Assembly (NCBI RefSeq): GCF_027594425.1
Contig: NZ_CP115159.1
Coordinates: 1,043,001 to 1,107,000, forward strand
DNA from: Zunongwangia sp. HGR-M22
GTDB lineage: Bacteria; Bacteroidota; Bacteroidia; Flavobacteriales; Flavobacteriaceae
DNA: 64,000 bases
Direction: 5' to 3'
Part shown: positions 1 through 64,000 of the stretch, one piece after another
How positions within the stretch are numbered: position 1 is the first letter of the stretch
How the letters are laid out: every line of letters starts with the position of its first letter
The notes under the pieces: generated by a model
What the model was told of the DNA's origin: nothing
Database searches by the model: none
Seen by the model: the letters and a program-made list of their open reading frames with translations, nothing else
Made by a program: the position numbers and the translations under genes

Positions 1-1
1 T

Positions 2-9
2 TATCTTTG
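2..9 (+). promoter_or_regulatory. Candidate -7 promoter box for truA
   Basis: TATCTTTG matches the Bacteroidota housekeeping -7 consensus TAnnTTTG, 32 bases before the chosen truA start. The -33 partner would lie outside the window. Confidence 0.45.
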
Positions 10-41
10 TACGCTGCAAATTTAGAAAATTCAGTTTAGCT

Positions 42-794
42 TTGAGGTATTTTATAGATTTAGCCTATTTGGGAACTGCGTATCACGGTTGGCAGATTCA
101 ACCAGATGCTATAAGCGTTCAGCAGGTAATCCAGCAGGCACTTTCCAGAATACTTCAGCAAGATATAGAAGTGGTAGGAGCGGGTAGAACCGATGCAGGA
201 GTTCATGCCAGACAATTATTTGCTCATTTTGATGCCGAGCTGAAATTTGATGAAAAAACACTTCAGTTTAAACTGAATTCTCTTTTACCAAAAGATATTT
301 CGATTCAGCAAATATTCCAGGTTCAGCCTGAAGCCCATGCACGTTTTGATGCTTCCAGTAGAAGTTATGAATATCATATTGTAAATTTTAAAGATCCTTT
401 CAAGATCAATCTTGCTTATTATCTTATAAATCGACTGGATGTTGAAGAAATGAACCGTGCTGCTGCTATGCTGAAAGATTACACTAATTTTAAGTGCTTT
501 TCAAAAAGCCGAACCGATGTAAAAACGTATAATTGTAACATTACTGAAGCATTTTGGGAAGAAACCAATAATCAATTAATATTTCATATTACGGCAGATC
601 GTTTTTTAAGAAATATGGTAAGAGCTATTGTTGGAACATTATTAGAAATTGGATATGGTAAAAATTCAGTTGAATTTTTGAAAGAAATTCTTAAAAGTGA
701 AGACAGAAGTATGGCTGGAACTTCGGTTCCTGCTCACGGTTTATATTTAACCAAAATAGAATACCCTAAAACAGCACTTTTTGATGGCCTCTAA
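42..794 (+). CDS. truA: tRNA pseudouridine(38-40) synthase TruA
   Basis: Converts uridines 38, 39 and 40 of the tRNA anticodon arm to pseudouridine in the cytoplasm. The 250-residue length is normal for TruA. The catalytic loop reads GAGRTDAGVHA with the nucleophilic aspartate at residue 51, and the N-terminal AYHGWQIQ and C-terminal FLRNMVR motifs of the family are present. The start is TTG, placing the usual family N-terminus (RYFIDLAYLGT) at the first residues; no ATG is available nearby. The stop overlaps the start of the downstream ABC exporter by 11 bases, so the two are probably co-transcribed from the box at 2-9. Confidence 0.96.
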   Translation: MRYFIDLAYLGTAYHGWQIQPDAISVQQVIQQALSRILQQDIEVVGAGRTDAGVHARQLFAHFDAELKFDEKTLQFKLNSLLPKDISIQQIFQVQPEAHARFDASSRSYEYHIVNFKDPFKINLAYYLINRLDVEEMNRAAAMLKDYTNFKCFSKSRTDVKTYNCNITEAFWEETNNQLIFHITADRFLRNMVRAIVGTLLEIGYGKNSVEFLKEILKSEDRSMAGTSVPAHGLYLTKIEYPKTALFDGL

Positions 795-2553
795 AACCGG
801 AAATGCATTTGATTTTGATCTTTTTAAGCGTTTGCTTAGATATACTAAACCCTACAAATCAACATTTTATTTTGTAGCGATAACCGCTATATTATTATCA
901 TTTTTTGCCGTTGCAAGACCTTATTTATTGCAGGTTACCATAGATGATTCGATCACACCAAAAGATAATGGGAATTTAATTTTCTATATCTCTTTGATGC
1001 TCGGATTTTTAATTTTGGAGGTAACTTCACAATTTTTCTTTATCTATTTTGCCAACCTGCTAGGTCAAAATGTAGTTCGTGATCTTCGAGTGAATTTATT
1101 TAAACATATGCTTCAGTTTAAAATGAAGTATTATGATAAATCTGCTGTAGGTCGTTTGGTAACACGCGCTGTTAGTGATATAGAGACTATATCGAGTATT
1201 TTTAGTCAGGGTCTTTTTATGATTATCAGTGATCTTTTAAAGATGCTGGTCGTTTTAGGATTTATGTTTTATAAAAGCTGGCAGTTAACACTTTTGGTCA
1301 TTACGGTATTACCATTTATTATTTATGCTACTAGGGTGTTTCAAAAGAAGATGAAAATTGCTTTTGAGGAAGTTCGTACACAAGTTGCCAACCTAAATAC
1401 CTTTGTGCAAGAGCGTATTACCGGAATGAAGATAGTCCAGCTTTTTAATCGCGAAAAAGCCGAATACGAAAATTTCAAAAATATCAATGATAAGCACCGT
1501 AAAGCCTGGGTAACTACTGTTTGGTATAACTCTATCTTTTTCCCAATTGCAGAGATGTCTACCTCTATCACTGTGGGTCTTATTGTATGGTTTGGGGGAT
1601 TACAGGCTGTAAATGATAACCCGAATATTACTCTTGGTGTGATCATAGCTTTTATAGAGTTATCACAAATGTTATTTAGACCATTACGCCAAATTGCCGA
1701 TAAGTTTAATACCCTACAGATGGGGATGGTCGCAGCTAATCGTGTTTTCGGGATTTTGGATACAGATTCTACCATTACAGATAATGGAAAAAAAGAATTT
1801 AAATTGATCAAAGGAGATATCAAATTTGATAATGTTCGATTTAGTTATGTAGAAGGTGAGGAAGTATTGCGTGGCGTAAACTTTAGCGCAAAAGCTGGTG
1901 AAACTATTGCTATTGTTGGAGCAACCGGAGCCGGTAAATCTACAATCATTAATTTACTGAATAGGTTTTATGAGATCGATAGCGGAACAATTTCAGTAGA
2001 TGGTATAGATATTAAGCAAGCAACCTTAAAATCTTTAAGAGCTGAAATTGCTGTAGTTCTTCAAAACGTATTTTTGTTTGCTGATACTATTATGCACAAT
2101 ATCAAACTTGATAATCCGCAAATTTCTGAAGAAGATGTAATTAACGCAGCTAAACAAATTGGAATCCATGATTTTATTAGCAGTTTGCCAAATGGCTATA
2201 ATTACAACGTGAAAGAACGCGGTGCGATGCTCAGTTCGGGACAACGCCAATTAATTTCTTTTTTAAGAGCGTATGTAAGTAATCCTAGTATTCTGGTTCT
2301 AGACGAAGCGACATCTTCAGTAGATACGTATAGCGAACAGCTTATCCAAGATGCCACCGATAAAATAACAAAAGGCAGAACTTCGATTGTTATTGCTCAC
2401 CGATTGGCAACAATTAAGAAAGCCGATAAAATTATGGTAATGGATAGTGGGGAAATTGTAGAAATGGGAACTCACGATGAATTATTGCTTAAAGAAAATG
2501 GTCATTATCGTAAACTCTATGAAGTTCAGTTTATGGCTGAAGAATCAATATAA
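784..2553 (+). CDS. ABC exporter, fused permease/ATPase (MsbA/LmrA type)
   Basis: Half-transporter of 589 residues: an N-terminal six-helix ABC_membrane domain (about residues 15-310) and a C-terminal nucleotide-binding domain. Walker A GATGAGKST is near residue 379, the signature LSSGQRQ near 482 and Walker B ILVLDEATSSVD near 505-515, followed by the H-loop IAHRLAT. Such proteins act as homodimers in the inner membrane exporting lipids or drugs; the substrate cannot be read from sequence. The ATG at 784 is preferred over the TTG at 781. It overlaps truA by 11 bases. Confidence 0.9.
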   Translation: MASKTGNAFDFDLFKRLLRYTKPYKSTFYFVAITAILLSFFAVARPYLLQVTIDDSITPKDNGNLIFYISLMLGFLILEVTSQFFFIYFANLLGQNVVRDLRVNLFKHMLQFKMKYYDKSAVGRLVTRAVSDIETISSIFSQGLFMIISDLLKMLVVLGFMFYKSWQLTLLVITVLPFIIYATRVFQKKMKIAFEEVRTQVANLNTFVQERITGMKIVQLFNREKAEYENFKNINDKHRKAWVTTVWYNSIFFPIAEMSTSITVGLIVWFGGLQAVNDNPNITLGVIIAFIELSQMLFRPLRQIADKFNTLQMGMVAANRVFGILDTDSTITDNGKKEFKLIKGDIKFDNVRFSYVEGEEVLRGVNFSAKAGETIAIVGATGAGKSTIINLLNRFYEIDSGTISVDGIDIKQATLKSLRAEIAVVLQNVFLFADTIMHNIKLDNPQISEEDVINAAKQIGIHDFISSLPNGYNYNVKERGAMLSSGQRQLISFLRAYVSNPSILVLDEATSSVDTYSEQLIQDATDKITKGRTSIVIAHRLATIKKADKIMVMDSGEIVEMGTHDELLLKENGHYRKLYEVQFMAEESI

Positions 2554-2683
2554 ATCCTTTTTTTAGTCGACAATTTAATTTCTTACTTGCTAAGGTTTTG
2601 ATGGAGTTGATTTTTTTAGGTAAAAATGACAATTTTCAATAAAATGTGCGTTGTATTTAAAACCATCTTGAAGTTTTGAAAAA

Positions 2684-3568
2684 ATGAAACATTCAGATTA
2701 TAAGCTGATTCAGTGCATCTCTTCAAAAATGAGATTTCAAATCATTATTACTTTAACCGTTTTACTTTTTGGGATCATAAATCCTGGATTCTCGCAAGGC
2801 GTAAATTTAAATGCTATCGAGGAGTTTCGGTACAATGGATCTAAAGAAAGTTTGTTAAGATTAAAAATGGAGGTTGACAATTTTGAAGAAGATGGTCTAC
2901 ATTTTTTACGAGTTCAAAAAGTAAATTCAGCTTTAGATAATACGGGCAAAAGTTTGGGTTGGCATAGTAGCTATCCTAATGAAGGGCAGTGGAGCAGAAG
3001 CAGATATGTTAATTTTAATCTTCAGGCACCATCAAGAGATGCTACGTCTATAGAAAAACTTTCCGCAGTAATACAACATTTTAGCGTTTCGAAAGAGAAA
3101 AACTCTTTACTATCTATTGAAAATCTATTGCAAAAAAAAGAGGTTAATTTTTTATCTCATTTGGATAAAGAAGCTAAATTAATTTTACTTGATTTTGAAA
3201 CATTAAAAGAGTTACGAGGTCAATCGGGGTACAAACCTTATATAGAAAAATTACATGAAAATCTTGATATAGGAAGCGCGTTGGAAGAAGCTGAGCGCTT
3301 TGTAGAAACTCTTTTCTATTTTTCTTACGAGGATAAGGGAAGCCATTTATTTTTTTACAAAAAAGATCCTAAAAATAAAATATTCAGATTCTATATTTTT
3401 AATGGCAAAGGCGAAAAAATAAATACTGGATATTCTTATGCGCATGAAAAAATTGTGGTGTATTTAGCTGAAGCACCAGACGAAAATACGCGTTTAGAAA
3501 TTATGTATGAGCATCCCGATGCTCTCGATAAAGTGGAGCTCGATTTAAAAAATATCCCACTTCCTTAA
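2684..3568 (+). CDS. Uncharacterised secreted protein, first of a tandem paralogous pair
   Basis: No family recognised. A hydrophobic signal segment precedes a likely signal-peptidase site (about GFSQ/G). The frame opens at ATG 2684, but the in-frame ATG at 2729 gives a more typical short signal peptide (MRFQIIITLTVLLFG) and may be the true start. The mature part is mixed alpha/beta with no catalytic motif seen. It aligns by eye with the next gene over most of its length: a shared APSR/TPSR block, a NFL..H segment, and a C-terminal domain ending LAEAPDENTRLEIMYE...LDLKNIPLP versus LSEAPTAGSYIEVILE...FSLENIYLP. Only 10 bases separate the two genes, so they form an operon of duplicated exported proteins. 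Confidence 0.75.
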   Translation: MKHSDYKLIQCISSKMRFQIIITLTVLLFGIINPGFSQGVNLNAIEEFRYNGSKESLLRLKMEVDNFEEDGLHFLRVQKVNSALDNTGKSLGWHSSYPNEGQWSRSRYVNFNLQAPSRDATSIEKLSAVIQHFSVSKEKNSLLSIENLLQKKEVNFLSHLDKEAKLILLDFETLKELRGQSGYKPYIEKLHENLDIGSALEEAERFVETLFYFSYEDKGSHLFFYKKDPKNKIFRFYIFNGKGEKINTGYSYAHEKIVVYLAEAPDENTRLEIMYEHPDALDKVELDLKNIPLP

Positions 3569-3578
3569 ATTATTCAGG

Positions 3579-4442
3579 ATGAAAAATCTTTTGTTTTTTG
3601 TATTTATAAGTATGGTGTTTTGTCGTCAAATAATGGCACAAGAATTTCATGTTTTTGTCCAGGATATCCAAGAAATCAGGACGACGGTTTTTGCAGATGA
3701 TACGAGGGATAAAGCGGTTAATCAGCTTAAAATCCTTACTTCTGTAAACGGTATTAAATTAGACAAAAATCATCTGATAAAATTACAGAATCTTAATGTG
3801 GTAGACGATGAAGGCGAAGTATTGCAGCTTATTGGTACTTCTAGAATTGATGAATATTCTTCAAGAAAATCCAAAGAGATCGTTTTAGAAACTCCAAGCC
3901 GGCAAGCCAAAAGTATTACGATTTCAGGTAGTTTAAGCTATTTTACGCCCAATCAGCAAAATAAAGCTTATGCACGTATCGATAATTTCGTAGAGCGTAG
4001 CGGTGAAAATTTCCTCAAAGAGCATCCAGAGAATGCAAAACTTAGCATTTTAACGCCTACAGAACTTTCTAAATTACAAGTTGAAATTGATAAAAGAATT
4101 ACCAAGAAACTAGAAGAATCTAGCGTAAAATTGAGTGAACAGGAGGTTTTAGACAGAAAACTTTCTAGAAGAATCCTAAAAGATATTGTACGAAGAGGAA
4201 CAGATAATCGCGCTAATTTCATTAATTTTAAAATAGATCCTTCTCCACAAAACTTTTATAGTATTAAAGTATTTAATGAAAAAGATCAGGTGATTTCTTA
4301 TGGTTCTGCTTCAGTAGAAAATCTTTATCAAATTAATTTAAGTGAAGCGCCTACAGCGGGAAGTTATATCGAAGTTATACTAGAAAACGATGCAGCGATA
4401 AAGCAACTAGATTTTAGTTTAGAGAATATATATTTGCCCTAA
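3579..4442 (+). CDS. Uncharacterised secreted protein, second of a tandem paralogous pair
   Basis: Signal peptide at residues 1-20 (MKNLLFFVFISMVFCRQIMA/QEF). The 287-residue protein is a diverged paralogue of its upstream neighbour; the best conserved part is the C-terminal 75 residues, probably a beta-sandwich-like domain that ends in the same ENIYLP/KNIPLP terminus. The middle (about residues 130-215) is charged and helical, with many Lys and Glu. No enzyme motif is visible. It ends 31 bases before the convergent cdaA stop. Function unknown; periplasmic or surface location is inferred from the signal peptide. Confidence 0.78.
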   Translation: MKNLLFFVFISMVFCRQIMAQEFHVFVQDIQEIRTTVFADDTRDKAVNQLKILTSVNGIKLDKNHLIKLQNLNVVDDEGEVLQLIGTSRIDEYSSRKSKEIVLETPSRQAKSITISGSLSYFTPNQQNKAYARIDNFVERSGENFLKEHPENAKLSILTPTELSKLQVEIDKRITKKLEESSVKLSEQEVLDRKLSRRILKDIVRRGTDNRANFINFKIDPSPQNFYSIKVFNEKDQVISYGSASVENLYQINLSEAPTAGSYIEVILENDAAIKQLDFSLENIYLP

Positions 4443-4473
4443 AAAAGATTCTTAAATAAATGTAGATTAAAAT

Positions 4474-5253
4474 TTATCGTAAATCTTCTTTAATACGTTC
4501 TCTTAGTTCTTCATTACTTTCAAACATGGTAAATTCCCCATCGCGGATATAAGAGATTTGACCTGTTTCTTCACTAACTACTAAAGCCAGAGCATCTGTT
4601 TTTTCAGTAATTCCAACAGCCGCACGGTGGCGCAAACCAAAACGGAGTGGGATAGAACGATCATTAGAAACCGGTAAAATCACGCGAGTAGCAGTTACTT
4701 TATTTTCTTCGATCACCATGGCACCATCGTGCAGCGGACTGTTCTTGAAGAATATCGATTCGACAATTGGCTGATTTAGCTCTATATTCATCTCATCACC
4801 GCTATTCTTTATGAAATCAAGTTTTGTACTTCTCTTAATTACAATCAAAGCACCGGTCTTTGTTCTTCCCATAGATTCGCAGGCATCTACTATTATATCT
4901 ACTTTGGTAGCGCCATCCTCAGAATCGTCGTTTCTGGTAAATTTTAAACTTCTAAAAAAACGTCCGTTTTTAGTAATATTGGCCGAGCCAATCATCAATA
5001 AAAACTTCCTGATTTCTTGCTGAAAAACCACGATTAAAGCAAACATTCCTACGCCAACAAACTGGTCTAAAACACTACTTAAAAGTTCCATTTGAAGTAG
5101 TTGCGTAAGTCTCCAAACCAGATAGATGATCACAATACCTATAAAGATATTTACCGCAACCGTTCCTCTCACTAGTTTATATACATAGTACAGCAGAATT
5201 GCGATAAGAACTATATCGAGAATATCCAGGAAGCGAATACTTAAAATATCCAA
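4474..5253 (-). CDS. cdaA: Diadenylate cyclase CdaA (c-di-AMP synthase)
   Basis: Condenses two ATP into cyclic di-AMP, a second messenger for osmotic and cell-wall homeostasis. The N-terminal 80 residues form about three membrane helices, followed by a DisA_N catalytic domain: the DGA motif (SPLHDGAMVI) lies near residue 173 and RHR (GLRHRAA) near residue 208, both required for ATP binding and catalysis. Length (259) fits the CdaA/YbbP class. It lies 37 bases downstream of folP on the same strand, so the two are probably one operon. No CdaR-like partner is adjacent, as is common in Bacteroidota. Confidence 0.95.
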   Translation of the reverse strand: MDILSIRFLDILDIVLIAILLYYVYKLVRGTVAVNIFIGIVIIYLVWRLTQLLQMELLSSVLDQFVGVGMFALIVVFQQEIRKFLLMIGSANITKNGRFFRSLKFTRNDDSEDGATKVDIIVDACESMGRTKTGALIVIKRSTKLDFIKNSGDEMNIELNQPIVESIFFKNSPLHDGAMVIEENKVTATRVILPVSNDRSIPLRFGLRHRAAVGITEKTDALALVVSEETGQISYIRDGEFTMFESNEELRERIKEDLR

Positions 5254-5290
5254 ATTTGCGAGGTTTTATGTAAAAATAGAAAATAAAAGA

Positions 5291-6115
5291 TTATTTGCTT
5301 AAATGCGCTACCAATTTTATAGACTCCATAGCTTCTTTAACATCATGAACCCTTAAAATCGATGCACCTTTGGTTAGTGCTAAAGTATTAAGCACGGTTG
5401 TACCATTAAGTGCTTCAGTTGGATCGATATTCAATGTTTTGTGGATCATTGTTTTTCTTGAAATACCAATGAGCACTGGAAGTTTGAAGCTTGAAAAAAG
5501 ATCTGATTTTTTCAATAATTCAAAATTTTGTTCGGTTGTTTTTGCGAAACCAAATCCGGGATCTAAAATAAGATCGTTAATACCTAAAGCTCTTGCTTGT
5601 TTAATTTTTTCTGAAAAATAGAAAGTGATGTCACTTACCAAATCCTCATATTCGGTTAATTGTTTCATGGTTTTAGGCGTGCCACGCATATGCATCATTA
5701 TATATGGTGCCTGATATTGCGCAATTACAGCCATCATTTTTTCATCAAGATTACCAGCAGCAATATCATTAATCATCGCCGCACCGGCTTCAATAGCTTC
5801 CGCAGCAACTTTACTTCTAAAGGTATCTACAGAAATTAAAATTTCAGGAAACTCTTTTACCAAAAGTTCTATTGCTGGTACTACTCGGTTTATCTCTTCC
5901 TCTTCAGCTACATCCTCTGCATCTGGCCTACTGCTATAACCCCCAATATCGATAAAGGTGGCGCCTTGCTTCAGCATTAAATCAGCTTTTTTAAGAATAT
6001 CGCCTTCAGTTTGCGTTCGGCTATGCTCAAAAAACGAATCTGGCGTAATATTTAAAATTCCCATCACTTTGGGAGAAGAAAGATCGATAAGCTTGCCTTT
6101 GCAATTGATCGTCAT
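5291..6115 (-). CDS. folP: Dihydropteroate synthase
   Basis: Joins p-aminobenzoate to 6-hydroxymethyl-dihydropterin diphosphate in folate synthesis; the target of sulfonamides. TIM-barrel motifs are clear: MGILNITPDSFF near the N-terminus, GGYSSRPDAEDV (about residues 54-66), the phosphate-binding ILDPGFGF, and ISRKTMI. The usual family motif is GGxSTRP; here it reads GGYSSRP, a common Bacteroidota variant. Length 274 is normal. It is the first gene of a folP-cdaA operon, divergent from the DUF1599 gene with about 90 bases between the chosen starts. Confidence 0.96.
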   Translation of the reverse strand: MTINCKGKLIDLSSPKVMGILNITPDSFFEHSRTQTEGDILKKADLMLKQGATFIDIGGYSSRPDAEDVAEEEEINRVVPAIELLVKEFPEILISVDTFRSKVAAEAIEAGAAMINDIAAGNLDEKMMAVIAQYQAPYIMMHMRGTPKTMKQLTEYEDLVSDITFYFSEKIKQARALGINDLILDPGFGFAKTTEQNFELLKKSDLFSSFKLPVLIGISRKTMIHKTLNIDPTEALNGTTVLNTLALTKGASILRVHDVKEAMESIKLVAHLSK

Positions 6116-6206
6116 GTCTTTAGAAGTTTTAAAAATTAGGGCAGTTCAAAATAATTTTGACCAGCTGGAATATTTGCCCGAAATTTACGCAAATTACCAC
6201 GGTTTT

Positions 6207-6755
6207 ATGCAAGACACCTCGAAACAATACGATGCGGTAATCGAAATTTGTCGCAGTTTGTTTACCAAGAAAATGAAGGATTACGGCTGTGCATGGCGAA
6301 TTTTAAGATTGCCATCCTTAACAGATCAAATCTTTATTAAAGCGCAACGAATACGAAAACTTCAGGAAAATGAAGTACGAAAAGTAGATGAAGACGAGAA
6401 ATCTGAATTTATTGGCATTATCAACTACTCGATCATGGCACTTATTCAGCTTGAAAAAGGAATTGCAGATCAGCCAGATTTAGATGCAGAAGAAGCCTCA
6501 CAACTTTACGACGAAAAGATCACTGCAACCAAGGAATTGATGATGAATAAAAATCACGATTATGGCGAGGCATGGCGTGATATGCGTATAAGTTCGTTAA
6601 CCGATCTTATCCTTCAGAAATTATTGCGTGTAAAGCAAATTGAAGATAATAAAGGACAAACTTTGGTAAGCGAAGGTATTGATGCTAACTATCAGGACAT
6701 GATCAATTATGCGGTATTTGCAATGATTCATTTTGCTGAAGCTGAAGAAAAATAA
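6207..6755 (+). CDS. DUF1599 domain protein (two internal repeats)
   Basis: The frame is open from 5958, but upstream codons run antisense to folP. I chose ATG 6207 (MQDTSKQYD), where proteins of this family normally begin, giving 182 residues. ATG 6114 is also in frame. The protein is an internal duplication: KKMKDYGCAWRILRLPSLTDQIFIKA in the first half corresponds to NKNHDYGEAWRDMRISSLTDLILQKL in the second (DYG.AWR..R..SLTD). DUF1599 is a Bacteroidota family of unknown biochemical role, possibly nucleotide-related. A TAATTTTG box at 6152-6159 could be its promoter and fits the shorter start. The next gene follows after 24 bases. Confidence 0.88.
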   Translation: MQDTSKQYDAVIEICRSLFTKKMKDYGCAWRILRLPSLTDQIFIKAQRIRKLQENEVRKVDEDEKSEFIGIINYSIMALIQLEKGIADQPDLDAEEASQLYDEKITATKELMMNKNHDYGEAWRDMRISSLTDLILQKLLRVKQIEDNKGQTLVSEGIDANYQDMINYAVFAMIHFAEAEEK

Positions 6756-6779
6756 TATCCAAAAACCACCAATATTAAG

Positions 6780-7874
6780 ATGAAGTTATTAGTGAAATTT
6801 GCCCGCATTTTTGTAGGTATTCTTTTTATTTTCTCAGGATTTATAAAACTGAATGATCCTATTGGATTCTCTTTTAAACTTCAAGAATATTTTTCGCCAG
6901 AGGTTTTAGATTTAACTTTCTTATCGCCTTTTGCATTGGTAATTGCTATCTTAATTTGTGTTTTCGAATTGGTGTTGGGAATAATGCTGCTCATTGGTTA
7001 TTTACCCAAATTCACGGTGTGGAGTTTGTTGCTGATGATCGTTTTCTTCACCTTTCTCACATTTTATTCAGCATATTTTAATAAAGTGACCGATTGTGGT
7101 TGTTTTGGCGATGCCATCCCGCTTACACCTTGGCAAAGCTTTACGAAAGATCTCATTTTACTTGTTTTCATTTTAATATTGTTTTTTAATAGCAAGATGA
7201 TTACTCCGGTTTTTGTTCCAGCAAGCCATCGTTGGATCATTTTCTTAAGTTATATGCTATGTTTTTTATACGCATATTACGTGTTGATGCATTTACCGGT
7301 TATCGATTTTAGACCTTACAAAGTGGGAAATAACATTCCGGAATTACGAGATATTCCTGAAGGCGCTGCAACCGATGTTTTTGAATATCATTGGAAATTT
7401 AATGTGGATGGTAAAGAAGAAGTGGTAGTGACCGATGGAAGTTATCCGCAGCACGAAGGTGAATTTATTGAAGTTGATACAGAAATGATTGAAGAAGGCT
7501 ATGTACCGCCAATTCACGATTTCCAAATCTTAGATGATGGAGATGATATTACTGCTGAAATTCTTGAAGCCGAAAAAGTATTATTAATTGTGGCTTACGA
7601 TCTAAATCTTACAGAGAAACAAGGATACGAAGCTATAAAGTTTTTGGAAAGAGAAGCTAAGAGTAAAGGTTATGAAGTGGTTGGATTAACAGCTTCAGGA
7701 GATGCTTTAAAATCACAGATTAAAGATGAATTCAGCCTTAATTTTCCATTTTATCAAACCGATGCCACCGCACTTAAAACAGTAGTAAGAGCTAATCCCG
7801 GAATTTTAGTTTTAGAAAAAGGAACGATAACACAAAAAAAGCACTGGTCTGATGCTTCGGCTATAAAATTATAA
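6780..7874 (+). CDS. DoxX/MauE-like membrane protein with C-terminal thioredoxin-fold region (BT_3928 type)
   Basis: The N-terminal half carries four to five membrane helices of the DoxX/MauE fold (GILFIFSGFIKLNDPIGFS, then CVFELVLGIMLLIGYLP) plus a conserved DCGCFGD motif near residue 106 on a loop. The C-terminal half (about 195-364) is soluble and resembles a thioredoxin-like fold without an obvious CxxC. The family is widespread in Bacteroidota beside folP, DUF1599 and tpiA. A role in membrane thiol-disulfide or quinone chemistry is plausible from the MauE relationship but is inference. It is co-directional with DUF1599 (24 bases) and tpiA (132 bases). Confidence 0.85.
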   Translation: MKLLVKFARIFVGILFIFSGFIKLNDPIGFSFKLQEYFSPEVLDLTFLSPFALVIAILICVFELVLGIMLLIGYLPKFTVWSLLLMIVFFTFLTFYSAYFNKVTDCGCFGDAIPLTPWQSFTKDLILLVFILILFFNSKMITPVFVPASHRWIIFLSYMLCFLYAYYVLMHLPVIDFRPYKVGNNIPELRDIPEGAATDVFEYHWKFNVDGKEEVVVTDGSYPQHEGEFIEVDTEMIEEGYVPPIHDFQILDDGDDITAEILEAEKVLLIVAYDLNLTEKQGYEAIKFLEREAKSKGYEVVGLTASGDALKSQIKDEFSLNFPFYQTDATALKTVVRANPGILVLEKGTITQKKHWSDASAIKL

Positions 7875-7955
7875 GCAAATTTTAAAAAGTATTAGAAGAA
7901 TGATAAAAAGCAATATAAGCCTTGCTTACAATATCTTTATGTGTTTTTGAATCGG

Positions 7956-7963
7956 TATATTTG
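7956..7963 (+). promoter_or_regulatory. Candidate -7 promoter box for tpiA
   Basis: TATATTTG matches TAnnTTTG, 43 bases before the tpiA start in the 132-base gap. A convincing -33 TTG at proper spacing is not seen. Confidence 0.5.
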
Positions 7964-8006
7964 TATAAATCAGCTTAAAAATTAAACAATCTTAGAATAT
8001 TTAATT

Positions 8007-8759
8007 ATGAGAAAAAATATTGTAGCCGGAAACTGGAAAATGAATAACGACCTGGCACAAACCCAGGAACTTATTGCAGATCTAAAAAAACAAATGTCTG
8101 GCGAGCCGGCAGCAACCATCATGGTAGCACCAACATATACAAATCTTTATCCTGCGTTTGAAGCTTTAAAAGACACCCCTGTTATCGTTGCAGCTCAAAA
8201 TATGCATCAAGAGGCCAACGGTGCTTTTACAGGAGAAATTTCTGCAGCTATGCTTAAAAGTGTAGGAGTAGAGACTGTGATTTTAGGACATAGCGAAAGA
8301 CGTGCTCAATTTAATGAAACAAACGAGCTCTTGGCTAAGAAAGTAGATGTAGCTTTAGAAAATGATATGACCGTGATCTTTTGCTTTGGTGAAGAATTAG
8401 AAGATCGTAAAGCAGATAAACATTTTGATCTTGTGGAGCGTCAGTTAAAAGAAAGTTTATACCATCTTCCTGAAGAGAGCTGGAAAAGTATTATCCTTGC
8501 TTACGAGCCTGTTTGGGCTATTGGTACAGGAGAAACTGCATCGCCAGAACAAGCTCAGGAAATGCATGCATTTATTAGAAAAAGTGTTGCAGATAAATTT
8601 GGTAGCGAAGTAGCCGATGAGGTTTCTATACTTTATGGAGGTAGTTGTAAGCCAGGAAATGCTAAAGAGATCTTTGCAAACGAAGATGTCGATGGAGGAT
8701 TAATAGGTGGAGCAAGCCTTAAGGCAGAAGACTTTTTAGCAATTGTGAACTCATTTTAA
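8007..8759 (+). CDS. tpiA: Triose-phosphate isomerase
   Basis: Interconverts dihydroxyacetone phosphate and glyceraldehyde 3-phosphate in glycolysis and gluconeogenesis. All signature residues are visible: NWKMN with the catalytic lysine at residue 11, GHSERR carrying the catalytic histidine, AYEPVWAIGTG with the catalytic glutamate, and the phosphate-binding YGGSC near the C-terminus. Length 250 is standard. prmA starts three bases after its stop, so the two genes share a transcript. Confidence 0.98.
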   Translation: MRKNIVAGNWKMNNDLAQTQELIADLKKQMSGEPAATIMVAPTYTNLYPAFEALKDTPVIVAAQNMHQEANGAFTGEISAAMLKSVGVETVILGHSERRAQFNETNELLAKKVDVALENDMTVIFCFGEELEDRKADKHFDLVERQLKESLYHLPEESWKSIILAYEPVWAIGTGETASPEQAQEMHAFIRKSVADKFGSEVADEVSILYGGSCKPGNAKEIFANEDVDGGLIGGASLKAEDFLAIVNSF

Positions 8760-8762
8760 AAA

Positions 8763-9596
8763 ATGGCATCAAATTATCTTGAATTTCAGTTTAAAATAAA
8801 TCCACCAGTTCCTGCTTCAGAAATATTAATTGCTGAATTGGGCGCTTTAGGATTTGAAAGTTTTGTGGAAAATGAAGATGGTGTAACAGCATATATTCTG
8901 AAAGATGAATTTCAGGAAGAAATGCTGGCTGAGGTTCAGATATTAGATTCTGATGAATTTGAAATCTCCTATTCTTCTTCCGAGATACAACAAGTTAATT
9001 GGAATGAAGAATGGGAGAAAAATTTTCAGCCTATTGTGGTTGATAATATCTGTAGTGTACGTGCACCATTCCATCCAAAACCAGAAACCGAATTTGATAT
9101 TGTTATCGAGCCAAAAATGAGTTTTGGAACTGGACATCATGCTACTACGCATATGATGATTCAGTTTATTTTAAAGAATAGCTGGAAAGGTAAAGCTGTC
9201 CTAGATATGGGCTGCGGAACCGGAGTTTTGGCAATACTAAGTGCACAAAAAGGTGCAAATCCTGTAGAAGCCATTGATATTGATAACTGGTGCTATTTAA
9301 ATACACTTGAAAATATCGAACGTAATAATGTTCCCGAAATTAACGTTAAAGAAGGAGGAGCAGACTTATTAGGTGACAAAAAATATGATGCTATAATAGC
9401 GAATATTAACCGTAATATTTTGCTGAACGATATGGCGAAATATCTTTCGGTTTTAAAGTCTGGCGGTGATTTATATCTAAGCGGATTTTATAAAGAAGAC
9501 ATTCCTATTATCCGAGAAGCTTGCGAAAAGCTGGGATTAAAATTTCAGGAAAATCTTGAAAAGGATAAATGGGTTGCGGTAAAGTTTTCTTTTTGA
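8763..9596 (+). CDS. prmA: Ribosomal protein L11 methyltransferase
   Basis: SAM-dependent enzyme that trimethylates ribosomal protein L11. It has the PrmA N-terminal substrate-recognition domain, the family motif PKMSFGTGHHATT, then a Rossmann methyltransferase core with SAM motif I VLDMGCGTGVLAILSA (about residues 145-160), and the NI motif ANINRNIL. Length 277 is normal for Bacteroidota. It sits three bases after tpiA and 56 bases before clpS, which has its own promoter. Confidence 0.95.
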   Translation: MASNYLEFQFKINPPVPASEILIAELGALGFESFVENEDGVTAYILKDEFQEEMLAEVQILDSDEFEISYSSSEIQQVNWNEEWEKNFQPIVVDNICSVRAPFHPKPETEFDIVIEPKMSFGTGHHATTHMMIQFILKNSWKGKAVLDMGCGTGVLAILSAQKGANPVEAIDIDNWCYLNTLENIERNNVPEINVKEGGADLLGDKKYDAIIANINRNILLNDMAKYLSVLKSGGDLYLSGFYKEDIPIIREACEKLGLKFQENLEKDKWVAVKFSF

Positions 9597-9597
9597 G

Positions 9598-9625
9598 TTG
9601 TTTAACTGTTATTTTTGTATTTTTG
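9598..9625 (+). promoter_or_regulatory. Bacteroidota-type promoter of clpS
   Basis: TTG at 9598-9600, a 17-base spacer and TATTTTTG at 9618-9625 match the TTG-N17..23-TAnnTTTG consensus. The start codon of clpS is 27 bases downstream. Confidence 0.65.
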
Positions 9626-9652
9626 CGGTCTCCGAATTAAATTTAATACCCT

Positions 9653-9922
9653 ATGAGTACACAAGAAGAAGTATTAGAGAAAGTAGAAACTAAAGTTGAT
9701 AAAGAAAATGAGATTGTTTTATATAATGACGATTACAATACCTTTGATCATGTAATCGAGACTTTAATTTACGCCTGCGATCACACTCCAGAACAGGCAG
9801 AACAATGTTCTATTTTAGTGCATTATAAAGGAAAATGTACGGTAAAGACCGGAGCTTTTAATGATTTAAAACCAAGATGCTCTAAACTTTTAGATGCAGG
9901 ATTAAGTGCAGAAATTGTTTAG
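9653..9922 (+). CDS. clpS: ATP-dependent Clp protease adaptor ClpS
   Basis: N-end-rule adaptor that delivers substrates to ClpAP-type proteases. The 89-residue protein has an acidic flexible N-terminus followed by the ClpS core VLYNDDYNTFDHVI, the binding-pocket region with the conserved D and H residues, and a helix AEQCSILVHYKG where the family usually has A..A..VH..G. The conserved C-terminal ...GLSAEI is present. Substrate residues such as N-terminal Leu, Phe, Trp and Tyr are expected from the family. Confidence 0.95.
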   Translation: MSTQEEVLEKVETKVDKENEIVLYNDDYNTFDHVIETLIYACDHTPEQAEQCSILVHYKGKCTVKTGAFNDLKPRCSKLLDAGLSAEIV

Positions 9923-10036
9923 ATAAGAATAGGTGATTTACAGTGCGAAATTTTAGGTTGTAAGAATTGTTGTTCGCTAGGCATTAATGTGTTACAATTT
10001 CGACCTATATTTTTCTTGAAAAAAGTTTCAAAAAAG

Positions 10037-10068
10037 TTTTTCTGAATTTAAAATAAAGAATATATTTG
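10037..10068 (+). promoter_or_regulatory. tRNA-type strong promoter
   Basis: TATATTTG at 10061-10068 precedes the tRNA by 39 bases. An A-rich stretch with two phased AAAAAGTTT motifs (about 10017-10042) ends in GTTTTTC at the -33 region, an arrangement typical of flavobacterial stable-RNA promoters. Confidence 0.6.
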
Positions 10069-10107
10069 CACCCGCTTAAGGTTATTGCCTTTAGCGAAAC
10101 AAATAAA

Positions 10108-10181
10108 GGCCTCGTGGCGCAACTGAATAGCGCATCTGATTACGGCTCAGAAGGTTGCAGGTTTGAATCCTGCCGAGGTCA
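10108..10181 (+). tRNA. tRNA-Arg(ACG)
   Basis: A complete 74-base cloverleaf can be folded by hand. The acceptor stem pairs 10108-10114 with 10174-10180 (one G:U), with discriminator A at 10181. The D stem is GCGC/GCGC, and the anticodon stem TCTGA/TCAGA encloses the loop TTACGGC with anticodon ACG at 10142-10144. The T stem is GCAGG/CCTGC with loop TTTGAAT. CCA is not encoded. A34 is expected to be edited to inosine to read CGN codons. Confidence 0.97.
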
Positions 10182-10205
10182 CTTTTAAAGAATATAATAG
10201 ACTAC

Positions 10206-10239
10206 AAAACCACGCAAATCTTAGGAATTGCGTGGTTTT
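10206..10239 (+). terminator. Hairpin terminator after tRNA-Arg
   Basis: Perfect 12-bp inverted repeat AAAACCACGCAA / TTGCGTGGTTTT with a 10-base loop, starting 25 bases after the tRNA. The arm ends in TTTT and the stem is GC-centred, consistent with factor-independent termination. Confidence 0.8.
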
Positions 10240-10934
10240 CGCAGTTTTAGGGATGCCGTTAAATAAACTATTTCGGATAAAAATTAGTACAAAGGGCCAA
10301 ATGTGTAAATATATCATATAGCAGATCATTTGATATTCTATTGGAAGTTGAACCAATGGTTCCCAACTATAAGCAATAAAACGGATTTATGAGCAACTGA
10401 TTATACCCTAATATAAATTCCTGAATTGATGTTAGCTTTAAAATAAAATTAGAGAAGATGAAAAAAGCATTACTAATAGCACTATAGTATTTTATGTCCC
10501 TGCCCTCCTAATATTGGAAGTAAATAACTTGTATTGTAAACAATATTAAAAAGATTTTTAATTTTCTAAAAATTACACTGTACACCATTATCCAGATTGC
10601 TTGCCCTTTACGAATCCTATTTTTCCACACTTTAGGTCATGCTATTTCATCGTAGATTTTTTAATTAACTTCATATCCATAAATTAACCGTTTATTTTTT
10701 TGAAAATTATCCAGAAACCAGGAGAAATGAGATGAGCTTTTTGAAAAAGAACAGGAAAAGGTCTATCGAAAAGATTTAACCTATGAAAAATTACTATCTA
10801 AGGATTTCTAAATAGAATACCCCCCAAAAGACCAAAAATTACATAGTAGATAATAAGTTTCCTGCATAGTTTAAAACATTGGTTTGCAAGTCTATTATAT
10901 TTTAATTACTAATTTCCGAAAATCCGATTTAAGA
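10240..10934. other. Gene-free AT-rich stretch downstream of tRNA-Arg
   Basis: No credible gene is seen on either strand in about 700 bases. Two coding-like scraps occur: a nine-codon signal-peptide-like stub (MKKALLIAL then stop) at 10458-10487, and a 26-codon open stretch near 10737-10812 (DELFEKEQEKVYRKDLTYEK...) without a start. They look like decayed gene fragments. No direct repeat of the tRNA 3' end that would mark an att site is visible. The position behind a tRNA is a common integration site, but no integrase remains. Confidence 0.5.
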
Positions 10935-10975
10935 AAGGCTAAGAAAAATCTTTGTGAAAAAGTTCTCTTAGCCTT
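10935..10975 (-). terminator. Hairpin downstream of the DUF805 gene
   Basis: 10-bp inverted repeat AAGGCTAAGA / TCTTAGCCTT with a 21-base loop, lying 48 bases past the DUF805 stop on the minus strand. The long loop and short T-run make it a moderate candidate only. Confidence 0.5.
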
Positions 10976-11023
10976 ACAATTCAAAATCTGAGATAATCTT
11001 ACTCGGGATTAATATTCCAAATA

Positions 11024-11407
11024 TTAGATGTCTTGTATAATAAATTCTTGCTTTGGATTTGCACCATATTCGTTATTTTCAGGATCACTGTCTGTAATTA
11101 ATAAAATTAGCATCCAAATAGGCCCGACTAATGGGATAAAGTTAACTAATAGCATCCAGCCACTTTTACCTATATCATGTAAACGTCTCACGGATACTGC
11201 AATTGATGGAACTAAAGTAGCCAACATGTATAAGACATAAATACCAATAAAAGCAGGAGTTTCTAGCCATGCACTAAGTGCAGAACTTAATGCAATACAA
11301 AGTATCGTAAATAAGGCGTTAAATAGACCAAACATAAAATATTCTTTTCTTCTTGCTCTACCGTTAAAATCTGAATATTGACGGAATGCTTTTAAATACC
11401 ATTTCAT
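11024..11407 (-). CDS. DUF805 small membrane protein
   Basis: Matches the DUF805 (YhaH-type) family over its full 127 residues: an N-terminal FRQYSDFNGRARRKEYF motif, four predicted membrane helices, and the conserved RRLHDIGKSGWM loop followed by GPIWMLILL. The family is inner-membrane and functionally uncharacterised. It is a single-gene unit in gene-poor DNA, with a candidate terminator at 10935-10975. Confidence 0.93.
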   Translation of the reverse strand: MKWYLKAFRQYSDFNGRARRKEYFMFGLFNALFTILCIALSSALSAWLETPAFIGIYVLYMLATLVPSIAVSVRRLHDIGKSGWMLLVNFIPLVGPIWMLILLITDSDPENNEYGANPKQEFIIQDI

Positions 11408-11834
11408 AATTGAATTTTTAATTTTTGTTTATATTATAAATAGAAAATATGGGGAATTATATTTTTGACTGAAACTGCTACCAGACTTCGTGTTTTACCC
11501 ATTTAAGTTTAACTTCATGCAAATATCTTTAGGAATTGGATCCTGCAGTAGACGGTAAGCCGTGAAATGTATCTCCCTGAAAACAGTAGGTCAGTTTATT
11601 TTACGGACTAAAGAATAGTAGTTTAGCTTACTAAATTTTATAAACTAATAATTAAGTTGTGGATAATTTTTGAAGATTTTTTGGACGAAAAAAAATTTTT
11701 TTACTATTTCATTTTGGGTTTTAATTGATACCCTTTTTGATTATCTATGTAAAGAAGTTTTATCATTTTAATAGGAAGACCGATAATTTTAGATCACTGA
11801 TTTCAGAATTATTGTTTTTTATTATTGCTTTTTA
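11408..11834. other. Intergenic region without recognisable genes
   Basis: About 430 bases, strongly AT-rich, between the DUF805 start and the stop of the SMR gene. Short open frames here are AT-driven and lack start context. No clear terminator, repeat or consensus promoter was found. Confidence 0.5.
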
Positions 11835-12161
11835 TTATTGGGAAACTAATTTTAAACCAATGATAGAACCAATAAGTGTAGTTATAAAAAATAACCTCCA
11901 AAATGTGGCTGGTTCTTTAAAAACAAATATTCCCAAAAGTACGGTTCCGGCAGCTCCAATTCCCGTCCAGACAGCATAAGAAGTGCCAATAGGAAGTGTT
12001 TTTGTAACTTTTACAAGTAAACTCATGCTAAAGAAAAGACATAGTAAAAAACTGCCAAACCAAACCTTAGAGGTAATTCCTTCAGTGTGATTAGCTTTGC
12101 CAAGACATAAAGCAAAAAGCATTTCAAATAAGCCCGCGATAATCAGGAGTAACCAATTCAT
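11835..12161 (-). CDS. Small multidrug resistance (SMR) family exporter, SugE/Gdx-like
   Basis: Four-helix inner-membrane protein of 108 residues. The essential membrane-embedded glutamate of the family is at residue 13 (GLFEMLFAL). The third-helix motif SYAVWTGIGAAGTVLLG matches the SugE/Gdx branch, whose best-known substrate is guanidinium, better than the EmrE branch. SMR proteins work as antiparallel dimers in proton-coupled antiport. It is monocistronic. No guanidine riboswitch was recognised upstream. Substrate assignment is inference. Confidence 0.9.
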   Translation of the reverse strand: MNWLLLIIAGLFEMLFALCLGKANHTEGITSKVWFGSFLLCLFFSMSLLVKVTKTLPIGTSYAVWTGIGAAGTVLLGIFVFKEPATFWRLFFITTLIGSIIGLKLVSQ

Positions 12162-12420
12162 AACAATAGATTTTCAGTAAAAATAGAAACAATTATGAAT
12201 AAAATCTCGATAAGAATCGATATTCAAATTCGGTGATATTTAATTCTTTTTTTGATCATTCAAAACCATAAAAATACATTAGAATGAATAGTTGTGATAT
12301 TTATATTGAATATTTCTACGATGCTTATTCCTATCTTTCTTTCAAACGTTGATAGGCATTTTAAAATAAAGATTTGTAAGTTAACTTCAAGATAATATAG
12401 ACTAATAAAAAATACTTTAT

Positions 12421-12447
12421 ATTTAACGCAACTAATATGCGTTAAAT
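12421..12447. promoter_or_regulatory. Zur/Fur-family operator candidate at the alkaline phosphatase start
   Basis: Perfect 10-bp inverted repeat ATTTAACGCA / TGCGTTAAAT around a 7-base centre, giving core GCA-N7-TGC flanked by TTAA. The same core and flanks recur at 16118-16141 and twice at 17891-17938. The right arm reaches the first bases of the ATG at 12446, so bound repressor would block initiation. Confidence 0.7.
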
Positions 12448-13858
12448 GAAAAGAAGAGATTTTTTCAAAAACAGTAGTCTTTTTGCGTTTGGAAGCCTTG
12501 CAAGCCAGTTTCATTCAGATATTTGGATGAATAGCAAAAACAATTTTCAAACTAAAAAAGCCAAAAATATCATTTTTATGGTGAGTGACGGGATGAGTAC
12601 CGGCACTTTAAATATGGCTGATAGGCTTTTACAAATTAGCAACGGCAAAGGAAGTCACTGGTTAGATTTATATCGAGAGGGTAAAATTAATAGAGCTTTA
12701 ATGGATACTGCTTCAGCAAGTTCGCTAGTAACAGATTCTGCGGCAGGGAGTTCTTCTTGGGGTGGGGGAAAGCGTGTCCCTAATGGATCATTAAATGTTT
12801 CAGCAAATGGAGAAAAACATTTACCCATTCTTCAAAAATTCAAAAGTTCAGGTAAAAAAGTAGGTTGTGTAACAACAGTGCCAATTACGCATGCTACACC
12901 AGCTGGTTTTTCAGTAATGCAAAAAGATAGAGGAGATCAAGAAGCGATCGCTTTAAAATATCTGGATCTGGAATTTGATGTGATGATGGGTGGTGGTAAC
13001 GATTATTTTTCTTCTAGTAAAAGAGCAGACGGAAAAGATGTTTACGCGAGTTTTAAACAGAAGGACTTTACCATTTTTAGAAATCGAAAAGACTTATTAG
13101 CATCCAAATCAGATCAAAAAATTCTTGGTGTTTTTGCTGATGGTGGTCTTCCTTATGCATTGGATAGGTCTAATGATAAAGAATTAGAGGAGTCAACACC
13201 TACTTTAGCTGAAATGTCTAAGCATGCTATTAAACATCTTTCCAAAAATAATGATGAAGGTTTTGTATTGCAAATTGAAGCGGGAAAGGTAGATTGGGCA
13301 GCTCATGCTAATGACGCAGGAGGTTTACTATATGATCAAATAGCTTTTGATGAAGCCATAAAAGAGGTTATAGACTTTGCTGAAAAAGATCGCGAAACAT
13401 TGGTGATTATTACAACAGATCATGGAAACGCCAATCCCGGACTTATTAAAAGTCATGACGTAGATAAAAATTTCAGCTATTTGCAAAATTTTACCCATAC
13501 CAATGATTGGTTGCTTCAGCAGATAAAAATGAAAGCAAATTCTTTTTCATCAATTCGCGAAATGATCGCAAATGCTAATGGAGATAAAACAATTACAGAC
13601 GAAGAAGCCAAAATATTATTGAATTTTTACAATAAAAATAATGGTGGATTATATAATACCGGTAATTTACCTTACGGCCCGCTCGCCGAAATGCAAAAGA
13701 AATATACGTCTATAGGTTGGATAAGTATGGACCATTCTGGCGATTATGTAGAATTAGCTGCTTTTGGCCCAGGAAGCGATGAGCTTAAACCTTTCGTAAA
13801 GAATTATGAGCTGCATCAGTTTATGCTACAATCTGCTGAAGTAGAAGATAACTTTTGA
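12446..13858 (+). CDS. Alkaline phosphatase (PhoA family), Tat-exported
   Basis: Periplasmic or surface phosphomonoesterase with two zinc and one magnesium site. The N-terminus MKRRDFFKNSSLFAFGS is a twin-arginine signal. The metal and catalytic residues are readable: D48 (MVSDGMS), nucleophile S98 (VTDSAAG), ITHATPAGF, E-x5-D and H in IEAGKVDWAAH, TTDH, and the late SMDHSGD histidine. The positions equivalent to E. coli D153 and K328 are His and Trp, as in Vibrio and related high-turnover enzymes. Length 470 is normal. A Zur-like box overlaps its start, which suggests zinc rather than, or besides, phosphate control. Confidence 0.92.
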   Translation: MKRRDFFKNSSLFAFGSLASQFHSDIWMNSKNNFQTKKAKNIIFMVSDGMSTGTLNMADRLLQISNGKGSHWLDLYREGKINRALMDTASASSLVTDSAAGSSSWGGGKRVPNGSLNVSANGEKHLPILQKFKSSGKKVGCVTTVPITHATPAGFSVMQKDRGDQEAIALKYLDLEFDVMMGGGNDYFSSSKRADGKDVYASFKQKDFTIFRNRKDLLASKSDQKILGVFADGGLPYALDRSNDKELEESTPTLAEMSKHAIKHLSKNNDEGFVLQIEAGKVDWAAHANDAGGLLYDQIAFDEAIKEVIDFAEKDRETLVIITTDHGNANPGLIKSHDVDKNFSYLQNFTHTNDWLLQQIKMKANSFSSIREMIANANGDKTITDEEAKILLNFYNKNNGGLYNTGNLPYGPLAEMQKKYTSIGWISMDHSGDYVELAAFGPGSDELKPFVKNYELHQFMLQSAEVEDNF

Positions 13859-13872
13859 TTTTGTTTAAAAAT

Positions 13873-13922
13873 AAAAAGCCATTAAGAAATAGCTAATATT
13901 AGCTATTTCTTAATGGCTTTTT
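13873..13922. terminator. Bidirectional terminator between convergent genes
   Basis: Two perfect 24-base arms (13873-13896 and 13899-13922) around a 2-base centre, beginning with AAAAAGCC and ending GGCTTTTT. A/T runs at both ends allow termination of the phosphatase on the plus strand and of the lipoprotein operon on the minus strand. Confidence 0.88.
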
Positions 13923-14035
13923 ATAAGCTTTTTCTAGTTAATTAAATTTCAAAAAATAACCGGCAAAGATGGTCGAATAATAATCACAAAACCAACCATT
14001 ATTAAACTTCACCGGCATTCTTATAAAAGAGATTC

Positions 14036-14845
14036 TTATTTTAATAGTACACTTCTGGTAACGTCGTTATATTCACCTTTAATTGGTTGATCGTTATTAT
14101 CGAAAAGTTGCAGTCTAATATCAATCTGCCCTTTTGATAGGCCTTTTATAATATAAGGTTGCCATTTTGTAATTTTGAATGTTTCACCGTTTATAGTAGC
14201 TTTCACATAATTGCCGTTTTCAGACAAAGTGGTATTCAATAGAAAAAAATCAAGTAATAAATTCTCAATATCTTTTCCAGAATATTCTCCTTTTGGTCGG
14301 CTATATATTAATGTGGGCTTCTTAAAATCTACATTAGATCGTTCGTCAGGACTACTACCAATTTTGATTGTTTTGGTAATAAAAGATTGATCATTTTTAA
14401 CAGATTCATGATAAGATCTGCTTAAAAAAGCAACAATATGATGTGTGCCTTCAGAAAAATCTTTAGAAAATTCAGTTTCGTAATGTGCTGAATAGGGTTC
14501 GTTATCAACAATAAAATGAATGTGCTGTCCTTTATCAGAATTTGCAAGTCTCGAGGTTATTTCATTCTTTGTTGTTTGCGCTCCTAATTCGTAATTATCC
14601 ACGTTGAATTTGAATTCAACGGTGTTTTTCGTAAACTGATTGTTTTCAGGAATAATAAGACTTAAACCTGAATCCTGATATGCCGGAGATTCTTTTAAAG
14701 GCTCTATATTTATATTTTGACTTTCGGTGTCTCGGACTGATTTTTCTGTTTTATTTTCTTCTTCCTCATTATTCTCCTGATTTTTACAAGAGGAAAAGCT
14801 TAGTAGTGCTACCACAGCGTATAGTGGTAAGATTCTATAATTCAT
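14036..14845 (-). CDS. His-rich lipoprotein, DUF4399-like; second gene of the metallochaperone operon
   Basis: Lipoprotein signal with lipobox FSSC at residue 20, then an acidic linker rich in Glu and Asn. The central part contains GQHIHFIVDN (about residues 105-114) followed by EGTHHIVAFLSRSYHES, a spacing like the HHHLLID...GxHTL...H pattern of DUF4399-type domains. Proteins like this are often labelled phosphopeptide-binding in flavobacteria, without experimental basis known to me. It starts 34 bases after the COG0523 GTPase stop and so is co-transcribed with it. Metal binding through the clustered histidines is my inference from motif and context. Confidence 0.72.
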   Translation of the reverse strand: MNYRILPLYAVVALLSFSSCKNQENNEEEENKTEKSVRDTESQNINIEPLKESPAYQDSGLSLIIPENNQFTKNTVEFKFNVDNYELGAQTTKNEITSRLANSDKGQHIHFIVDNEPYSAHYETEFSKDFSEGTHHIVAFLSRSYHESVKNDQSFITKTIKIGSSPDERSNVDFKKPTLIYSRPKGEYSGKDIENLLLDFFLLNTTLSENGNYVKATINGETFKITKWQPYIIKGLSKGQIDIRLQLFDNNDQPIKGEYNDVTRSVLLK

Positions 14846-14879
14846 AACTATTTTTATTTAGTATTACTAATTCTAAGTT

Positions 14880-16073
14880 TTAAACCGGCCAGCAATCATG
14901 AAGTTCAAGATAACCTAATTGCCATGCTTCTAGTTCAGCTTTATTAAGAAGGCAGGCATTAAGTTTTTCTTCCAACTGGTGTTTATCGTAATGCATTCCT
15001 ATAAAAACGAGTTCGTTTTTACGATCACCAAATGATGCATCCCAGTCTTTTTCTATAATGTCCTGATTTTCCATAAATGCAGGATGGTCTATACGTTCGT
15101 TAAATGGCATAGAAGCCCACCAGACGCCTGCAGAATCGGCCTTAAAAGATCCCCCGGCACTGCTCCAAATTAAAGCCTGTTCGGGACGAGATGCTAACCA
15201 AAATAGGCCTTTACTTCTTATAATTCCCTGTGGAAAATTTTGCATTAAAAACTGAAACAAGCGCTCTGGATGAAAAGGAAGATGTTGCTTGAAAGTTAGT
15301 GAAGTGATCCCGTATTCTTCAGTTTCAGGAATGTGTTCATTTTCTAATTCTTTTATCCATCCTGCAGAAGCTTCAGCTTGTTCAAAATCAAAACTTCCGG
15401 TATTAATTACTTCGTTATAATCGATTTCAGCGTTTTGAGCTTGTATTATTTTTGCTTCCGGATTAAGTGCTTTAACAAAGGATTTAACGCGCTGCAATTC
15501 TTCAGCGGTAACTAGATCTATTTTATTTATAAGAATAACATTAGCAAATTCTATCTGATCGGTGAGTAAATTAACAATACTCCTTTGATCTTCTTCGTCA
15601 CTTGCCAATTGACGATCTTTTAAAAGAGAAGCGCTAGAAAAATCATTCAAAAAGTTGAATGCGTCAACCACAGTGAGCATACAATCTATGTAGCTGATAT
15701 TTTTTAAATTGAAGTGGCCTAATTCATCTTCAAAACTAAAGGTTTGAGCTACCGGTATAGGTTCAGAAATCCCTGTACTTTCTATAATTAAATAATCAAA
15801 CCGCCCATCTTTGGCCAGACGTTCAACTTCAATCATTAAATCTTCCCGAAGCGTACAGCAAATACATCCATTGCTCATCTCAACTAATTTTTCTTCAGTC
15901 TTAGAGAGTGTATGTTGATTCTCGACAAGCTGAGCATCGATATTAATTTCGCTCATATCATTTACGATTACAGCGAGCTTCATTCCTGCACGATTGTGAA
16001 GTAGATGGTTTAAGAGGGTTGTTTTTCCAGCTCCTAAAAATCCGCTAAGTACAGTAACTGGTAGTTTTTTCAT
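14880..16073 (-). CDS. COG0523/CobW-family GTPase, probable zinc metallochaperone (ZigA/YciC type)
   Basis: G3E-family P-loop GTPase thought to insert or redistribute metal when it is scarce. Walker A GFLGAGKT lies at residues 11-18, the metal-binding CxCC motif (GCICC) at 70-73, ESTGISEP follows, and the guanine-specificity motif NKID is near residue 165. The C-terminal CobW_C domain has the Trp-rich WLASRPEQALIWSSAGG segment typical of the ZigA/YciC branch. Length 397 is normal. A Zur-like box lies at 16118-16141, 45 bases before the start, and a Fur-family gene is immediately upstream, both supporting zinc rather than cobalamin or nitrile hydratase service. Confidence 0.9.
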   Translation of the reverse strand: MKKLPVTVLSGFLGAGKTTLLNHLLHNRAGMKLAVIVNDMSEINIDAQLVENQHTLSKTEEKLVEMSNGCICCTLREDLMIEVERLAKDGRFDYLIIESTGISEPIPVAQTFSFEDELGHFNLKNISYIDCMLTVVDAFNFLNDFSSASLLKDRQLASDEEDQRSIVNLLTDQIEFANVILINKIDLVTAEELQRVKSFVKALNPEAKIIQAQNAEIDYNEVINTGSFDFEQAEASAGWIKELENEHIPETEEYGITSLTFKQHLPFHPERLFQFLMQNFPQGIIRSKGLFWLASRPEQALIWSSAGGSFKADSAGVWWASMPFNERIDHPAFMENQDIIEKDWDASFGDRKNELVFIGMHYDKHQLEEKLNACLLNKAELEAWQLGYLELHDCWPV

Positions 16074-16117
16074 ACTATTTGGTTAAGTATATACCAAATG
16101 TATAAAAGAATTTTTAA

Positions 16118-16141
16118 TTAAAGCAATTAAGTTGCATTAAA
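16118..16141. promoter_or_regulatory. Zur/Fur-family operator candidate upstream of the COG0523 GTPase
   Basis: Core GCA-N7-TGC (16123-16135) with flanks TTAAA and ATTAAA, matching the boxes at 12421-12447 and 17891-17938. It sits in the 97-base gap between the Fur-family gene and the GTPase on the minus strand. Confidence 0.68.
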
Positions 16142-16170
16142 GTTGATCTGAATTTATTTTTTACTGAAGT

Positions 16171-16590
16171 TTAAGAGTTTGCAGTGGTACAGGTTTTACA
16201 GATACCAATCAGCAATAATTGCGTTTCTTTAATCTGGTAGTTTTTAAGTGTAGGAACTTCTAAAGTCTGCGGAAGACATTCTACATTACCGCAGTTTTCA
16301 CATTGAAAATGTAAGTGATTATGGATATGTTGCTCTGGCTCTTGGTCACAATCTTTACAAAGTGCGTAGTAAGATTTCCCATTTTGCCCGGTTACAAAAT
16401 GGATTTTTCCGGCATCTACAAAACGATCTAACATCCGGTAAACGGTTGTTTTATTAATGTTATCTTCTATTTGTTCCTTAATCTCATCTGCAGTTAGTGT
16501 TTTAGTTGCTTTTTGTAAAAGATCTAATACTGCTTGTTGATGTTTAGTATTTCTAGTTTTTTTCTCTTCAATCCTACTCATTTCCTTCAA
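16171..16590 (-). CDS. Fur-family metal-responsive repressor, probable Zur
   Basis: 139-residue Fur/Zur/PerR protein: an N-terminal winged helix with the recognition segment NKTTVYRMLDRFVDAG, then a dimerisation domain with HIHNHLHFQCENCGNVEC (the HxH..H.F.C..C hallmark) and a second CxxC (GICKTC) forming the structural zinc site. ALCKDC adds a further Cys pair. Length is normal. ATG 16578 (MSRIEEKK) is an alternative start. It lies directly upstream of a COG0523 GTPase and among genes bearing a shared inverted repeat, so it is the obvious candidate to bind it. Zinc specificity is inferred, since Fur-family paralogues are hard to separate by sequence. Confidence 0.88.
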   Translation of the reverse strand: MKEMSRIEEKKTRNTKHQQAVLDLLQKATKTLTADEIKEQIEDNINKTTVYRMLDRFVDAGKIHFVTGQNGKSYYALCKDCDQEPEQHIHNHLHFQCENCGNVECLPQTLEVPTLKNYQIKETQLLLIGICKTCTTANS

Positions 16591-16654
16591 ATTTATAATG
16601 TAAAATTAGGCATTCTAGAAATGAAAAAAAAGTCTATTTATCGTGACAAATGAA

Positions 16655-16680
16655 ACAAAAAAGCAGGCGAAAGCCTGCTT
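16655..16680 (-). terminator. Terminator of the lipoprotein gene (minus strand)
   Basis: 8-bp stem AAGCAGGC / GCCTGCTT with a GAAA loop (TTTC on the minus strand), followed on the minus strand by a run of six T. It lies 24 bases past the lipoprotein stop and isolates it from the Fur-family gene. Confidence 0.85.
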
Positions 16681-16703
16681 CTTCTATAGTTACTTTACGT
16701 TTT

Positions 16704-17855
16704 TCAATGTTGGTGGTTATCGTCATTAACTTCGTTCATGACCAAGGTCACTTCAGCTTCAAAGGTTAAACCGGTGTTGGTTTGGGCCTCTACCGTTATT
16801 AGATATTCACCTTCGGTTAAACTATGGTTGTGTGCTACGTTTATTTTTCCTGATTCAGCCTCTATAGAAATAATTCCTTCCTCATTCTCAAAATTGCTAC
16901 CGTCTTTTTCTATGGAAAGAATAGAAAAAGATTCTTTATATTTTTCAGGATAGACTTGTGGAGCAGCAGATTGATAGGTTTGGTGTAAACCTATATGCAA
17001 CCTCTTGGTTGAAATGGTTAAATCAAGATCGGGATAGTACATTCCGTATAAAAATTTTATTTCAGGAATAAATCTCACACGAAATTGTCTTCTGGCTACT
17101 GTAAACCCATCACGTTCTAAAGAAGAAATTAAATCATAAGTCCATTCTGCTTCCTGTTCTGGATCACCAGGATTTTCAGCAAATGTAATTACATTTCCAT
17201 CAATTAAGACTTTTTGATCTGGCCTACCATTCTGATGTAATTGCCATTGTGTGTTTTCTAAATTTAAATCTTCTGCAGAAACGTGAAATGCTGCTGAAGC
17301 GGCATCACTGTACATTTGATAGGTAAAAGGAATATCAAGATCGTTATCCAATTCTTCAATTTTAAGAGAAGCAGTACGTATTTTAATATAAAATGTTTTG
17401 CTTACAGGTAAATAAGTTTCTGCATTTGCGGTTAGTGTAACGATATAAGCTTCTGGTAATCTACTAGCATTAATAGAAGAACTAAAATTATTAGGATACA
17501 ACTGCTGACTGTCCACAACTAATTGATTGGCATTGGAATCGATATAAACGCCTTGCGCGAGAACATCCTGCAACGTCTTTTCAGTAGTAATGGCTATATT
17601 TTCATTATCAAAATCTAGTTCAAAATTCACATTTTGAGATTGATATTCTTCAGGTAATGCACCTGTAAAATTCCTACCATAAGTTAATTTAATGGTATCT
17701 GGAACTTGCAAAGGTGCTAGGTAACCTACGGGATCTATTTTTTCAGGTTCGTCTTTTTTGGAGGTATCTACCATAAAATCATCATCGCTATCACAAGCAA
17801 AAAGCAATAGCATACTTGCCAACAGGCACATGCTTTTTAAATAAAATTTAGTCAT
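16704..17855 (-). CDS. Uncharacterised lipoprotein in the Zur-like regulon
   Basis: Lipoprotein signal (MTKFYLKSMCLLASMLLLFAC) with lipobox LFAC at residue 21 followed by acidic DSDDD, a context compatible with surface export in Bacteroidota. The 383-residue mature part looks like successive beta-sandwich (Ig/cadherin-like) modules; I recognise no family. It ends in a His-containing tail (NDDNHQH). The promoter carries a perfect double operator (17891-17938), and the gene follows a TonB receptor on the same strand with a 167-base gap. A role as surface partner of that receptor in metal capture is inference from context. Confidence 0.8.
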   Translation of the reverse strand: MTKFYLKSMCLLASMLLLFACDSDDDFMVDTSKKDEPEKIDPVGYLAPLQVPDTIKLTYGRNFTGALPEEYQSQNVNFELDFDNENIAITTEKTLQDVLAQGVYIDSNANQLVVDSQQLYPNNFSSSINASRLPEAYIVTLTANAETYLPVSKTFYIKIRTASLKIEELDNDLDIPFTYQMYSDAASAAFHVSAEDLNLENTQWQLHQNGRPDQKVLIDGNVITFAENPGDPEQEAEWTYDLISSLERDGFTVARRQFRVRFIPEIKFLYGMYYPDLDLTISTKRLHIGLHQTYQSAAPQVYPEKYKESFSILSIEKDGSNFENEEGIISIEAESGKINVAHNHSLTEGEYLITVEAQTNTGLTFEAEVTLVMNEVNDDNHQH

Positions 17856-17890
17856 CGGATATTTTTTTGCAAGAATAGTACTTCTAAATT

Positions 17891-17938
17891 ATAAACGCAA
17901 CAATATTGCATTAAATAATGCAATATTGTTGCGTTTAT
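17891..17938. promoter_or_regulatory. Double Zur-like operator, 48-base perfect palindrome
   Basis: Two 22-base arms (17891-17912 and 17917-17938) are exact reverse complements around AAAT. Each arm contains a complete GCA-N7-TGC box with TAAAC/ATTAAA flanks, so the element is two boxes whose centres lie 23 bases (about two helical turns) apart. It sits 35 bases upstream of the lipoprotein start on the minus strand. It lacks a terminal T-run, arguing against a simple terminator for the TonB receptor gene. Confidence 0.75.
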
Positions 17939-18022
17939 TGAAGGTTTACTCTTGGTCTTAGATAACTTTACTGTAGTAAGAATACGATAACTATAATTTG
18001 CTTAATACTAAGTAGTTTATGT

Positions 18023-20191
18023 TTATAGATTTATCTTGAATCCTCCATTAATTACAAATCCGTCGACCGGTGCATAAATATCCCGAAAGTTTGGATCATT
18101 TAGATTTCCTGTAAATACACTATCAAACCGGCTTTGGCGCGTATCAAGGATATTTTCAAAATTTAGGAATAAAGAAAAATGTTCTCCCAGCTTTTTCTCT
18201 GTCATTACGCCAAGTATCCAATAAGGTTGGCCAGTGCTTCCGTCGTTTAGTTTCTGCGAACTGTAGTAATAGCCTTCTAGTCCTATCCAAAAGTTTTCAT
18301 GTTTTTCATACATTAGGACATTGTTTAAGCGGTGTTGGGCTACCAAAGGATATTGCTGGGTATCTCCATTATAATGTTGATTAACATCTGCTAAAGTATA
18401 TCCTACAAATAATTTTAAATCGTGATAGCTCCATCGCATATTGGCCTCGATTCCTTTACTGTCTAAGTATCCATTGGGCTGAGAGAATTCATAGAATCTA
18501 CCCGAATTTTGGTTAAGAATTAAGGGATCACTAATCCTGGTATAAAAGACTAAAAGATTTGTAGAAAGATTTAGATCGGAAGTTATAGCCCATTTGTAGT
18601 TACCATCCAGATTAAAACCTATGGAACTTTCTGCCTTAGAATTATCTACATCTATGGGAAGTACATTCTGAAATTGAAGTCGTTCTACATCTTCTGTAAA
18701 TATACTAGGTGTTTTATATCCCATCCCGCCTCCTAATCGAAAAGTTAATTGATTTGAAGGTTCATACATCAAAGAAAATCTGGGAAGTACATGGAACCCG
18801 TAGTTACTTTGATAATCTCCACGTAAACCAGTTTCTAAAGTCCATTTTTGATAAATATCCCAGATATTTTGAGCAAAAATTCCGATGGTATAATTCTTAA
18901 AACTTAAATCTTGATTTGGATCTCCCTGTTGTTGAGTAAAATCTTCAGTCCAAAGATTTACTCCGCCTATCCATTCAGTTTTATCCCTTACGGTAGAAAG
19001 GTTGATCTCTGAAAAAGAAGAGATTTGATTTCCTTTAAATTGATAGTTAGGTACTTCAATCTGGCGTTCAAAAATACTTATACTATTTTTAACCTTAAGT
19101 GTAGTGTTGTTTGAGATGTGATGATTTCCCAGTAATTGGGTTGAAAAACGCTCGGTATTATTCTTTTCAAAATAGCCATTATCTTTATCGTATTTCACAT
19201 AATCCATAGCACCACCCAAACGATCTTCGCTAACTAAATTAAACCCTATATTAAAATCTGTTTTCTTATTAAATTCTACGAATAATTTTGGATTAAGTGT
19301 AAACCTTTCGAATTTCGGAATAGCGGTTAATCCGTTATCTGCCGGATCGTAGGGAGTACCTAAATTATAGGACGCAAAAACCGTGGTTCCTATTTTTCCA
19401 AATTTTTCAGCATAAAAACCGCTAAGATCTAATCCTAAAGCAGAAGTTCCGTTAGCCATAAAACTGAGTTCCTGCTCCTCTTCAGGCTTTTTAGAAATTA
19501 AATTTACCAAACCTGCAATAGCTCCCCCGCCATAAAGCGTGGAAGAAGCTCCTTTAATCACTTCTACTTGTTTAAGGTCTAATGGAGCAATTTGCATAAG
19601 ACTAAGTCCTCCAGAATATCCTGAATATAAAGGTAATCCATCTCGTAAGAGTTGCGTATATTTTCCATCAAGCCCCTGGATTCTAATACTAGAATTGTAA
19701 CTGGTTGCAGAGGTTTGTTGCGTTTGAATACCAGTACTTTCGTTTAGTAGCATGCGAATGTCCCCTGGCTTCATATTTCCTTTTTCTTCAAGCTCTTCTC
19801 CCGCGATAAATTCTACACGTGTAGGAATATCCCGAAAAGTTCTTGAACTTCTGGTAGATTTTAAAATGATAGTTTCCATATGCTCTTCAGACGCATGAAG
19901 CAAAAATTGCTCTGTTCTATACCTCTCAGATAAAGGAAATATTCTATTTATTTTAAGGGTTTCAAAGCCTATATAACTAATTTCTATAGTGTATTCGCCA
20001 TCCGGAATTTTCTTTATAACAGCTTTTCCTTCGATATCAGAAACAGCACCTAAATTTAATTTTTCAATATTTACAGATACACCAAAAAGTGGCTTCTGAT
20101 TTTCAGCATTAAGGATGGTAGCTTCAAAAGTATTTTGAGCTATAATAATGTTACCTGCCATTAGCAGTAACACTAAAAAAAGATGTTTCAA
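18023..20191 (-). CDS. TonB-dependent outer-membrane receptor with N-terminal carboxypeptidase-regulatory-like domain
   Basis: 722 residues: signal peptide (MKHLFLVLLLMAGNIIIAQ), a CarboxypepD_reg-like beta-sandwich (about 20-105, ENQKPLFGVSVNIEK...IEISYIGFETL), a plug domain (about 120-230, with the IRIQGLDGKY and LYGGGAIAGLVNLISKKP motifs) and a 22-strand barrel ending in a terminal Leu strand (GGFKINL). It imports a scarce ligand with energy from TonB-ExbBD. No ligand signature is visible. Neighbouring DUF6660, Zur-like boxes and the COG0523 gene suggest a metal or metallophore, probably zinc. It starts 67 bases after the DUF6660 stop. Confidence 0.92.
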   Translation of the reverse strand: MKHLFLVLLLMAGNIIIAQNTFEATILNAENQKPLFGVSVNIEKLNLGAVSDIEGKAVIKKIPDGEYTIEISYIGFETLKINRIFPLSERYRTEQFLLHASEEHMETIILKSTRSSRTFRDIPTRVEFIAGEELEEKGNMKPGDIRMLLNESTGIQTQQTSATSYNSSIRIQGLDGKYTQLLRDGLPLYSGYSGGLSLMQIAPLDLKQVEVIKGASSTLYGGGAIAGLVNLISKKPEEEQELSFMANGTSALGLDLSGFYAEKFGKIGTTVFASYNLGTPYDPADNGLTAIPKFERFTLNPKLFVEFNKKTDFNIGFNLVSEDRLGGAMDYVKYDKDNGYFEKNNTERFSTQLLGNHHISNNTTLKVKNSISIFERQIEVPNYQFKGNQISSFSEINLSTVRDKTEWIGGVNLWTEDFTQQQGDPNQDLSFKNYTIGIFAQNIWDIYQKWTLETGLRGDYQSNYGFHVLPRFSLMYEPSNQLTFRLGGGMGYKTPSIFTEDVERLQFQNVLPIDVDNSKAESSIGFNLDGNYKWAITSDLNLSTNLLVFYTRISDPLILNQNSGRFYEFSQPNGYLDSKGIEANMRWSYHDLKLFVGYTLADVNQHYNGDTQQYPLVAQHRLNNVLMYEKHENFWIGLEGYYYSSQKLNDGSTGQPYWILGVMTEKKLGEHFSLFLNFENILDTRQSRFDSVFTGNLNDPNFRDIYAPVDGFVINGGFKINL

Positions 20192-20258
20192 ATTGTTATG
20201 TTTAAGAATGATTAAATAAAAAAATGACCCACTAACGTGGAAAACAAATGTTACCTAA

Positions 20259-20570
20259 TCAAACTTTTGGTGGCTTAAATGCAGAATATTGATAAGAATT
20301 GGTAAGTGAATTTTGGTAAGAAATAATATCAATGATTTCTACATCATCTTGGATAAAATTGATTTCCAAATTTTGCTGAATTGCGAAACCTGTGCAACTT
20401 CCGCAGTTAAAAAATGGAGAGCAGGGTTCATCACAAGCATTATGGTCGTCTTCTTCTGTTTCTAAGGAGTTAACGCAAATTTCATCATTCCTATCAATCT
20501 TAAAAGAGCAACAGGGTATTATGGATAGAATAATGACTAAAATTGATGTTATTAGTACTACAATCTTCAT
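20259..20570 (-). CDS. DUF6660-like small Cys-rich exported protein
   Basis: 103-residue protein with a hydrophobic N-terminal export segment and seven cysteines (PCC, IC, AC, PC, NCGSC) in an acidic region containing His, followed by a variable tail ending AFKPPKV. Small proteins of this layout commonly precede TonB receptors of the metal-uptake type in Bacteroidota and are classed as DUF6660. The gene is immediately upstream of the receptor and co-directional. Metal sensing or capture is a reasonable guess from the Cys/His content but is not demonstrated. It could also be a lipoprotein using one of the early cysteines. Confidence 0.75.
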   Translation of the reverse strand: MKIVVLITSILVIILSIIPCCSFKIDRNDEICVNSLETEEDDHNACDEPCSPFFNCGSCTGFAIQQNLEINFIQDDVEIIDIISYQNSLTNSYQYSAFKPPKV

Positions 20571-20594
20571 TACTTACAAAGCTACATAATTGCC

Positions 20595-20621
20595 TTTTTA
20601 TTTATATGATATAAATAAAAA
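20595..20621. promoter_or_regulatory. AT-only palindrome upstream of the DUF6660/TonB receptor operon
   Basis: Perfect 13-base arms around G20608, composed only of A and T (TTTTTATTTATAT / ATATAAATAAAAA), 25 bases before the DUF6660 start. Next to it, 20581-20593 has a degenerate GCT-N7-TGC resembling the Zur-like box. It may be a repressor site or simply AT-rich promoter DNA. Confidence 0.4.
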
Positions 20622-20728
20622 AAATAAACGTTGAATTTAAAAATGTCTTAATTAATAGCGCATGGAATTGTTCTGAGATAGTTTACCTAATTCATTGTAG
20701 TATAGATGATCGATAATTCGAAGAATTT

Positions 20729-21268
20729 CTACTCCTTAATCCAACTGATAATTTCAGGATCGTTAGGGAGTTTTTTAGATTCCAGTACAGCCACTAGTTT
20801 TCCATTTTTATCAATTAGATATTTTTGGAAATTCCATTTTACTTCAGAATCTTTAAATCCATTTTTATCTTTTTGCGTTAAGAATTTATATAACGGATGC
20901 ATGTCTTTTCCGGTGACAGTAATTTTCGACATCATCGGAAAATCAACGCCATAGTTTTGCTGGCAAAATTCTTCGATTTCTTCATTACTTCCGGGTTCCT
21001 GATTTCCAAAATCGTTGGATGGAAAACCAATAATCACAAAATCATCAAACTTATATTGTTCATATAATTTTTGAAGAGAAGCGTACTGCGGCGTGAATCC
21101 ACATTTACTAGCGGTATTTACGATCATTACTTTTTTTCCTTTTAAAGAACTAAGATCGAACTCGTTTCCGTCTATATCTTTTACTTTATAATTATAAATC
21201 ACTTCCTGATTTTGGGCCATTAAGAAGTTGCCTGATAACATTATTAATACTATGAAGAAATTTTTCAT
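20729..21268 (-). CDS. Glutathione peroxidase-family thiol peroxidase, exported
   Basis: Reduces hydroperoxides, in bacteria normally using thioredoxin-type donors. A signal peptide (MKNFFIVLIMLSGNFLMAQ) directs it to the periplasm. Peroxidatic Cys is at residue 56 (NTASKCGFTPQY), the catalytic Gln at 90 (FPSNDFGNQEPG), and the Trp/Asn of the tetrad in KWNFQKYL. Cys102 (EFCQQNYG) is at the usual resolving position, so it is a two-Cys Gpx. Length 179 including signal is normal. It is monocistronic, upstream of the metal-uptake operon on the same strand. Confidence 0.94.
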   Translation of the reverse strand: MKNFFIVLIMLSGNFLMAQNQEVIYNYKVKDIDGNEFDLSSLKGKKVMIVNTASKCGFTPQYASLQKLYEQYKFDDFVIIGFPSNDFGNQEPGSNEEIEEFCQQNYGVDFPMMSKITVTGKDMHPLYKFLTQKDKNGFKDSEVKWNFQKYLIDKNGKLVAVLESKKLPNDPEIISWIKE

Positions 21269-21505
21269 TGCTAAATTTTATTTTGAGTACTAAGGTAACT
21301 ATTTATTTAAGGTGAAAATATGTGGACTACACGGAAAATTTTTTATGTATTCGGAAAAAGTAGATGTAGATCGAAATTAAATATACATATCTGAATCAGA
21401 TGTTGAGGAAAAAACAAGCCTTATAGTGTTGAGAATGTGAAGACTTACCCGTTTTGAAGGCTTCCCTGTTTTTCTTACAGTTTAAAAATCAACTATTTTT
21501 AAGTC

Positions 21506-22241
21506 ATGAAGAAAAGCAGATTTACAGAAGAACAAACTATAGCAATGATTTAACCTTACGAATCTGCAATGAAGGTTATCGACATTTCACAAGACAGAGG
21601 AAGTACCACGGCAACCTTTTACAGCTAGTACCATAAGTTTGGTGGTATGGATGCCCAACAACTCAAGAAGCTTGAATCGCTCCAGGAAGAGAATCAGCGT
21701 CTGAAGCAGATATACGCTGATTAGATAAAACAGCTACGTTGTCTAAGCCTGAAAAACCAGGTTAAATTAAGCTTGGGTCAGTGATATTACTTAAATTCAT
21801 ACCAATCAAGGCTGGGTGTTCCCTGACCACTATTATTGATTTCTTTGACAGAAAGGTAATAGGTTGGTTATAGAGTACAAGCCTGCACACCAATCAAACT
21901 ATTGTTCCTGCATGAAAATTGGCTGTAAGCAACCGCAATATAAGTATGGATTTACTATTCCACTCAGATCGAGGGATACAATACGCCTCAACGACATTTA
22001 GAACATTTATTAAATCTAACCCGTTGGTGACCCAATCTATGAGTAGAATGGTATATTGTTGGGATAATTCAGTTGCTGAATCCTTTTTTTAACCTTAAAA
22101 GTAGAACTTATTTATGATGATAATTTTAAAACTATAGAGCAGGCTAAGTCCGCTGCATTTGAGTACATCAAAATATGGTTCAACCGGGAACGAATACACT
22201 GCTTTTTGGGATACAAAACTCCTTATGAAGTAGAACAATAA
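21506..22241 (+). mobile_element. Degenerate IS3-family transposase remnant (orfA + partial orfB)
   Basis: Conceptual translation from ATG 21506 gives an IS3-type OrfA (MKKSRFTEEQTIAMI*PYESAM..., then GGMDAQQLKKLE and EENQRLKQIYAD) with at least three in-frame stops. OrfB pieces follow in shifting frames: WVSDIT (first catalytic D), FHSDRGIQYAS (second D), WDNSVAESFF (catalytic E), and the C-terminal IHCFLGYKTPYEVEQ ending at 22241. The N-terminal HTH part of OrfB is deleted. The element is inactive. Terminal repeats were not securely identified; the right end may lie near 22290 (GTATCACA). Confidence 0.88.
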
Positions 22242-22294
22242 TTTTATTAATTTAATGATGTAGCATAGGTCTTAAAAAACTGTATCACATTCAG

Positions 22295-22564
22295 TTGCGA
22301 GTCCAAGAAGAAGAAAAAGAGCTTGTGAAACAATTTATATTAACTCATCTAAAATCGTATATATGCTTCGAAAATATGCTTTATGAAATAGAAAAATTCA
22401 CTCAAGAAGAAATAATCGATCAGGGTATTACAGAAGGATACAATATTCCTTCTTTACCGACTAAGATCTTAGTAAATCCCGATGGAAAAATAGTTGGGCG
22501 TTACGAGGGAAGTAAAGACGATGAAGAATCTTTAGATAAAAAGTTGGCAGATATATACGAATAG
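22295..22564 (+). pseudogene. 3' fragment of a TlpA/thioredoxin-like disulfide reductase gene
   Basis: The 89-residue open frame matches only the C-terminal end of TlpA-like proteins: IPSLPTKILVNPDGKIVGRYEG (cis-Pro region, then the last strands) and a terminal helix LDKKLADIY. The thioredoxin active-site half (WCxxC) is missing, and the frame begins within about 50 bases of the IS3 remnant with a TTG and no credible start region. No matching 5' part is found on the other side of the insertion element, so the gene was truncated, probably by IS-linked deletion. Confidence 0.72.
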
Positions 22565-22682
22565 GATTGAATCAGATTTTCCCATTTCAATTAGCTTAAC
22601 AATAATGTCAAAGATTTGATAAAGCCTGTTCTATAATTGCTAATACCTTAAATCCTAAGTATTTTTAGAGGAAAAAGAGGTT

Positions 22683-23123
22683 ATGAGAAATATAGGAGCT
22701 AAAAGTGTTTTAAGGATTGTGATGGGATCTGCGATGGTATTTGCGGGTATTGCTCATCTTACTTTTAAACGAAAGGAATTTCAGGCACAGGTGCCAAGAT
22801 GGTTACCAACAGATCAAAAAACCATGGATTTAACTGTGCTCAGTTCTGGTATTGTAGAAATTTCATTAGGATTATTAATGATTTTATGGAAGGAAAAGAA
22901 AATTACTACTGGCTTAATGTTGGCTTTATTTTATATTCTTATTTTTCCCGGTAATATTTCCCAATATCAAAATAGAATAAATGCATTTGGCTTAGATAGC
23001 GATACAAAACGCCTTGTTAGATTATTGTTTCAACCCATTTTAATTTATGGAGCATTATGGACAACAGGAGCGGACAAATTTTTAACAGAGAAATGCGATT
23101 TTCAAAACTGTCTTGAGAATTAG
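22683..23123 (+). CDS. DoxX-family membrane protein
   Basis: 146 residues with four predicted membrane helices and the DoxX-like opening LRIVMGSAMVFAGIAHLTF, then VPRWLPTDQ. Related small proteins are annotated DoxX-like or membrane protein YphA-like; the biochemical role is unclear. The C-terminus carries two cysteines (KCDFQNC). It is monocistronic, downstream of a truncated thioredoxin-like gene. Confidence 0.82.
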   Translation: MRNIGAKSVLRIVMGSAMVFAGIAHLTFKRKEFQAQVPRWLPTDQKTMDLTVLSSGIVEISLGLLMILWKEKKITTGLMLALFYILIFPGNISQYQNRINAFGLDSDTKRLVRLLFQPILIYGALWTTGADKFLTEKCDFQNCLEN

Positions 23124-23225
23124 AAGATATTAAACTAAAAGATTATTAATTCAACTTGATAAAATAGATTATACATGCGAAGTAGCTATCATATTTTGTT
23201 TGCTACATTGCTGGATGTTAATTAA

Positions 23226-23813
23226 TCAAGCTTTGTTATTTTTAGATGCAATTCTTCCAAAACAGAGTATTAGCAATAGATCTGTTTCTTCTTTAAATTC
23301 TTTCCTAATCCGTTTAAGAGCAATACTCATCTGCGCTTCTACGGTTTTTACAGAAATTTCTAATTTATCTGCAATTTCCTTATAAGAACGACCTTTTTCT
23401 TTATGTAATTTGAATATTGTTCTACAGCGATCGGGCAGGCCTTCTACAGTCTTTTGAATTAATTTTATTTTTTTCTGAAATTCCTCCTCAGGCTCATCTA
23501 CTAATGATTGTAAAGCTTGATGTTTAAGATCTTCTAAATAACTTTTGTTTTTTTTTTCTTTTCTGAAGTTATCCACATAAGAATTGTACGCTGATGTATA
23601 TAGATAACTTTTTATTGAAATTGTTAAATTAATATGACTTCTTTTTTCCCACAACTTAATAAATGTGCTCTGAGCGATATCTTCGGCATCAGCCGGTTTA
23701 TCAGTATATTGTAAAAGGTAGGCTACCAATGGTTGATACAATTCATTGAAAAGCACGGTGAATGATTCTTCATCCCCTTTCTTCCATAAATTATTTAACT
23801 CAGTATTGGTCAT
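23226..23813 (-). CDS. ECF RNA polymerase sigma factor, FecI-like (Bacteroidota expansion family 1)
   Basis: 195 residues with sigma region 2 (about 20-90: LYQPLVAYLLQYTDKPADAEDIAQSTFIKLWEKR) and region 4 (about 130-185: LPDRCRTIFKLHKEKGRSYKEIADKLEISVKTVEAQMSIALKRIRK). It is divergent from a FecR gene with a 99-base gap; in most flavobacterial loci sigma and FecR are co-directional, so the inverted arrangement is slightly unusual. It is expected to be held inactive by FecR and released when the SusC STN domain signals substrate. Confidence 0.95.
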   Translation of the reverse strand: MTNTELNNLWKKGDEESFTVLFNELYQPLVAYLLQYTDKPADAEDIAQSTFIKLWEKRSHINLTISIKSYLYTSAYNSYVDNFRKEKKNKSYLEDLKHQALQSLVDEPEEEFQKKIKLIQKTVEGLPDRCRTIFKLHKEKGRSYKEIADKLEISVKTVEAQMSIALKRIRKEFKEETDLLLILCFGRIASKNNKA

Positions 23814-23912
23814 CTAACATTAAAAAACTTCAAAGGTTAAAAAAAAATTAATTTTTCTTTAAGGGTAGCTTTGATTTTTTTCGTCATTAAGTTGTAAAAT
23901 AGTGTATATACG

Positions 23913-25052
23913 ATGGGTAACATAGATAAATTAATAGATAAATTTCAAAATAATAGCATAAGTAATGAAGAATTATCTGAACTTGAAAATTGGGTGAAAG
24001 ATAGTGAATATAATAAGGATTATTTTAAAAACAGTGTTCAGAATGACTATTTGATTTCATCTTTTTACCGAAAGCAAGAAGAAATTCCGAATTTATCAAA
24101 TCTAAAAAAACCAATAATTATTTTAAAAGCGAGAAAACGACGAGCAAATTTGATGAAATTTGCAGCTATTTTTATTGTAGCACTTATAGCTTCCACTACG
24201 GTATATTTTTACTTTTTTAATTCCGCAGAAACTACTTATGTACCCGGAGAGATTATTATTACGAATGAAAATGGTGAGAAAATAACAGTAGATAATCAAA
24301 TTAAAGAGATTGTTTATAATGAAGAAGGAGAAGTTTCAAACTTGGGATCACAAGTAAAAAAGAATCCTAATTCTAGCAAAAATCACAGTAAGACATTAGC
24401 ATATAACACGATTAATGTGCCTAAAGGAAAGCGCATACAATTAGTGTTATCAGATGGAACGAAAGTATACCTCAATTCTGAAAGTTCGCTACGATTTCCT
24501 TCTCACTTTCCAAAAGCAGAACAGTTACGAAAGGTTAGTATTACTGGCGAGGCGGTTTTCGAAGTAAGTAAAGATTCTTTAAAACCTTTTATAGTTGAGG
24601 CGGGGATGCTGAAAATAGAAGTTTTAGGAACACGATTTAATGTAGATGCTTATCCTCAATCTAAACAAATTTCTACTACACTGGCAGAAGGATCGGTACA
24701 GTTAAATTACGAAAATGAAGTTCTTAGATTAGAACCGGGTGAAGCAGGGATTTTAAGTAAGAATACAAATATTCTTCAGGTAGAAAAAGTAAATGTAGCT
24801 AACAAAATGGCTTGGGTAGACGATCGTATATTGTTTATAAACGAGACTTTTTCAGAAATTCAGAAGAAAATAGAACGTAGTTATGGCGTTCAGATAATCA
24901 ACAATAACAAACAGTTAAACGATGTGAGGTTTAACGGAGATTTTGATATTAATTCAGAAAATATAGAGGATGTTTTAAATGCCTTTAAAGCAGTAGACTT
25001 TTTCGAATATACATACAAAAATAATATAGTAACCATTAAAAATAAAGAATGA
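23913..25052 (+). CDS. FecR-family anti-sigma factor
   Basis: 379 residues: a cytoplasmic N-terminal anti-sigma segment (NEELSELENWVKDSEYNKDYF), one membrane helix (about residues 82-103), a periplasmic FecR beta-domain (about 170-265: VPKGKRIQLVLSDGTKVYLNS ... GEAVFEVSKD ... VLGTRFNVDAY) and a C-terminal DUF4974 STN-like domain (about 305-379). It transmits a ligand signal from the SusC receptor to the FecI-type sigma factor encoded divergently at 23226-23813. The SusC gene follows after 85 bases, with a hairpin between them. Confidence 0.95.
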   Translation: MGNIDKLIDKFQNNSISNEELSELENWVKDSEYNKDYFKNSVQNDYLISSFYRKQEEIPNLSNLKKPIIILKARKRRANLMKFAAIFIVALIASTTVYFYFFNSAETTYVPGEIIITNENGEKITVDNQIKEIVYNEEGEVSNLGSQVKKNPNSSKNHSKTLAYNTINVPKGKRIQLVLSDGTKVYLNSESSLRFPSHFPKAEQLRKVSITGEAVFEVSKDSLKPFIVEAGMLKIEVLGTRFNVDAYPQSKQISTTLAEGSVQLNYENEVLRLEPGEAGILSKNTNILQVEKVNVANKMAWVDDRILFINETFSEIQKKIERSYGVQIINNNKQLNDVRFNGDFDINSENIEDVLNAFKAVDFFEYTYKNNIVTIKNKE

Positions 25053-25068
25053 TATAGCGTTTAAAAAA

Positions 25069-25090
25069 AGGGAATGCGCCAACATTCCCT
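25069..25090 (+). terminator. Hairpin between fecR and susC (attenuator or processing site)
   Basis: 8-bp stem AGGGAATG / CATTCCCT with a 6-base loop, not followed by a T-run. It could reduce read-through from fecR or stabilise the 5' end of the abundant susCD transcript. Confidence 0.5.
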
Positions 25091-25137
25091 CAAACAGTCA
25101 ATTATTTCCTATAAACAATTAAAAGTTATTCAAAATT

Positions 25138-28100
25138 ATGAAAATAAAGTACTTGAAGATGAAAGCTTCATTCATTTTAACCTTGTTTTGTGTTTTTCAG
25201 ATTTCTGCATTAGAAAGCCTGGCGCAAAAATTTAATATCGATCTGGATGGGGTTAAGGTTACCCAGGTTATAGAACAGATTAAGGAACAAAGTGATTATA
25301 AGTTTTTCTATAAAGATAATGTGATTAATGAAGACTGGAAGGTAGACATTCATAGCGATAGTGAAGATATAAATGAGGTCTTAAATCAGTTATTTCGAAA
25401 TTTCCCGGTAAGTTTCGTAATTCAGAAAAAGCAAATTATCCTCAAAGAAAAAGAAAAATCATCTACAACTAGTAGCGCCGATATGCAAGGTTTTATCGAT
25501 GGTACCGTAAAAGATGAAACCAACTTTCCTATTATGGGAGCAACAGTATGGTTAAAAAATTCTCGGATAGGTGCAGTTACAGATGAAGACGGTAAATTTA
25601 GAATCCAGGCTGCTACTGGCGATACACTTGTCTTTAGCTTTATAGGTTTTAAAACCAAAGAGCATGTGCTGGGAAACGAAAAAAACTTAGTTATCCAACT
25701 AAAAACCGATGTTAGTGGTTTAGATCAAGTTACTGTGGTTTCTACCGGTTATCAAAAAATCAATAAAGAACGTGCAACAGGTTCGTTTTCTACGATTAGC
25801 GGCGAAGAGCTTCAAGAAGTACCAGTAAACAATGTAATGCATCAGTTGGAAGGGAGAGTTCCTGGTTTGCAAATCGAAATTTTAGAATCTGATAATACAT
25901 TTGTTTACGACAATCTTGAAAGAGAACAGGAGGGGAATACCAGCTATAATTTTCAAATTAGAGGCCAGTCGACTATTGATGGTAATACAAGTCCGCTGAT
26001 TGTTATTGATGGCGCCCCAACCGAGCTGGATATAAAAAATATAAATAGTGCTGATGTCGAGAATATAACATTTCTAAAAGATGCTGCCGCTGCTTCTATT
26101 TATGGGGCTAGGGCTGCAAATGGAGTAATTGTGATTGATACTAAAAAAGGCAAAAAAGGTAAAATGAGAATTAATTTTTCTCATACCAATACTTTCTCAA
26201 CAAAACCTTCTATATCAGGTCTTCCTTTAATGAATTCTAGCCAGATATTGGATTTGGAACAGGAACTTGTAGATAAGAATATTATTGCAGATCCTGCACA
26301 GGCAGGAGCACTTTATAGTTCCTATCCTGTAAGTGAAGGAGTAGAGAATATGTTGGAGTACGAACGTGGAAATATTAGTTTGGAAGAGCGCGAAGCGCGT
26401 TTAAATAATTTGCGAGAAAGAAATAATTATAATCAAATCACCAAATATTTAATGCAACCGGCCTCTGCTAATACTTATAATTTATCACTTAGTGGAGGAA
26501 ATAATAATTATAATTATTTCACATCGGCATCTTATTCAAAAGAAGAAACACAACGAAAAGGTTCAGAAGGTGAGAAAATGACATTTACCATAAATCAAAA
26601 TTTTAAACTGTTTGATTATGCAGATGTAAGCACTAGCCTTAAAGGTTCCTTTTTTAATTTTGATGAGAACGGGATAGGTTTACAACCATTAGCTGGGCAG
26701 CGTTATTCTTACTTACCTTATGATAGACTTCGTGATGAAAATGGTAATAATGTTAGTTTTGCCCGTGAATTTTATCGTGATCAAATTACAGAATTTGAAG
26801 ATGCGGGTTATTTACCTTGGGAATACAGTTATTTAAATGAATTAGAAAACAAAAACTCAACTGCTCAGGAGCAAAACTATTCTGCTAATATTCAGGTTTC
26901 CCTACCTATATATAAAGGATTGAATGCATCTGGAACGTATTTGATAGAGCGTTCTAACAGAAGTAGACCTACATTATACAATGAAGAAACGTACTACACA
27001 AGAAATGCTATAAATAGTGCAACTTATTTAGATCCTGCTACCAATTCTATTACTAGAGGATTGCCATTAGGTTCAATTTATCGAACAAACCGAAGTATTT
27101 TAACAAGCCAGACTACAAGAGCGCAATTAAATTATAATGAACGTTTTAAGGATCATGCAATCGATGCTATTGCCGGCATAGAATTTAGAGAAACCAGGGA
27201 AGAAGTATCATCAGGGACCTTATACGGTTATAACGAAAAAACGCAAACTTCGGTAGATGTGGTTTCTTTAAATTATACTACCGTAGAGGGGTGGAATTCA
27301 ACCTTAAATTATGGTAATGTCTTAACGGACCAAAGAAGAAGATTTTTGTCTTATTATGGAAATGCAGCCTATACATATAAGGGAAAATACGTGATTTCAG
27401 GTAGCGCCAGACTGGATGATTATAACAATTTTGGAGTAGATAAAAGTTATAGAAGAACACCTTTATGGTCTACCGGTCTTAAATGGAATGCAAGTAAAGA
27501 ATCTTTCCTAAAAAATATAGAAGTAATAAATAATCTAAGTTTCAGAGCTTCCTATGGTTTTAACGGAAATATAAGTTTAACAACATTTCCTTTTACTAAA
27601 ATTTCAATTGCCAATACCGATTATAATCTTTCGCAATTGCCTTATGCATTTGTATCTGCAGCTGCCAATCCTGCCTTAAGATGGGAGAAAACTGGGATAT
27701 TAAATATTGGTGTTGATTTTGGATTATTAGACAATAGAATTTCAGGAAGTTTAGAATATTATAAAAAAAATAGTGATGATTTAATTCAGGAATTCCCGGT
27801 ATCAGAATTTTATGGAGTTCCGAATAGTACACTTACAAGAAATACATCAACCTTAGAGGGGAAAGGAGTAGATTTAAGCCTGAATGGTATTTGGATACAA
27901 TCCAAAAATTTCACAGCAAGTTCTAATTTCATTTTTACATATAATACAAATGAAGTTACCGATTCTCGTTTCGAAAATTATTCAACGTATCTAAACGGTT
28001 CAGGAAGTACTCCTCCAATTGTCGATTATCCATTAAATAGTGTATTTGCGTTTCGCTCTGCTGGATTAGATGAAAATGGAGCATTCCAGGTTTACGATCG

Positions 28101-28680
28101 CAATGATGAAATTGTTGGGCCTAATGAGTTATTGACGGAAATAGAGGATATGAAATATATGGGAACTAGAACACCTAAATATTACGGAAGTCTAAATACA
28201 ACGCTAAAATACAAGCAATTTTCGTTGTATGTTTTAGCTACCTATAAAATGGGTTATAAATTGTTTAAGCCTACATTCGATAATTACATTTCACGTTTTA
28301 ATGAATTTACCGGTTATAATTTGAATACAGATATTGCCGATAGATGGCGTGAACCGGGAGATGAAAATTCTACAAATATACCGGGTGTTTTAGGTTTAGG
28401 AGGATACTCTTATTCAAGATATAGATTAAGTGAAGATCAGGTAATCTCTGGGGATCATATTCGATTAAGAGAAATTTCCCTTAGTTATGATTTTTCTAAA
28501 GTACTGCAAGAAAGCTTTATAAGAGGAGCTTCCTTATCATTTACCGCTCGTAATCTTGGACTTTTATGGCGAGCTAATAACGACGACATAGATCCAGATT
28601 TTTTACCCTACACTACAGGAAATCAAATAAGACCTACACCTACAGCGATGTATTCTATAGGCTTAAATGTTAACTTTTAA
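25138..28680 (+). CDS. SusC/RagA-type TonB-dependent transporter with STN signalling domain
   Basis: 1180 residues. After the signal peptide comes an STN (secretin/TonB short N-terminal) domain (about 28-105) that marks signal-transducing receptors, a CarboxypepD_reg-like domain (about 118-200: VKDETNFPIMGATVWLKNS), a plug (about 210-335: VNNVMHQLEGRVPGLQ ... FLKDAAAASIYGARAANGVIVI) and a large barrel ending SIGLNVNF. It forms a lidded import channel with the SusD protein 9 bases downstream. Substrate unknown: no glycosidase or polysaccharide lyase is nearby, so a glycan is not favoured. Confidence 0.96.
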   Translation: MKIKYLKMKASFILTLFCVFQISALESLAQKFNIDLDGVKVTQVIEQIKEQSDYKFFYKDNVINEDWKVDIHSDSEDINEVLNQLFRNFPVSFVIQKKQIILKEKEKSSTTSSADMQGFIDGTVKDETNFPIMGATVWLKNSRIGAVTDEDGKFRIQAATGDTLVFSFIGFKTKEHVLGNEKNLVIQLKTDVSGLDQVTVVSTGYQKINKERATGSFSTISGEELQEVPVNNVMHQLEGRVPGLQIEILESDNTFVYDNLEREQEGNTSYNFQIRGQSTIDGNTSPLIVIDGAPTELDIKNINSADVENITFLKDAAAASIYGARAANGVIVIDTKKGKKGKMRINFSHTNTFSTKPSISGLPLMNSSQILDLEQELVDKNIIADPAQAGALYSSYPVSEGVENMLEYERGNISLEEREARLNNLRERNNYNQITKYLMQPASANTYNLSLSGGNNNYNYFTSASYSKEETQRKGSEGEKMTFTINQNFKLFDYADVSTSLKGSFFNFDENGIGLQPLAGQRYSYLPYDRLRDENGNNVSFAREFYRDQITEFEDAGYLPWEYSYLNELENKNSTAQEQNYSANIQVSLPIYKGLNASGTYLIERSNRSRPTLYNEETYYTRNAINSATYLDPATNSITRGLPLGSIYRTNRSILTSQTTRAQLNYNERFKDHAIDAIAGIEFRETREEVSSGTLYGYNEKTQTSVDVVSLNYTTVEGWNSTLNYGNVLTDQRRRFLSYYGNAAYTYKGKYVISGSARLDDYNNFGVDKSYRRTPLWSTGLKWNASKESFLKNIEVINNLSFRASYGFNGNISLTTFPFTKISIANTDYNLSQLPYAFVSAAANPALRWEKTGILNIGVDFGLLDNRISGSLEYYKKNSDDLIQEFPVSEFYGVPNSTLTRNTSTLEGKGVDLSLNGIWIQSKNFTASSNFIFTYNTNEVTDSRFENYSTYLNGSGSTPPIVDYPLNSVFAFRSAGLDENGAFQVYDRNDEIVGPNELLTEIEDMKYMGTRTPKYYGSLNTTLKYKQFSLYVLATYKMGYKLFKPTFDNYISRFNEFTGYNLNTDIADRWREPGDENSTNIPGVLGLGGYSYSRYRLSEDQVISGDHIRLREISLSYDFSKVLQESFIRGASLSFTARNLGLLWRANNDDIDPDFLPYTTGNQIRPTPTAMYSIGLNVNF

Positions 28681-28689
28681 TTCGATATT

Positions 28690-30105
28690 ATGAAATTAAA
28701 TTATATATATACCTTTTTATTGATCATAGTTACAACATTAGTGAGTTGTGATGATTATGTCGATATAAAGACAGAAGGGATTTTATATCCTGAAGATACC
28801 GAAAATTATAGGTACTTATTAAATAATACCCCTATTTACGATCTTTCATATAGCCTGGTAGATGTACCATCAGATGATATTTCTATGCGCTACGATCATG
28901 CTCAATATTTTGAAGAAAATGCAGCAAATTCAGAGTTTAATCGTCCATTTAAAGATACTTATATTTTTGCAGACTCTATTTATCATACGGGTGAAGCAGA
29001 TAGTGAAATAAAAACCATGTACGAAGGTCTTTATAGTGCCAATGTGGTTATTACTGAAGTTTTAGAAAGTACAAGTGGTACTGAGCAAGAGAAAATAGCC
29101 TTAAGGGGAGAAGCATTGGTGCATAGAGCCTATTTATTTCTTAATCTGGTAAATACATTTGGGAAAGCATACGATGCCAGCACGGCCAGTACAGATTTAG
29201 GAATTCCGATATTTACTGAGCCAACTTCAGATGGAGATATAAAAAGAGCAACAGTTCAGCAAGTTTACGATCAAATAATTTCTGATTTAACCGAAGCAAC
29301 CAATTCAGGCTTGCCTGGGGTTCGAAGTGGTACTGAAGTTGGTTTTCCGTCTAAATCCAGTGCACATGCTTTATTGGCAAGAACCTATTTATATATGGGA
29401 AATTACACTGAAGCTCTAGAAAATGCTGAAAAAAGCCTTGCGTTACAAAATACATTGTTGGATTTAAAGAATTATACACAGACACCAGATTTTAGTTGGC
29501 CTCGCAGAATAGAAGATCCCGAATTGATTTTATCGAAAACGACCATAAGATCTTATGCTTACCTGCCAACTTTACTATCGCTTAGCGACGAATTACTAAA
29601 TAGTTTTGATAATACCGATTTACGCTATCAACTTTATACAAGATCTAATGAAGAGCTTTCTTATGGATCTATTTCTGAAGGAAGATCGTATTGTAAAGCA
29701 AGATTAACCGGCGAAAATCGTAATGCCGGGCCAACAGTGCCAGAAATGTATTTAATTAAAGCAGAATGTTTAGCTCGTGCCGGTAGTACAGATGCAGCGA
29801 TGGAAACTATAAATACACTAAGAGAAGCGCGTTTTAGAGCAGAAGATTATTATGATTTAAGTGCAAGCGATGCAGAAGATGCTTTAATAAAAGTGCTTGC
29901 AGAGAGAAGACGTGAACTTATGGGAAAAGGCGGATTTAGGTTTTTCGATCTAAAACGTCTTAATAAAGAACCTCGATTTGCCAAAACTGTGGAGCATGAA
30001 TATTTAAATGAAACCTATACGTTAGAGCCGGGAGGTGATAGATATCAATTTCCTTTCGCTTCCACTTTATTTCAGTATGCGCCCAATTTAGAGCAAAATC
30101 CATAA
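28690..30105 (+). CDS. SusD/RagB-type surface nutrient-binding lipoprotein
   Basis: 471 residues. Lipobox LVSC at residue 20 with acidic DDY after it, a surface-export context. SusD-like helical core with TPR-type pairs: EKIALRGEALVHRAYLFLNLVNTFG, SAHALLARTYLYMGNYTEALENAEKSL, and the C-terminal LIKAECLARAGSTDAAMETINTLREAR followed by ERRRELMGKGGFRFFDLKRLN, the classic family signature. It caps the SusC barrel and binds substrate. Somewhat shorter than starch-type SusD proteins. Confidence 0.96.
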   Translation: MKLNYIYTFLLIIVTTLVSCDDYVDIKTEGILYPEDTENYRYLLNNTPIYDLSYSLVDVPSDDISMRYDHAQYFEENAANSEFNRPFKDTYIFADSIYHTGEADSEIKTMYEGLYSANVVITEVLESTSGTEQEKIALRGEALVHRAYLFLNLVNTFGKAYDASTASTDLGIPIFTEPTSDGDIKRATVQQVYDQIISDLTEATNSGLPGVRSGTEVGFPSKSSAHALLARTYLYMGNYTEALENAEKSLALQNTLLDLKNYTQTPDFSWPRRIEDPELILSKTTIRSYAYLPTLLSLSDELLNSFDNTDLRYQLYTRSNEELSYGSISEGRSYCKARLTGENRNAGPTVPEMYLIKAECLARAGSTDAAMETINTLREARFRAEDYYDLSASDAEDALIKVLAERRRELMGKGGFRFFDLKRLNKEPRFAKTVEHEYLNETYTLEPGGDRYQFPFASTLFQYAPNLEQNP

Positions 30106-30115
30106 CACAATTAAC

Positions 30116-30139
30116 AGTCCCCGAGATTAATCGGGGGCT
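30116..30139 (+). terminator. Hairpin after susD (partial terminator)
   Basis: Nine-pair stem with one G:U, core CCCCGA / TCGGGG, 6-base loop, 10 bases after the susD stop. T-rich sequence follows only weakly, so read-through into the thioredoxin gene is likely. Confidence 0.55.
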
Positions 30140-30158
30140 TAATTAGATTCATAAAAAA

Positions 30159-32138
30159 ATGCGAAAAATAAGAATATTGCTAGGTATATTATTAGTGCAG
30201 TTCACTATAAATGCCCAGCAAACCGAGCAAATTTTTTCTGTAAGTCCAAAATTACCTAATCCAGGAGATCAGGTTACCTTAAACTATAATCCAGAGAATA
30301 CAGTATTAAAAGATGCTAAAGAGATTCAGGCGGTGATCTACATAAATGCAGATCATAAATGGTCGGCTAGCGATCTAAATTTTCAAGAAACCGAAGATAA
30401 TCATTGGAAGGCCTCATATAAATTACCTGAGAATACAGCTCTTATAAGCTGCGTATTTAAATCGGATACTTTAGTAGATAAAGGTGGAGCAACTACGTAT
30501 TCTTGGTTGCTCGATAAAGAGCCGGGCTCTTATGCTAGCTGGGGTATCCTAAGGTCTAAAATTTTGCAAGAGGAAAGTATTGCAATAGTAAGCGATAGTG
30601 CCTATATCTCTAGCGAGGTTGGATTAATGTGGATCAATAAAGAAATAGAGAAATTTCCTGAAAGCCGAAATCTATATTTTTATGAAGGGCTAAAATTAAT
30701 GCAAGATTCTAAAGAAGGCGAGCATAGCAACCGAATTCAGAATGAAATTAGGTATGTCTTAGAACAGGATCTTTCTAAACTTCAGCAATATAAACTTCAG
30801 CAATCACTTCAGTTATTAGATAAAGAAAAATCTAAATTTTTCATTGATTCTGTAAATGACGTTTTATTGAAAAGATATCCTAAAGGAGTTTTAGCTAGAG
30901 ATAACGAAATTAAGCGTTTATTTACCGAAAGTGATGTTCAGAAAAAGATTGGCGAATTTGAAGAATTTCAATCTGACTTTCCCAAAGAAGATTTTAAAGA
31001 GGTCTTTACCTTTACCGAAGACTTATATTACGACAAATTATACAGAACTATAGCTTATAGATATATTACAGAAAACGGAGATTATAGCTTTGTTTTCGAT
31101 AACCTTAAAGATGCAGGTTTTTATAATCTGGTAGATTATAGCTGGCATTTTGTAAGTATTCCCTATAATAATGAATCTATAGCAGTGGATAGTTTAAATA
31201 CCATTGCAAGCAAAATCATACCCGAATTAGAAGTATGGGAAAATGAAATTCCTAAAAAATACGAAGGGAGATTATCACTGCAAGAATGGAAACAAAAAGC
31301 ACAGGAAGCATCTGCGCGAGAATATTTAACCTATGCTAAAATTCTCAACGAATTAAAAGATTATAAAGCTGAAGATCATTATTTAGAAAAAGTAAAACCA
31401 TTTTATAGCTATGAAAATACAGATTTTAATGAGCTTTATGTAGATTATTTAAGAAGGCATAATAATAAAGAAGAAGCGATTGATTTTATTAAAGAAAGTC
31501 TTTCCCGTAATAATACTACAGCGCAAATGCTTTCTATACTGAAAGAAAATTTTTTAGCAAAGAATGGAAATAATGCCAATTTTGAAGCGTATATAAGCGA
31601 TATTAAATCTGGCGATGCTCAAAATCAATTTAAAGAAGAATTGATTGCTGAAATAATTAACAAACCTATTGAAGATTTTGAACTGGAAAGTTCTTTAGGC
31701 GGAACGGTAAAACTATCCGATCAAAAAGGGAAAATCGTTATTATCGATATGTGGGCTACATGGTGTGCTCCTTGTAAAAAAGCAATGCCCGGGATGAAGA
31801 TGGCGGTAGATAAGTATGCTGAAGATAAAAATGTAAAATTTTACTTCTTAGATACTCAAGAATATATTTCAGATTACAAAAAGAAAACAGTAGAATTTAT
31901 CGAGGAAAATAATTATCCTTTCGAAATTCTTTACGATGCTAAAAATCCTGAATCAGGAAAGTTCGACGATACTTATGCTAAATACTCAAAGGCATTCGAA
32001 TTTTCAGGAATTCCACAAAAAATGATTATCGATCAGCATGGAAAATTAAGGTGGCGATCTACCGGTTACTCCGGAAGCCCAAGCGAACTGGCTGACGAAA
32101 TTTCTATCATCATCGAGTATTTAAAATCTGAAAAATAA
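30159..32138 (+). CDS. Large TlpA-like thioredoxin-domain protein
   Basis: 659 residues with a signal peptide (MRKIRILLGILLVQFTINAQ). About 120 N-terminal residues look like a beta-sandwich (SPKLPNPGDQVTLNYNPEN), a long helical TPR-like middle follows, and the last ~150 residues form a TlpA/AhpC-TSA domain with active site WCAPC near residue 535 and cis-Pro segment SGIPQKMIIDQ. Family members reduce periplasmic disulfides. It follows susD by 53 bases and precedes the hydrolase by six, so it belongs to the SusCD operon. Reduction of imported substrate or of cysteines during uptake is inferred. Confidence 0.88.
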   Translation: MRKIRILLGILLVQFTINAQQTEQIFSVSPKLPNPGDQVTLNYNPENTVLKDAKEIQAVIYINADHKWSASDLNFQETEDNHWKASYKLPENTALISCVFKSDTLVDKGGATTYSWLLDKEPGSYASWGILRSKILQEESIAIVSDSAYISSEVGLMWINKEIEKFPESRNLYFYEGLKLMQDSKEGEHSNRIQNEIRYVLEQDLSKLQQYKLQQSLQLLDKEKSKFFIDSVNDVLLKRYPKGVLARDNEIKRLFTESDVQKKIGEFEEFQSDFPKEDFKEVFTFTEDLYYDKLYRTIAYRYITENGDYSFVFDNLKDAGFYNLVDYSWHFVSIPYNNESIAVDSLNTIASKIIPELEVWENEIPKKYEGRLSLQEWKQKAQEASAREYLTYAKILNELKDYKAEDHYLEKVKPFYSYENTDFNELYVDYLRRHNNKEEAIDFIKESLSRNNTTAQMLSILKENFLAKNGNNANFEAYISDIKSGDAQNQFKEELIAEIINKPIEDFELESSLGGTVKLSDQKGKIVIIDMWATWCAPCKKAMPGMKMAVDKYAEDKNVKFYFLDTQEYISDYKKKTVEFIEENNYPFEILYDAKNPESGKFDDTYAKYSKAFEFSGIPQKMIIDQHGKLRWRSTGYSGSPSELADEISIIIEYLKSEK

Positions 32139-32144
32139 ATCCTA

Positions 32145-33551
32145 ATGCTTAAAGTAAAGCAACTTGTAATTTTTTCAATTTTTTGTATTTCAGCTTTTGG
32201 CCATTCTCAACAACTATGGCAGGGGCAGTATAATTCAAAAAGGCTTTTATTAGAAAAAGTAATAATTTCAGATGGCCCAGACTCAATTTTTTTAAGTAGT
32301 CCAGAGCATATGTATAAAAAACTCCCCCTTCAACAAGAAAAGAAGGGGGATTCTTTATTTTTAATGAACCAAAATTATAATATCCGTCTCAAAATCAAGA
32401 CGATATTGGGGGATTTAAGCCAGGATTCTTTAGTCGCTAATTATGTCGATTATACCGGGATTCATCCAGTAAATTTCATTAAAACCGATAGTTTACAGCC
32501 GCTTAGTTTTCCACAGCATCCCAAAGGAAAATTGCCTTATATCAATAAAGAAGTAACATTTTATAGTGAGAAAACAGATATAACTTATGGTGGAACTTTA
32601 GTATTACCTAAACATACAAATCATTATCCATTAGTTTTTTTATTGAATGGAAGTGGACAGCAAGATAGAAATTACACCTATGCCGGGCATCAGTTTTTTA
32701 CCGTGCTGGCGGATGCTTTGGCCAAAAAAGGCATAGCTTCTTTTAGAATCGACGATCGTGGAATTGGAGAAACTACCGGCGATTTTGAGAATGCAACAAT
32801 TGAAGATTTTGTATTGGATCTTGAAGCCGCAAATTCGTTTATAAAATCTCAGGAAAATATAGATCACTCCTTTATGGGAATAATAGGACATAGTGAAGGT
32901 GGAGTAGTGGCTTCTATAGCAGCTTCCAGAGATAAAGAATTTAAGTTTATGCTGAGTCTCTCTGGTGTGGGCGTTACAGGATTAAAAATTTTGAATCTCC
33001 AGAACACAGCGATTTTAAAATCTATGAATATTGAAGACTCCCTGATAGATCATTACATGGAATTGTATAATTCTTTATTTAAAACGGTTTATAATCATCA
33101 TGAAGCAGATAATTTAAAACTGAAGTTAGAACAGGCGGTCAATAATTGGATGCAGGATAAAGATGGAGATTTACTACAAAGTATGGGATTGGCTGATGGA
33201 CGAGAAAAAAATTTGATCTATAGATTTCACAAGGAAGCAAAAAAAGATGCATATCAATACATGATTCGTTATAATCCTAAAGAATATTTGCCTAAAATTG
33301 AAATTCCTGTAATGGTTTTAAATGGAGCTAAGGATGTGCAGGTTCCTGCCGAAGAAAATATCGCCGGATTCCGGAAATATCTTTCAAAATCCACTAATTT
33401 TGCATCGAAAATCTATCCAAACCTAAACCATATGTATCAACACTGTCATAGCTGTACTACTTCAGAACAAAGCGAGCTTGAAGAAGTTTTCGCGCCTGAA
33501 GTTCTTGCAGATATCACCAAGTGGATACATAGCGTTGATCAAACAAAGTAA
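32145..33551 (+). CDS. Secreted alpha/beta hydrolase (S9/BAAT-type fold)
   Basis: 468 residues with a signal peptide (cleavage near AFGHSQ). The first ~120 residues are a separate N-terminal domain, then an alpha/beta hydrolase core: FRIDDRGIGETTG, nucleophile elbow GHSEGG (Ser near residue 250), acid in LNGAKDVQVPAEEN, and base in NLNHMYQHC. It probably cleaves ester or peptide bonds in the periplasm. It lies six bases after the thioredoxin gene and 20 bases before dsbD, in one operon. The substrate is unknown; esterase and prolyl-peptidase-like activities are both possible. Confidence 0.87.
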   Translation: MLKVKQLVIFSIFCISAFGHSQQLWQGQYNSKRLLLEKVIISDGPDSIFLSSPEHMYKKLPLQQEKKGDSLFLMNQNYNIRLKIKTILGDLSQDSLVANYVDYTGIHPVNFIKTDSLQPLSFPQHPKGKLPYINKEVTFYSEKTDITYGGTLVLPKHTNHYPLVFLLNGSGQQDRNYTYAGHQFFTVLADALAKKGIASFRIDDRGIGETTGDFENATIEDFVLDLEAANSFIKSQENIDHSFMGIIGHSEGGVVASIAASRDKEFKFMLSLSGVGVTGLKILNLQNTAILKSMNIEDSLIDHYMELYNSLFKTVYNHHEADNLKLKLEQAVNNWMQDKDGDLLQSMGLADGREKNLIYRFHKEAKKDAYQYMIRYNPKEYLPKIEIPVMVLNGAKDVQVPAEENIAGFRKYLSKSTNFASKIYPNLNHMYQHCHSCTTSEQSELEEVFAPEVLADITKWIHSVDQTK

Positions 33552-33571
33552 TTACAATTAAATAGTCTTCA

Positions 33572-35674
33572 ATGAAACTAGTTATTGCCAGTATCCTTCT
33601 ATTTTTTTCAACATTCTCACAGGCTCAAATTTATGATCCTGTATCTTTTGAAACTGATGTTGAAAAAGTAAACGAAAATCAGTACGCCTTAATCATCAAT
33701 GCAACCATAGAACCCGGTTGGCATTTATATTCGCAAGACGTACCTTCTGGTGGTCCTATTCCTACTTCATTTCAGTTTTCATCTAATGATAGCTATGCTC
33801 TAAAAGGCAAAGTTGTAGAGCCAGCAGGTCATGTTATAGATGATCCTATTTTTGAAATGGAAATTAAATATTTTTCAGATGAAGCAACTTTTAAGCAAAT
33901 TATAGAACGGAAATCTCAAGATGCTTTTCAAATAAATGCTTCGGTAGAATTTATGGTTTGTAACGATGAAAGTTGTTTGCCACCTACACAGAAAAATGTA
34001 GTATTCAAATTTTCTAAACTGAATAATTCGGAAGCCGCTCCCGCTGCAGATTTAGAGGAAGAACCCGATAACAAAGAAAATGTAAACGAGTCTGAAAAAT
34101 CTGTAGAACAAGATAAAGAATCCGTTGAAGAAGATATTAGTCCGCAGGTTTCTGGAGATATGGTTGATGCTGTTTCCAAAACTGATGAAAGTGATGCAGA
34201 TGTTAAAAAAGATATCACTAAAAATGATGATGAAATTGAAGAAAGCGAGAGTTCAGAAAGTCTTTGGTCCATTTTTATACTAAGTTTTTTAGGTGGTTTT
34301 GCAGCTTTACTTACCCCATGTGTTTTCCCTATGATTCCTATGACGGTAAGCTTTTTTACCAAACAAAGTAAAAGTCGTGCTTCCGGAATTAGAAATGCCA
34401 TTTTTTATGGGCTATTTATTATCGTGATTTATGTGATTTTGGGCTCTGTAGTAACCGGTATTTTTGGCGCAGATGCGCTTAATGCCTTGTCTACAAATGT
34501 ATGGTTCAATGTGATATTCTTTATTTTATTGATCTTTTTTGCTTTTTCATTTTTGGGAGCCTTCGAGATCATGTTACCAAATTCTTGGGCTAATAAAATT
34601 GATTCGCAAGCCGATCGTGGTGGGATTGTAGGTATATTTTTTATGGCGTTGGCATTAGCTATTGTTTCTTTCTCCTGTACAGGCCCTATCGTAGGTACTT
34701 TACTTGTAGAAGCAGCATCTAAAGGAGGTATTGCACCTATTGTAGGAATGCTTGGCTTTTCAACCGCAATAGCATTGCCATTTGCTTTATTTGCAGCATT
34801 CCCAGGTTGGTTAAATTCGCTCCCAAAATCTGGTGGATGGCTAAATACAGTAAAAGTAGTATTAGGATTTTTAGAGCTTGCACTAGCATTTAAATTTTTA
34901 AGTAATGCCGATTTGGTTTTGCAACTTCATTTGTTAGAACGAGAAACATTTTTAGCGATCTGGATTGCAGTATTTGCCGGACTTGCATTATACTTATTCG
35001 GGAAAATTACATTGCCACATGATAGTCCTTTACCGCATATCTCCGTAGGAAGGTTAACTTTAGGATTATTGACATTAGCTTTTGTAGTTTATCTAATTCC
35101 GGGGCTTTGGGGCGCTCCATTGCAATGGATTAGTGGTTTCCCTCCACCAATGCAGTATAGCGAATCTCCGTACGGTGTAGGAAATAGCAAAGGAAGTGTT
35201 AGTGGTCCAGCCGAAGAACTTCCTCCTAATGCCGAGCTTGGTCCTTTAGACATCGTTATGTTTAAGGATTATGAAGAAGGAATGGCTTATGCTAAAAGTC
35301 AGCACAAACCGGTGATGTTGGATTTTACGGGTTACGCTTGCGTTAATTGTCGTAAAATGGAAGAACGCGTTTGGCCAGATCCTCAGGTAAGCCAAATCCT
35401 TAAAAACGATGTGGTGCTAATTTCGCTATATGTTGATGATAAAAAAGAATTGCCTGAAGAAGAAAAATATGTTTCTGAAACGACAGGTAAAGAAATTGAA
35501 ACTATAGGAAATAAGTGGAGTGATTTTCAGATAAAAAATTATAAAGCCAATGCTCAACCTTATTATGTGTTGATTGATAATGAAGGGAACAACTTAAATA
35601 AACCAACGGCTTACGATCCAGATATAGAATCTTATTTGGGATGGTTACAAGAAGGTTTGCAGAATTATAAGTAA
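33572..35674 (+). CDS. dsbD: Thiol:disulfide interchange protein DsbD
   Basis: Carries electrons from cytoplasmic thioredoxin across the inner membrane to periplasmic reductases. Domain order: signal peptide and N-terminal DsbD-alpha-like domain (to about 145, with FMVCNDESCLPP), an unusually acidic Glu/Asp/Ser linker (about 150-225), eight membrane helices (about 230-510; LTPCVFPMIPMTVSFF and SCTGPIVGTLL carry the paired cysteines), and a C-terminal thioredoxin domain with CVNC near 590-593. Length 700. Its place behind a TlpA-like gene suggests it supplies that protein with reducing power. It ends with the strong terminator at 35699-35738. Confidence 0.95.
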   Translation: MKLVIASILLFFSTFSQAQIYDPVSFETDVEKVNENQYALIINATIEPGWHLYSQDVPSGGPIPTSFQFSSNDSYALKGKVVEPAGHVIDDPIFEMEIKYFSDEATFKQIIERKSQDAFQINASVEFMVCNDESCLPPTQKNVVFKFSKLNNSEAAPAADLEEEPDNKENVNESEKSVEQDKESVEEDISPQVSGDMVDAVSKTDESDADVKKDITKNDDEIEESESSESLWSIFILSFLGGFAALLTPCVFPMIPMTVSFFTKQSKSRASGIRNAIFYGLFIIVIYVILGSVVTGIFGADALNALSTNVWFNVIFFILLIFFAFSFLGAFEIMLPNSWANKIDSQADRGGIVGIFFMALALAIVSFSCTGPIVGTLLVEAASKGGIAPIVGMLGFSTAIALPFALFAAFPGWLNSLPKSGGWLNTVKVVLGFLELALAFKFLSNADLVLQLHLLERETFLAIWIAVFAGLALYLFGKITLPHDSPLPHISVGRLTLGLLTLAFVVYLIPGLWGAPLQWISGFPPPMQYSESPYGVGNSKGSVSGPAEELPPNAELGPLDIVMFKDYEEGMAYAKSQHKPVMLDFTGYACVNCRKMEERVWPDPQVSQILKNDVVLISLYVDDKKELPEEEKYVSETTGKEIETIGNKWSDFQIKNYKANAQPYYVLIDNEGNNLNKPTAYDPDIESYLGWLQEGLQNYK

Positions 35675-35698
35675 AAGAATAATCGATTTTAGATATTA

Positions 35699-35738
35699 AA
35701 AAAAGGGATCGTTGCTTTTAAGCTTCGATCCCTTTTTT
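35699..35738. terminator. Strong, probably bidirectional terminator after dsbD
   Basis: 13-base arms AAAAAAGGGATCG / CGATCCCTTTTTT around a loop that itself contains GCTT/AAGC. A- and T-runs on both sides allow it to serve dsbD on plus and the MFS gene on minus. Confidence 0.88.
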
Positions 35739-35835
35739 ATTGGCACCGCCAAAGGGTTTTATACTCCCAGGCTTGCCTCGAAATTGAACATTCGTTTCCG
35801 GCGAAAGCCTCATGGTCTTGCTCTGGGGTAGTTTA
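35739..35835. repeat. Structured GC-richer intergenic element, probable dispersed repeat
   Basis: This 97-base stretch is clearly richer in G+C than its surroundings and non-coding. On the minus strand it can fold: an outer stem from ACTACCCCA with TGGGAGT (one-base bulges) and an inner AGGCTT with AAGCCT, enclosing TTCGCCGG and AATTTCGAG. It adjoins the terminator. From memory, similar sequence recurs in intergenic regions of related flavobacteria, but only one copy is in this window, so the repeat status is unproven. Confidence 0.4.
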
Positions 35836-35837
35836 CT

Positions 35838-37064
35838 CTAGAATTTCTGCAATTTCAGTTTTCTTTTATTGTTTTTCAGAATTAAAAAAGCTGAGTAAAA
35901 AATAACCAAAACTAATGGAATACCAACGCCAAGGTAACGTAGCGACATATCGAAAGTAGTGGCGATTTCACCTGAAGAAGATATTACGAAACTGGAGATT
36001 GATGTAATGATATAAAGCAATCCGCCAATAAGTCCACCAGCGATACCAGCATTGCTAGGGAAATAAATCATGTTTTGGGTAAAGTAATTGGTAAAAATAA
36101 ACCCGGAAACAATATGGATCACAAAAGCGAAACCGACTAGAAGATAAAGATGATCTAATTGTGATGCTGCGACGATAAACACGATTAAAAGCACTATTTG
36201 CGCAAAAGCTGAAATTCGTAATTTCTGAGGGAAATTTTTGTTAGCAAAGGTCTTACTTAAAATTCCGCCAATCATCCATGATATTCCTAAGATAAGTGTA
36301 CAATAACCCGTCGTTACTGCATCAAATCCAAAATGATGTTCTACCACAAACGGGCCAGCGATGTTAAACACCATCACGGTTGAATAAGCTAATCCCAAAA
36401 TCAAGATTCCTAAAACAAATGGCTTATTCTTCAGCATTACGGCATAAAGCATTGAGGTTTTCTTCAAATTAAATTTCTTAACATTTCTAATCGTTTCTCC
36501 ACTAAAAATTAATTCAGCAAAAAATAGAATTGTGGCATATATCGCTAAAAAGTAAAAATTTGCCTGCCAATCAAACAAGCTTTCCAGATAACCACCAAGA
36601 AAAGGAGCGATTATCGGTCCACAAGACCATACGATGGTGAAAAAGCTTAAAAAATGTTTTCGTTTTACTTCATCATAGAGATCGACAAAATAAGCTCGTT
36701 TTGCCACCACGATAAACGAGGTTCCTAATCCCTGTACGATTCGCCAAAAGCAAATAACCCAAACTTGATTTGTCCATGTAATGGCAAGGCTACTAATAAT
36801 TAGAGCTATTAGGGAAAACAATACAGGTTTATATCGCCCTAGGCTGTCTAATAAACTTCCTACAAACAACTGCGCAAAACCATAGCTTAAAAAGAAGCAA
36901 GTAAGGGTAAGCTGAATACTTTTTTCTGAAACCGATAAATTCTCTGCCATCGATGGAAATGACGGTAAATAAATATCTGTCATAAACCCAGAAAGTGGAA
37001 TGGTAAAAAAGGTGATTATCGTTGCAATTTGTTTTCGTCTTTCAGAGGCTTGTCTTAAGTGCAT
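35838..37064 (-). CDS. Bcr/CflA-type multidrug MFS exporter
   Basis: 408 residues, twelve predicted membrane helices. Family motifs: FTIPLSGFMTDIYLPSFPSMAENL in helix 1 (the Bcr/CflA signature with D..LP..P.), GSLLDSLGRYKPVL as motif A after helix 2, and WRIVQGLGTSF in helix 4. Proton-driven antiporters of this group export bicyclomycin, chloramphenicol or cysteine-related compounds; the natural substrate here is unknown. Single-gene unit, convergent with dsbD. Confidence 0.92.
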   Translation of the reverse strand: MHLRQASERRKQIATIITFFTIPLSGFMTDIYLPSFPSMAENLSVSEKSIQLTLTCFFLSYGFAQLFVGSLLDSLGRYKPVLFSLIALIISSLAITWTNQVWVICFWRIVQGLGTSFIVVAKRAYFVDLYDEVKRKHFLSFFTIVWSCGPIIAPFLGGYLESLFDWQANFYFLAIYATILFFAELIFSGETIRNVKKFNLKKTSMLYAVMLKNKPFVLGILILGLAYSTVMVFNIAGPFVVEHHFGFDAVTTGYCTLILGISWMIGGILSKTFANKNFPQKLRISAFAQIVLLIVFIVAASQLDHLYLLVGFAFVIHIVSGFIFTNYFTQNMIYFPSNAGIAGGLIGGLLYIITSISSFVISSSGEIATTFDMSLRYLGVGIPLVLVIFYSAFLILKNNKRKLKLQKF

Positions 37065-37220
37065 TGGTTAGAAAAGTTGACTTGGTAGGGGATTTATAAA
37101 TTTTTGAAGTGTAGTCGAAAACTGGCGCTTTTGCTTTCAGTTTTAGTATAAACTGGAGAATTTTATATTACGGTTTTCCCTTACTTATTATACGGTTTAA
37201 TTTCAAATATCTGGAAACTA

Positions 37221-37254
37221 GTAGGTTAAATTTGAGGTGTAATTTAAAACCTAC
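37221..37254 (+). promoter_or_regulatory. Promoter box within an inverted repeat before the metalloprotease gene
   Basis: GTAGGTT (37221-37227) is repeated inverted as AACCTAC (37248-37254), with inner AAATT/AATTT continuing the symmetry. The -7 box TAAATTTG (37227-37234) is embedded in it. The right arm ends four bases before the ATG. It could be an operator or a leader hairpin hiding the start. Confidence 0.45.
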
Positions 37255-37258
37255 TTAA

Positions 37259-38113
37259 ATGAATTTAAACAAACTACCACTCGTTTTGGCAGCAACAGGA
37301 CTGTTTTTTACTTCCTGTCAAAAAGATGAAACCACACCAGAGACTCAGGAATTGCTGAATAATGAGGCTCCAACTTCATCACAAATTCCTAAAGAGGTAA
37401 TAGAAAAAGTGAGCAATTTACATTTCAATTCAGATTATATTGAAACATTCGAGCTTACTTTACCTGGAGGTGCTACTGAAACCACTTATTTAATTGAAAA
37501 TGATATTGCAATGTCTGCCGATCAATTAGATAAGCTAAGCACCGCAGATATTACCAGTAAGCAGTATCGTACTTACAATTTGGTTAGTAGTCCCAGAACC
37601 ATCAATGTTATTGGTTATACGGGGACTGGCTATGGGCAAGATCTTTCCAACAAAATGCAACAGGCATTAGAAAGAGCTGTAGCGAATTATAACGATTTAA
37701 GTATTGGTCTAACCTTCAATCTTAGTTTCGGTACTAATTATAGTTCTTCAGATATTGTTGTTTATAAAACTAGCAATGGACAGGCTGGTGGAGTAGCCGG
37801 TTTCCCATCAGGGGGTAATCCTTACAAATGGGTTCAGATTTTTTCAGGAATGGAAAGTTATAGTACTGCAACCAACGAACATGTAATCACTCACGAAATT
37901 GGGCATACTCTGGGATTACGTCATACCGATTGGTTTTCTAGACAAAGTTGTGGCCAAAGTGGTGAATCGGCCAATCCAGATGGAGCAGTACATATTCCTA
38001 ATACACCTACAGGATACGATGCTAATTCTGTGATGCTAGCATGCTTTAGCGCCAATGAAAGCGGCAATTTTGGTTATTACGACAAGATCGCATTAGAAGA
38101 GTTGTACGACTAA
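37259..38113 (+). CDS. Zinc metallopeptidase lipoprotein, M57 (dual-action HEIGH) type
   Basis: 284 residues. Lipobox FTSC at residue 20. A metzincin-like zinc site HEIGHTLGLRH spans residues 212-222 (ligands H212, H216, H222, catalytic E213), followed by a Cys-containing insert and SVMLACF where the Met-turn is expected, with C-terminal YYDKIALEELY. The layout fits the M57 dual-action HEIGH metallopeptidase family. The 190-residue N-terminal part may act as a propeptide. It lies ahead of a small acidic lipoprotein and a sensor kinase, though each gap exceeds 100 bases, so co-regulation is unproven. Confidence 0.88.
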   Translation: MNLNKLPLVLAATGLFFTSCQKDETTPETQELLNNEAPTSSQIPKEVIEKVSNLHFNSDYIETFELTLPGGATETTYLIENDIAMSADQLDKLSTADITSKQYRTYNLVSSPRTINVIGYTGTGYGQDLSNKMQQALERAVANYNDLSIGLTFNLSFGTNYSSSDIVVYKTSNGQAGGVAGFPSGGNPYKWVQIFSGMESYSTATNEHVITHEIGHTLGLRHTDWFSRQSCGQSGESANPDGAVHIPNTPTGYDANSVMLACFSANESGNFGYYDKIALEELYD

Positions 38114-38322
38114 GCTCAGAAGTTGCATTATTATTTTAATGTAGTTAGCCCAACTATTTCATCCGGCGAGATAATTTTCTTAGAAATCCCCAAATCTACT
38201 TATCAATATGGCTTTAAGGCCTAATTGCCGGGTGATCTTATTTATCCTTTTTGTCTCTAACAAGAATATCCTTTTGTGAGAGAATGTCTTCACTTTTTTA
38301 ATAATACTTTATACAATCATCC

Positions 38323-38526
38323 ATGAAAAATTTATTTACACTTTTAATTTTAGGAACTTTAATGGCAGTAACTTATTCTTGCGAACCGGAAGCCTTACCT
38401 GTATCTAATGCCGAAACATATGAAGAATCTGAAATAATCGATATCGATACTTATTCCGATTCTTCTGGACGAGAGGAAAATGAACAGGAAAGAAGAGATC
38501 CGCCTGAAGAGGACGAGCAAGATTAA
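38323..38526 (+). CDS. Small acidic lipoprotein, uncharacterised
   Basis: 67 residues: a clean lipoprotein signal with lipobox TYSC at residue 20, then a low-complexity tail very rich in Glu, Asp and Ser, with no folded domain likely. I recognise no family. The signal peptide and codon use argue it is real. Between a metalloprotease and a histidine kinase gene, it might be a processed surface tail or signal, which is speculation. Confidence 0.6.
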   Translation: MKNLFTLLILGTLMAVTYSCEPEALPVSNAETYEESEIIDIDTYSDSSGREENEQERRDPPEEDEQD

Positions 38527-38661
38527 TCTTCTAAACTAAAATTAATTTGAGAAATGTATGATTAAATTCTTAAATTGATCGATGCCCAATTCTACATATT
38601 TCAATACAAGACGTAATTACTATTTCTAAGTTCAGAGTTTGGGCATCTAAACAACTGAATA

Positions 38662-40689
38662 TTGAAGAAGAATTATTTTTTACTTTTACTATTAGTCTTA
38701 ATGCTTTCATCCTGTGATCTATACCAGTCACAGGATGAGTCATTTTCTAAAGAAGCTATCGAAATTTCAGATGATTTTAAGCTGGATTCTATAGATCTAG
38801 AAGTTAGAAAGGAGAAACTGAAAACATATTTAAATCAGACTTCAAAACTTAATGATGATACGCTTAAAAAGAAAAATTACCTGCATGCTTCTTATTACGC
38901 AGCTTCAATAGATTCTGCTTTATTTTTAGAAGCCAATTCCAAGGCTATAGCTTATGCAACACGGCTAAACGATAGTTTAGGGCTTGCCGGGGCTTTTTGG
39001 GATCGCGGATATTTCTATTCAGAAATTGGTGGATATCGCCAAAGTTACGACGCCTATCAAGAGGCAAGTGAACTTTATTTAAAAAACGACAAGCCAGTAT
39101 TGGGAGGGAGATTGCTGATAAACATGGCGATTCTTCAATCTGATATTAAAGATTATGTGGGGAGCGAAGTAACAACGGTTAAGGCTTTAAAAGTTTTAAA
39201 GCCTCTAGATGCAAAAGAATATGTTTATAGATGTTATAATAATCTTGCAGTTGCGTATAATCAAATGAATGATTTCGAAAATTCATTAGAATATCACATG
39301 AAAGCCTACGAAATTCAAAAGCAATTGGGAAATAATATTTATCAAAAAGCTTCAACTTTAAATAATATTGGTGTTCTATATGAAAATATGGGGAGATTTG
39401 ATGATGCTCTAAATGCCTATGCTGAAGCTTTAGAATTTTCAGAATTAGAAAATAAAGAACCTCAGGTTTATGCTAAGATTATCGATAATCGCGCGTTTGC
39501 TGAATTTAAAATTGGTAAAAAAGAACATATTCCTGAAGACTTCTATAAAGCCTTGCAACTAAGGGAATCAATTGGTGATGAAGATGGCGCTATTTTTTCT
39601 AGTATTCATCTGGCTGAATATTATGAAAATATAGATAAAAGTAAAGCTTTGAAATATGCAGAAAAGAGTAAAAAATTAGCACGGCGACGAGAGCATATGC
39701 AAGGGCTAATGGAATCTTTAAGATTAGAAGCGCGTTTGGATAAAGCTAACAGTTATGAACACCTTGAGCGATATATTTATCTAAAAGATAGCTTGGAGAG
39801 GGAAGAGCGAGCCGCCCGTAATCAATTTGCAAGAATACGTTACGAGACCGATGAATTTATCGAGCAGAACAAATATTTAAATGCACAGCGAAAATGGATA
39901 ATATTAGGTGCTGGATTTTTGCTGATTATCGTAATACTAGGATTTGTAGTACGGCATCAAAAGATTAAAAATAGGCAGTTAAAATTAGAAAAGCTGCAGC
40001 AACAATCCAATGAAGAAATCTATAATTTACTTATAGACCAGCAAAATAAATTAGAGGAAGGTCGTCAAAAAGAAAAGAAACGCATTGCTGCTGAATTGCA
40101 TGATGGGATTTTAGGGAAGATTTTCGGTATTCGATTAATATTGAGTAGTTTGAATGATAAAGTTGATGCAGATTCGGTTGAAACCAGATCAAACTACATC
40201 GCTGAATTGAAAATGCTAGGCGAAGAGGTTCGCAGTATATCTCATGATTTGGATGCTAATATTTTTGATTCACGTTCTGGATTTATAAGCATGTTAAACG
40301 AGCTATTGAATGAACAGTCTACTTTAGGTAAATTTGAAGCTGTTTTAAATAATGATCCTAATATCGAATGGGATAAGATAAGTAGTAAAATCAAGATTAA
40401 TCTTTTTAGGGTTATGCAAGAGTCTACTTATAATATTACAAAATATGCTCAGGCCAAAAAAGTTATTGTAGTTTTTAGAAAACAGGATACTCATCTTTTT
40501 GCAATGATCAAAGACGACGGAAAAGGCTTTGACCTTGATGCCAACTCAAAAGGAATAGGATTAAAGAATATGAAATCCAGGATCAATAATCTAAATGGTA
40601 AAATAAACTTCAAGACTAGTGAAGAAGGAACTGCGATAAGTATACAGATACCTATTAATCAAAATCATAGAATATGGCTAACCGCTTAA
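38662..40689 (+). CDS. TPR-containing sensor histidine kinase (HisKA_3 type)
   Basis: 675 residues starting at TTG 38662, chosen because it begins a lipoprotein-like signal (KKNYFLLLLLVLMLSSC). Periplasmic TPR repeats span about 90-340 (AVAYNQMNDFENSLEYHMKAYEIQK, LNNIGVLYENMGRFDDALNAYAEAL). One membrane helix lies at about 412-430, then a HisKA_3 dimerisation domain with phospho-acceptor His near 479 (AAELHDGILGK) and a HATPase domain with DDGKGFD and GIGLKNMKSRI. The response regulator gene overlaps it by 16 bases. It senses an unknown periplasmic cue. Confidence 0.93.
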   Translation: MKKNYFLLLLLVLMLSSCDLYQSQDESFSKEAIEISDDFKLDSIDLEVRKEKLKTYLNQTSKLNDDTLKKKNYLHASYYAASIDSALFLEANSKAIAYATRLNDSLGLAGAFWDRGYFYSEIGGYRQSYDAYQEASELYLKNDKPVLGGRLLINMAILQSDIKDYVGSEVTTVKALKVLKPLDAKEYVYRCYNNLAVAYNQMNDFENSLEYHMKAYEIQKQLGNNIYQKASTLNNIGVLYENMGRFDDALNAYAEALEFSELENKEPQVYAKIIDNRAFAEFKIGKKEHIPEDFYKALQLRESIGDEDGAIFSSIHLAEYYENIDKSKALKYAEKSKKLARRREHMQGLMESLRLEARLDKANSYEHLERYIYLKDSLEREERAARNQFARIRYETDEFIEQNKYLNAQRKWIILGAGFLLIIVILGFVVRHQKIKNRQLKLEKLQQQSNEEIYNLLIDQQNKLEEGRQKEKKRIAAELHDGILGKIFGIRLILSSLNDKVDADSVETRSNYIAELKMLGEEVRSISHDLDANIFDSRSGFISMLNELLNEQSTLGKFEAVLNNDPNIEWDKISSKIKINLFRVMQESTYNITKYAQAKKVIVVFRKQDTHLFAMIKDDGKGFDLDANSKGIGLKNMKSRINNLNGKINFKTSEEGTAISIQIPINQNHRIWLTA

Positions 40690-41330
40690 AAGTATTGATT
40701 GTAGATGATCATCCCATAATTATAGAAGGTTACAAAAGTACATTACAATCCTGCAAGCACGACATGCTTATACAAACCGCTAGCGATGCAGATACAGCTT
40801 TAGAACAAGTGAATAAAGCCGAAAAAGTTTTCGATATAATTATTTTGGATATTAAAATTCCAGCTTCTAAGGATGGTAGAATAATTTCCGGAGAAGATTT
40901 GGGGGTGAAATTTCGCGAAATTTCACCTCATTCTAAGTTGGTTGTGCTTACGATGTTCAATGAGAAATATAGACTTCAGAATATTCTAAAAAGTATAAAT
41001 CCTGAAGCTTTTATGATTAAAAGCGATGTAGGTTCTACAGAACTTTGTGCTGCAATTTTATCGATTAGCAACGGAATTCCTTTTTACAGTAAGACGGTGC
41101 GTGAATTATTTAGAAAACAAATGACACGAGATATCACTTTAGATGAAAATGATCGGAAGATTTTATACTACCTCTCTAAAGGAACAAAAACAAAGAATTT
41201 GGTAGATTACATTCCGCTATCCTTAGCTGCCATCGAAAAAAGAAAAAGAAATATTAGGAAGCTTTTTGAAATAGAAGAATCTGGCGATAAATTGATTTTA
41301 GAGAAAGCTGAAGAATATGGGTTTCTTTAA
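40674..41330 (+). CDS. NarL-type response regulator with divergent DNA-binding domain
   Basis: 218 residues. The receiver domain (1-125) has acidic pocket D11/D12, phospho-acceptor D59 (IIILDIKIP) and the conserved Lys in FMIKSDVG. The C-terminal ~65 residues sit where NarL/LuxR proteins have their HTH (DENDRKILYYLSKGTKTKNLVDYIPLSLAAIEKRKRNIRKLF); the pattern is LuxR-like but diverged, as in many flavobacterial kinase-partner regulators. It overlaps its kinase by 16 bases and its last four bases overlap the stop of a convergent small gene. Confidence 0.92.
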   Translation: MANRLKVLIVDDHPIIIEGYKSTLQSCKHDMLIQTASDADTALEQVNKAEKVFDIIILDIKIPASKDGRIISGEDLGVKFREISPHSKLVVLTMFNEKYRLQNILKSINPEAFMIKSDVGSTELCAAILSISNGIPFYSKTVRELFRKQMTRDITLDENDRKILYYLSKGTKTKNLVDYIPLSLAAIEKRKRNIRKLFEIEESGDKLILEKAEEYGFL

Positions 41331-41479
41331 TCTAAGGAATTTTTAGTAACCCAAGTTTTCCATCCAATAATGGCCATTTGCAGTTTTGTAGCTTTGGCCA
41401 AATCCAATTCTTTCTTAGAATAACTTGGTAAGACTTTTTTGTTGAGTTTTGCCAAAGATTTAAAAAACTTCTTTTTCAT
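41327..41479 (-). CDS. Conserved 50-residue basic protein (often mislabelled SsrA-binding)
   Basis: A short frame from ATG 41479 to TAA 41327 encodes MKKKFFKSLAKLNKKVLPSY..., ending AKATKLQMAIIGWKTWVTKNSLD. It is Lys-rich with a KATK.QMAIIGW..WVTKN.LD block that I recall as strongly conserved in short proteins throughout Flavobacteriaceae, where databases often call it SsrA-binding protein although it is not SmpB. The recall is from memory, not a search. It overlaps the convergent response-regulator stop by three to four bases. Function unknown; a nucleic-acid or membrane-associated role would fit its charge. Confidence 0.72.
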   Translation of the reverse strand: MKKKFFKSLAKLNKKVLPSYSKKELDLAKATKLQMAIIGWKTWVTKNSLD

Positions 41480-41549
41480 TTTTAGTCAGTTTATATCAAA
41501 GATATTAAAATATTGACGTTCAATGAAAAAGAAGCTGTTTTAAGATTGT

Positions 41550-43418
41550 CTATATTTTTTTAGGTTTCTCACTAGTAATCTTGAAATCATCTTTTTTTGT
41601 GTCCATAATCATATAAAACTCATCAATCGTATCACTACTAGACGAGCTATACGTAACATTCCAGGAAGAAGAACCCTTATGTCTGGCTTTGATCTTTACA
41701 CTATTAATCATTCCTGAATCATCACGCTTCAATTTTTTAATATCAATTTCAATATTATACTTTTCTTGGATCGTTTTGACCATGTTTTGGATGGCGGCAT
41801 CTGTTTCATTAGGATGAATGGTATATACGAAGGTGGTAGATTTTTGAGGTAATTTACCTTTATAGTTTTTGGTATATATTTCGATTACACCATTTTCGGT
41901 ATTTTTATCATCATATTTTTCAGCTGCTTTTTCGCCTTTTAGTACATTAATAGAGGCGATTTTTATTGAAGATAAATTATTCAATTCTTCAGTTGAAGCA
42001 GTTTTGTTATTTATAATTATTAAAGGAGCATTTTCTTGATTAATCTTTTTTAGTGTAAATCCGTCACCAGATTTTGTAACCTTGGTCTTGCCAAGTAAAT
42101 AAATTCTAGTATTATCTGTAGTTTTTGGCTTTTTCAGTATTAAGTTATCACCTTGCGTTTTGGTGGTATATAATTTAACGCCATAATCTGCTACTTTTTC
42201 ACCGTAAAGCGCCACCGCTTTTTTCCCGTTAAGATAGGTTATATTTTGGATGTTATCTTTATCTATTCTGCTAAGGAAATTCTTGTTGGGCTGCGGCATT
42301 CCATTTAAAATATACAAGGTGTCCTTTAATACTTTCAAGGAGTTTTTCTGAGCATGAAAAGTCGCATTGCCAGAAATAGCAGTTTCCTCATTTTCTTTTT
42401 GCTGAATGTTTGGAGTTGAAGTTTTTTCTGAACTTAAAACATCAGATTTAGATTTTTTTACTGAATTTTCCTTTTGAATAATTGTTTTTTCATCAACGAT
42501 TTCTACTTTATCGTTTTGTTGTTGCGAATTTTCTACTTCTGAAGATTCTAAAACAATACTTTTTGTTTTCAGGTTAAAACTGTACAGGAATAAGCATAAA
42601 AACGGAATAACTACAAGGGTTTTCCACGAGGTGTTTTTCTTCTTCGATTTGTTAAGCATAATAATACGTTTTTTGATGAATGATTGATAAAATTGATTAG
42701 TCATAGCCGGCTGCAAACCTACACTGGCCATAACCAGCGCTTTTTGGTATTCTTTTTTGCTGGCTATTGTTGCTACTGCATCTTGATCGGCTAGAAATTC
42801 TAAATTTTGGACGATAATTTTTTTGTACAGCCAGATAAACGGATTAAACCAGAATACTACACAGAGTACAGAAATGAAGATCACATCCAAAGAATGCCAT
42901 TGCTTTGCATGAATTTGCTCATGCTTCAGGATTAGTTTTAGGTCTTTTTGATGATGTTTTTCAGGATTGTAAACAATATTGTTGAAGAAGGAAAATGGTT
43001 TTATATCCTTATTCGTTTTAACTAATTTCAAATTCTTGTATTTTTTTAAGAATCCGGAATTAATAATCTTTTTTAGGCTGTAGATCTGAAAACCAAATCG
43101 TAAGCTCATTAGTGATACACCAAATAGGTAAACATACAAACCAATTTGCCACCAATTTGTAGGTTCTTCAATTACCACATTTTCTTGCTGAATGTCAGCA
43201 TTCATAACAGTATAAGGTATTTCTGTGGATGGTAATTCTATGTATTCTTGCTGAGTGAGATAGATAAGTGGCAAAATTAAAGAAGTCGCCAAACCTACTA
43301 ATAGAAACTTGCGGTTTTGCATAAAACTAGTCTCTTGTTTTAGCAGAGTAATGTAGGCTAAATAGAAAATAGCAATTAATGCTGAAGATTTTAACAGATG
43401 GGATATAAATTCTTGCAT
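41550..43418 (-). CDS. M56/BlaR1-like membrane metalloprotease with TonB-plug-like repeats
   Basis: 622 residues. Four N-terminal membrane helices (to about 290) enclose the M56 zinc site KHEQIHAKQ (HExxH near residue 165) and the downstream glutamate in EFLADQDAV. After a membrane helix comes a Glu/Lys/Ser-rich linker and three blocks resembling the end of TonB receptor plugs: INGMPQPNKN...TYLNGKKAVALYGEKVADYGVKLYT and INVLKGEKAAEKYDDKNTENGVIEIYT. In BlaR1 systems the protease triggers loss of the BlaI repressor; the repressor gene lies 47 bases upstream in the same operon. No penicillin-binding sensor domain is present, so the stimulus differs from beta-lactam sensing. Confidence 0.88.
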   Translation of the reverse strand: MQEFISHLLKSSALIAIFYLAYITLLKQETSFMQNRKFLLVGLATSLILPLIYLTQQEYIELPSTEIPYTVMNADIQQENVVIEEPTNWWQIGLYVYLFGVSLMSLRFGFQIYSLKKIINSGFLKKYKNLKLVKTNKDIKPFSFFNNIVYNPEKHHQKDLKLILKHEQIHAKQWHSLDVIFISVLCVVFWFNPFIWLYKKIIVQNLEFLADQDAVATIASKKEYQKALVMASVGLQPAMTNQFYQSFIKKRIIMLNKSKKKNTSWKTLVVIPFLCLFLYSFNLKTKSIVLESSEVENSQQQNDKVEIVDEKTIIQKENSVKKSKSDVLSSEKTSTPNIQQKENEETAISGNATFHAQKNSLKVLKDTLYILNGMPQPNKNFLSRIDKDNIQNITYLNGKKAVALYGEKVADYGVKLYTTKTQGDNLILKKPKTTDNTRIYLLGKTKVTKSGDGFTLKKINQENAPLIIINNKTASTEELNNLSSIKIASINVLKGEKAAEKYDDKNTENGVIEIYTKNYKGKLPQKSTTFVYTIHPNETDAAIQNMVKTIQEKYNIEIDIKKLKRDDSGMINSVKIKARHKGSSSWNVTYSSSSSDTIDEFYMIMDTKKDDFKITSEKPKKI

Positions 43419-43465
43419 ACAGGAATGATTGATTGTTCGCTTTTTGATTGATAAATTGCTTAGCG

Positions 43466-43825
43466 CTATTTTTTATTTTCAATGATTTCTAAAATTTCTC
43501 TAAGTTCTTCAGCACTAATTTTTTCTTCTTTCGCAAAAAAGGAAACCATGCTTTTATAGCTATTGTCAAAAAATCGTTTAGTAGCGATATTCATAAACTG
43601 TTTTCTATAGGCTTCTTTGGTAATAATAGGGTAATATTGATGCGTCTTGCCATAAGCTTTATAAGAAACATATTTTTTTTCTTCGAGATTCCTTACAATG
43701 GTCGAGACCGTATTGTAGTGCAATTTCTGTTCTTTGATATGAGGTATAATTTCTTTTACAAAAGCTTTTTCAAGCTTCCATATGATCCTCATAATTTCTT
43801 CTTCTTTATTGGTTAACTTTTCCAT
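43466..43825 (-). CDS. BlaI/MecI/CopY-family repressor
   Basis: 119 residues: winged-helix DNA-binding domain (LTNKEEEIMRIIWKLEKAFVKEIIPH ... LHYNTVSTIVRNLEEKKYVSYKAYGKTHQYYP) and a helical dimerisation tail (FFDNSYKSMVSFFAKEEKISAEELREILEII), the standard family layout. It normally represses its own operon until cleaved or destabilised by the partner M56 protease. A TAGTTTTCAAACTA palindrome at 43874-43887, 49 bases upstream of its start, is the likely operator, and the same motif precedes the next upstream gene. Confidence 0.94.
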   Translation of the reverse strand: MEKLTNKEEEIMRIIWKLEKAFVKEIIPHIKEQKLHYNTVSTIVRNLEEKKYVSYKAYGKTHQYYPIITKEAYRKQFMNIATKRFFDNSYKSMVSFFAKEEKISAEELREILEIIENKK

Positions 43826-43873
43826 GTCGTTGTCTGTCTTCAGATATGTAGATGATAAATATAACGAAAAAAA

Positions 43874-43887
43874 TAGTTTTCAAACTA
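43874..43887. promoter_or_regulatory. BlaI operator candidate upstream of blaI
   Basis: 14-base palindrome TAGTTT-TC-AAACTA between the carboxypeptidase-regulatory-domain gene and blaI. It is the same motif as at 44923-44936, consistent with autoregulation. Confidence 0.62.
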
Positions 43888-43904
43888 AAAAAGTAGTAAT
43901 TATT

Positions 43905-44900
43905 TTAAAGCGCGTAATTTAGTGGTAAGCATAAAGACATTCTCGCCTGTCCCATTACGCCAGAAATATTAAAAGCTCGAGTAGGAGTGAAGTTTCCAAA
44001 TTCGTCGATGTAAAACGGACTTTTATATATAAGACCAGATTGATTATTTTTATGTAATATGCTAATCGTGTCTTTAGTCATCGCTACTTTAGTAAATTGA
44101 TGTTCTTGCTGAATATCAAAATATTTATATTCCGGAACCTGAAATCTATCATAAAAAATCTTAAAATCATTTTTGGCAAGTTCTTTTTTAGCAAGTGATC
44201 TCATAAACTGAAGTAGTGAACCTTCAAAAGCTTCTTCGCGATTTTTTAGATGACGTTTTCTTGGTTTCTCCTTTAATTCTTTATAGAAACTGCTTCCCTC
44301 GTAAAAGGTGTATTCAATTAAATTAAGGCCAGAACTACCAATGCTAAATTTGATGGTGAAATCTATAAGCTCATATTCTATAAAATATCCCAAATGATTA
44401 TTTTTAATTAATATAGGCTCTTCTGCGTATGCCATAAGTTCGTTTTTAGAAGGGCTATATTTAAGTTTTATAGCATCTTCATTAAGTATTTTGCATTTTA
44501 GCGAAGCTTTTGTATTGCCCAAAAATTCTCTGCGGAAGTAATTAAGTTTCCTCTTGCGAGACCAAGGATCGGTTTCCAATATTACCGTGCCTAGCTCATC
44601 CATACTCTCTTCAAGAAACACGATGGGATAATTTTCTTCTTTAAAAACTGAAATATTAGAAACAGTTCTTGTTTTATATCCAATAGATCTAAAAATTAAT
44701 GGTGAAATATTAGAAGCCGAGTTTTGAATTTTGAAGAATCCCTTAGTATTACTTACGGTTCCTAAGCTAGTGCCATCAAAATAAATGGAAACTCCTTGTA
44801 GAGCAGTCGAATCTTTTGCGCTTAATATTCTACCAGTATATACTTCTTGAGCATGAAGTTGCAAGGAGAATAACAGGCTTAAGAATAAAACATATTTCAT
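43905..44900 (-). CDS. Secreted protein with carboxypeptidase-regulatory-like domain
   Basis: 331 residues. Signal peptide MKYVLFLSLLFSLQLHAQ, then a CarboxypepD_reg-like beta-sandwich (about 20-100: TGRILSAKDSTALQGVSIYFDGTSLGTVSNTKGFFKI...RSIGYKTR), followed by ~230 residues of a conserved but uncharacterised beta-rich domain (RKRKLNYFRREFLGNTKASLKCKILNEDAIKLKYS). This architecture is common in Bacteroidota surface or periplasmic proteins without assigned role. It is the first gene upstream of blaI and the M56 protease on the same strand and carries the BlaI-type palindrome in its promoter, so it is a likely output of that circuit. Confidence 0.83.
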   Translation of the reverse strand: MKYVLFLSLLFSLQLHAQEVYTGRILSAKDSTALQGVSIYFDGTSLGTVSNTKGFFKIQNSASNISPLIFRSIGYKTRTVSNISVFKEENYPIVFLEESMDELGTVILETDPWSRKRKLNYFRREFLGNTKASLKCKILNEDAIKLKYSPSKNELMAYAEEPILIKNNHLGYFIEYELIDFTIKFSIGSSGLNLIEYTFYEGSSFYKELKEKPRKRHLKNREEAFEGSLLQFMRSLAKKELAKNDFKIFYDRFQVPEYKYFDIQQEHQFTKVAMTKDTISILHKNNQSGLIYKSPFYIDEFGNFTPTRAFNISGVMGQARMSLCLPLNYAL

Positions 44901-44922
44901 ATAGTAAATATAACTATTTTAT

Positions 44923-44936
44923 TAGTTTTAAAACTA
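44923..44936. promoter_or_regulatory. BlaI operator candidate in the divergent promoter region
   Basis: Perfect palindrome TAGTTTTAAAACTA, flanked by further half-sites (AACTA near 44912 and TAGTTTTT near 44942). It lies 23 bases upstream of the carboxypeptidase-regulatory-domain gene and 78 bases upstream of the divergent antiporter gene, so either or both could be controlled. Confidence 0.62.
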
Positions 44937-45013
44937 TTTATTTAGTTTTTAATTCATTATTTCATTAATGCGATAGCTTTAAAGATTAAGTTATATTAGC
45001 ATAAAAAAGTCCT

Positions 45014-45961
45014 ATGGATATTGTTTACATACTAATTGGGTTGGTGTTATTAGTGGTAGGTGGTGAGTTTTTAGTACGATCTTCTGTCGCTCTTTCTTTC
45101 AAAATGAATATCTCAAAAATGGTCATCGGGTTAACTGTGGTTTCTTTTGCGACTTCAGCACCAGAATTATTAGTGAGCTTACAGGCAGCCATGGAAGGAT
45201 TTTCAGATATATCACTAGGAAATATTATAGGATCCAACATTGCAAATATTGGATTAGTATTAGGAATCACAGCACTTATTTCTCCTATTGCCGTAGATCG
45301 CGATTTCTATAAATTCAATTGGCCGGTAATGATGATTTTTTCATTTGCTTTATTTTTCTTTTTATTAAATGGGGAAGATATAGACCGTTTAGAGGGAGGA
45401 GCTTTAGTTTTGGGACTATTAATTTACTTGCTTTTCTTGATTATTCGTAGTAGAAAAGTAAAAGAAGAAGTGGTAGAAGAGGTAGATGATAGTTTAAAAA
45501 GCACTTCTTGGTTTAAGATTATTATCTGGTTAGTAATCGGTGGAGCTGCACTGTATGGGGGATCAGAATTGTTAGTCGACGGATCTGTTTCGCTTGCTAG
45601 AGATCTAGGCGTGAGTGAGCGTATTATTTCAGTAACGATGATCGCGATAGGAACTAGTATTCCCGAGCTTGCTGCATCGGTAATAGCCGCCTTAAAAAAG
45701 GAGAAAGCCTTATCTTTTGGTAATTTGATAGGTTCTAATATTTTTAATATTGCTTCAGTTTTAGGGATAACTGCTTTAATAAAACCAATTGTAATGCAAT
45801 CTCAGGAAGTTTTGACCAATGATATTTATTGGATGATTGCTTTCTCATTTATATTGGTTCCTATGGCTTTTATTCCGAAGAAATTTCTATTTGGAAGAAT
45901 TAAAGGCTTGGTTATTTTAACAGGATATTCAGTATTTCTTTATATCACGATTTTTAAGTAA
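45014..45961 (+). CDS. Calcium/sodium antiporter (CaxA/YrbG type)
   Basis: 315 residues, ten predicted membrane helices in two inverted halves of the CaCA superfamily. The two alpha-repeats are clear: GLTVVSFATSAPELLVSLQAA with GNIIGSNIANIGLVLG, and MIAIGTSIPELAASVIAA with GNLIGSNIFNIASVLG. It exchanges Na+ for Ca2+ across the inner membrane. It is divergent from the BlaI-circuit genes and shares the promoter region containing the palindrome at 44923-44936. Confidence 0.95.
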   Translation: MDIVYILIGLVLLVVGGEFLVRSSVALSFKMNISKMVIGLTVVSFATSAPELLVSLQAAMEGFSDISLGNIIGSNIANIGLVLGITALISPIAVDRDFYKFNWPVMMIFSFALFFFLLNGEDIDRLEGGALVLGLLIYLLFLIIRSRKVKEEVVEEVDDSLKSTSWFKIIIWLVIGGAALYGGSELLVDGSVSLARDLGVSERIISVTMIAIGTSIPELAASVIAALKKEKALSFGNLIGSNIFNIASVLGITALIKPIVMQSQEVLTNDIYWMIAFSFILVPMAFIPKKFLFGRIKGLVILTGYSVFLYITIFK

Positions 45962-46150
45962 TAGAAAATAGATAATAGAAAAAAGCATAAGACGTCATAA
46001 ATTAGTCCTCTGAAGTATCAATCTTGATTTATGTTTTACGTTCGATTTATGATAAGATTGCTGGTTTTTGTTACTCTGTACTAAATTTTCTGTTACCGAA
46101 AAAATTGTTTAAAAAAGTCTTATTTCAGCATTTGATAAATTGAAAATATT

Positions 46151-46178
46151 AAAAAAGGCGTTTCTAAAAGAAACGCCT
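46151..46178 (-). terminator. Terminator of the type II glutamine synthetase gene
   Basis: 10-bp stem AGGCGTTTCT / AGAAACGCCT with a 3-base loop; on the minus strand it is followed by six T. It lies 38 bases past the glutamine synthetase stop. Confidence 0.88.
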
Positions 46179-46215
46179 AATCTAAGATTATTACAATCTA
46201 GCCTAAATCTATTAT

Positions 46216-47226
46216 TTATTCTGCATTTTTAACCGTTTTAATAATACGGCTTGCAATTTTATAAGGATCACCATTAGATGATGGTCTTCTATCTTCTAAC
46301 CATCCTTTCCATCCGCGCTCTACAGTTGCAATTGGAATACGGATTGATGCTCCACGGTCTGAAATTCCGTAGCTAAAGTCGTGGATAGAAGCAGTTTCGT
46401 GCTTACCGGTTAAACGCATGTGATTATCTGCACCATAAACGTCGATGTGTTCTTTTACAACTGGGCGGAATGCCTCACAAATTTTCTCGTAAGTTTCACG
46501 ATTTCCAGCATTTCTTAATGTTGAATTAGAGAAGTTGGCGTGCATACCACTACCATTCCAGTCTAAATCACCCAATGGTTTTGGATGTAGATCGATAGAT
46601 ACACCATATTGTTCTCCTATTCTTTCTAAAAGGTATCTCGCCACCCAGATTTCGTCACCAGCAGCAGCAGCACCTTTAGCGAAAATTTGATATTCCCACT
46701 GTCCAGCGGCAACTTCGCCATTAATACCTTCTACATTTAGTCCAGCTTCAAGACAAGCATCTAAGTGCTCTTCTACGATCGCTCTACCATAGGCATTATT
46801 AGCGCCAACAGAACAATAATAAGGACCTTGTGGTCTTGGATATCCATTAGCTGGGAACCCTAGAGGCTTACCAGTTTCAGTGTCGATAAGGAAATATTCT
46901 TGCTCAAATCCAAACCAGAAATCATCGTCCTCATCGTCTATGGTAGCTCTTCCATTAGTTTCGTGCGGTGTACTATCTGCATTAAGTACTTCGCACATTA
47001 CTAGGAATCCGTTTTTACGTTGTGGATCTGGACATATAAATACCGGCTTTAATAGACAGTCAGAAGAGTTTCCTTCAGCTTGTCCCGTAGAAGAACCATC
47101 AAAAGACCATACTTCACAGTCTTCTAATTTTCCAGAAAAATCGGTTACTATTTTAGTTTTACCACGTAACTTCTGAGTTGGCTTACTACCATCAAGCCAT
47201 ATATACTCCAGTTTTGATTTGGTCAT
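46216..47226 (-). CDS. Glutamine synthetase type II (eukaryotic-like GSII)
   Basis: ATP-dependent condensation of glutamate and ammonia. The 336-residue length and N-terminal EYIWLDGS...WSFDGSSTGQA mark GSII, the short decameric eukaryote-type enzyme, not the 470-residue GlnA. Active-site motifs include GFEQEYFLID, GINGEVAAGQWEYQ, NGSGMHANFSN and the C-terminal YGISDRGASIRIP. No adenylylation loop is present. It is divergently transcribed from a type III glutamine synthetase with a 225-base shared region. Confidence 0.94.
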   Translation of the reverse strand: MTKSKLEYIWLDGSKPTQKLRGKTKIVTDFSGKLEDCEVWSFDGSSTGQAEGNSSDCLLKPVFICPDPQRKNGFLVMCEVLNADSTPHETNGRATIDDEDDDFWFGFEQEYFLIDTETGKPLGFPANGYPRPQGPYYCSVGANNAYGRAIVEEHLDACLEAGLNVEGINGEVAAGQWEYQIFAKGAAAAGDEIWVARYLLERIGEQYGVSIDLHPKPLGDLDWNGSGMHANFSNSTLRNAGNRETYEKICEAFRPVVKEHIDVYGADNHMRLTGKHETASIHDFSYGISDRGASIRIPIATVERGWKGWLEDRRPSSNGDPYKIASRIIKTVKNAE

Positions 47227-47451
47227 AATCTAATTCGGTTTTTTTAAAAAATTGAACGTATAAGGTTAACAAAAGTATAATTTTTTGATTTAAAAGTGTA
47301 TTTTTATAGGGGTGATTTGATAATAATTTTCAATTTACAAAATACAGCCCTTATTTTTTAGGGGGTGTATATTATTTAATCTTTTTCAAGGTGTTGTAAT
47401 GAGAAATATTTAAATTTGGTCGTAATATTTTATTAATCATAATAGCTTAAC
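47227..47451. promoter_or_regulatory. Shared divergent promoter region of the two glutamine synthetases
   Basis: CAAAAGTA at 47270-47277 reads TACTTTTG on the minus strand, a TAnnTTTG box for the type II gene. TAAATTTG at 47411-47418 is the matching box for the type III gene; its nearest TTG is only 14 bases upstream. Between them is an AT-rich segment with CCCTTATTTTTTAGGGG (47348-47364), a short inverted repeat that may bind a nitrogen regulator. Confidence 0.45.
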
Positions 47452-49638
47452 ATGTCAACACTTAGATTTAAGGCAATAGAAGAAACCTTTAACCGAAAAT
47501 CTGTAAATATCGAAGAGCCAGGAAGACGCTCAGCGGTTTTTGGAAGTAATGTCTTTAATGAGTCGGTTATGAAGCAGTATTTAACCAAAGAAGCATATAA
47601 TAATGTGATGGATGCTGTGAAAACCGGAGCAAAAATTAACCGAACAGTGGCCGATCATATATCCGCCGGGATGAAAGAATGGTCTATCAATAAAGGAGTT
47701 ACACACTATACTCACTGGTTTCAGCCTTTAACTGGAGCAACTGCAGAGAAGCATGATGCATTTTTTGAAACTATAGGTGAAGGATTAGCGATAGAAAAAT
47801 TTGGAGGTGGATCTTTAGTTCAGCAGGAACCAGATGCTTCCAGTTTTCCGAATGGTGGAATAAGAAATACCTTTGAAGCTCGAGGATATACCGCATGGGA
47901 TCCTACTTCTCCTGCTTTTATTTGGGGTACTACCTTATGTATTCCTACCGTTTTTGTTTCTTATACAGGTGAGGCTTTAGATTATAAAACACCACTTCTT
48001 AGAGCATTGCAGGCAGTAGATCAGGCTGCAACAGATGTTGCAAAATATTTTGATAAAAATGTTTCTAAGGTAAATGCCACCTTAGGGTGGGAGCAGGAAT
48101 ATTTTCTTGTAGATTCTGCTTTAGCAGCTACGCGACCAGATATTCAGTTAGCAGGGCGTACCCTTCTAGGACACTCTCCAGCAAAAGGACAGCAATTGGA
48201 CGATCATTATTTTGGATCTATCCCTTCTCGTGTGCTGGCATATATGAGAGATTTGGAAATTGAATGTATGCGATTAGGAATTCCAGTGAAAACCAGGCAT
48301 AACGAAGTTGCTCCTAATCAATTTGAATTAGCTCCTATTTTTGAAGAAGCGAATCTTGCGGTAGATCATAATTCATTAATTATGGATGTGATGAATAAGG
48401 TTGCCGAGCGTCATCATTTTGTAGTATTAATGCACGAAAAACCATTTGCCGGAATTAACGGTAGTGGTAAACATAATAACTGGTCTTTAGGAACTGATAC
48501 TGGTGTTAATCTTTTGTCTCCTGGGAAAACTCCTATGAAGAATCTTCAGTTTTTAACCTTCTTCATCAATACAATCAAAGCAGTTTGTGATAACGAAGAG
48601 TTATTAAGAGCTTCTATTGCCAGTGCATCAAACGATCACCGTTTAGGAGCCAACGAAGCACCTCCAGCAATTATTTCAGTATTTATTGGTAGTCAGCTAA
48701 CAGCGGTACTTGATGAACTGGAAAAAGTAACTTCTGGAAAATTATCTCCTCAGGAAAAAACAGAATTAAAACTAAATGTAGTAGGGAAAATTCCAGAAAT
48801 TCTTTTAGATAATACCGATCGTAACCGTACTTCTTCTTTTGCATTTACAGGGAATAAATTTGAATTCAGAGCCGTAGGATCTACCGCCAACTGTGCAAAT
48901 CCTATGACAGTTCTTAACGCCATAATGGCTAAACAACTAAAAGACTTTAAAGTTGAGGTTGATAAGCTTATTAAGGATAAGAAAATGAAGAAGGATGATG
49001 CTATCTTCAACGTTCTTAGAGAATACATAAAGAAAAGTAAAAAGATAAGATTTGAAGGAGATGGTTATGGAGAAGCCTGGGAGAAAGAAGCCAAAAAGCG
49101 TGGTTTAAGCAACAATAAAAGTACTCCAGAAGCATTAAAAGCTCAAATATCCAAAAAAGCAATTAAGCTTTATGAGGAATTAGGAGTGATGAACACGGTA
49201 GAAATTGAAGCTCGTCACGAAATCGAATTGGAAGAATACGCAATGCGTATCCAGATTGAAGGCAGAGTGCTGGGTGATATTGCCAGAAATCACGTAATCC
49301 CTACAGCAATTAGATACCAAAATGTTCTAATTAAAAACGTTACCGGTCTAAAAAGTATCTATGGTGAAGATTTTAAAAAATATGCTGAAGAGCAATTAGA
49401 CCTTGTTGAAAAAGTTTCTAACCATATCGCAGTTATTAATAGTAAGGTTAGTGCTATGATCGAAGCTCGAAAAGTAGCCAATAAATACGACGATATACAG
49501 AAGAAGGCTGAATCTTATTGTAATGAAGTAAAACCATTCTTTGATGAAATTCGTTACCATTGCGATAAATTAGAATTGCTGGTTGATAACGAAATTTGGC
49601 CACTTACTAAATATAGAGAGTTATTGTTTACTCGATAA
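47452..49638 (+). CDS. glnN: Glutamine synthetase type III
   Basis: 728 residues, the typical size of GSIII, the dodecameric enzyme characteristic of Bacteroidota. N-terminal FGSNVFNESVMKQYLTKEAY, then GVTHYTHWFQPLTGATAEKHDAF, LGWEQEYFLVD (metal site), KTRHNEVAPNQFELAPIFEEANLAVDHN, GINGSGKHNNWSLGT and the C-terminal helical region. It probably is the main ammonia-assimilating enzyme, with the divergent GSII as a second isoform. Ends at the terminator at 49735-49762. Confidence 0.96.
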   Translation: MSTLRFKAIEETFNRKSVNIEEPGRRSAVFGSNVFNESVMKQYLTKEAYNNVMDAVKTGAKINRTVADHISAGMKEWSINKGVTHYTHWFQPLTGATAEKHDAFFETIGEGLAIEKFGGGSLVQQEPDASSFPNGGIRNTFEARGYTAWDPTSPAFIWGTTLCIPTVFVSYTGEALDYKTPLLRALQAVDQAATDVAKYFDKNVSKVNATLGWEQEYFLVDSALAATRPDIQLAGRTLLGHSPAKGQQLDDHYFGSIPSRVLAYMRDLEIECMRLGIPVKTRHNEVAPNQFELAPIFEEANLAVDHNSLIMDVMNKVAERHHFVVLMHEKPFAGINGSGKHNNWSLGTDTGVNLLSPGKTPMKNLQFLTFFINTIKAVCDNEELLRASIASASNDHRLGANEAPPAIISVFIGSQLTAVLDELEKVTSGKLSPQEKTELKLNVVGKIPEILLDNTDRNRTSSFAFTGNKFEFRAVGSTANCANPMTVLNAIMAKQLKDFKVEVDKLIKDKKMKKDDAIFNVLREYIKKSKKIRFEGDGYGEAWEKEAKKRGLSNNKSTPEALKAQISKKAIKLYEELGVMNTVEIEARHEIELEEYAMRIQIEGRVLGDIARNHVIPTAIRYQNVLIKNVTGLKSIYGEDFKKYAEEQLDLVEKVSNHIAVINSKVSAMIEARKVANKYDDIQKKAESYCNEVKPFFDEIRYHCDKLELLVDNEIWPLTKYRELLFTR

Positions 49639-49734
49639 TCGAGCATAAACTTTTAAGGCTGGCCTTGCAATAAGTATCTAGTCATGGGGTCGCCTATAGA
49701 TGGTTTACGAAACAGGATTAGATAACTTAATCTT

Positions 49735-49762
49735 AAAAGCTCTGCGTTTCGCAGAGCTTTTT
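49735..49762 (+). terminator. Terminator after the type III glutamine synthetase
   Basis: 12-bp stem AAAAGCTCTGCG / CGCAGAGCTTTT with loop TTT, followed by a T-rich stretch. It lies about 95 bases after the stop codon. Confidence 0.9.
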
Positions 49763-49798
49763 CTTTTTATAAACTTTCTTAAAGAATTTAAAACTGTT

Positions 49799-49806
49799 TA
49801 TCTTTG
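49799..49806 (+). promoter_or_regulatory. Candidate -7 promoter box for purM
   Basis: TATCTTTG matches TAnnTTTG and lies 18 bases before the purM ATG, just after the preceding terminator. The -33 element is not convincing. Confidence 0.5.
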
Positions 49807-49823
49807 AGGCCTAAACCAAATTC

Positions 49824-51002
49824 ATGAGTCAGGACGTAAGTAAAAGGTATAGTCAGCGTGGTGTTTCAGCAGGTAAAGAAGATGTGCACAACGCTATTAA
49901 AAATGTAGATAAAGGACTTTTTCCTAAAGCATTTTGTAAAATAGTTCCCGATTATTTAACTGGTGATGAGGATTACTGTGTGATAATGCATGCCGATGGT
50001 GCAGGTACAAAGTCTTCTTTAGCTTACATGTACTGGAAGGAAACCGGAGACCTCTCGGTTTGGAAAGGTATTGCTCAGGATGCACTGATTATGAATATTG
50101 ACGATTTACTTTGTGTGGGTGCTACCAATAAAATTCTGTTATCTTCAACTATAGGTAGAAATAAAAGCTTAGTACCTGGCGAAGTAATCTCTTCCATTAT
50201 TAATGGAACTGAAGAGTTAATTGCCGATCTTAAGGAATTTGGTGTAGAAATTCATTCTACCGGCGGAGAAACTGCAGATGTTGGTGATTTAGTAAGAACC
50301 ATTATTGTAGATTCTACGGTAACTGCAAGAATGAAGCGCAGTGATGTGATCGATAATAAGAATATTGCTCCTGGCGATGTGATTGTTGGTTTAGCTTCTT
50401 ATGGACAAGCAACTTACGAGAAGGAATATAATGGAGGTATGGGCAGTAATGGCTTAACTTCGGCGCGTCACGACGTTTTTGCTAAGATTTTAGCTGAAAA
50501 ATATCCTGAAAGTTTTGACGCTTCAATTCCAAGTGATTTGGTATATTCTGGTGGTAAAAAATTAACCGATAAGGTTGAAGGATCTCCGCTTGACGCCGGT
50601 AAATTAGTATTATCGCCTACCAGAACGTATGCTCCTGTTATTCAGAAAATATTATCAAAATTCAGTAATAAAGAAATTCACGGTATGGTGCATTGCAGTG
50701 GTGGTGCGCAAACCAAAATTCTTCATTTTATAGATAATCTTCATATTATAAAAGACAATCTTTTTGATGTTCCTCCGCTTTTCAAATTAATTCAGCAGGA
50801 GAGCAAAACCGATTGGAAAGAAATGTATCAGGTATTTAATATGGGACATCGTATGGAGATCTATGTTAAGCCCGAACATGCCGAAGAAATTATTCAAATT
50901 TCTAAATCTTTTAATATCGATGCACAGATTGTTGGAAGGGTAGAAGCTTCAAAGAATAAGTCACTTACCATAAATAGTGAACTTGGAGAATTTAATTACT
51001 AA
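49824..51002 (+). CDS. purM: Phosphoribosylformylglycinamidine cyclo-ligase (AIR synthase)
   Basis: Fifth step of purine synthesis: ATP-dependent ring closure of FGAM to AIR. 392 residues, the longer Bacteroidota form. AIRS N-terminal domain motifs: RYSQRGVSAGKEDV, HADGAGTKSSLAY, DDLLCVGAT, STGGETADVGDLV; the C-terminal domain contains GMVHCSGGAQTKI and FNMGHRME (family H..GGG and FN.G motifs). Monocistronic, with its own promoter box at 49799-49806. Confidence 0.94.
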   Translation: MSQDVSKRYSQRGVSAGKEDVHNAIKNVDKGLFPKAFCKIVPDYLTGDEDYCVIMHADGAGTKSSLAYMYWKETGDLSVWKGIAQDALIMNIDDLLCVGATNKILLSSTIGRNKSLVPGEVISSIINGTEELIADLKEFGVEIHSTGGETADVGDLVRTIIVDSTVTARMKRSDVIDNKNIAPGDVIVGLASYGQATYEKEYNGGMGSNGLTSARHDVFAKILAEKYPESFDASIPSDLVYSGGKKLTDKVEGSPLDAGKLVLSPTRTYAPVIQKILSKFSNKEIHGMVHCSGGAQTKILHFIDNLHIIKDNLFDVPPLFKLIQQESKTDWKEMYQVFNMGHRMEIYVKPEHAEEIIQISKSFNIDAQIVGRVEASKNKSLTINSELGEFNY

Positions 51003-51123
51003 TAATTTAATTTTTTACACTAAAAATAAAGATGAATGCCAAAAAAAAATGGCTGTTGCGTTAATTTATTAGCTTTTTCATCTTAATGCTTTTTTTATAT
51101 TTGCCTCCAAACGAGGCAGATAA

Positions 51124-51813
51124 ATGGAAGAGAATAGAAAGTTTATAACATTATCTATAGTTTTTTGGATAATATTAAATATTTCAACTTTATTAGTTTT
51201 TGACGATAATTTTGGGCGTTGGATGCGTTTTACTACTTCTGCATTCTATTTAATTGCGTTAGTTTTTATAAAAACTTTCGATTGGCGGTTATTCTTGGCT
51301 TTTTTATTATTTGCTATTTGTGACTTTTCGGTAATCTATTACGAAGATCCGATTTTCAGTACAGCAGCCTTCGTTAGTAGAGGTTTAGCTTTTGTAACCG
51401 TGAGTAGTATTGGATTTGTGAAATTAAAGCGATTTCGGATTTCTAAAGTCGAGTTATTGGTTGGGCTTCTTCTAATAGCACTTAATTGTTTCCTATTGTT
51501 TGAGTTGGAAAGTATGATGAGTCTTCAAAATCACGAACAACTAGAGCAGCTATCTTTCTATATTTTTGCAGGTATAACAATTATTACGATGATCATTGCG
51601 GTATCGTATAATAATAGATACAATAATAAAAAAAGTTTATTTTATTTAGGCACCGTTTTATGGATGATCCTTTCTGATCTTTCTTTTTTTATCGCCTATT
51701 ATTTAGGTTTTACAGAATTTTATTATCCAGATCGAATATTTAATATTTTGGGATCTGGATTTCTAGCACTATTTGCCACGACCACTTACAAGGAGAAATT
51801 AGAATTCTTTTAA
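51124..51813 (+). CDS. Polytopic membrane protein, possibly YhhN/lysoplasmalogenase-like
   Basis: 229 residues with about eight hydrophobic helices and short loops. Acidic residues inside helices (FAICDFSVIYYEDP and WMILSDLSFF) are placed as in the YhhN/TMEM86 family, whose members hydrolyse lysoplasmalogens, and the late GTVLWMILSD segment resembles that family's SD motif. The match is weak by eye, so the assignment is tentative. A TATATTTG box at 51096-51103 runs into a small hairpin (GCCTC/GAGGC) 7 bases before the start. It is convergent with the ABC module. Confidence 0.7.
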   Translation: MEENRKFITLSIVFWIILNISTLLVFDDNFGRWMRFTTSAFYLIALVFIKTFDWRLFLAFLLFAICDFSVIYYEDPIFSTAAFVSRGLAFVTVSSIGFVKLKRFRISKVELLVGLLLIALNCFLLFELESMMSLQNHEQLEQLSFYIFAGITIITMIIAVSYNNRYNNKKSLFYLGTVLWMILSDLSFFIAYYLGFTEFYYPDRIFNILGSGFLALFATTTYKEKLEFF

Positions 51814-51826
51814 TCCTAACTAAAAG

Positions 51827-52477
51827 TTAACTTGTTAGATAACCCCAATCCACTAAATCTGTTCTAGAGTTTACCACTTTGCATTGTTTGTTCTGAAATA
51901 AATAAATCTTATCTGAAATATCCAATATCGCTTCGTAACGATGATCTGTAATTATAATCGCTTTTTGTTTTTTTTCTTTTTGAATTATTGCTGAAAGTTT
52001 TTCGATCATTAAAGGTGAAAGCTGAGCAAAAGGTTCGTCTAAAAGAACAATATCAACCGCTCTTTTTAAAACTAAGTAGATTTCAATGATTCTTCGCTGC
52101 CCGCCAGATAATTCGCGTATTTTCTGTTGCTTTATAGAAATCATTTCTGGAAAAACACTGCAAAAATCGATAAAATCAATATTATAGATTTTAAAGGCTT
52201 TTTCTACTTTAATTGTGGGCGGAAGCAAAGGAAACTGTGGGAGCATGGCAACTCTTCCGGTTTTATAAAAGCGCTTCAGGATAGGTTTTTTATCTATACG
52301 AAGCAGTTTAGACTTCGGTATTAAGGTTCCAAAGAGAATTTTTAAAAGACTGCTTTTTCCATTTCCGTTTCGACCTAACAATCCGGTTATTTTTCCGGTT
52401 TCGGCCTTTATATAAGCCGCTTTAAGAATAGGCTTATCATCAAAATATAACTCAATATTATCAATTTCAAAAATCAT
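51827..52477 (-). CDS. ABC transporter ATP-binding subunit of a minimal two-gene module
   Basis: 216 residues from ATG 52477, chosen because it overlaps the upstream stop in an ATGA junction; the frame extends further up but without support. Walker A GLLGRNGNGKSS, Q-loop LPQFPL, signature LSGGQRR, Walker B IVLLDEPFAQLSP and H-loop ITDHRYEA are all present, so it should hydrolyse ATP. The downstream region is short. Its only genetic partner is the 95-residue membrane protein gene directly upstream, implying an unusual ABC system with a very small membrane component or an unlinked permease. Confidence 0.88.
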   Translation of the reverse strand: MIFEIDNIELYFDDKPILKAAYIKAETGKITGLLGRNGNGKSSLLKILFGTLIPKSKLLRIDKKPILKRFYKTGRVAMLPQFPLLPPTIKVEKAFKIYNIDFIDFCSVFPEMISIKQQKIRELSGGQRRIIEIYLVLKRAVDIVLLDEPFAQLSPLMIEKLSAIIQKEKKQKAIIITDHRYEAILDISDKIYLFQNKQCKVVNSRTDLVDWGYLTS

Positions 52478-52761
52478 ATAAAAAAGCTTATAGAAGCACA
52501 CAGACTAAGAAGCAAAATGTCGGCTAGAACAGCAAAAACAAACAATTGTAATCTACTAAAACCAAGATTATAGTAAAAGATGAGCTCTTTTTTAATAGAC
52601 GTAAATCGATATAAAAGATAAACAATAAATGCGATAAATATTTTATCTAGAAAAATTACGAATAGCGGATTTCCTATTGCTAAAATTAAAAAATTGAGTA
52701 GTATCGACGGAATCAAAAACTTTCGATAAAACTGTAAAAAGACTATAAAATTGTGATACAT
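52474..52761 (-). CDS. Small membrane protein, partner of the ABC ATPase
   Basis: 95 residues with two to three hydrophobic helices (FLIPSILLNFLILAIGNPLFVIFL, IFIAFIVYLLYRF, LQLFVFAVLADILLLSLCASISFF). A charged/aromatic loop IKKELIFYYNLGFSRLQ separates the second and third, resembling the coupling region of larger ABC permeases (ELxFYYNLG). Its stop overlaps the ATPase start by four bases (ATGA), strong evidence of translational coupling. No family name recognised. Confidence 0.78.
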   Translation of the reverse strand: MYHNFIVFLQFYRKFLIPSILLNFLILAIGNPLFVIFLDKIFIAFIVYLLYRFTSIKKELIFYYNLGFSRLQLFVFAVLADILLLSLCASISFFI

Positions 52762-52919
52762 GAAAATCGTTTGGTGATTGACGATGGTTTTAAAATAATA
52801 ACGAAAAAAACTTTACTGTCATATTTTTTAAATTAAGAAAAATATCAGGTAAAGTTTAGAGAAGATAAAAGTTCAATCAAATTATTGTAAATTTGCTATA
52901 TTAAATTCTTAAGAATTGT

Positions 52920-53996
52920 ATGTTAGAGAAGCTGAATATTGTTAAGCAACGTTTTGATGAGGTAAATGATTTGATTATCCAGCCGGATATAATTTCAGAT
53001 CAAAAACGTTATGTGGAATTAAATAAAGAATATAAAGATCTTAGAGCGCTAATGGACGAGCGTGAAAGATATATTGAACTTACCAATAACCTTAAGGAAG
53101 CTGAAGAAATAATTTCAGATGGGAGCGATCCTGAAATGACTGAAATGGCAAAACTTCAGCAAGAGGAAGCTAAAGTAGAACTACCTGCTTTAGAGGAGAA
53201 GATAAGAATGATGCTGGTACCTAAAGATCCTGAAGATGCTAAAAACGTTGTTCTTGAAATTAGAGCAGGTACTGGTGGTGATGAGGCTAGTATTTTTGCA
53301 GGTGACCTTTATAGAATGTATACTAAATATGTAGAAAGTAAAGGTTGGAGCCATAATATAGTGGATTTTAGTGAAGGAACCAGTGGCGGTTTTAAAGAGA
53401 TGATCTTTGAAGTTACCGGAGAAGATGTTTACGGCACCATGAAGTTTGAAGCGGGTGTACATCGTGTGCAACGTGTGCCGCAAACCGAAACTCAGGGGCG
53501 TGTTCACACCTCTGCAGCAACTGTGATGGTGTTACCTGAAGCTGAAGAGTTTGATGTAGAAATCGATCCTAAAGATGTTCGTATAGATTATTTTTGTTCC
53601 TCTGGGCCTGGTGGGCAATCGGTAAACACAACCTATTCTGCGGTGCGTTTAACGCACGAACCAACAGGTTTAGTGGCGCAGTGTCAGGATCAAAAATCTC
53701 AGCATAAAAATAAGGAAAAAGCTTTTAGGGTGTTGCGTTCTCGTTTATACGAGATGGAGCTTGCTAAAAAGATGGAAGCCGATGCGGCAAAAAGAAACTC
53801 GATGGTTTCCAGTGGAGACCGTAGTGCAAAAATTAGAACCTACAACTACCCGCAAGGTCGTGTAACCGATCACCGTATCAACCTAACACTTTATGATCTA
53901 TCGAACATCGTAAATGGTGATATACAAAAGATAATTGACGAACTTCGATTAGTCGAGAATACAGAGAAGCTTAAAGAGAACTCAGATATATTTTAA
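52920..53996 (+). CDS. prfA: Peptide chain release factor 1
   Basis: Terminates translation at UAA and UAG. 358 residues. The peptidyl-tRNA hydrolysis motif GGQ is in [17 protein letters not shown] (near residue 231), the codon-recognition region carries [15 protein letters not shown] (RF-1 PxT position reads P-Q-T), and the C-terminal [11 protein letters not shown] matches the family. A TAAATTTG box at 52888-52895 lies 25 bases before the ATG. pyrF follows after 36 bases. Confidence 0.95.
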
Positions 53997-54032
53997 TATT
54001 CGACATTTTAGTAATGTCCTTAAAAACTAAAT

Positions 54033-54854
54033 ATGACTACCCAGGAATTAGTTGAGCAGATTAGAAAAAAAGAATCATTTTTATGTATAGGTCTGGATGT
54101 GGATCTTAAAAAAATTCCAACTTATTTGCTTTCCGAAGAAGATCCTATTTTTAGTTTTAATAAAGCAATTATAGATGCCACGCACCGGTTTTGCGTGGCC
54201 TATAAACCAAATACCGCATTTTATGAAGCATGCGGCTTAAAGGGCTGGAGTGCATTGGAAAAAACCATCGAATATCTACATGATAATTATCCAGAGATTT
54301 ATACAATCGCTGATGCTAAACGTGGTGATATCGGGAATACTTCTAAAATGTATGCAAAGACTTTTTTGAAGGATATGGGCTTTGATTCTGTTACTGTAGC
54401 TCCTTATATGGGGAAAGACTCAGTAGAACCTTTCTTAGAGTTTGATGATAAGCACACAATTTTATTGGCGTTAACTTCGAACGAAGGAGCCTTCGATTTC
54501 CAGACGTTAACAACAGATGGTACAGAGATTTATAAGAAAGTATTAGAAACTTCTAAAACCTGGCAAAATTCAGAAAATTTAATGTACGTAATTGGTGCAA
54601 CTAAAGCTGAATATCTTGCTGAGGTGCGTAATATTATTCCTGAAAGTTTCCTTCTTGTTCCTGGTGTTGGGGCGCAAGGCGGTAAACTAGAAGATGTTTG
54701 TAAATATGGAATGACTAAGGATGTTGGTCTTTTAGTTAACAGCTCACGTAAGATTATTTACGCCTCTACCAATAATAATTTTGCTGAAGTTGCGGCAGCG
54801 AAAGCCGAAATTTTACAACAGCAGATGGCTGAAGAATTAAAGAAATTTGAATAA
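54033..54854 (+). CDS. pyrF: Orotidine 5'-phosphate decarboxylase (type 2)
   Basis: Last step of UMP synthesis. 273 residues, the longer bacterial type 2 form. Motifs: [12 protein letters not shown] at the N-terminus, the catalytic [10 protein letters not shown] (Asp-x-Lys-x3-Asp) near residue 95, and the phosphate-gripping [10 protein letters not shown] followed by [11 protein letters not shown]. It lies 36 bases after prfA and three bases before the BtuF-like gene, so the three are probably one operon. Confidence 0.96.
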
Positions 54855-54857
54855 AAA

Positions 54858-55649
54858 ATGGTCATTTTCGATCATTTGGGCCGAAAATTATTTTTAAAAG
54901 ATACTCCCAGGCGTATTATATCTTTGGTACCTAGCCAAACTGAGCTTATTATAGACCTTGGTTTAAAAGAATCTTTACAGGGAATCACTAAGTTTTGTGT
55001 TCATCCAAAAGAGCTTCGAAAAGAAAAAAAAATTGTTGGAGGCACAAAAACAATTCATCTAGATAGGATTAGAGCTCTACGACCAGATATAATTCTTTGC
55101 AATAAAGAGGAAAATACAAAAGAAATGGTCGCAACTTTAGAGAAGATTGCTCCTGTTCATGTATCTGATGTTTCGAGTATATCTCAATCGCTTCAACTAA
55201 TAGTCGATTATGGTGAACTATTCAATGTAGAAGAGGAAGCTGAATCTTTGGTGAGTAAGATTGAAAATAAATTAAAAAATCTTTCAGAAAAACTTCAAGA
55301 TAAAAAATGGGAGTCCTGCGTATATCTAATTTGGAAAGATCCCTACATGGCCGCAGGAAGCGATACCTTTATAAATGAATTACTATTACTTAATAAACTG
55401 AAGAATAAAATCTTACAAACGAGATACCCTGAAGTTAGTTTAGCACAGTTAGAATCGTATTCACCAGATTTGCTTTTGCTGTCTAGCGAACCTTATCCTT
55501 TTAAAGATAATCATGTAGAAGATTTAAAAAATAATGGTTTTAACGCTATAAATGTAGATGGAGAATACTTTAGCTGGTATGGCTCTAGATTAGAAAAGGC
55601 TATAGATTATTTTAATGATTCGGTAGCCCAATTTTCAACCTCCAAATAA
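54858..55649 (+). CDS. BtuF/FecB-like substrate-binding protein without signal peptide
   Basis: 263 residues of the helical-backbone metal/cobalamin-receptor fold: RRIISLVPSQTELIIDLGL, GITKFCVHP, VGGTKTIHLDRIRALRPDIILCNKEEN, and a second lobe with IWKDPYMAAGSDTFINELL and LLLSSEPYPFK. Typical class III periplasmic binding proteins have an export signal; none is present here, and the start lies three bases after pyrF, leaving no room for one. So it is probably cytoplasmic or acts outside classic ABC import. Cobalamin or metal handling is inferred; icmF, a B12 enzyme, is 2 kb downstream. The 3' end overlaps the convergent small gene by 43 bases. Confidence 0.85.
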   Translation: MVIFDHLGRKLFLKDTPRRIISLVPSQTELIIDLGLKESLQGITKFCVHPKELRKEKKIVGGTKTIHLDRIRALRPDIILCNKEENTKEMVATLEKIAPVHVSDVSSISQSLQLIVDYGELFNVEEEAESLVSKIENKLKNLSEKLQDKKWESCVYLIWKDPYMAAGSDTFINELLLLNKLKNKILQTRYPEVSLAQLESYSPDLLLLSSEPYPFKDNHVEDLKNNGFNAINVDGEYFSWYGSRLEKAIDYFNDSVAQFSTSK

Positions 55650-55810
55650 TGCATTCTTCTTAATTCCTGTAATATTTTCTTTGCTTTAGCATTTATTTTA
55701 TCACTACGATCTTTGTCTACAAGCGCAAGCTTATAAGCTTTATGCATTAATTGCGTGTATTTAGCACACATGCATTCTTCCTTCGATTTTTGTCTAAGTA
55801 TTCTAAACAT
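55607..55810 (-). CDS. Small charged helical protein, Lacal_2735-like
   Basis: The frame opens at 55837, but TATCTTTG (55844-55837 on the minus strand) is a good -7 box, so translation must start later: ATG 55828 or, as chosen, ATG 55810, giving 67 residues starting MFRILRQKSK. The pattern MF..L..KS..E.....Y..LM..AY.L...D...SD....AKKIL..L resembles the small Lacal_2735 family of flavobacteria, here with an extended C-terminus. Function unknown, probably a cytoplasmic helical hairpin. It converges on and overlaps the BtuF-like gene. Confidence 0.68.
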   Translation of the reverse strand: MFRILRQKSKEECMCAKYTQLMHKAYKLALVDKDRSDKINAKAKKILQELRRMHYLEVENWATESLK

Positions 55811-55938
55811 TCTCCTAAGTTTCTCCATCAATAGCACAAAGATACAAGGAGGTTGTTTTAAGAATTATTAATTACCAGTTAATGTTAATTTAAAGTTTAG
55901 GATAAGTTTACCGAAACTGTTAAATAAATTTTGACTCC

Positions 55939-56643
55939 CTAGTCTTGTAGTGAAAATACGCGTTTTAGTAAGTTAGTGGTTCTTGCAGAAAGATCGGTAC
56001 GAATATCCTTTTCTTCTACTGCAATCATTGTGTAAACACCTTCCAATGCCTGTGAAGTAACGTAATCTGCAAGATCTGGGTTTACATTTCTGGTAAGGGG
56101 GATACTGTTATATTTTTCGATAATTGTGCTCCAGATTGAAATGGCTCCTACTTTTTCTAAAGAATTAGTTATTACAGGATTAAATTTGCCGTATAGTTGC
56201 GTTTTTGTTTTACCCACTAAATATTGGGTAGCCGCATCTTCTTGACCAAGAAGAATAGTGCGGGCATCATTAAAAGTTATACCTTTTACTGCATCAACAA
56301 AAATAGGAGTTGCCTCTTTTACAGCATCTTCGGCAGCGCGATTTAAAACCTTTAATCCTTGATCTGCCAAATTTCCTAAACCAACATCTCTTAGAGTTTT
56401 ATCTACTTTTTGTAATTCTGGCGGAAGCGCAATTTTAACTAGTTCATTTTTAAAAAAGCCATCTTCCTGCGTTAGTTTAGTTACCTGCTTATCGATCCCA
56501 AAGTCTAGAGCTTGTCGTAATCCAGAAGCAATTTCGTTATTAGTAACACCATAACCACTTTGTGGTAGCTGATTTGCAATATTTTGAAGTTCAGAACAGG
56601 ATAGTAAAGTAAATACTATAAATATGCTAACTATTTTTTTCAT
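55939..56643 (-). CDS. DUF4197 lipoprotein
   Basis: Start chosen at ATG 56643, giving a 234-residue lipoprotein with signal MKKIVSIFIVFTLLSC (lipobox LLSC, Cys 16); longer in-frame codons would bury the signal. The mature part is entirely helical and matches DUF4197: NNEIASGLRQALDFGIDKQVTKL, FKNELVKIALPPEL, LNRAAEDAVKEATPIFVDAV, ATQYLVGKTKTQL. Function unknown; periplasmic. A TATATTTG box (56664-56657) is immediately upstream. Confidence 0.92.
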   Translation of the reverse strand: MKKIVSIFIVFTLLSCSELQNIANQLPQSGYGVTNNEIASGLRQALDFGIDKQVTKLTQEDGFFKNELVKIALPPELQKVDKTLRDVGLGNLADQGLKVLNRAAEDAVKEATPIFVDAVKGITFNDARTILLGQEDAATQYLVGKTKTQLYGKFNPVITNSLEKVGAISIWSTIIEKYNSIPLTRNVNPDLADYVTSQALEGVYTMIAVEEKDIRTDLSARTTNLLKRVFSLQD

Positions 56644-56656
56644 GAAGTATTTTTTG

Positions 56657-56664
56657 CAAATATA
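56657..56664 (-). promoter_or_regulatory. -7 promoter box for the DUF4197 gene
   Basis: CAAATATA on the plus strand reads TATATTTG on the minus strand, 13 bases before the start codon, implying a very short leader. No -33 TTG seen at standard spacing. Confidence 0.5.
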
Positions 56665-56745
56665 GTTTTTAAAGATTACTATAAAATTATTTAATTTTTG
56701 AGTGTGCAATAAATGATCTCGCTGCTTAAAATAAAAATTTAGTCC

Positions 56746-57597
56746 TTACGTAAATATGATCGTCTTATTATTAAAAACCATCGTTTTTCGTTGAATATGA
56801 AGTTTTATCCCGCGGCTAAAAACAATCTTTTCTAAATCTCGACCTTTTAATATCAAATCCTTAATGGAGTGCGAATGCGAAATGCGAGCAATATCCTGTT
56901 CGATAATTGGTCCGGCATCAAGTTCTGCCGTAACATAATGGCAAGTAGCACCAATAATCTTTACTCCGCGCTTATAAGCAGAATGATAAGGTTTTGCCCC
57001 AGCAAAAGCAGGTAAAAATGAATGATGAATATTTATAATATTGTTGGGATATTCACTAATTAATTGATCTGAAATAATTTGCATATAACGCGCAAGGACG
57101 ATAAAATCGATCTCAAATTGCTGCAAAAGTTCCAATTGTTTTGCTTCAGTCTGGGCCTTCGTGGTTTTAGTAACCGGTACATGATAAAAAGGAATTTCAA
57201 AAGCTTTTGCTATGGGAGCCAGATCGGTATGGTTACTTAAAATAAAAGGAATTTCAACATTTAATTCTCCAGCCCTGTATCTCCCTAAAATATCATAGAG
57301 ACAATGATCGTATTTAGAAACAAAAATTGCCATTTTCAGGATACGTTCTTCAGCAAAAAGCTTCCAATTCATATTATAAATTTCGGCAATCTCTTTTCCA
57401 AATTCTCTTCTTAATTCAGTAATATCAAATTCCGTATAAAATTCATTTTCTAAACGCATAAAGAATATACCATTTTCGGTGTCCACATATTGATCGATGT
57501 AAACGATATTCCCTTTTCTTGCGTGAAAAAAATTAGTAACCGTTGCGATTATTCCGCTTTTATCTTTACAATTAATAAGTAAAGTAACCTTCGCCAT
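56746..57597 (-). CDS. purU: Formyltetrahydrofolate deformylase
   Basis: Hydrolyses 10-formyl-THF to formate and THF, supplying formate for PurT and balancing one-carbon pools. Start chosen at ATG 57597 (MAKVTLLINCKDKSGI), giving 283 residues and placing the N-terminal ACT domain (1-85) correctly. The formyltransferase domain has SNHTDL, NIINIHHSFLPAFAG with the catalytic Asn and His, and HYVTAELDAGPIIEQD with the catalytic Asp. Divergent from icmF. Confidence 0.95.
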   Translation of the reverse strand: MAKVTLLINCKDKSGIIATVTNFFHARKGNIVYIDQYVDTENGIFFMRLENEFYTEFDITELRREFGKEIAEIYNMNWKLFAEERILKMAIFVSKYDHCLYDILGRYRAGELNVEIPFILSNHTDLAPIAKAFEIPFYHVPVTKTTKAQTEAKQLELLQQFEIDFIVLARYMQIISDQLISEYPNNIINIHHSFLPAFAGAKPYHSAYKRGVKIIGATCHYVTAELDAGPIIEQDIARISHSHSIKDLILKGRDLEKIVFSRGIKLHIQRKTMVFNNKTIIFT

Positions 57598-57764
57598 AAT
57601 TTCAATATTAAAGGCCCTAAAATCCAAAGCCTGATAAATAATAAAATTACCTTAATCACTTTAATTGGACTAATATGAATTCAGTTTTGTGCTTTTTTCA
57701 TAATAATCAAAAAATATTTACAATTTTCGTAAATTGCAGCTTGTAAATTAAGACTTTATTGAAA

Positions 57765-60700
57765 ATGGAACAACAATCCCCCTATATCCCTAAGCATAAA
57801 ATAAGAATTGTAACTGCCGCTTCGCTGTTCGACGGTCATGATGCAGCCATAAACATTATGCGTAGGATTATTCAGGCTACAGGAGTAGAGGTAATTCACC
57901 TGGGGCATGATAGAAGTGTAGAAGAGGTGGTGAATTGTGCAATTCAGGAAGATGCGCATGCCATTGCCATGACGAGCTACCAAGGTGGGCATACCGAGTA
58001 TTTTAAATATATGTATGATTTATTGCAGGAAAAAAATGCTGCCCAGATTAAGATTTTTGGTGGTGGAGGTGGAGTAATTCTTCCTGAAGAAATTAAAGAA
58101 TTACAGGAATACGGAATTACTCGAATTTATGCTCCAGACGATGGTCGTGAACTTGGTTTACAAGGAATGATTAATAATTTGGTACAAACGGTAGATACTG
58201 AAGTGCCATCACTTTCTGAAACTATTGATGTAGCTGAAAGTTTAAAATCGAAAAATAGTAACACAATTTCTCGTTTAATTTCTTTGGCTGAAAATAAGCA
58301 TGATGAATTTATGACACATTTTGAAGCGATTCCTAAAACCAAAAAAAATATTCCAGTGTTAGGAATTACCGGTACAGGTGGTGCCGGAAAATCGAGCTTG
58401 GTCGACGAGTTGGTTCGTCGCTTTTTAAGCGATTTTCCTGACAAACATATTGGTATTGTATCGGTAGATCCTTCTAAAAAGAAAACTGGTGGCGCTTTGC
58501 TTGGGGATCGTATAAGAATGAATGCTATCAACCATCCGAATGTGTATATGCGTTCTTTAGCCACTCGGCAAAGTAATTTAGCATTGTCTAAATATGTTCA
58601 GGAAGCTGTTGAAGTTTTGAAAAAAGCTGAATACGATCTTATTGTATTGGAAACTTCAGGAATTGGTCAATCTGATACCGAAATTATCGATCATTCAGAT
58701 GTCTCTTTATATGTAATGACGCCTGAATTTGGTGCGGCAACGCAGTTAGAGAAGATCGATATGTTAGATTTTGCAGATCTTGTTGCGATTAATAAATTCG
58801 ATAAGCGTGGCGCACAGGATGCCTTGCGCGATGTAAAAAAACAATACCAGCGAAATCATCAATTATGGCATGAAGATGCTGAAAAACTTCCTGTGTTTGG
58901 TACAATCGCTTCGCAATTTAACGATCCCGGTATGAATACCTTATACCGGAAGATTATGGATACTATTGATGAAAAAACAGCTTCAAAATTAAAATCTACT
59001 TTTGAAGTGACTCGCGAAATGAGCGAGAAGATCTTTGTAATTCCGCCAAAACGAACACGATATCTTTCTGAAATTGCCGATAATAATCGATTATACAATG
59101 AAACTGCGGTAAAGCAAGCTGATATTGCACAAAAACTTTACGGTATTTATAAAACGATATTGAGTGTTGCTAATATTTCCGAAGAAAAATATAATACGCA
59201 TTTAGATAAAAACGGAATTTTACAAGAAGAATTTTTAGATGACCATCAAACTGAAAATCATGAATTTTTAGGTTTATTATTTAAAGAGTTCGATCGTGTA
59301 AAAATGGATTTAGATCCGTATAACTGGGAAGTTATTCTTGGATGGCAGGAGAAAGTAAATAAATACGTAAATCCAATTTATTCGTTTAAAGTACGCGATA
59401 AAGAAATTAAGATAGAAACGCATACCGAGTCACTTTCACATACTCAGATTCCTAAAGTTGCTTTGCCAAAATATTCGGCTTGGGGCGATATTTTACAATG
59501 GAGTTTGCAAGAAAATGTACCGGGAGAATTTCCGTATACTTCAGGATTATATCCATTTAAACGACAGGGAGAAGATCCTACCCGAATGTTTGCCGGGGAA
59601 GGTGGGCCAGAGCGAACCAATAGAAGGTTTCATTATGTAAGTTTAGGTTTGCCCGCGAAGCGTTTATCTACTGCTTTCGATTCGGTTACGCTTTACGGGA
59701 ACGATCCCGATCACCGACCAGATATTTATGGAAAAATCGGGAATGCCGGAGTGTCGATTTGCTGTTTAGATGATGCTAAAAAACTGTATTCTGGTTTCGA
59801 TTTAGCGCATCCGTATACTTCAGTGAGTATGACGATTAATGGGCCAGCGCCGATGTTGCTCGGATTTTTTATGAATGCGGCGATCGATCAGCAATGTGAG
59901 AAATATATAAAAGAAAATGGTCTGGAAGCTCAAGTTGAAGCTAAATTAAAAGAGCTTTACGACGATAACAATATCGAACGACCAACCTATAAAGGAGAAT
60001 TGCCTGAAGGGAATGACGGTTTAGGCTTACTATTATTAGGAGTAACCGGCGATCAAGTTCTTCCGCAGGAAATTTATCAGGAAATTAAAATTAATACCCT
60101 GGCATCGGTGCGTGGTACGGTTCAGGCCGATATTTTAAAAGAAGATCAGGCGCAAAATACCTGTATTTTCTCTACGGAATACGCTTTGCGCTTAATGGGC
60201 GATGTGCAGGAATATTTCATTAAAGAAAAAGTTCGTAATTTTTATTCCGTTTCGATTTCAGGATATCATATTGCTGAAGCAGGAGCAAATCCAATTACAC
60301 AACTTGCTTTTACCTTAGCGAATGGTTTTACGTATGTAGAATATTACTTAAGCCGTGGCATGGATATCAATAAATTCGGGCCTAATTTATCGTTTTTCTT
60401 TAGTAACGGTGTAGATCCCGAATATGCAGTGATTGGTCGTGTAGCAAGAAAAATCTGGTCTAAAGCTTTGAAAAATAAGTACGAAGCCAACCCTAGAGCG
60501 CAAATGCTGAAATATCATATCCAGACTTCCGGGCGATCTTTGCATGCTCAGGAAATCGATTTTAATGATATAAGGACAACGCTTCAGGCACTTTATGCGA
60601 TTTACGATAACTGTAATTCGTTACACACCAATGCTTATGATGAAGCGATTACGACACCAACTGAAGCTTCGGTAAGACGTGCTATGGCAATTCAGCTAAT

Positions 60701-61211
60701 TATCAATAAAGAATTAGGTTTAGCCAAAAACGAAAATCCGATTCAAGGTTCATTCATTATCGAAGAATTAACCGATTTGGTTGAAGAAGCGGTGTATGCT
60801 GAATTTGATAGAATTACCGAGAGAGGAGGAGTGCTTGGTGCAATGGAAACCATGTATCAGCGGGGGCAAATTCAAGAAGAAAGTTTGTATTATGAAACCT
60901 TGAAGCATAATGGAGATTATCCAATTATTGGTGTAAATACCTTTTTAAGTTCTACAGGATCGCCAACGGTAACACCGGGTGAGGTGATTAGAGCTACTGA
61001 AGATGAAAAACAAAATCAGATTAAAACTTTAGAAACCTTACATAAAGCGAAAGAAACCAGAGCCGAAGAAGCTTTAGAAACAATCAAAAAAGCCGCTGTG
61101 CAAAATGAGAATATCTTTGAGGTTTTAATGGAAGCGACCAAAGTTTGTAGTCTTGGGCAAATCACAAATGCTATGTTTGAAGTTGGCGGCCAATACCGCA
61201 GAAATATGTAA
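57765..61211 (+). CDS. icmF: Fused isobutyryl-CoA mutase IcmF
   Basis: Adenosylcobalamin-dependent isomerisation of isobutyryl-CoA and n-butyryl-CoA. About 1148 residues in the order: B12-binding domain (1-140) with [11 protein letters not shown], where D23 and H25 are the DxH cobalt-ligand motif; MeaB-like G-protein chaperone (about 160-420) with P-loop [12 protein letters not shown] and NKFD; and the mutase catalytic barrel with [28 protein letters not shown], whose Phe in place of the methylmalonyl-CoA mutase Tyr favours isobutyryl-CoA. Start at ATG 57765 rather than TTG 57759. Ends with a strong hairpin at 61273-61313. Confidence 0.95.
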
Positions 61212-61272
61212 GCTTGAATAACGAAAAAAAATCAATATTATTACCGGATTAAACTTATTGAAAATCAGTCTT

Positions 61273-61313
61273 AAAAATCATTTTTTTTCATATTGAAAAA
61301 AGATGATTTTTTT
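61273..61313 (+). terminator. Terminator after icmF
   Basis: Long stem of about 17 pairs with one G:U, arms beginning AAAAATCA and ending TGATTTTT, around loop ATATT, followed by more T. It lies 62 bases after the icmF stop. Confidence 0.78.
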
Positions 61314-61396
61314 GTTTGTAAATCGATAATTCCAATCTACTTTTGCCGGCTTTTTGGAAAGGATTTTTAATATTAATTTTTTTAAAACAACTTGTA

Positions 61397-62014
61397 GTGA
61401 TAGAGAATGTTTGGTTATTTGCAATTGCGGTTTTTACCGGTTTTTTTGCAATCAATAGCCCACTTGGTAACATACCTGTTTTTATAAGTTTAACGAAGCA
61501 GGCCGATCGTAAAACACGTAAAAAGATTTCAAAAAAAGCCACGATTACGGCTTTTATCATAGTTTCTGGCTTTGTAATTTTAGGTAAATATATCTTTAGC
61601 CTTTTTGGCTTAACAATTCCGGCCTTTAAAATTACGGGAGGCTTACTTATTTTCTTTGTAGGCTTCGAAATGATTAGAGCTCAAGAATCCAGTATTGATA
61701 ACCAAACAGAGGTAAACTTTAACGAAGGTATTTCTACTTCTCCGTTAGCAATTCCGATTTTGGCTGGTCCTGGATCTATTGTAACCGCAATGAACTATAC
61801 GACAAACGCAGATTATCTAGAATTGCTTGTAATTTTAGTAATGTTCGGGCTTATTATGTGGTTAAATCATCTTGCGTTTTTATCTAGTGACTATTTGGTA
61901 CGTTATATTGGTCAAAACAAGATTATAGTGGTAGAAAAGATTATGGGACTTATTATTGCAATTATTGGTACTAATATGCTTATTGAAGGTATTAAATTGG
62001 CCTTTTTTGAATAA
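61397..62014 (+). CDS. MarC-family (UPF0056) membrane protein
   Basis: Six-helix inner-membrane protein with the family opening FTGFFAINSPLGNIPVFISLT, the basic cytoplasmic loop DRKTRKKISKKATITAF, and SPLAIPILAGPGSIVTAM. Start chosen at GTG 61397, giving 205 residues, close to the usual family length; the frame is open from TTG 61343, which would add 18 hydrophobic residues. MarC proteins were once linked to multiple antibiotic resistance, but transport activity is unproven. Monocistronic after the icmF terminator. Confidence 0.9.
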   Translation: MIENVWLFAIAVFTGFFAINSPLGNIPVFISLTKQADRKTRKKISKKATITAFIIVSGFVILGKYIFSLFGLTIPAFKITGGLLIFFVGFEMIRAQESSIDNQTEVNFNEGISTSPLAIPILAGPGSIVTAMNYTTNADYLELLVILVMFGLIMWLNHLAFLSSDYLVRYIGQNKIIVVEKIMGLIIAIIGTNMLIEGIKLAFFE

Positions 62015-62027
62015 TTTTTAAGTAATA

Positions 62028-62411
62028 TTATTTGTGCTCCTGGTGTAACCAATCTGAAACTAAATGCTCAAAATGATGAATTTCTTTTCGAAGTAAATCT
62101 AAAAATTCGGTTTCTTTAATACCGGTAATCTCAATACTGCGGCAATTAGATTTAATTCTTTTTGCCGCATTTTTTATTCGTTCTATACGTTTTTTCTTTA
62201 CCTCAATAGTTCGCGCCGTTATTACTCCGGCTATACCTGGTGCTAGCTGTAGCGATTCTGTAACTAATCTTCCTGCATAGTTATGAGCCGGAATTGAAGA
62301 AATTTCCATTTCCAGAACGTGACTATTGTTAGAAAAATAGGAAGAAACTGCACTTGATAATTTAAAAATTTCAAGCGCTTTTTGATAAACGGGCAGCTGG
62401 TAAGCATTCAT
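62028..62411 (-). CDS. Small helical protein, possibly four-helix-bundle (S23-like)
   Basis: 127 residues, mostly helical. The opening LPVYQKALEIFKLSSAVSSYF resembles the start of four-helix-bundle proteins of the 23S rRNA-intervening-sequence/S23 type (V..KA.E....), followed by a basic helix VKKKRIERIKNAAKRIKSNCRSIEI and a C-terminal helix rich in His (EIHHFEHLVSDWLHQEH). The match is weak and the middle differs. Function unknown. It is convergent with marC (13 bases) and divergent from the Lrp regulator. Confidence 0.75.
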   Translation of the reverse strand: MNAYQLPVYQKALEIFKLSSAVSSYFSNNSHVLEMEISSIPAHNYAGRLVTESLQLAPGIAGVITARTIEVKKKRIERIKNAAKRIKSNCRSIEITGIKETEFLDLLRKEIHHFEHLVSDWLHQEHK

Positions 62412-62504
62412 AATTCGGGAATTTCTACTATAAAATTACCGAGAATTCGACTAATCTATATTTGAATATTAAAGCCAAATTTATAATTTACCTTATATTT
62501 TAAA

Positions 62505-62512
62505 TATATTTG
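62505..62512 (+). promoter_or_regulatory. -7 promoter box for the Lrp-family gene
   Basis: TATATTTG exact match to TAnnTTTG, 17 bases before the ATG at 62530. The surrounding ATTTTAAATATAT is palindromic-looking AT DNA that could also be an Lrp site. Confidence 0.5.
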
Positions 62513-62529
62513 CTTAAAATGCTTTAAAT

Positions 62530-62979
62530 ATGAATGTAGATAAATTGAATTGGGCTATTCTCGATTTACTTCAGCAGAACGCTAGATATTCGTTTTCTGA
62601 AATTGGTAGAAAAGTAGGTTTAAGCTCGCCCGCAGTAGCCGAGCGTGTTAAGAAAATGGAAGATGCCGGCGTGATCAAAGGTTATAAAACCGAAGTTTCT
62701 TACCAAAAAACAGGACATCATTTAAAAGCGATTATTACGTTGCGTGCTTTTATGGGTAGACTAAAACCTTTTTTAGAAAAAGTAACCGAGTTTAAAGAAG
62801 TAATTAATTGCTACCGAATTACAGGTAATGAGAATATTATAATGGAAGTAATATTCCTGGATCAGGGGCATTTAGAAGTTTTTATCGATAAGCTAATCAC
62901 TTACGGAGAGACCAAAACCCATATTATTTTATCTAATGTGATTGAACACGCACCAGTAAGAAACCGGAATATTACTTAA
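62530..62979 (+). CDS. Lrp/AsnC-family transcriptional regulator
   Basis: 149 residues: N-terminal winged HTH (LNWAILDLLQQNARYSFSEIGRKVGLSSPAVAERVKKMEDAGVIKGYKTEV) and C-terminal RAM/AsnC ligand-binding domain (GHHLKAIITLRAF ... VINCYRITGNENIIMEVIFLD), the complete family layout. Such regulators respond to amino acids and form octamers; the effector is unknown. Its last eight bases overlap the stop of the convergent methyltransferase gene. Confidence 0.95.
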   Translation: MNVDKLNWAILDLLQQNARYSFSEIGRKVGLSSPAVAERVKKMEDAGVIKGYKTEVSYQKTGHHLKAIITLRAFMGRLKPFLEKVTEFKEVINCYRITGNENIIMEVIFLDQGHLEVFIDKLITYGETKTHIILSNVIEHAPVRNRNIT

Positions 62980-63865
62980 TTCCGCTTACAAGATACATTA
63001 AAGAACCTCCGGCAGCATGATATTGCTCTCTTTGCACGGCTCCCATAATGTGATCTGATCTAGTGTCGTATTTTTCCTGATATTCAAAATAAAAAGGCAT
63101 ATATTCTTCTCCGGCAGCATTAAAATAATCGATGTCTTTTCGAGTGTTAGATTTCCAGGCGCTGCCCTGCATCCATTGTTTTAGCGTAGCAATTTGCTCT
63201 TTATTATCATAAGGTGGATACATCGCTATTGCTTTGTCTGATAAACGTACCTGAATATCCTTCATGGTTTCCATAGCAAACCAACCGGGCAACAAATCTC
63301 CCAAAGAGTTATCTCCTTCTCCCAGTTTCTTCTTTCCTTTTTCGATAATCAGTCGGTATTTTATATGATCTAAAGTTTCATCGATACTGTCGTTTTGCGA
63401 AATGGAGTTTTTAGTAAGCGTTTGTACGATATTATTTGGCTCTACGCAAAGTAGTAATCCATTTGGCTTTAGTACACGACTCATTTCGCTTAAAGCCTTT
63501 TTTGGATTTTTAAGATGAATCAAAACGGTTTGGCAGGTTACCAGATCAAAAGTTTCATCGTCAAAAGGAATGTCCTCGGCATCTCCTTTCTTCAAACTAA
63601 AATCAATTTGAGATATACTGAAGTAATGTTCTAATTCCATATTACTTTTAAACCAGTTCTCATCATTATCTATGGCAGTAATTTTTGCTTCTGCGGCTAA
63701 ATAAGGAGCTAATGTTTTAGTCCAATGACCCTGTCCGCATCCAACATCCAACATATTAGAATAGTTATTTAATTCTAATCGTTTTGCCGTAAGATCAAGA
63801 AAGCTTTTGTTCCACCAAAAATCGCGATATGATCCAAAATAATTATGAGAGTGTCCTTGTTGCAA
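62972..63865 (-). CDS. Class I SAM-dependent methyltransferase
   Basis: 297 residues with a Methyltransf_11/UbiE-like Rossmann core: motif I MLDVGCGQGHWTKTLAP (about 38-54), motif II TAIDND, DAEDIPFDDETFDLVTCQTVLIHLKNPKKALSEMSRVLKPNGLLLCVEPNN as motifs post-I to III. The C-terminal ~120 residues (LLPGWFAMETMKDIQVRLSD ... YHAAGGSLMYLVSG) are a separate conserved extension. Substrate unknown, possibly a small molecule or quinone. Good promoter upstream (63885-63915). Confidence 0.9.
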   Translation of the reverse strand: MQQGHSHNYFGSYRDFWWNKSFLDLTAKRLELNNYSNMLDVGCGQGHWTKTLAPYLAAEAKITAIDNDENWFKSNMELEHYFSISQIDFSLKKGDAEDIPFDDETFDLVTCQTVLIHLKNPKKALSEMSRVLKPNGLLLCVEPNNIVQTLTKNSISQNDSIDETLDHIKYRLIIEKGKKKLGEGDNSLGDLLPGWFAMETMKDIQVRLSDKAIAMYPPYDNKEQIATLKQWMQGSAWKSNTRKDIDYFNAAGEEYMPFYFEYQEKYDTRSDHIMGAVQREQYHAAGGSLMYLVSGIK

Positions 63866-63884
63866 TATGATAATTTTAGTCTTG

Positions 63885-63915
63885 CAAATATACTTTAGAG
63901 TTCAGTTTCTCACAA
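63885..63915 (-). promoter_or_regulatory. Promoter of the methyltransferase gene
   Basis: On the minus strand TTG (63915-63913), a 20-base spacer and TATATTTG (63892-63885) match the Bacteroidota consensus, 20 bases before the start codon. Confidence 0.65.
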
Positions 63916-64000
63916 AGCCGAATTTAGCATTTTAATGTCTTTAATTTTGCAATGTTAAATTATTGTGTAGCATTAGTTAAATTTAGGCGAATTGAATTTT

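Follow-up and report, generated by a model that had tools for sequence, protein, structure and literature searches.

The blaI region of Zunongwangia sp. HGR-M22 probably encodes a BlaI/M56 repressor-protease circuit that acts via twin-dyad operators on three envelope-related promoters, a reading to which we assign a probability of about 0.78. It is based on a conserved sequence element restricted to three promoters, on the match between the spacing of this element and one of the BlaI paralogs, and on an intact protease motif in the partner protein. The following features were identified in the window, i.e., the whole stretch of 64,000 nt that was analysed:

45014..45961, + strand: gene for a CaCA-family Ca2+/Na+ antiporter (TIGR00367, E 8e-72), conserved neighbour in divergent orientation, not among the predicted targets in HGR-M22
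44992..44999, + strand: separate -7-like box of the antiporter gene, TATATTAG, present in relatives as TATCTTCG or TATATTCG
44912..44947, - strand: putative operator of the CarbopepD_reg gene, twin dyad without a mismatch, sole perfect copy in the genome, also upstream of the orthologs in five other Zunongwangia genomes
44923..44936, no strand: 14-mer palindrome, inner half-sites plus putative junction of two dyads
44905..44912, - strand: -7-like box TATATTTA of the CarbopepD_reg gene, one-base overlap with the operator
43905..44900, - strand: CarbopepD_reg_2 envelope protein of 331 aa with a hydrophobic signal at its N-terminus (PF13715, E 5e-13)
43874..43887, no strand: 14-mer palindrome, inner half-sites plus putative junction of two dyads
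43863..43898, - strand: putative blaI operator, twin dyad with 2 mismatches (TACTA, TCGTT)
43856..43863, - strand: -7-like box TATATTTA of blaI, one-base overlap with the operator
43466..43825, - strand: blaI, 119 aa, Penicillinase_R winged-helix repressor of paralog group 1 (Pfam PF03965, E 3.5e-32)
41550..43418, - strand: BlaR1-like M56 membrane metalloprotease, 622 aa (PF05569, E 1e-14; Plug, E 2e-5; HEQIH at residues 166-170)

The 14-mer palindrome and the 36-bp twin-dyad element

An initial annotation of this DNA had described the same 14-base palindrome upstream of blaI and of the CarbopepD_reg gene, and a search of the window confirmed both copies, TAGTTTTCAAACTA at 43874-43887 and TAGTTTTAAAACTA at 44923-44936, as the only 14-mer matches without any mismatch. 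With up to three mismatches, 116 matches were found in the window compared to 106 expected, i.e., no enrichment. In the whole genome, six exact copies stood against 0.9 expected under an order-2 Markov model, and four of the six lacked operator context. Two of these four were located inside ORFs, one overlapped a stop codon with convergent genes on either side, and one was found 7 bp upstream of an ORF for a small membrane protein. Since none of the four displayed the outer half-sites of the 36-bp element described below (4, 9, 9, and 8 mismatches), the 14-mer by itself is a poor operator predictor. It was rejected as the operator on these grounds and also because Zunongwangia orthologs break its inner T/A pair (TAGTTTAATAACTA) and keep the half-sites. 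A DUF4199-type ORF associated with the fourth intergenic copy (L015) was likewise discarded as a target, as the outer half-sites are absent there.

Alignment of orthologous blaI promoters revealed a longer element of 36 bp, AACTA-N6-TAGTT-N4-AACTA-N6-TAGTT, with two adjacent dyads whose centres are 20 bp apart and of which the half-sites and their spacing alone are kept. The 14-mer corresponds to its inner TAGTT-N4-AACTA. As judged from the sequences, the dyad itself is AACTA-N6-TAGTT, because a second group of BlaI paralogs keeps this unit unchanged with a gap of 2 instead of 4 bp between units. The palindrome thus appears to mark BlaI operators, as had been proposed, but it would be the junction between two dyads and not the binding unit.

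A pattern search with this 36-mer at up to two mismatches resulted in three sites in the 4.04-Mb genome, with an expectation of about 0 according to a Markov model trained on stretches of the genome, and at up to three mismatches in five sites. The reversed pattern used as a control had no match in the genome at up to three mismatches, and simulated genomes (n = 12) contained no 36-mer at up to two mismatches and, when three were allowed, a mean of 0.25 per genome. Both sites with three mismatches (1411490 and 2170916) fall into coding sequence, namely for a LacI-type regulator and a transposase, and were not regarded as targets. Repeated matches beginning with AACTGGACAAATAGTT in the genomes G003, G019, and G035 resembled the transposase sequence of such a three-mismatch site and were left out of the counts. 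The three promoters carrying the element were present in 6/6 Zunongwangia genomes; among 60 genomes searched, the element was detected in 24 and a control match in 2. Many genera carry an additional, third dyad upstream. In genome G020, a perfect 36-bp palindrome unassigned to any regulator, AACCAAAAAAGTAGTTTGCAAACTACTTTTTTGGTT, was observed about 140 bp upstream of a 514-aa ORF (L104:2469). The missing enrichment of the 14-mer in the window and its four copies without operator context would fit an explanation of the repeated palindromes as chance matches in A+T-rich intergenic DNA; however, the statistics of the 36-mer and its conservation across genera, with half-sites conserved where spacers vary, already refute this explanation, to which we give next to no credence.

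Organization of the CarbopepD_reg-blaI-M56 genes

The genes for the CarbopepD_reg protein, BlaI, and the M56 protease follow each other on one strand, separated by 79 and 47 bp, respectively, and a terminator scan yielded nothing above chance and no terminator between the first two. Based on the common strand, the gap of 79 bp, and the lack of such a terminator, the CarbopepD_reg gene probably heads the blaI operon, so that one operon with two BlaI-controlled promoters is expected. The N-terminal domain of the CarbopepD_reg protein matched the SusC NTE domain (9hfj, target TM 0.82), and no clear match was obtained for the rest of the protein. Homologs in Cellulophaga, Winogradskyella, and Flavobacterium have no group-1 blaI within 5 kb. 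The earlier proposal that a BlaI operator precedes a surface-protein gene as well as blaI itself agrees with the retention of both sites in all six Zunongwangia genomes.

TAnnTTTG is the -7 consensus of Bacteroidota promoters, and a box of this type follows the operator in blaI orthologs, too. Since the last half-site abuts such a box at blaI and at the CarbopepD_reg gene, the natural reading would be that bound BlaI occludes RNA polymerase at both promoters; a sigma-70 scan resulted in nothing above chance. Only 4 nt separate the end of the -7-like box of the CarbopepD_reg gene (44900-44912 region) from the annotated ATG, and orthologs are similarly crowded. Due to this crowding, either a leaderless mRNA or a start codon further downstream is conceivable.

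Two related genomes displayed peculiarities in this region. G013 harbors a parallel arrangement, in which a gene of the PF00144 class C beta-lactamase family plus TPR is inserted between operator and blaI (L114:9435-10853); a PF00144 gene as head of the blaI operon was identified in G013 only, hinting at a cell-wall link of the BlaI circuit. In G005, the closest relative, the blaI region appears three times near contig ends (C2 at about 36000, C3 at about 4308000), one copy with stop codons, which probably reflects overlapping contig ends.

The initial annotation had also raised the possibility of calcium export under BlaI control, i.e., that the operator forms a divergon and governs the Ca2+/Na+ antiporter gene as well. 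In 12 of 20 relatives (14 if two with one inserted gene are counted), the antiporter gene and blaI indeed lie next to each other in divergent orientation, and in some relatives (L107, L114) the third dyad comes to within about 25 bp of the antiporter -7 box. However, the antiporter gene possesses its own conserved -7 box, the distance from the operator edge to this box varies among relatives between about 25 and 146 bp (44 bp in the window), and other genera retaining the operator lack the pair (L117, L119, L120, L123). The shared neighbourhood is ancestral synteny, and given the separate -7 box of this old divergent neighbour, control of the antiporter by BlaI is unsupported in HGR-M22. We therefore rejected it as a target on promoter geometry and regard a divergon as quite improbable.

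A third site upstream of GLPGLI-family genes

The third 36-mer site (3473447-3473482, 2 mismatches) is located 2.4 Mb from blaI. Downstream of it, three GLPGLI-family genes (TIGR01200, E 1e-56 to 1e-59) were identified in an operon that also encodes an 881-aa outer-membrane-type protein with a CarbopepD_reg domain and is divergent from an SLC13 transporter gene. In genome G004, the site is duplicated, and its second copy (L102, position 6792) precedes a GLPGLI gene with no SLC13 gene beside it, for which reason the SLC13 transporter was rejected as a target. Thus, the suggestion that the circuit reaches beyond its own operon would hold for the GLPGLI operon, outside the window, but not for the CarbopepD_reg gene, which probably belongs to the operon of blaI. 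None of the three predicted targets, namely the CarbopepD_reg gene, blaI-M56, and the GLPGLI/outer-membrane genes, is a beta-lactamase or PBP gene.

In front of the GLPGLI genes, the position of the element is upstream of the presumed -33 region and not against the -7 box, so that regulation could differ and the effect is less certain there. This different geometry, the 2 mismatches, and the occurrence of the site in Zunongwangia only, among the genomes searched, would be in line with a regulon confined to the CarbopepD_reg-blaI-M56 operon, with the GLPGLI site serving another regulator of similar motif or being non-functional. Against that stand its spacing of 5-6-5-4-5-6-5, which is the same as at blaI, its retention in six genomes, its duplication along with the GLPGLI genes, and the different spacer or half-site of the other two BlaI paralogs; altogether, a regulon of one operon seems rather unlikely, and we prefer three promoters. 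Since genuine sites in other genera are almost always confined to the start of the blaI operon, the additional targets seem to be a peculiarity of Zunongwangia.

BlaI paralogs and their operator codes

The deduced BlaI protein covers positions 1-114 of the 115 positions of PF03965, in line with its assignment to Penicillinase_R, and matches MecI (1okr, E 1.2e-8). Its own promoter carries the twin dyad, which predicts autoregulation through BlaI binding. Apart from two further weak matches, which were not counted, the genome encodes three BlaI paralogs, which differ in operator type (a spacer of 4; a spacer of 2, with one exact genomic site; and TCTACATTTGTAGA). The promoters of group-1 blaI genes displayed the twin dyad with spacer 4 in 22/26 distinct orthologs and with other spacers in none, those of group 2 the same dyad with spacer 2 in 13/22, and those of group 3 the classical TCTACANNTGTAGA in 19/19. 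Conversely, TCTACANNTGTAGA was detected in 0/26 group-1 promoters at up to one mismatch, and the TACANNTGTA core is thus not part of the group-1 operator.

These operator types fit the recognition helices. Groups 1 and 2 share the helix sequence YNTVSTIVR (HYNT[VLIM]ST in group 1, AYNTVST in group 2) together with the AACTA half-site, and group 3 combines TTVATLLKR with a TACA half-site. Given this fit, avoidance of crosstalk between groups 1 and 2 is predicted to be a matter of spacing. As their helices are near-identical and their AACTA-N6-TAGTT dyad is the same, with centres 20 and 18 bp apart, respectively, we tentatively propose, at somewhat less than even odds, that the dyad-to-dyad distance insulates the circuits of BlaI paralogs within a cell, specificity being read by dimer-dimer contacts rather than by bases. 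The two further BlaI/M56 pairs of the HGR-M22 genome, with their own operator types, are located at L016:6495-6857 and L017:6464-6829, and the M56 protein of group 2 carries a TonB C-terminal domain.

The M56 protease partner

The HExxH motif of the M56 protein (residues H166-E167-H170) was invariant in 19 orthologs. A predicted model (pLDDT 73, pTM 0.48) matched the membrane/protease domain of BlaR1 (8exr, target TM 0.66) in a Foldseek search, so that the protein is modelled as keeping the BlaR1 membrane/protease fold. After the protease domain, about 70 residues of the model form a disordered linker, which leads to a pair of similar plug-like domains and a domain at the C-terminus. Pfam revealed no penicillin-binding or class D beta-lactamase-like domain, the PDB sequence match to BlaR1 ended at residue 314, and, BlaR1 itself aside, no beta-lactamase fold occurred among the top Foldseek matches. 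All three lines agree with the original description of a sensor without a beta-lactam-binding domain. Against the NCBIfam blaR1 equivalog, the protein reached 31 bits at a cut-off of 400. In Z. mangrovi and Z. atlantica, two tandem M56 genes (about 411 and 720 aa) follow blaI; the first is shortened and lacks HExxH in Z. pacifica and is absent in HGR-M22 (comparison loci L050:6442-9874, L051:6443-9854, and L049:6442-9662).

Proposed circuit and comparison with known systems

From these data we infer how BlaI would bind DNA, repress its targets, and be cleaved in response to a signal. BlaI dimers would bind the two adjacent AACTA-N6-TAGTT dyads, probably as a pair of dimers, and at the blaI and CarbopepD_reg promoters would cover the DNA that adjoins the -7 box on its upstream side, thereby holding down the CarbopepD_reg-blaI-M56 operon from two promoters. 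BlaI may also repress the third promoter, 2.4 Mb away, and with it three GLPGLI-family secreted proteins and the outer-membrane-type protein. The M56 protease would sense an envelope signal via its periplasmic plug-like domains, which replace the penicillin-binding domain, and would then cut BlaI near F96-F97, leading to induction of the envelope proteins and of the sensor itself. In the 1okr alignment, the scissile N101-F102 of MecI corresponds to F96-F97 of BlaI within a conserved SFF. This change from N-F to F-F and the 2 mismatches of the blaI operator in Zunongwangia are points against the circuit.

The BlaI-BlaR1/MecI-MecR1 systems of Staphylococcus aureus and Bacillus licheniformis are alike in that a Penicillinase_R repressor is encoded beside an M56 HExxH membrane protease with the BlaR1 membrane/protease fold, and in their autoregulation via more than one operator. 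The mec/bla operators of S. aureus, ACTA-CATATG-TAGT, probably share the same outer frame. In contrast, the Zunongwangia half-site AACTA lacks the inner CA/TG of TACANNTGTA, the sensor displays plug-like repeats instead of a penicillin-binding domain, the targets include no beta-lactamase or PBP, and the scissile N-F reads F-F. Three operators were described for the BlaI system of B. licheniformis (PMC3305447). In Clostridium thermocellum, DAP-seq and EMSA revealed GTCTAT/GACTAT half-sites for BlaI_0696 and BlaI_1845, of which two inverted-repeat pairs are required, and regulons of 1-3 operons including their own (PMC8457756). These half-sites resemble the AACTA(T/C) of Zunongwangia, but they belong to a Firmicute, and targets and sensor were interpreted as a beta-lactam response (PMC8457756). 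The copper repressors CopY/CopR are members of the same superfamily and often use two operators per promoter, but BlaI is regulated by proteases and CopY is not (PMC7253601). Unlike the Zunongwangia BlaI, they have the operator RNYKACANNTGTMRNY, a metal-responsive Cys-X-Cys motif, and no protease partner; BlaI contains no cysteine in its 119 aa and scored 51 bits against TIGR02698 (CopY) at a cut-off of 122.

More than one BlaI operator, autoregulation, and a small regulon are already known from other systems. The largely open-access literature searched contained no description of flavobacterial BlaI operators or of targets of BlaI/M56 pairs. Judged by this literature, three aspects are new, namely the operator code of flavobacteria, the predicted envelope regulon of three promoters whose sensor lacks a beta-lactam domain, and the paralogs separated by spacing. 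Altogether, the circuit looks real and seems to work like the known penicillin-resistance switches, but with another sensor in place of the one for penicillin. BlaI/M56 pairs occur across the Flavobacteriaceae, the group studied here having no penicillin sensor in HGR-M22, and the operator code makes these pairs testable regulons. GLPGLI-family proteins thereby gain a predicted regulator, and the spacing between sites may keep sister BlaI repressors apart.
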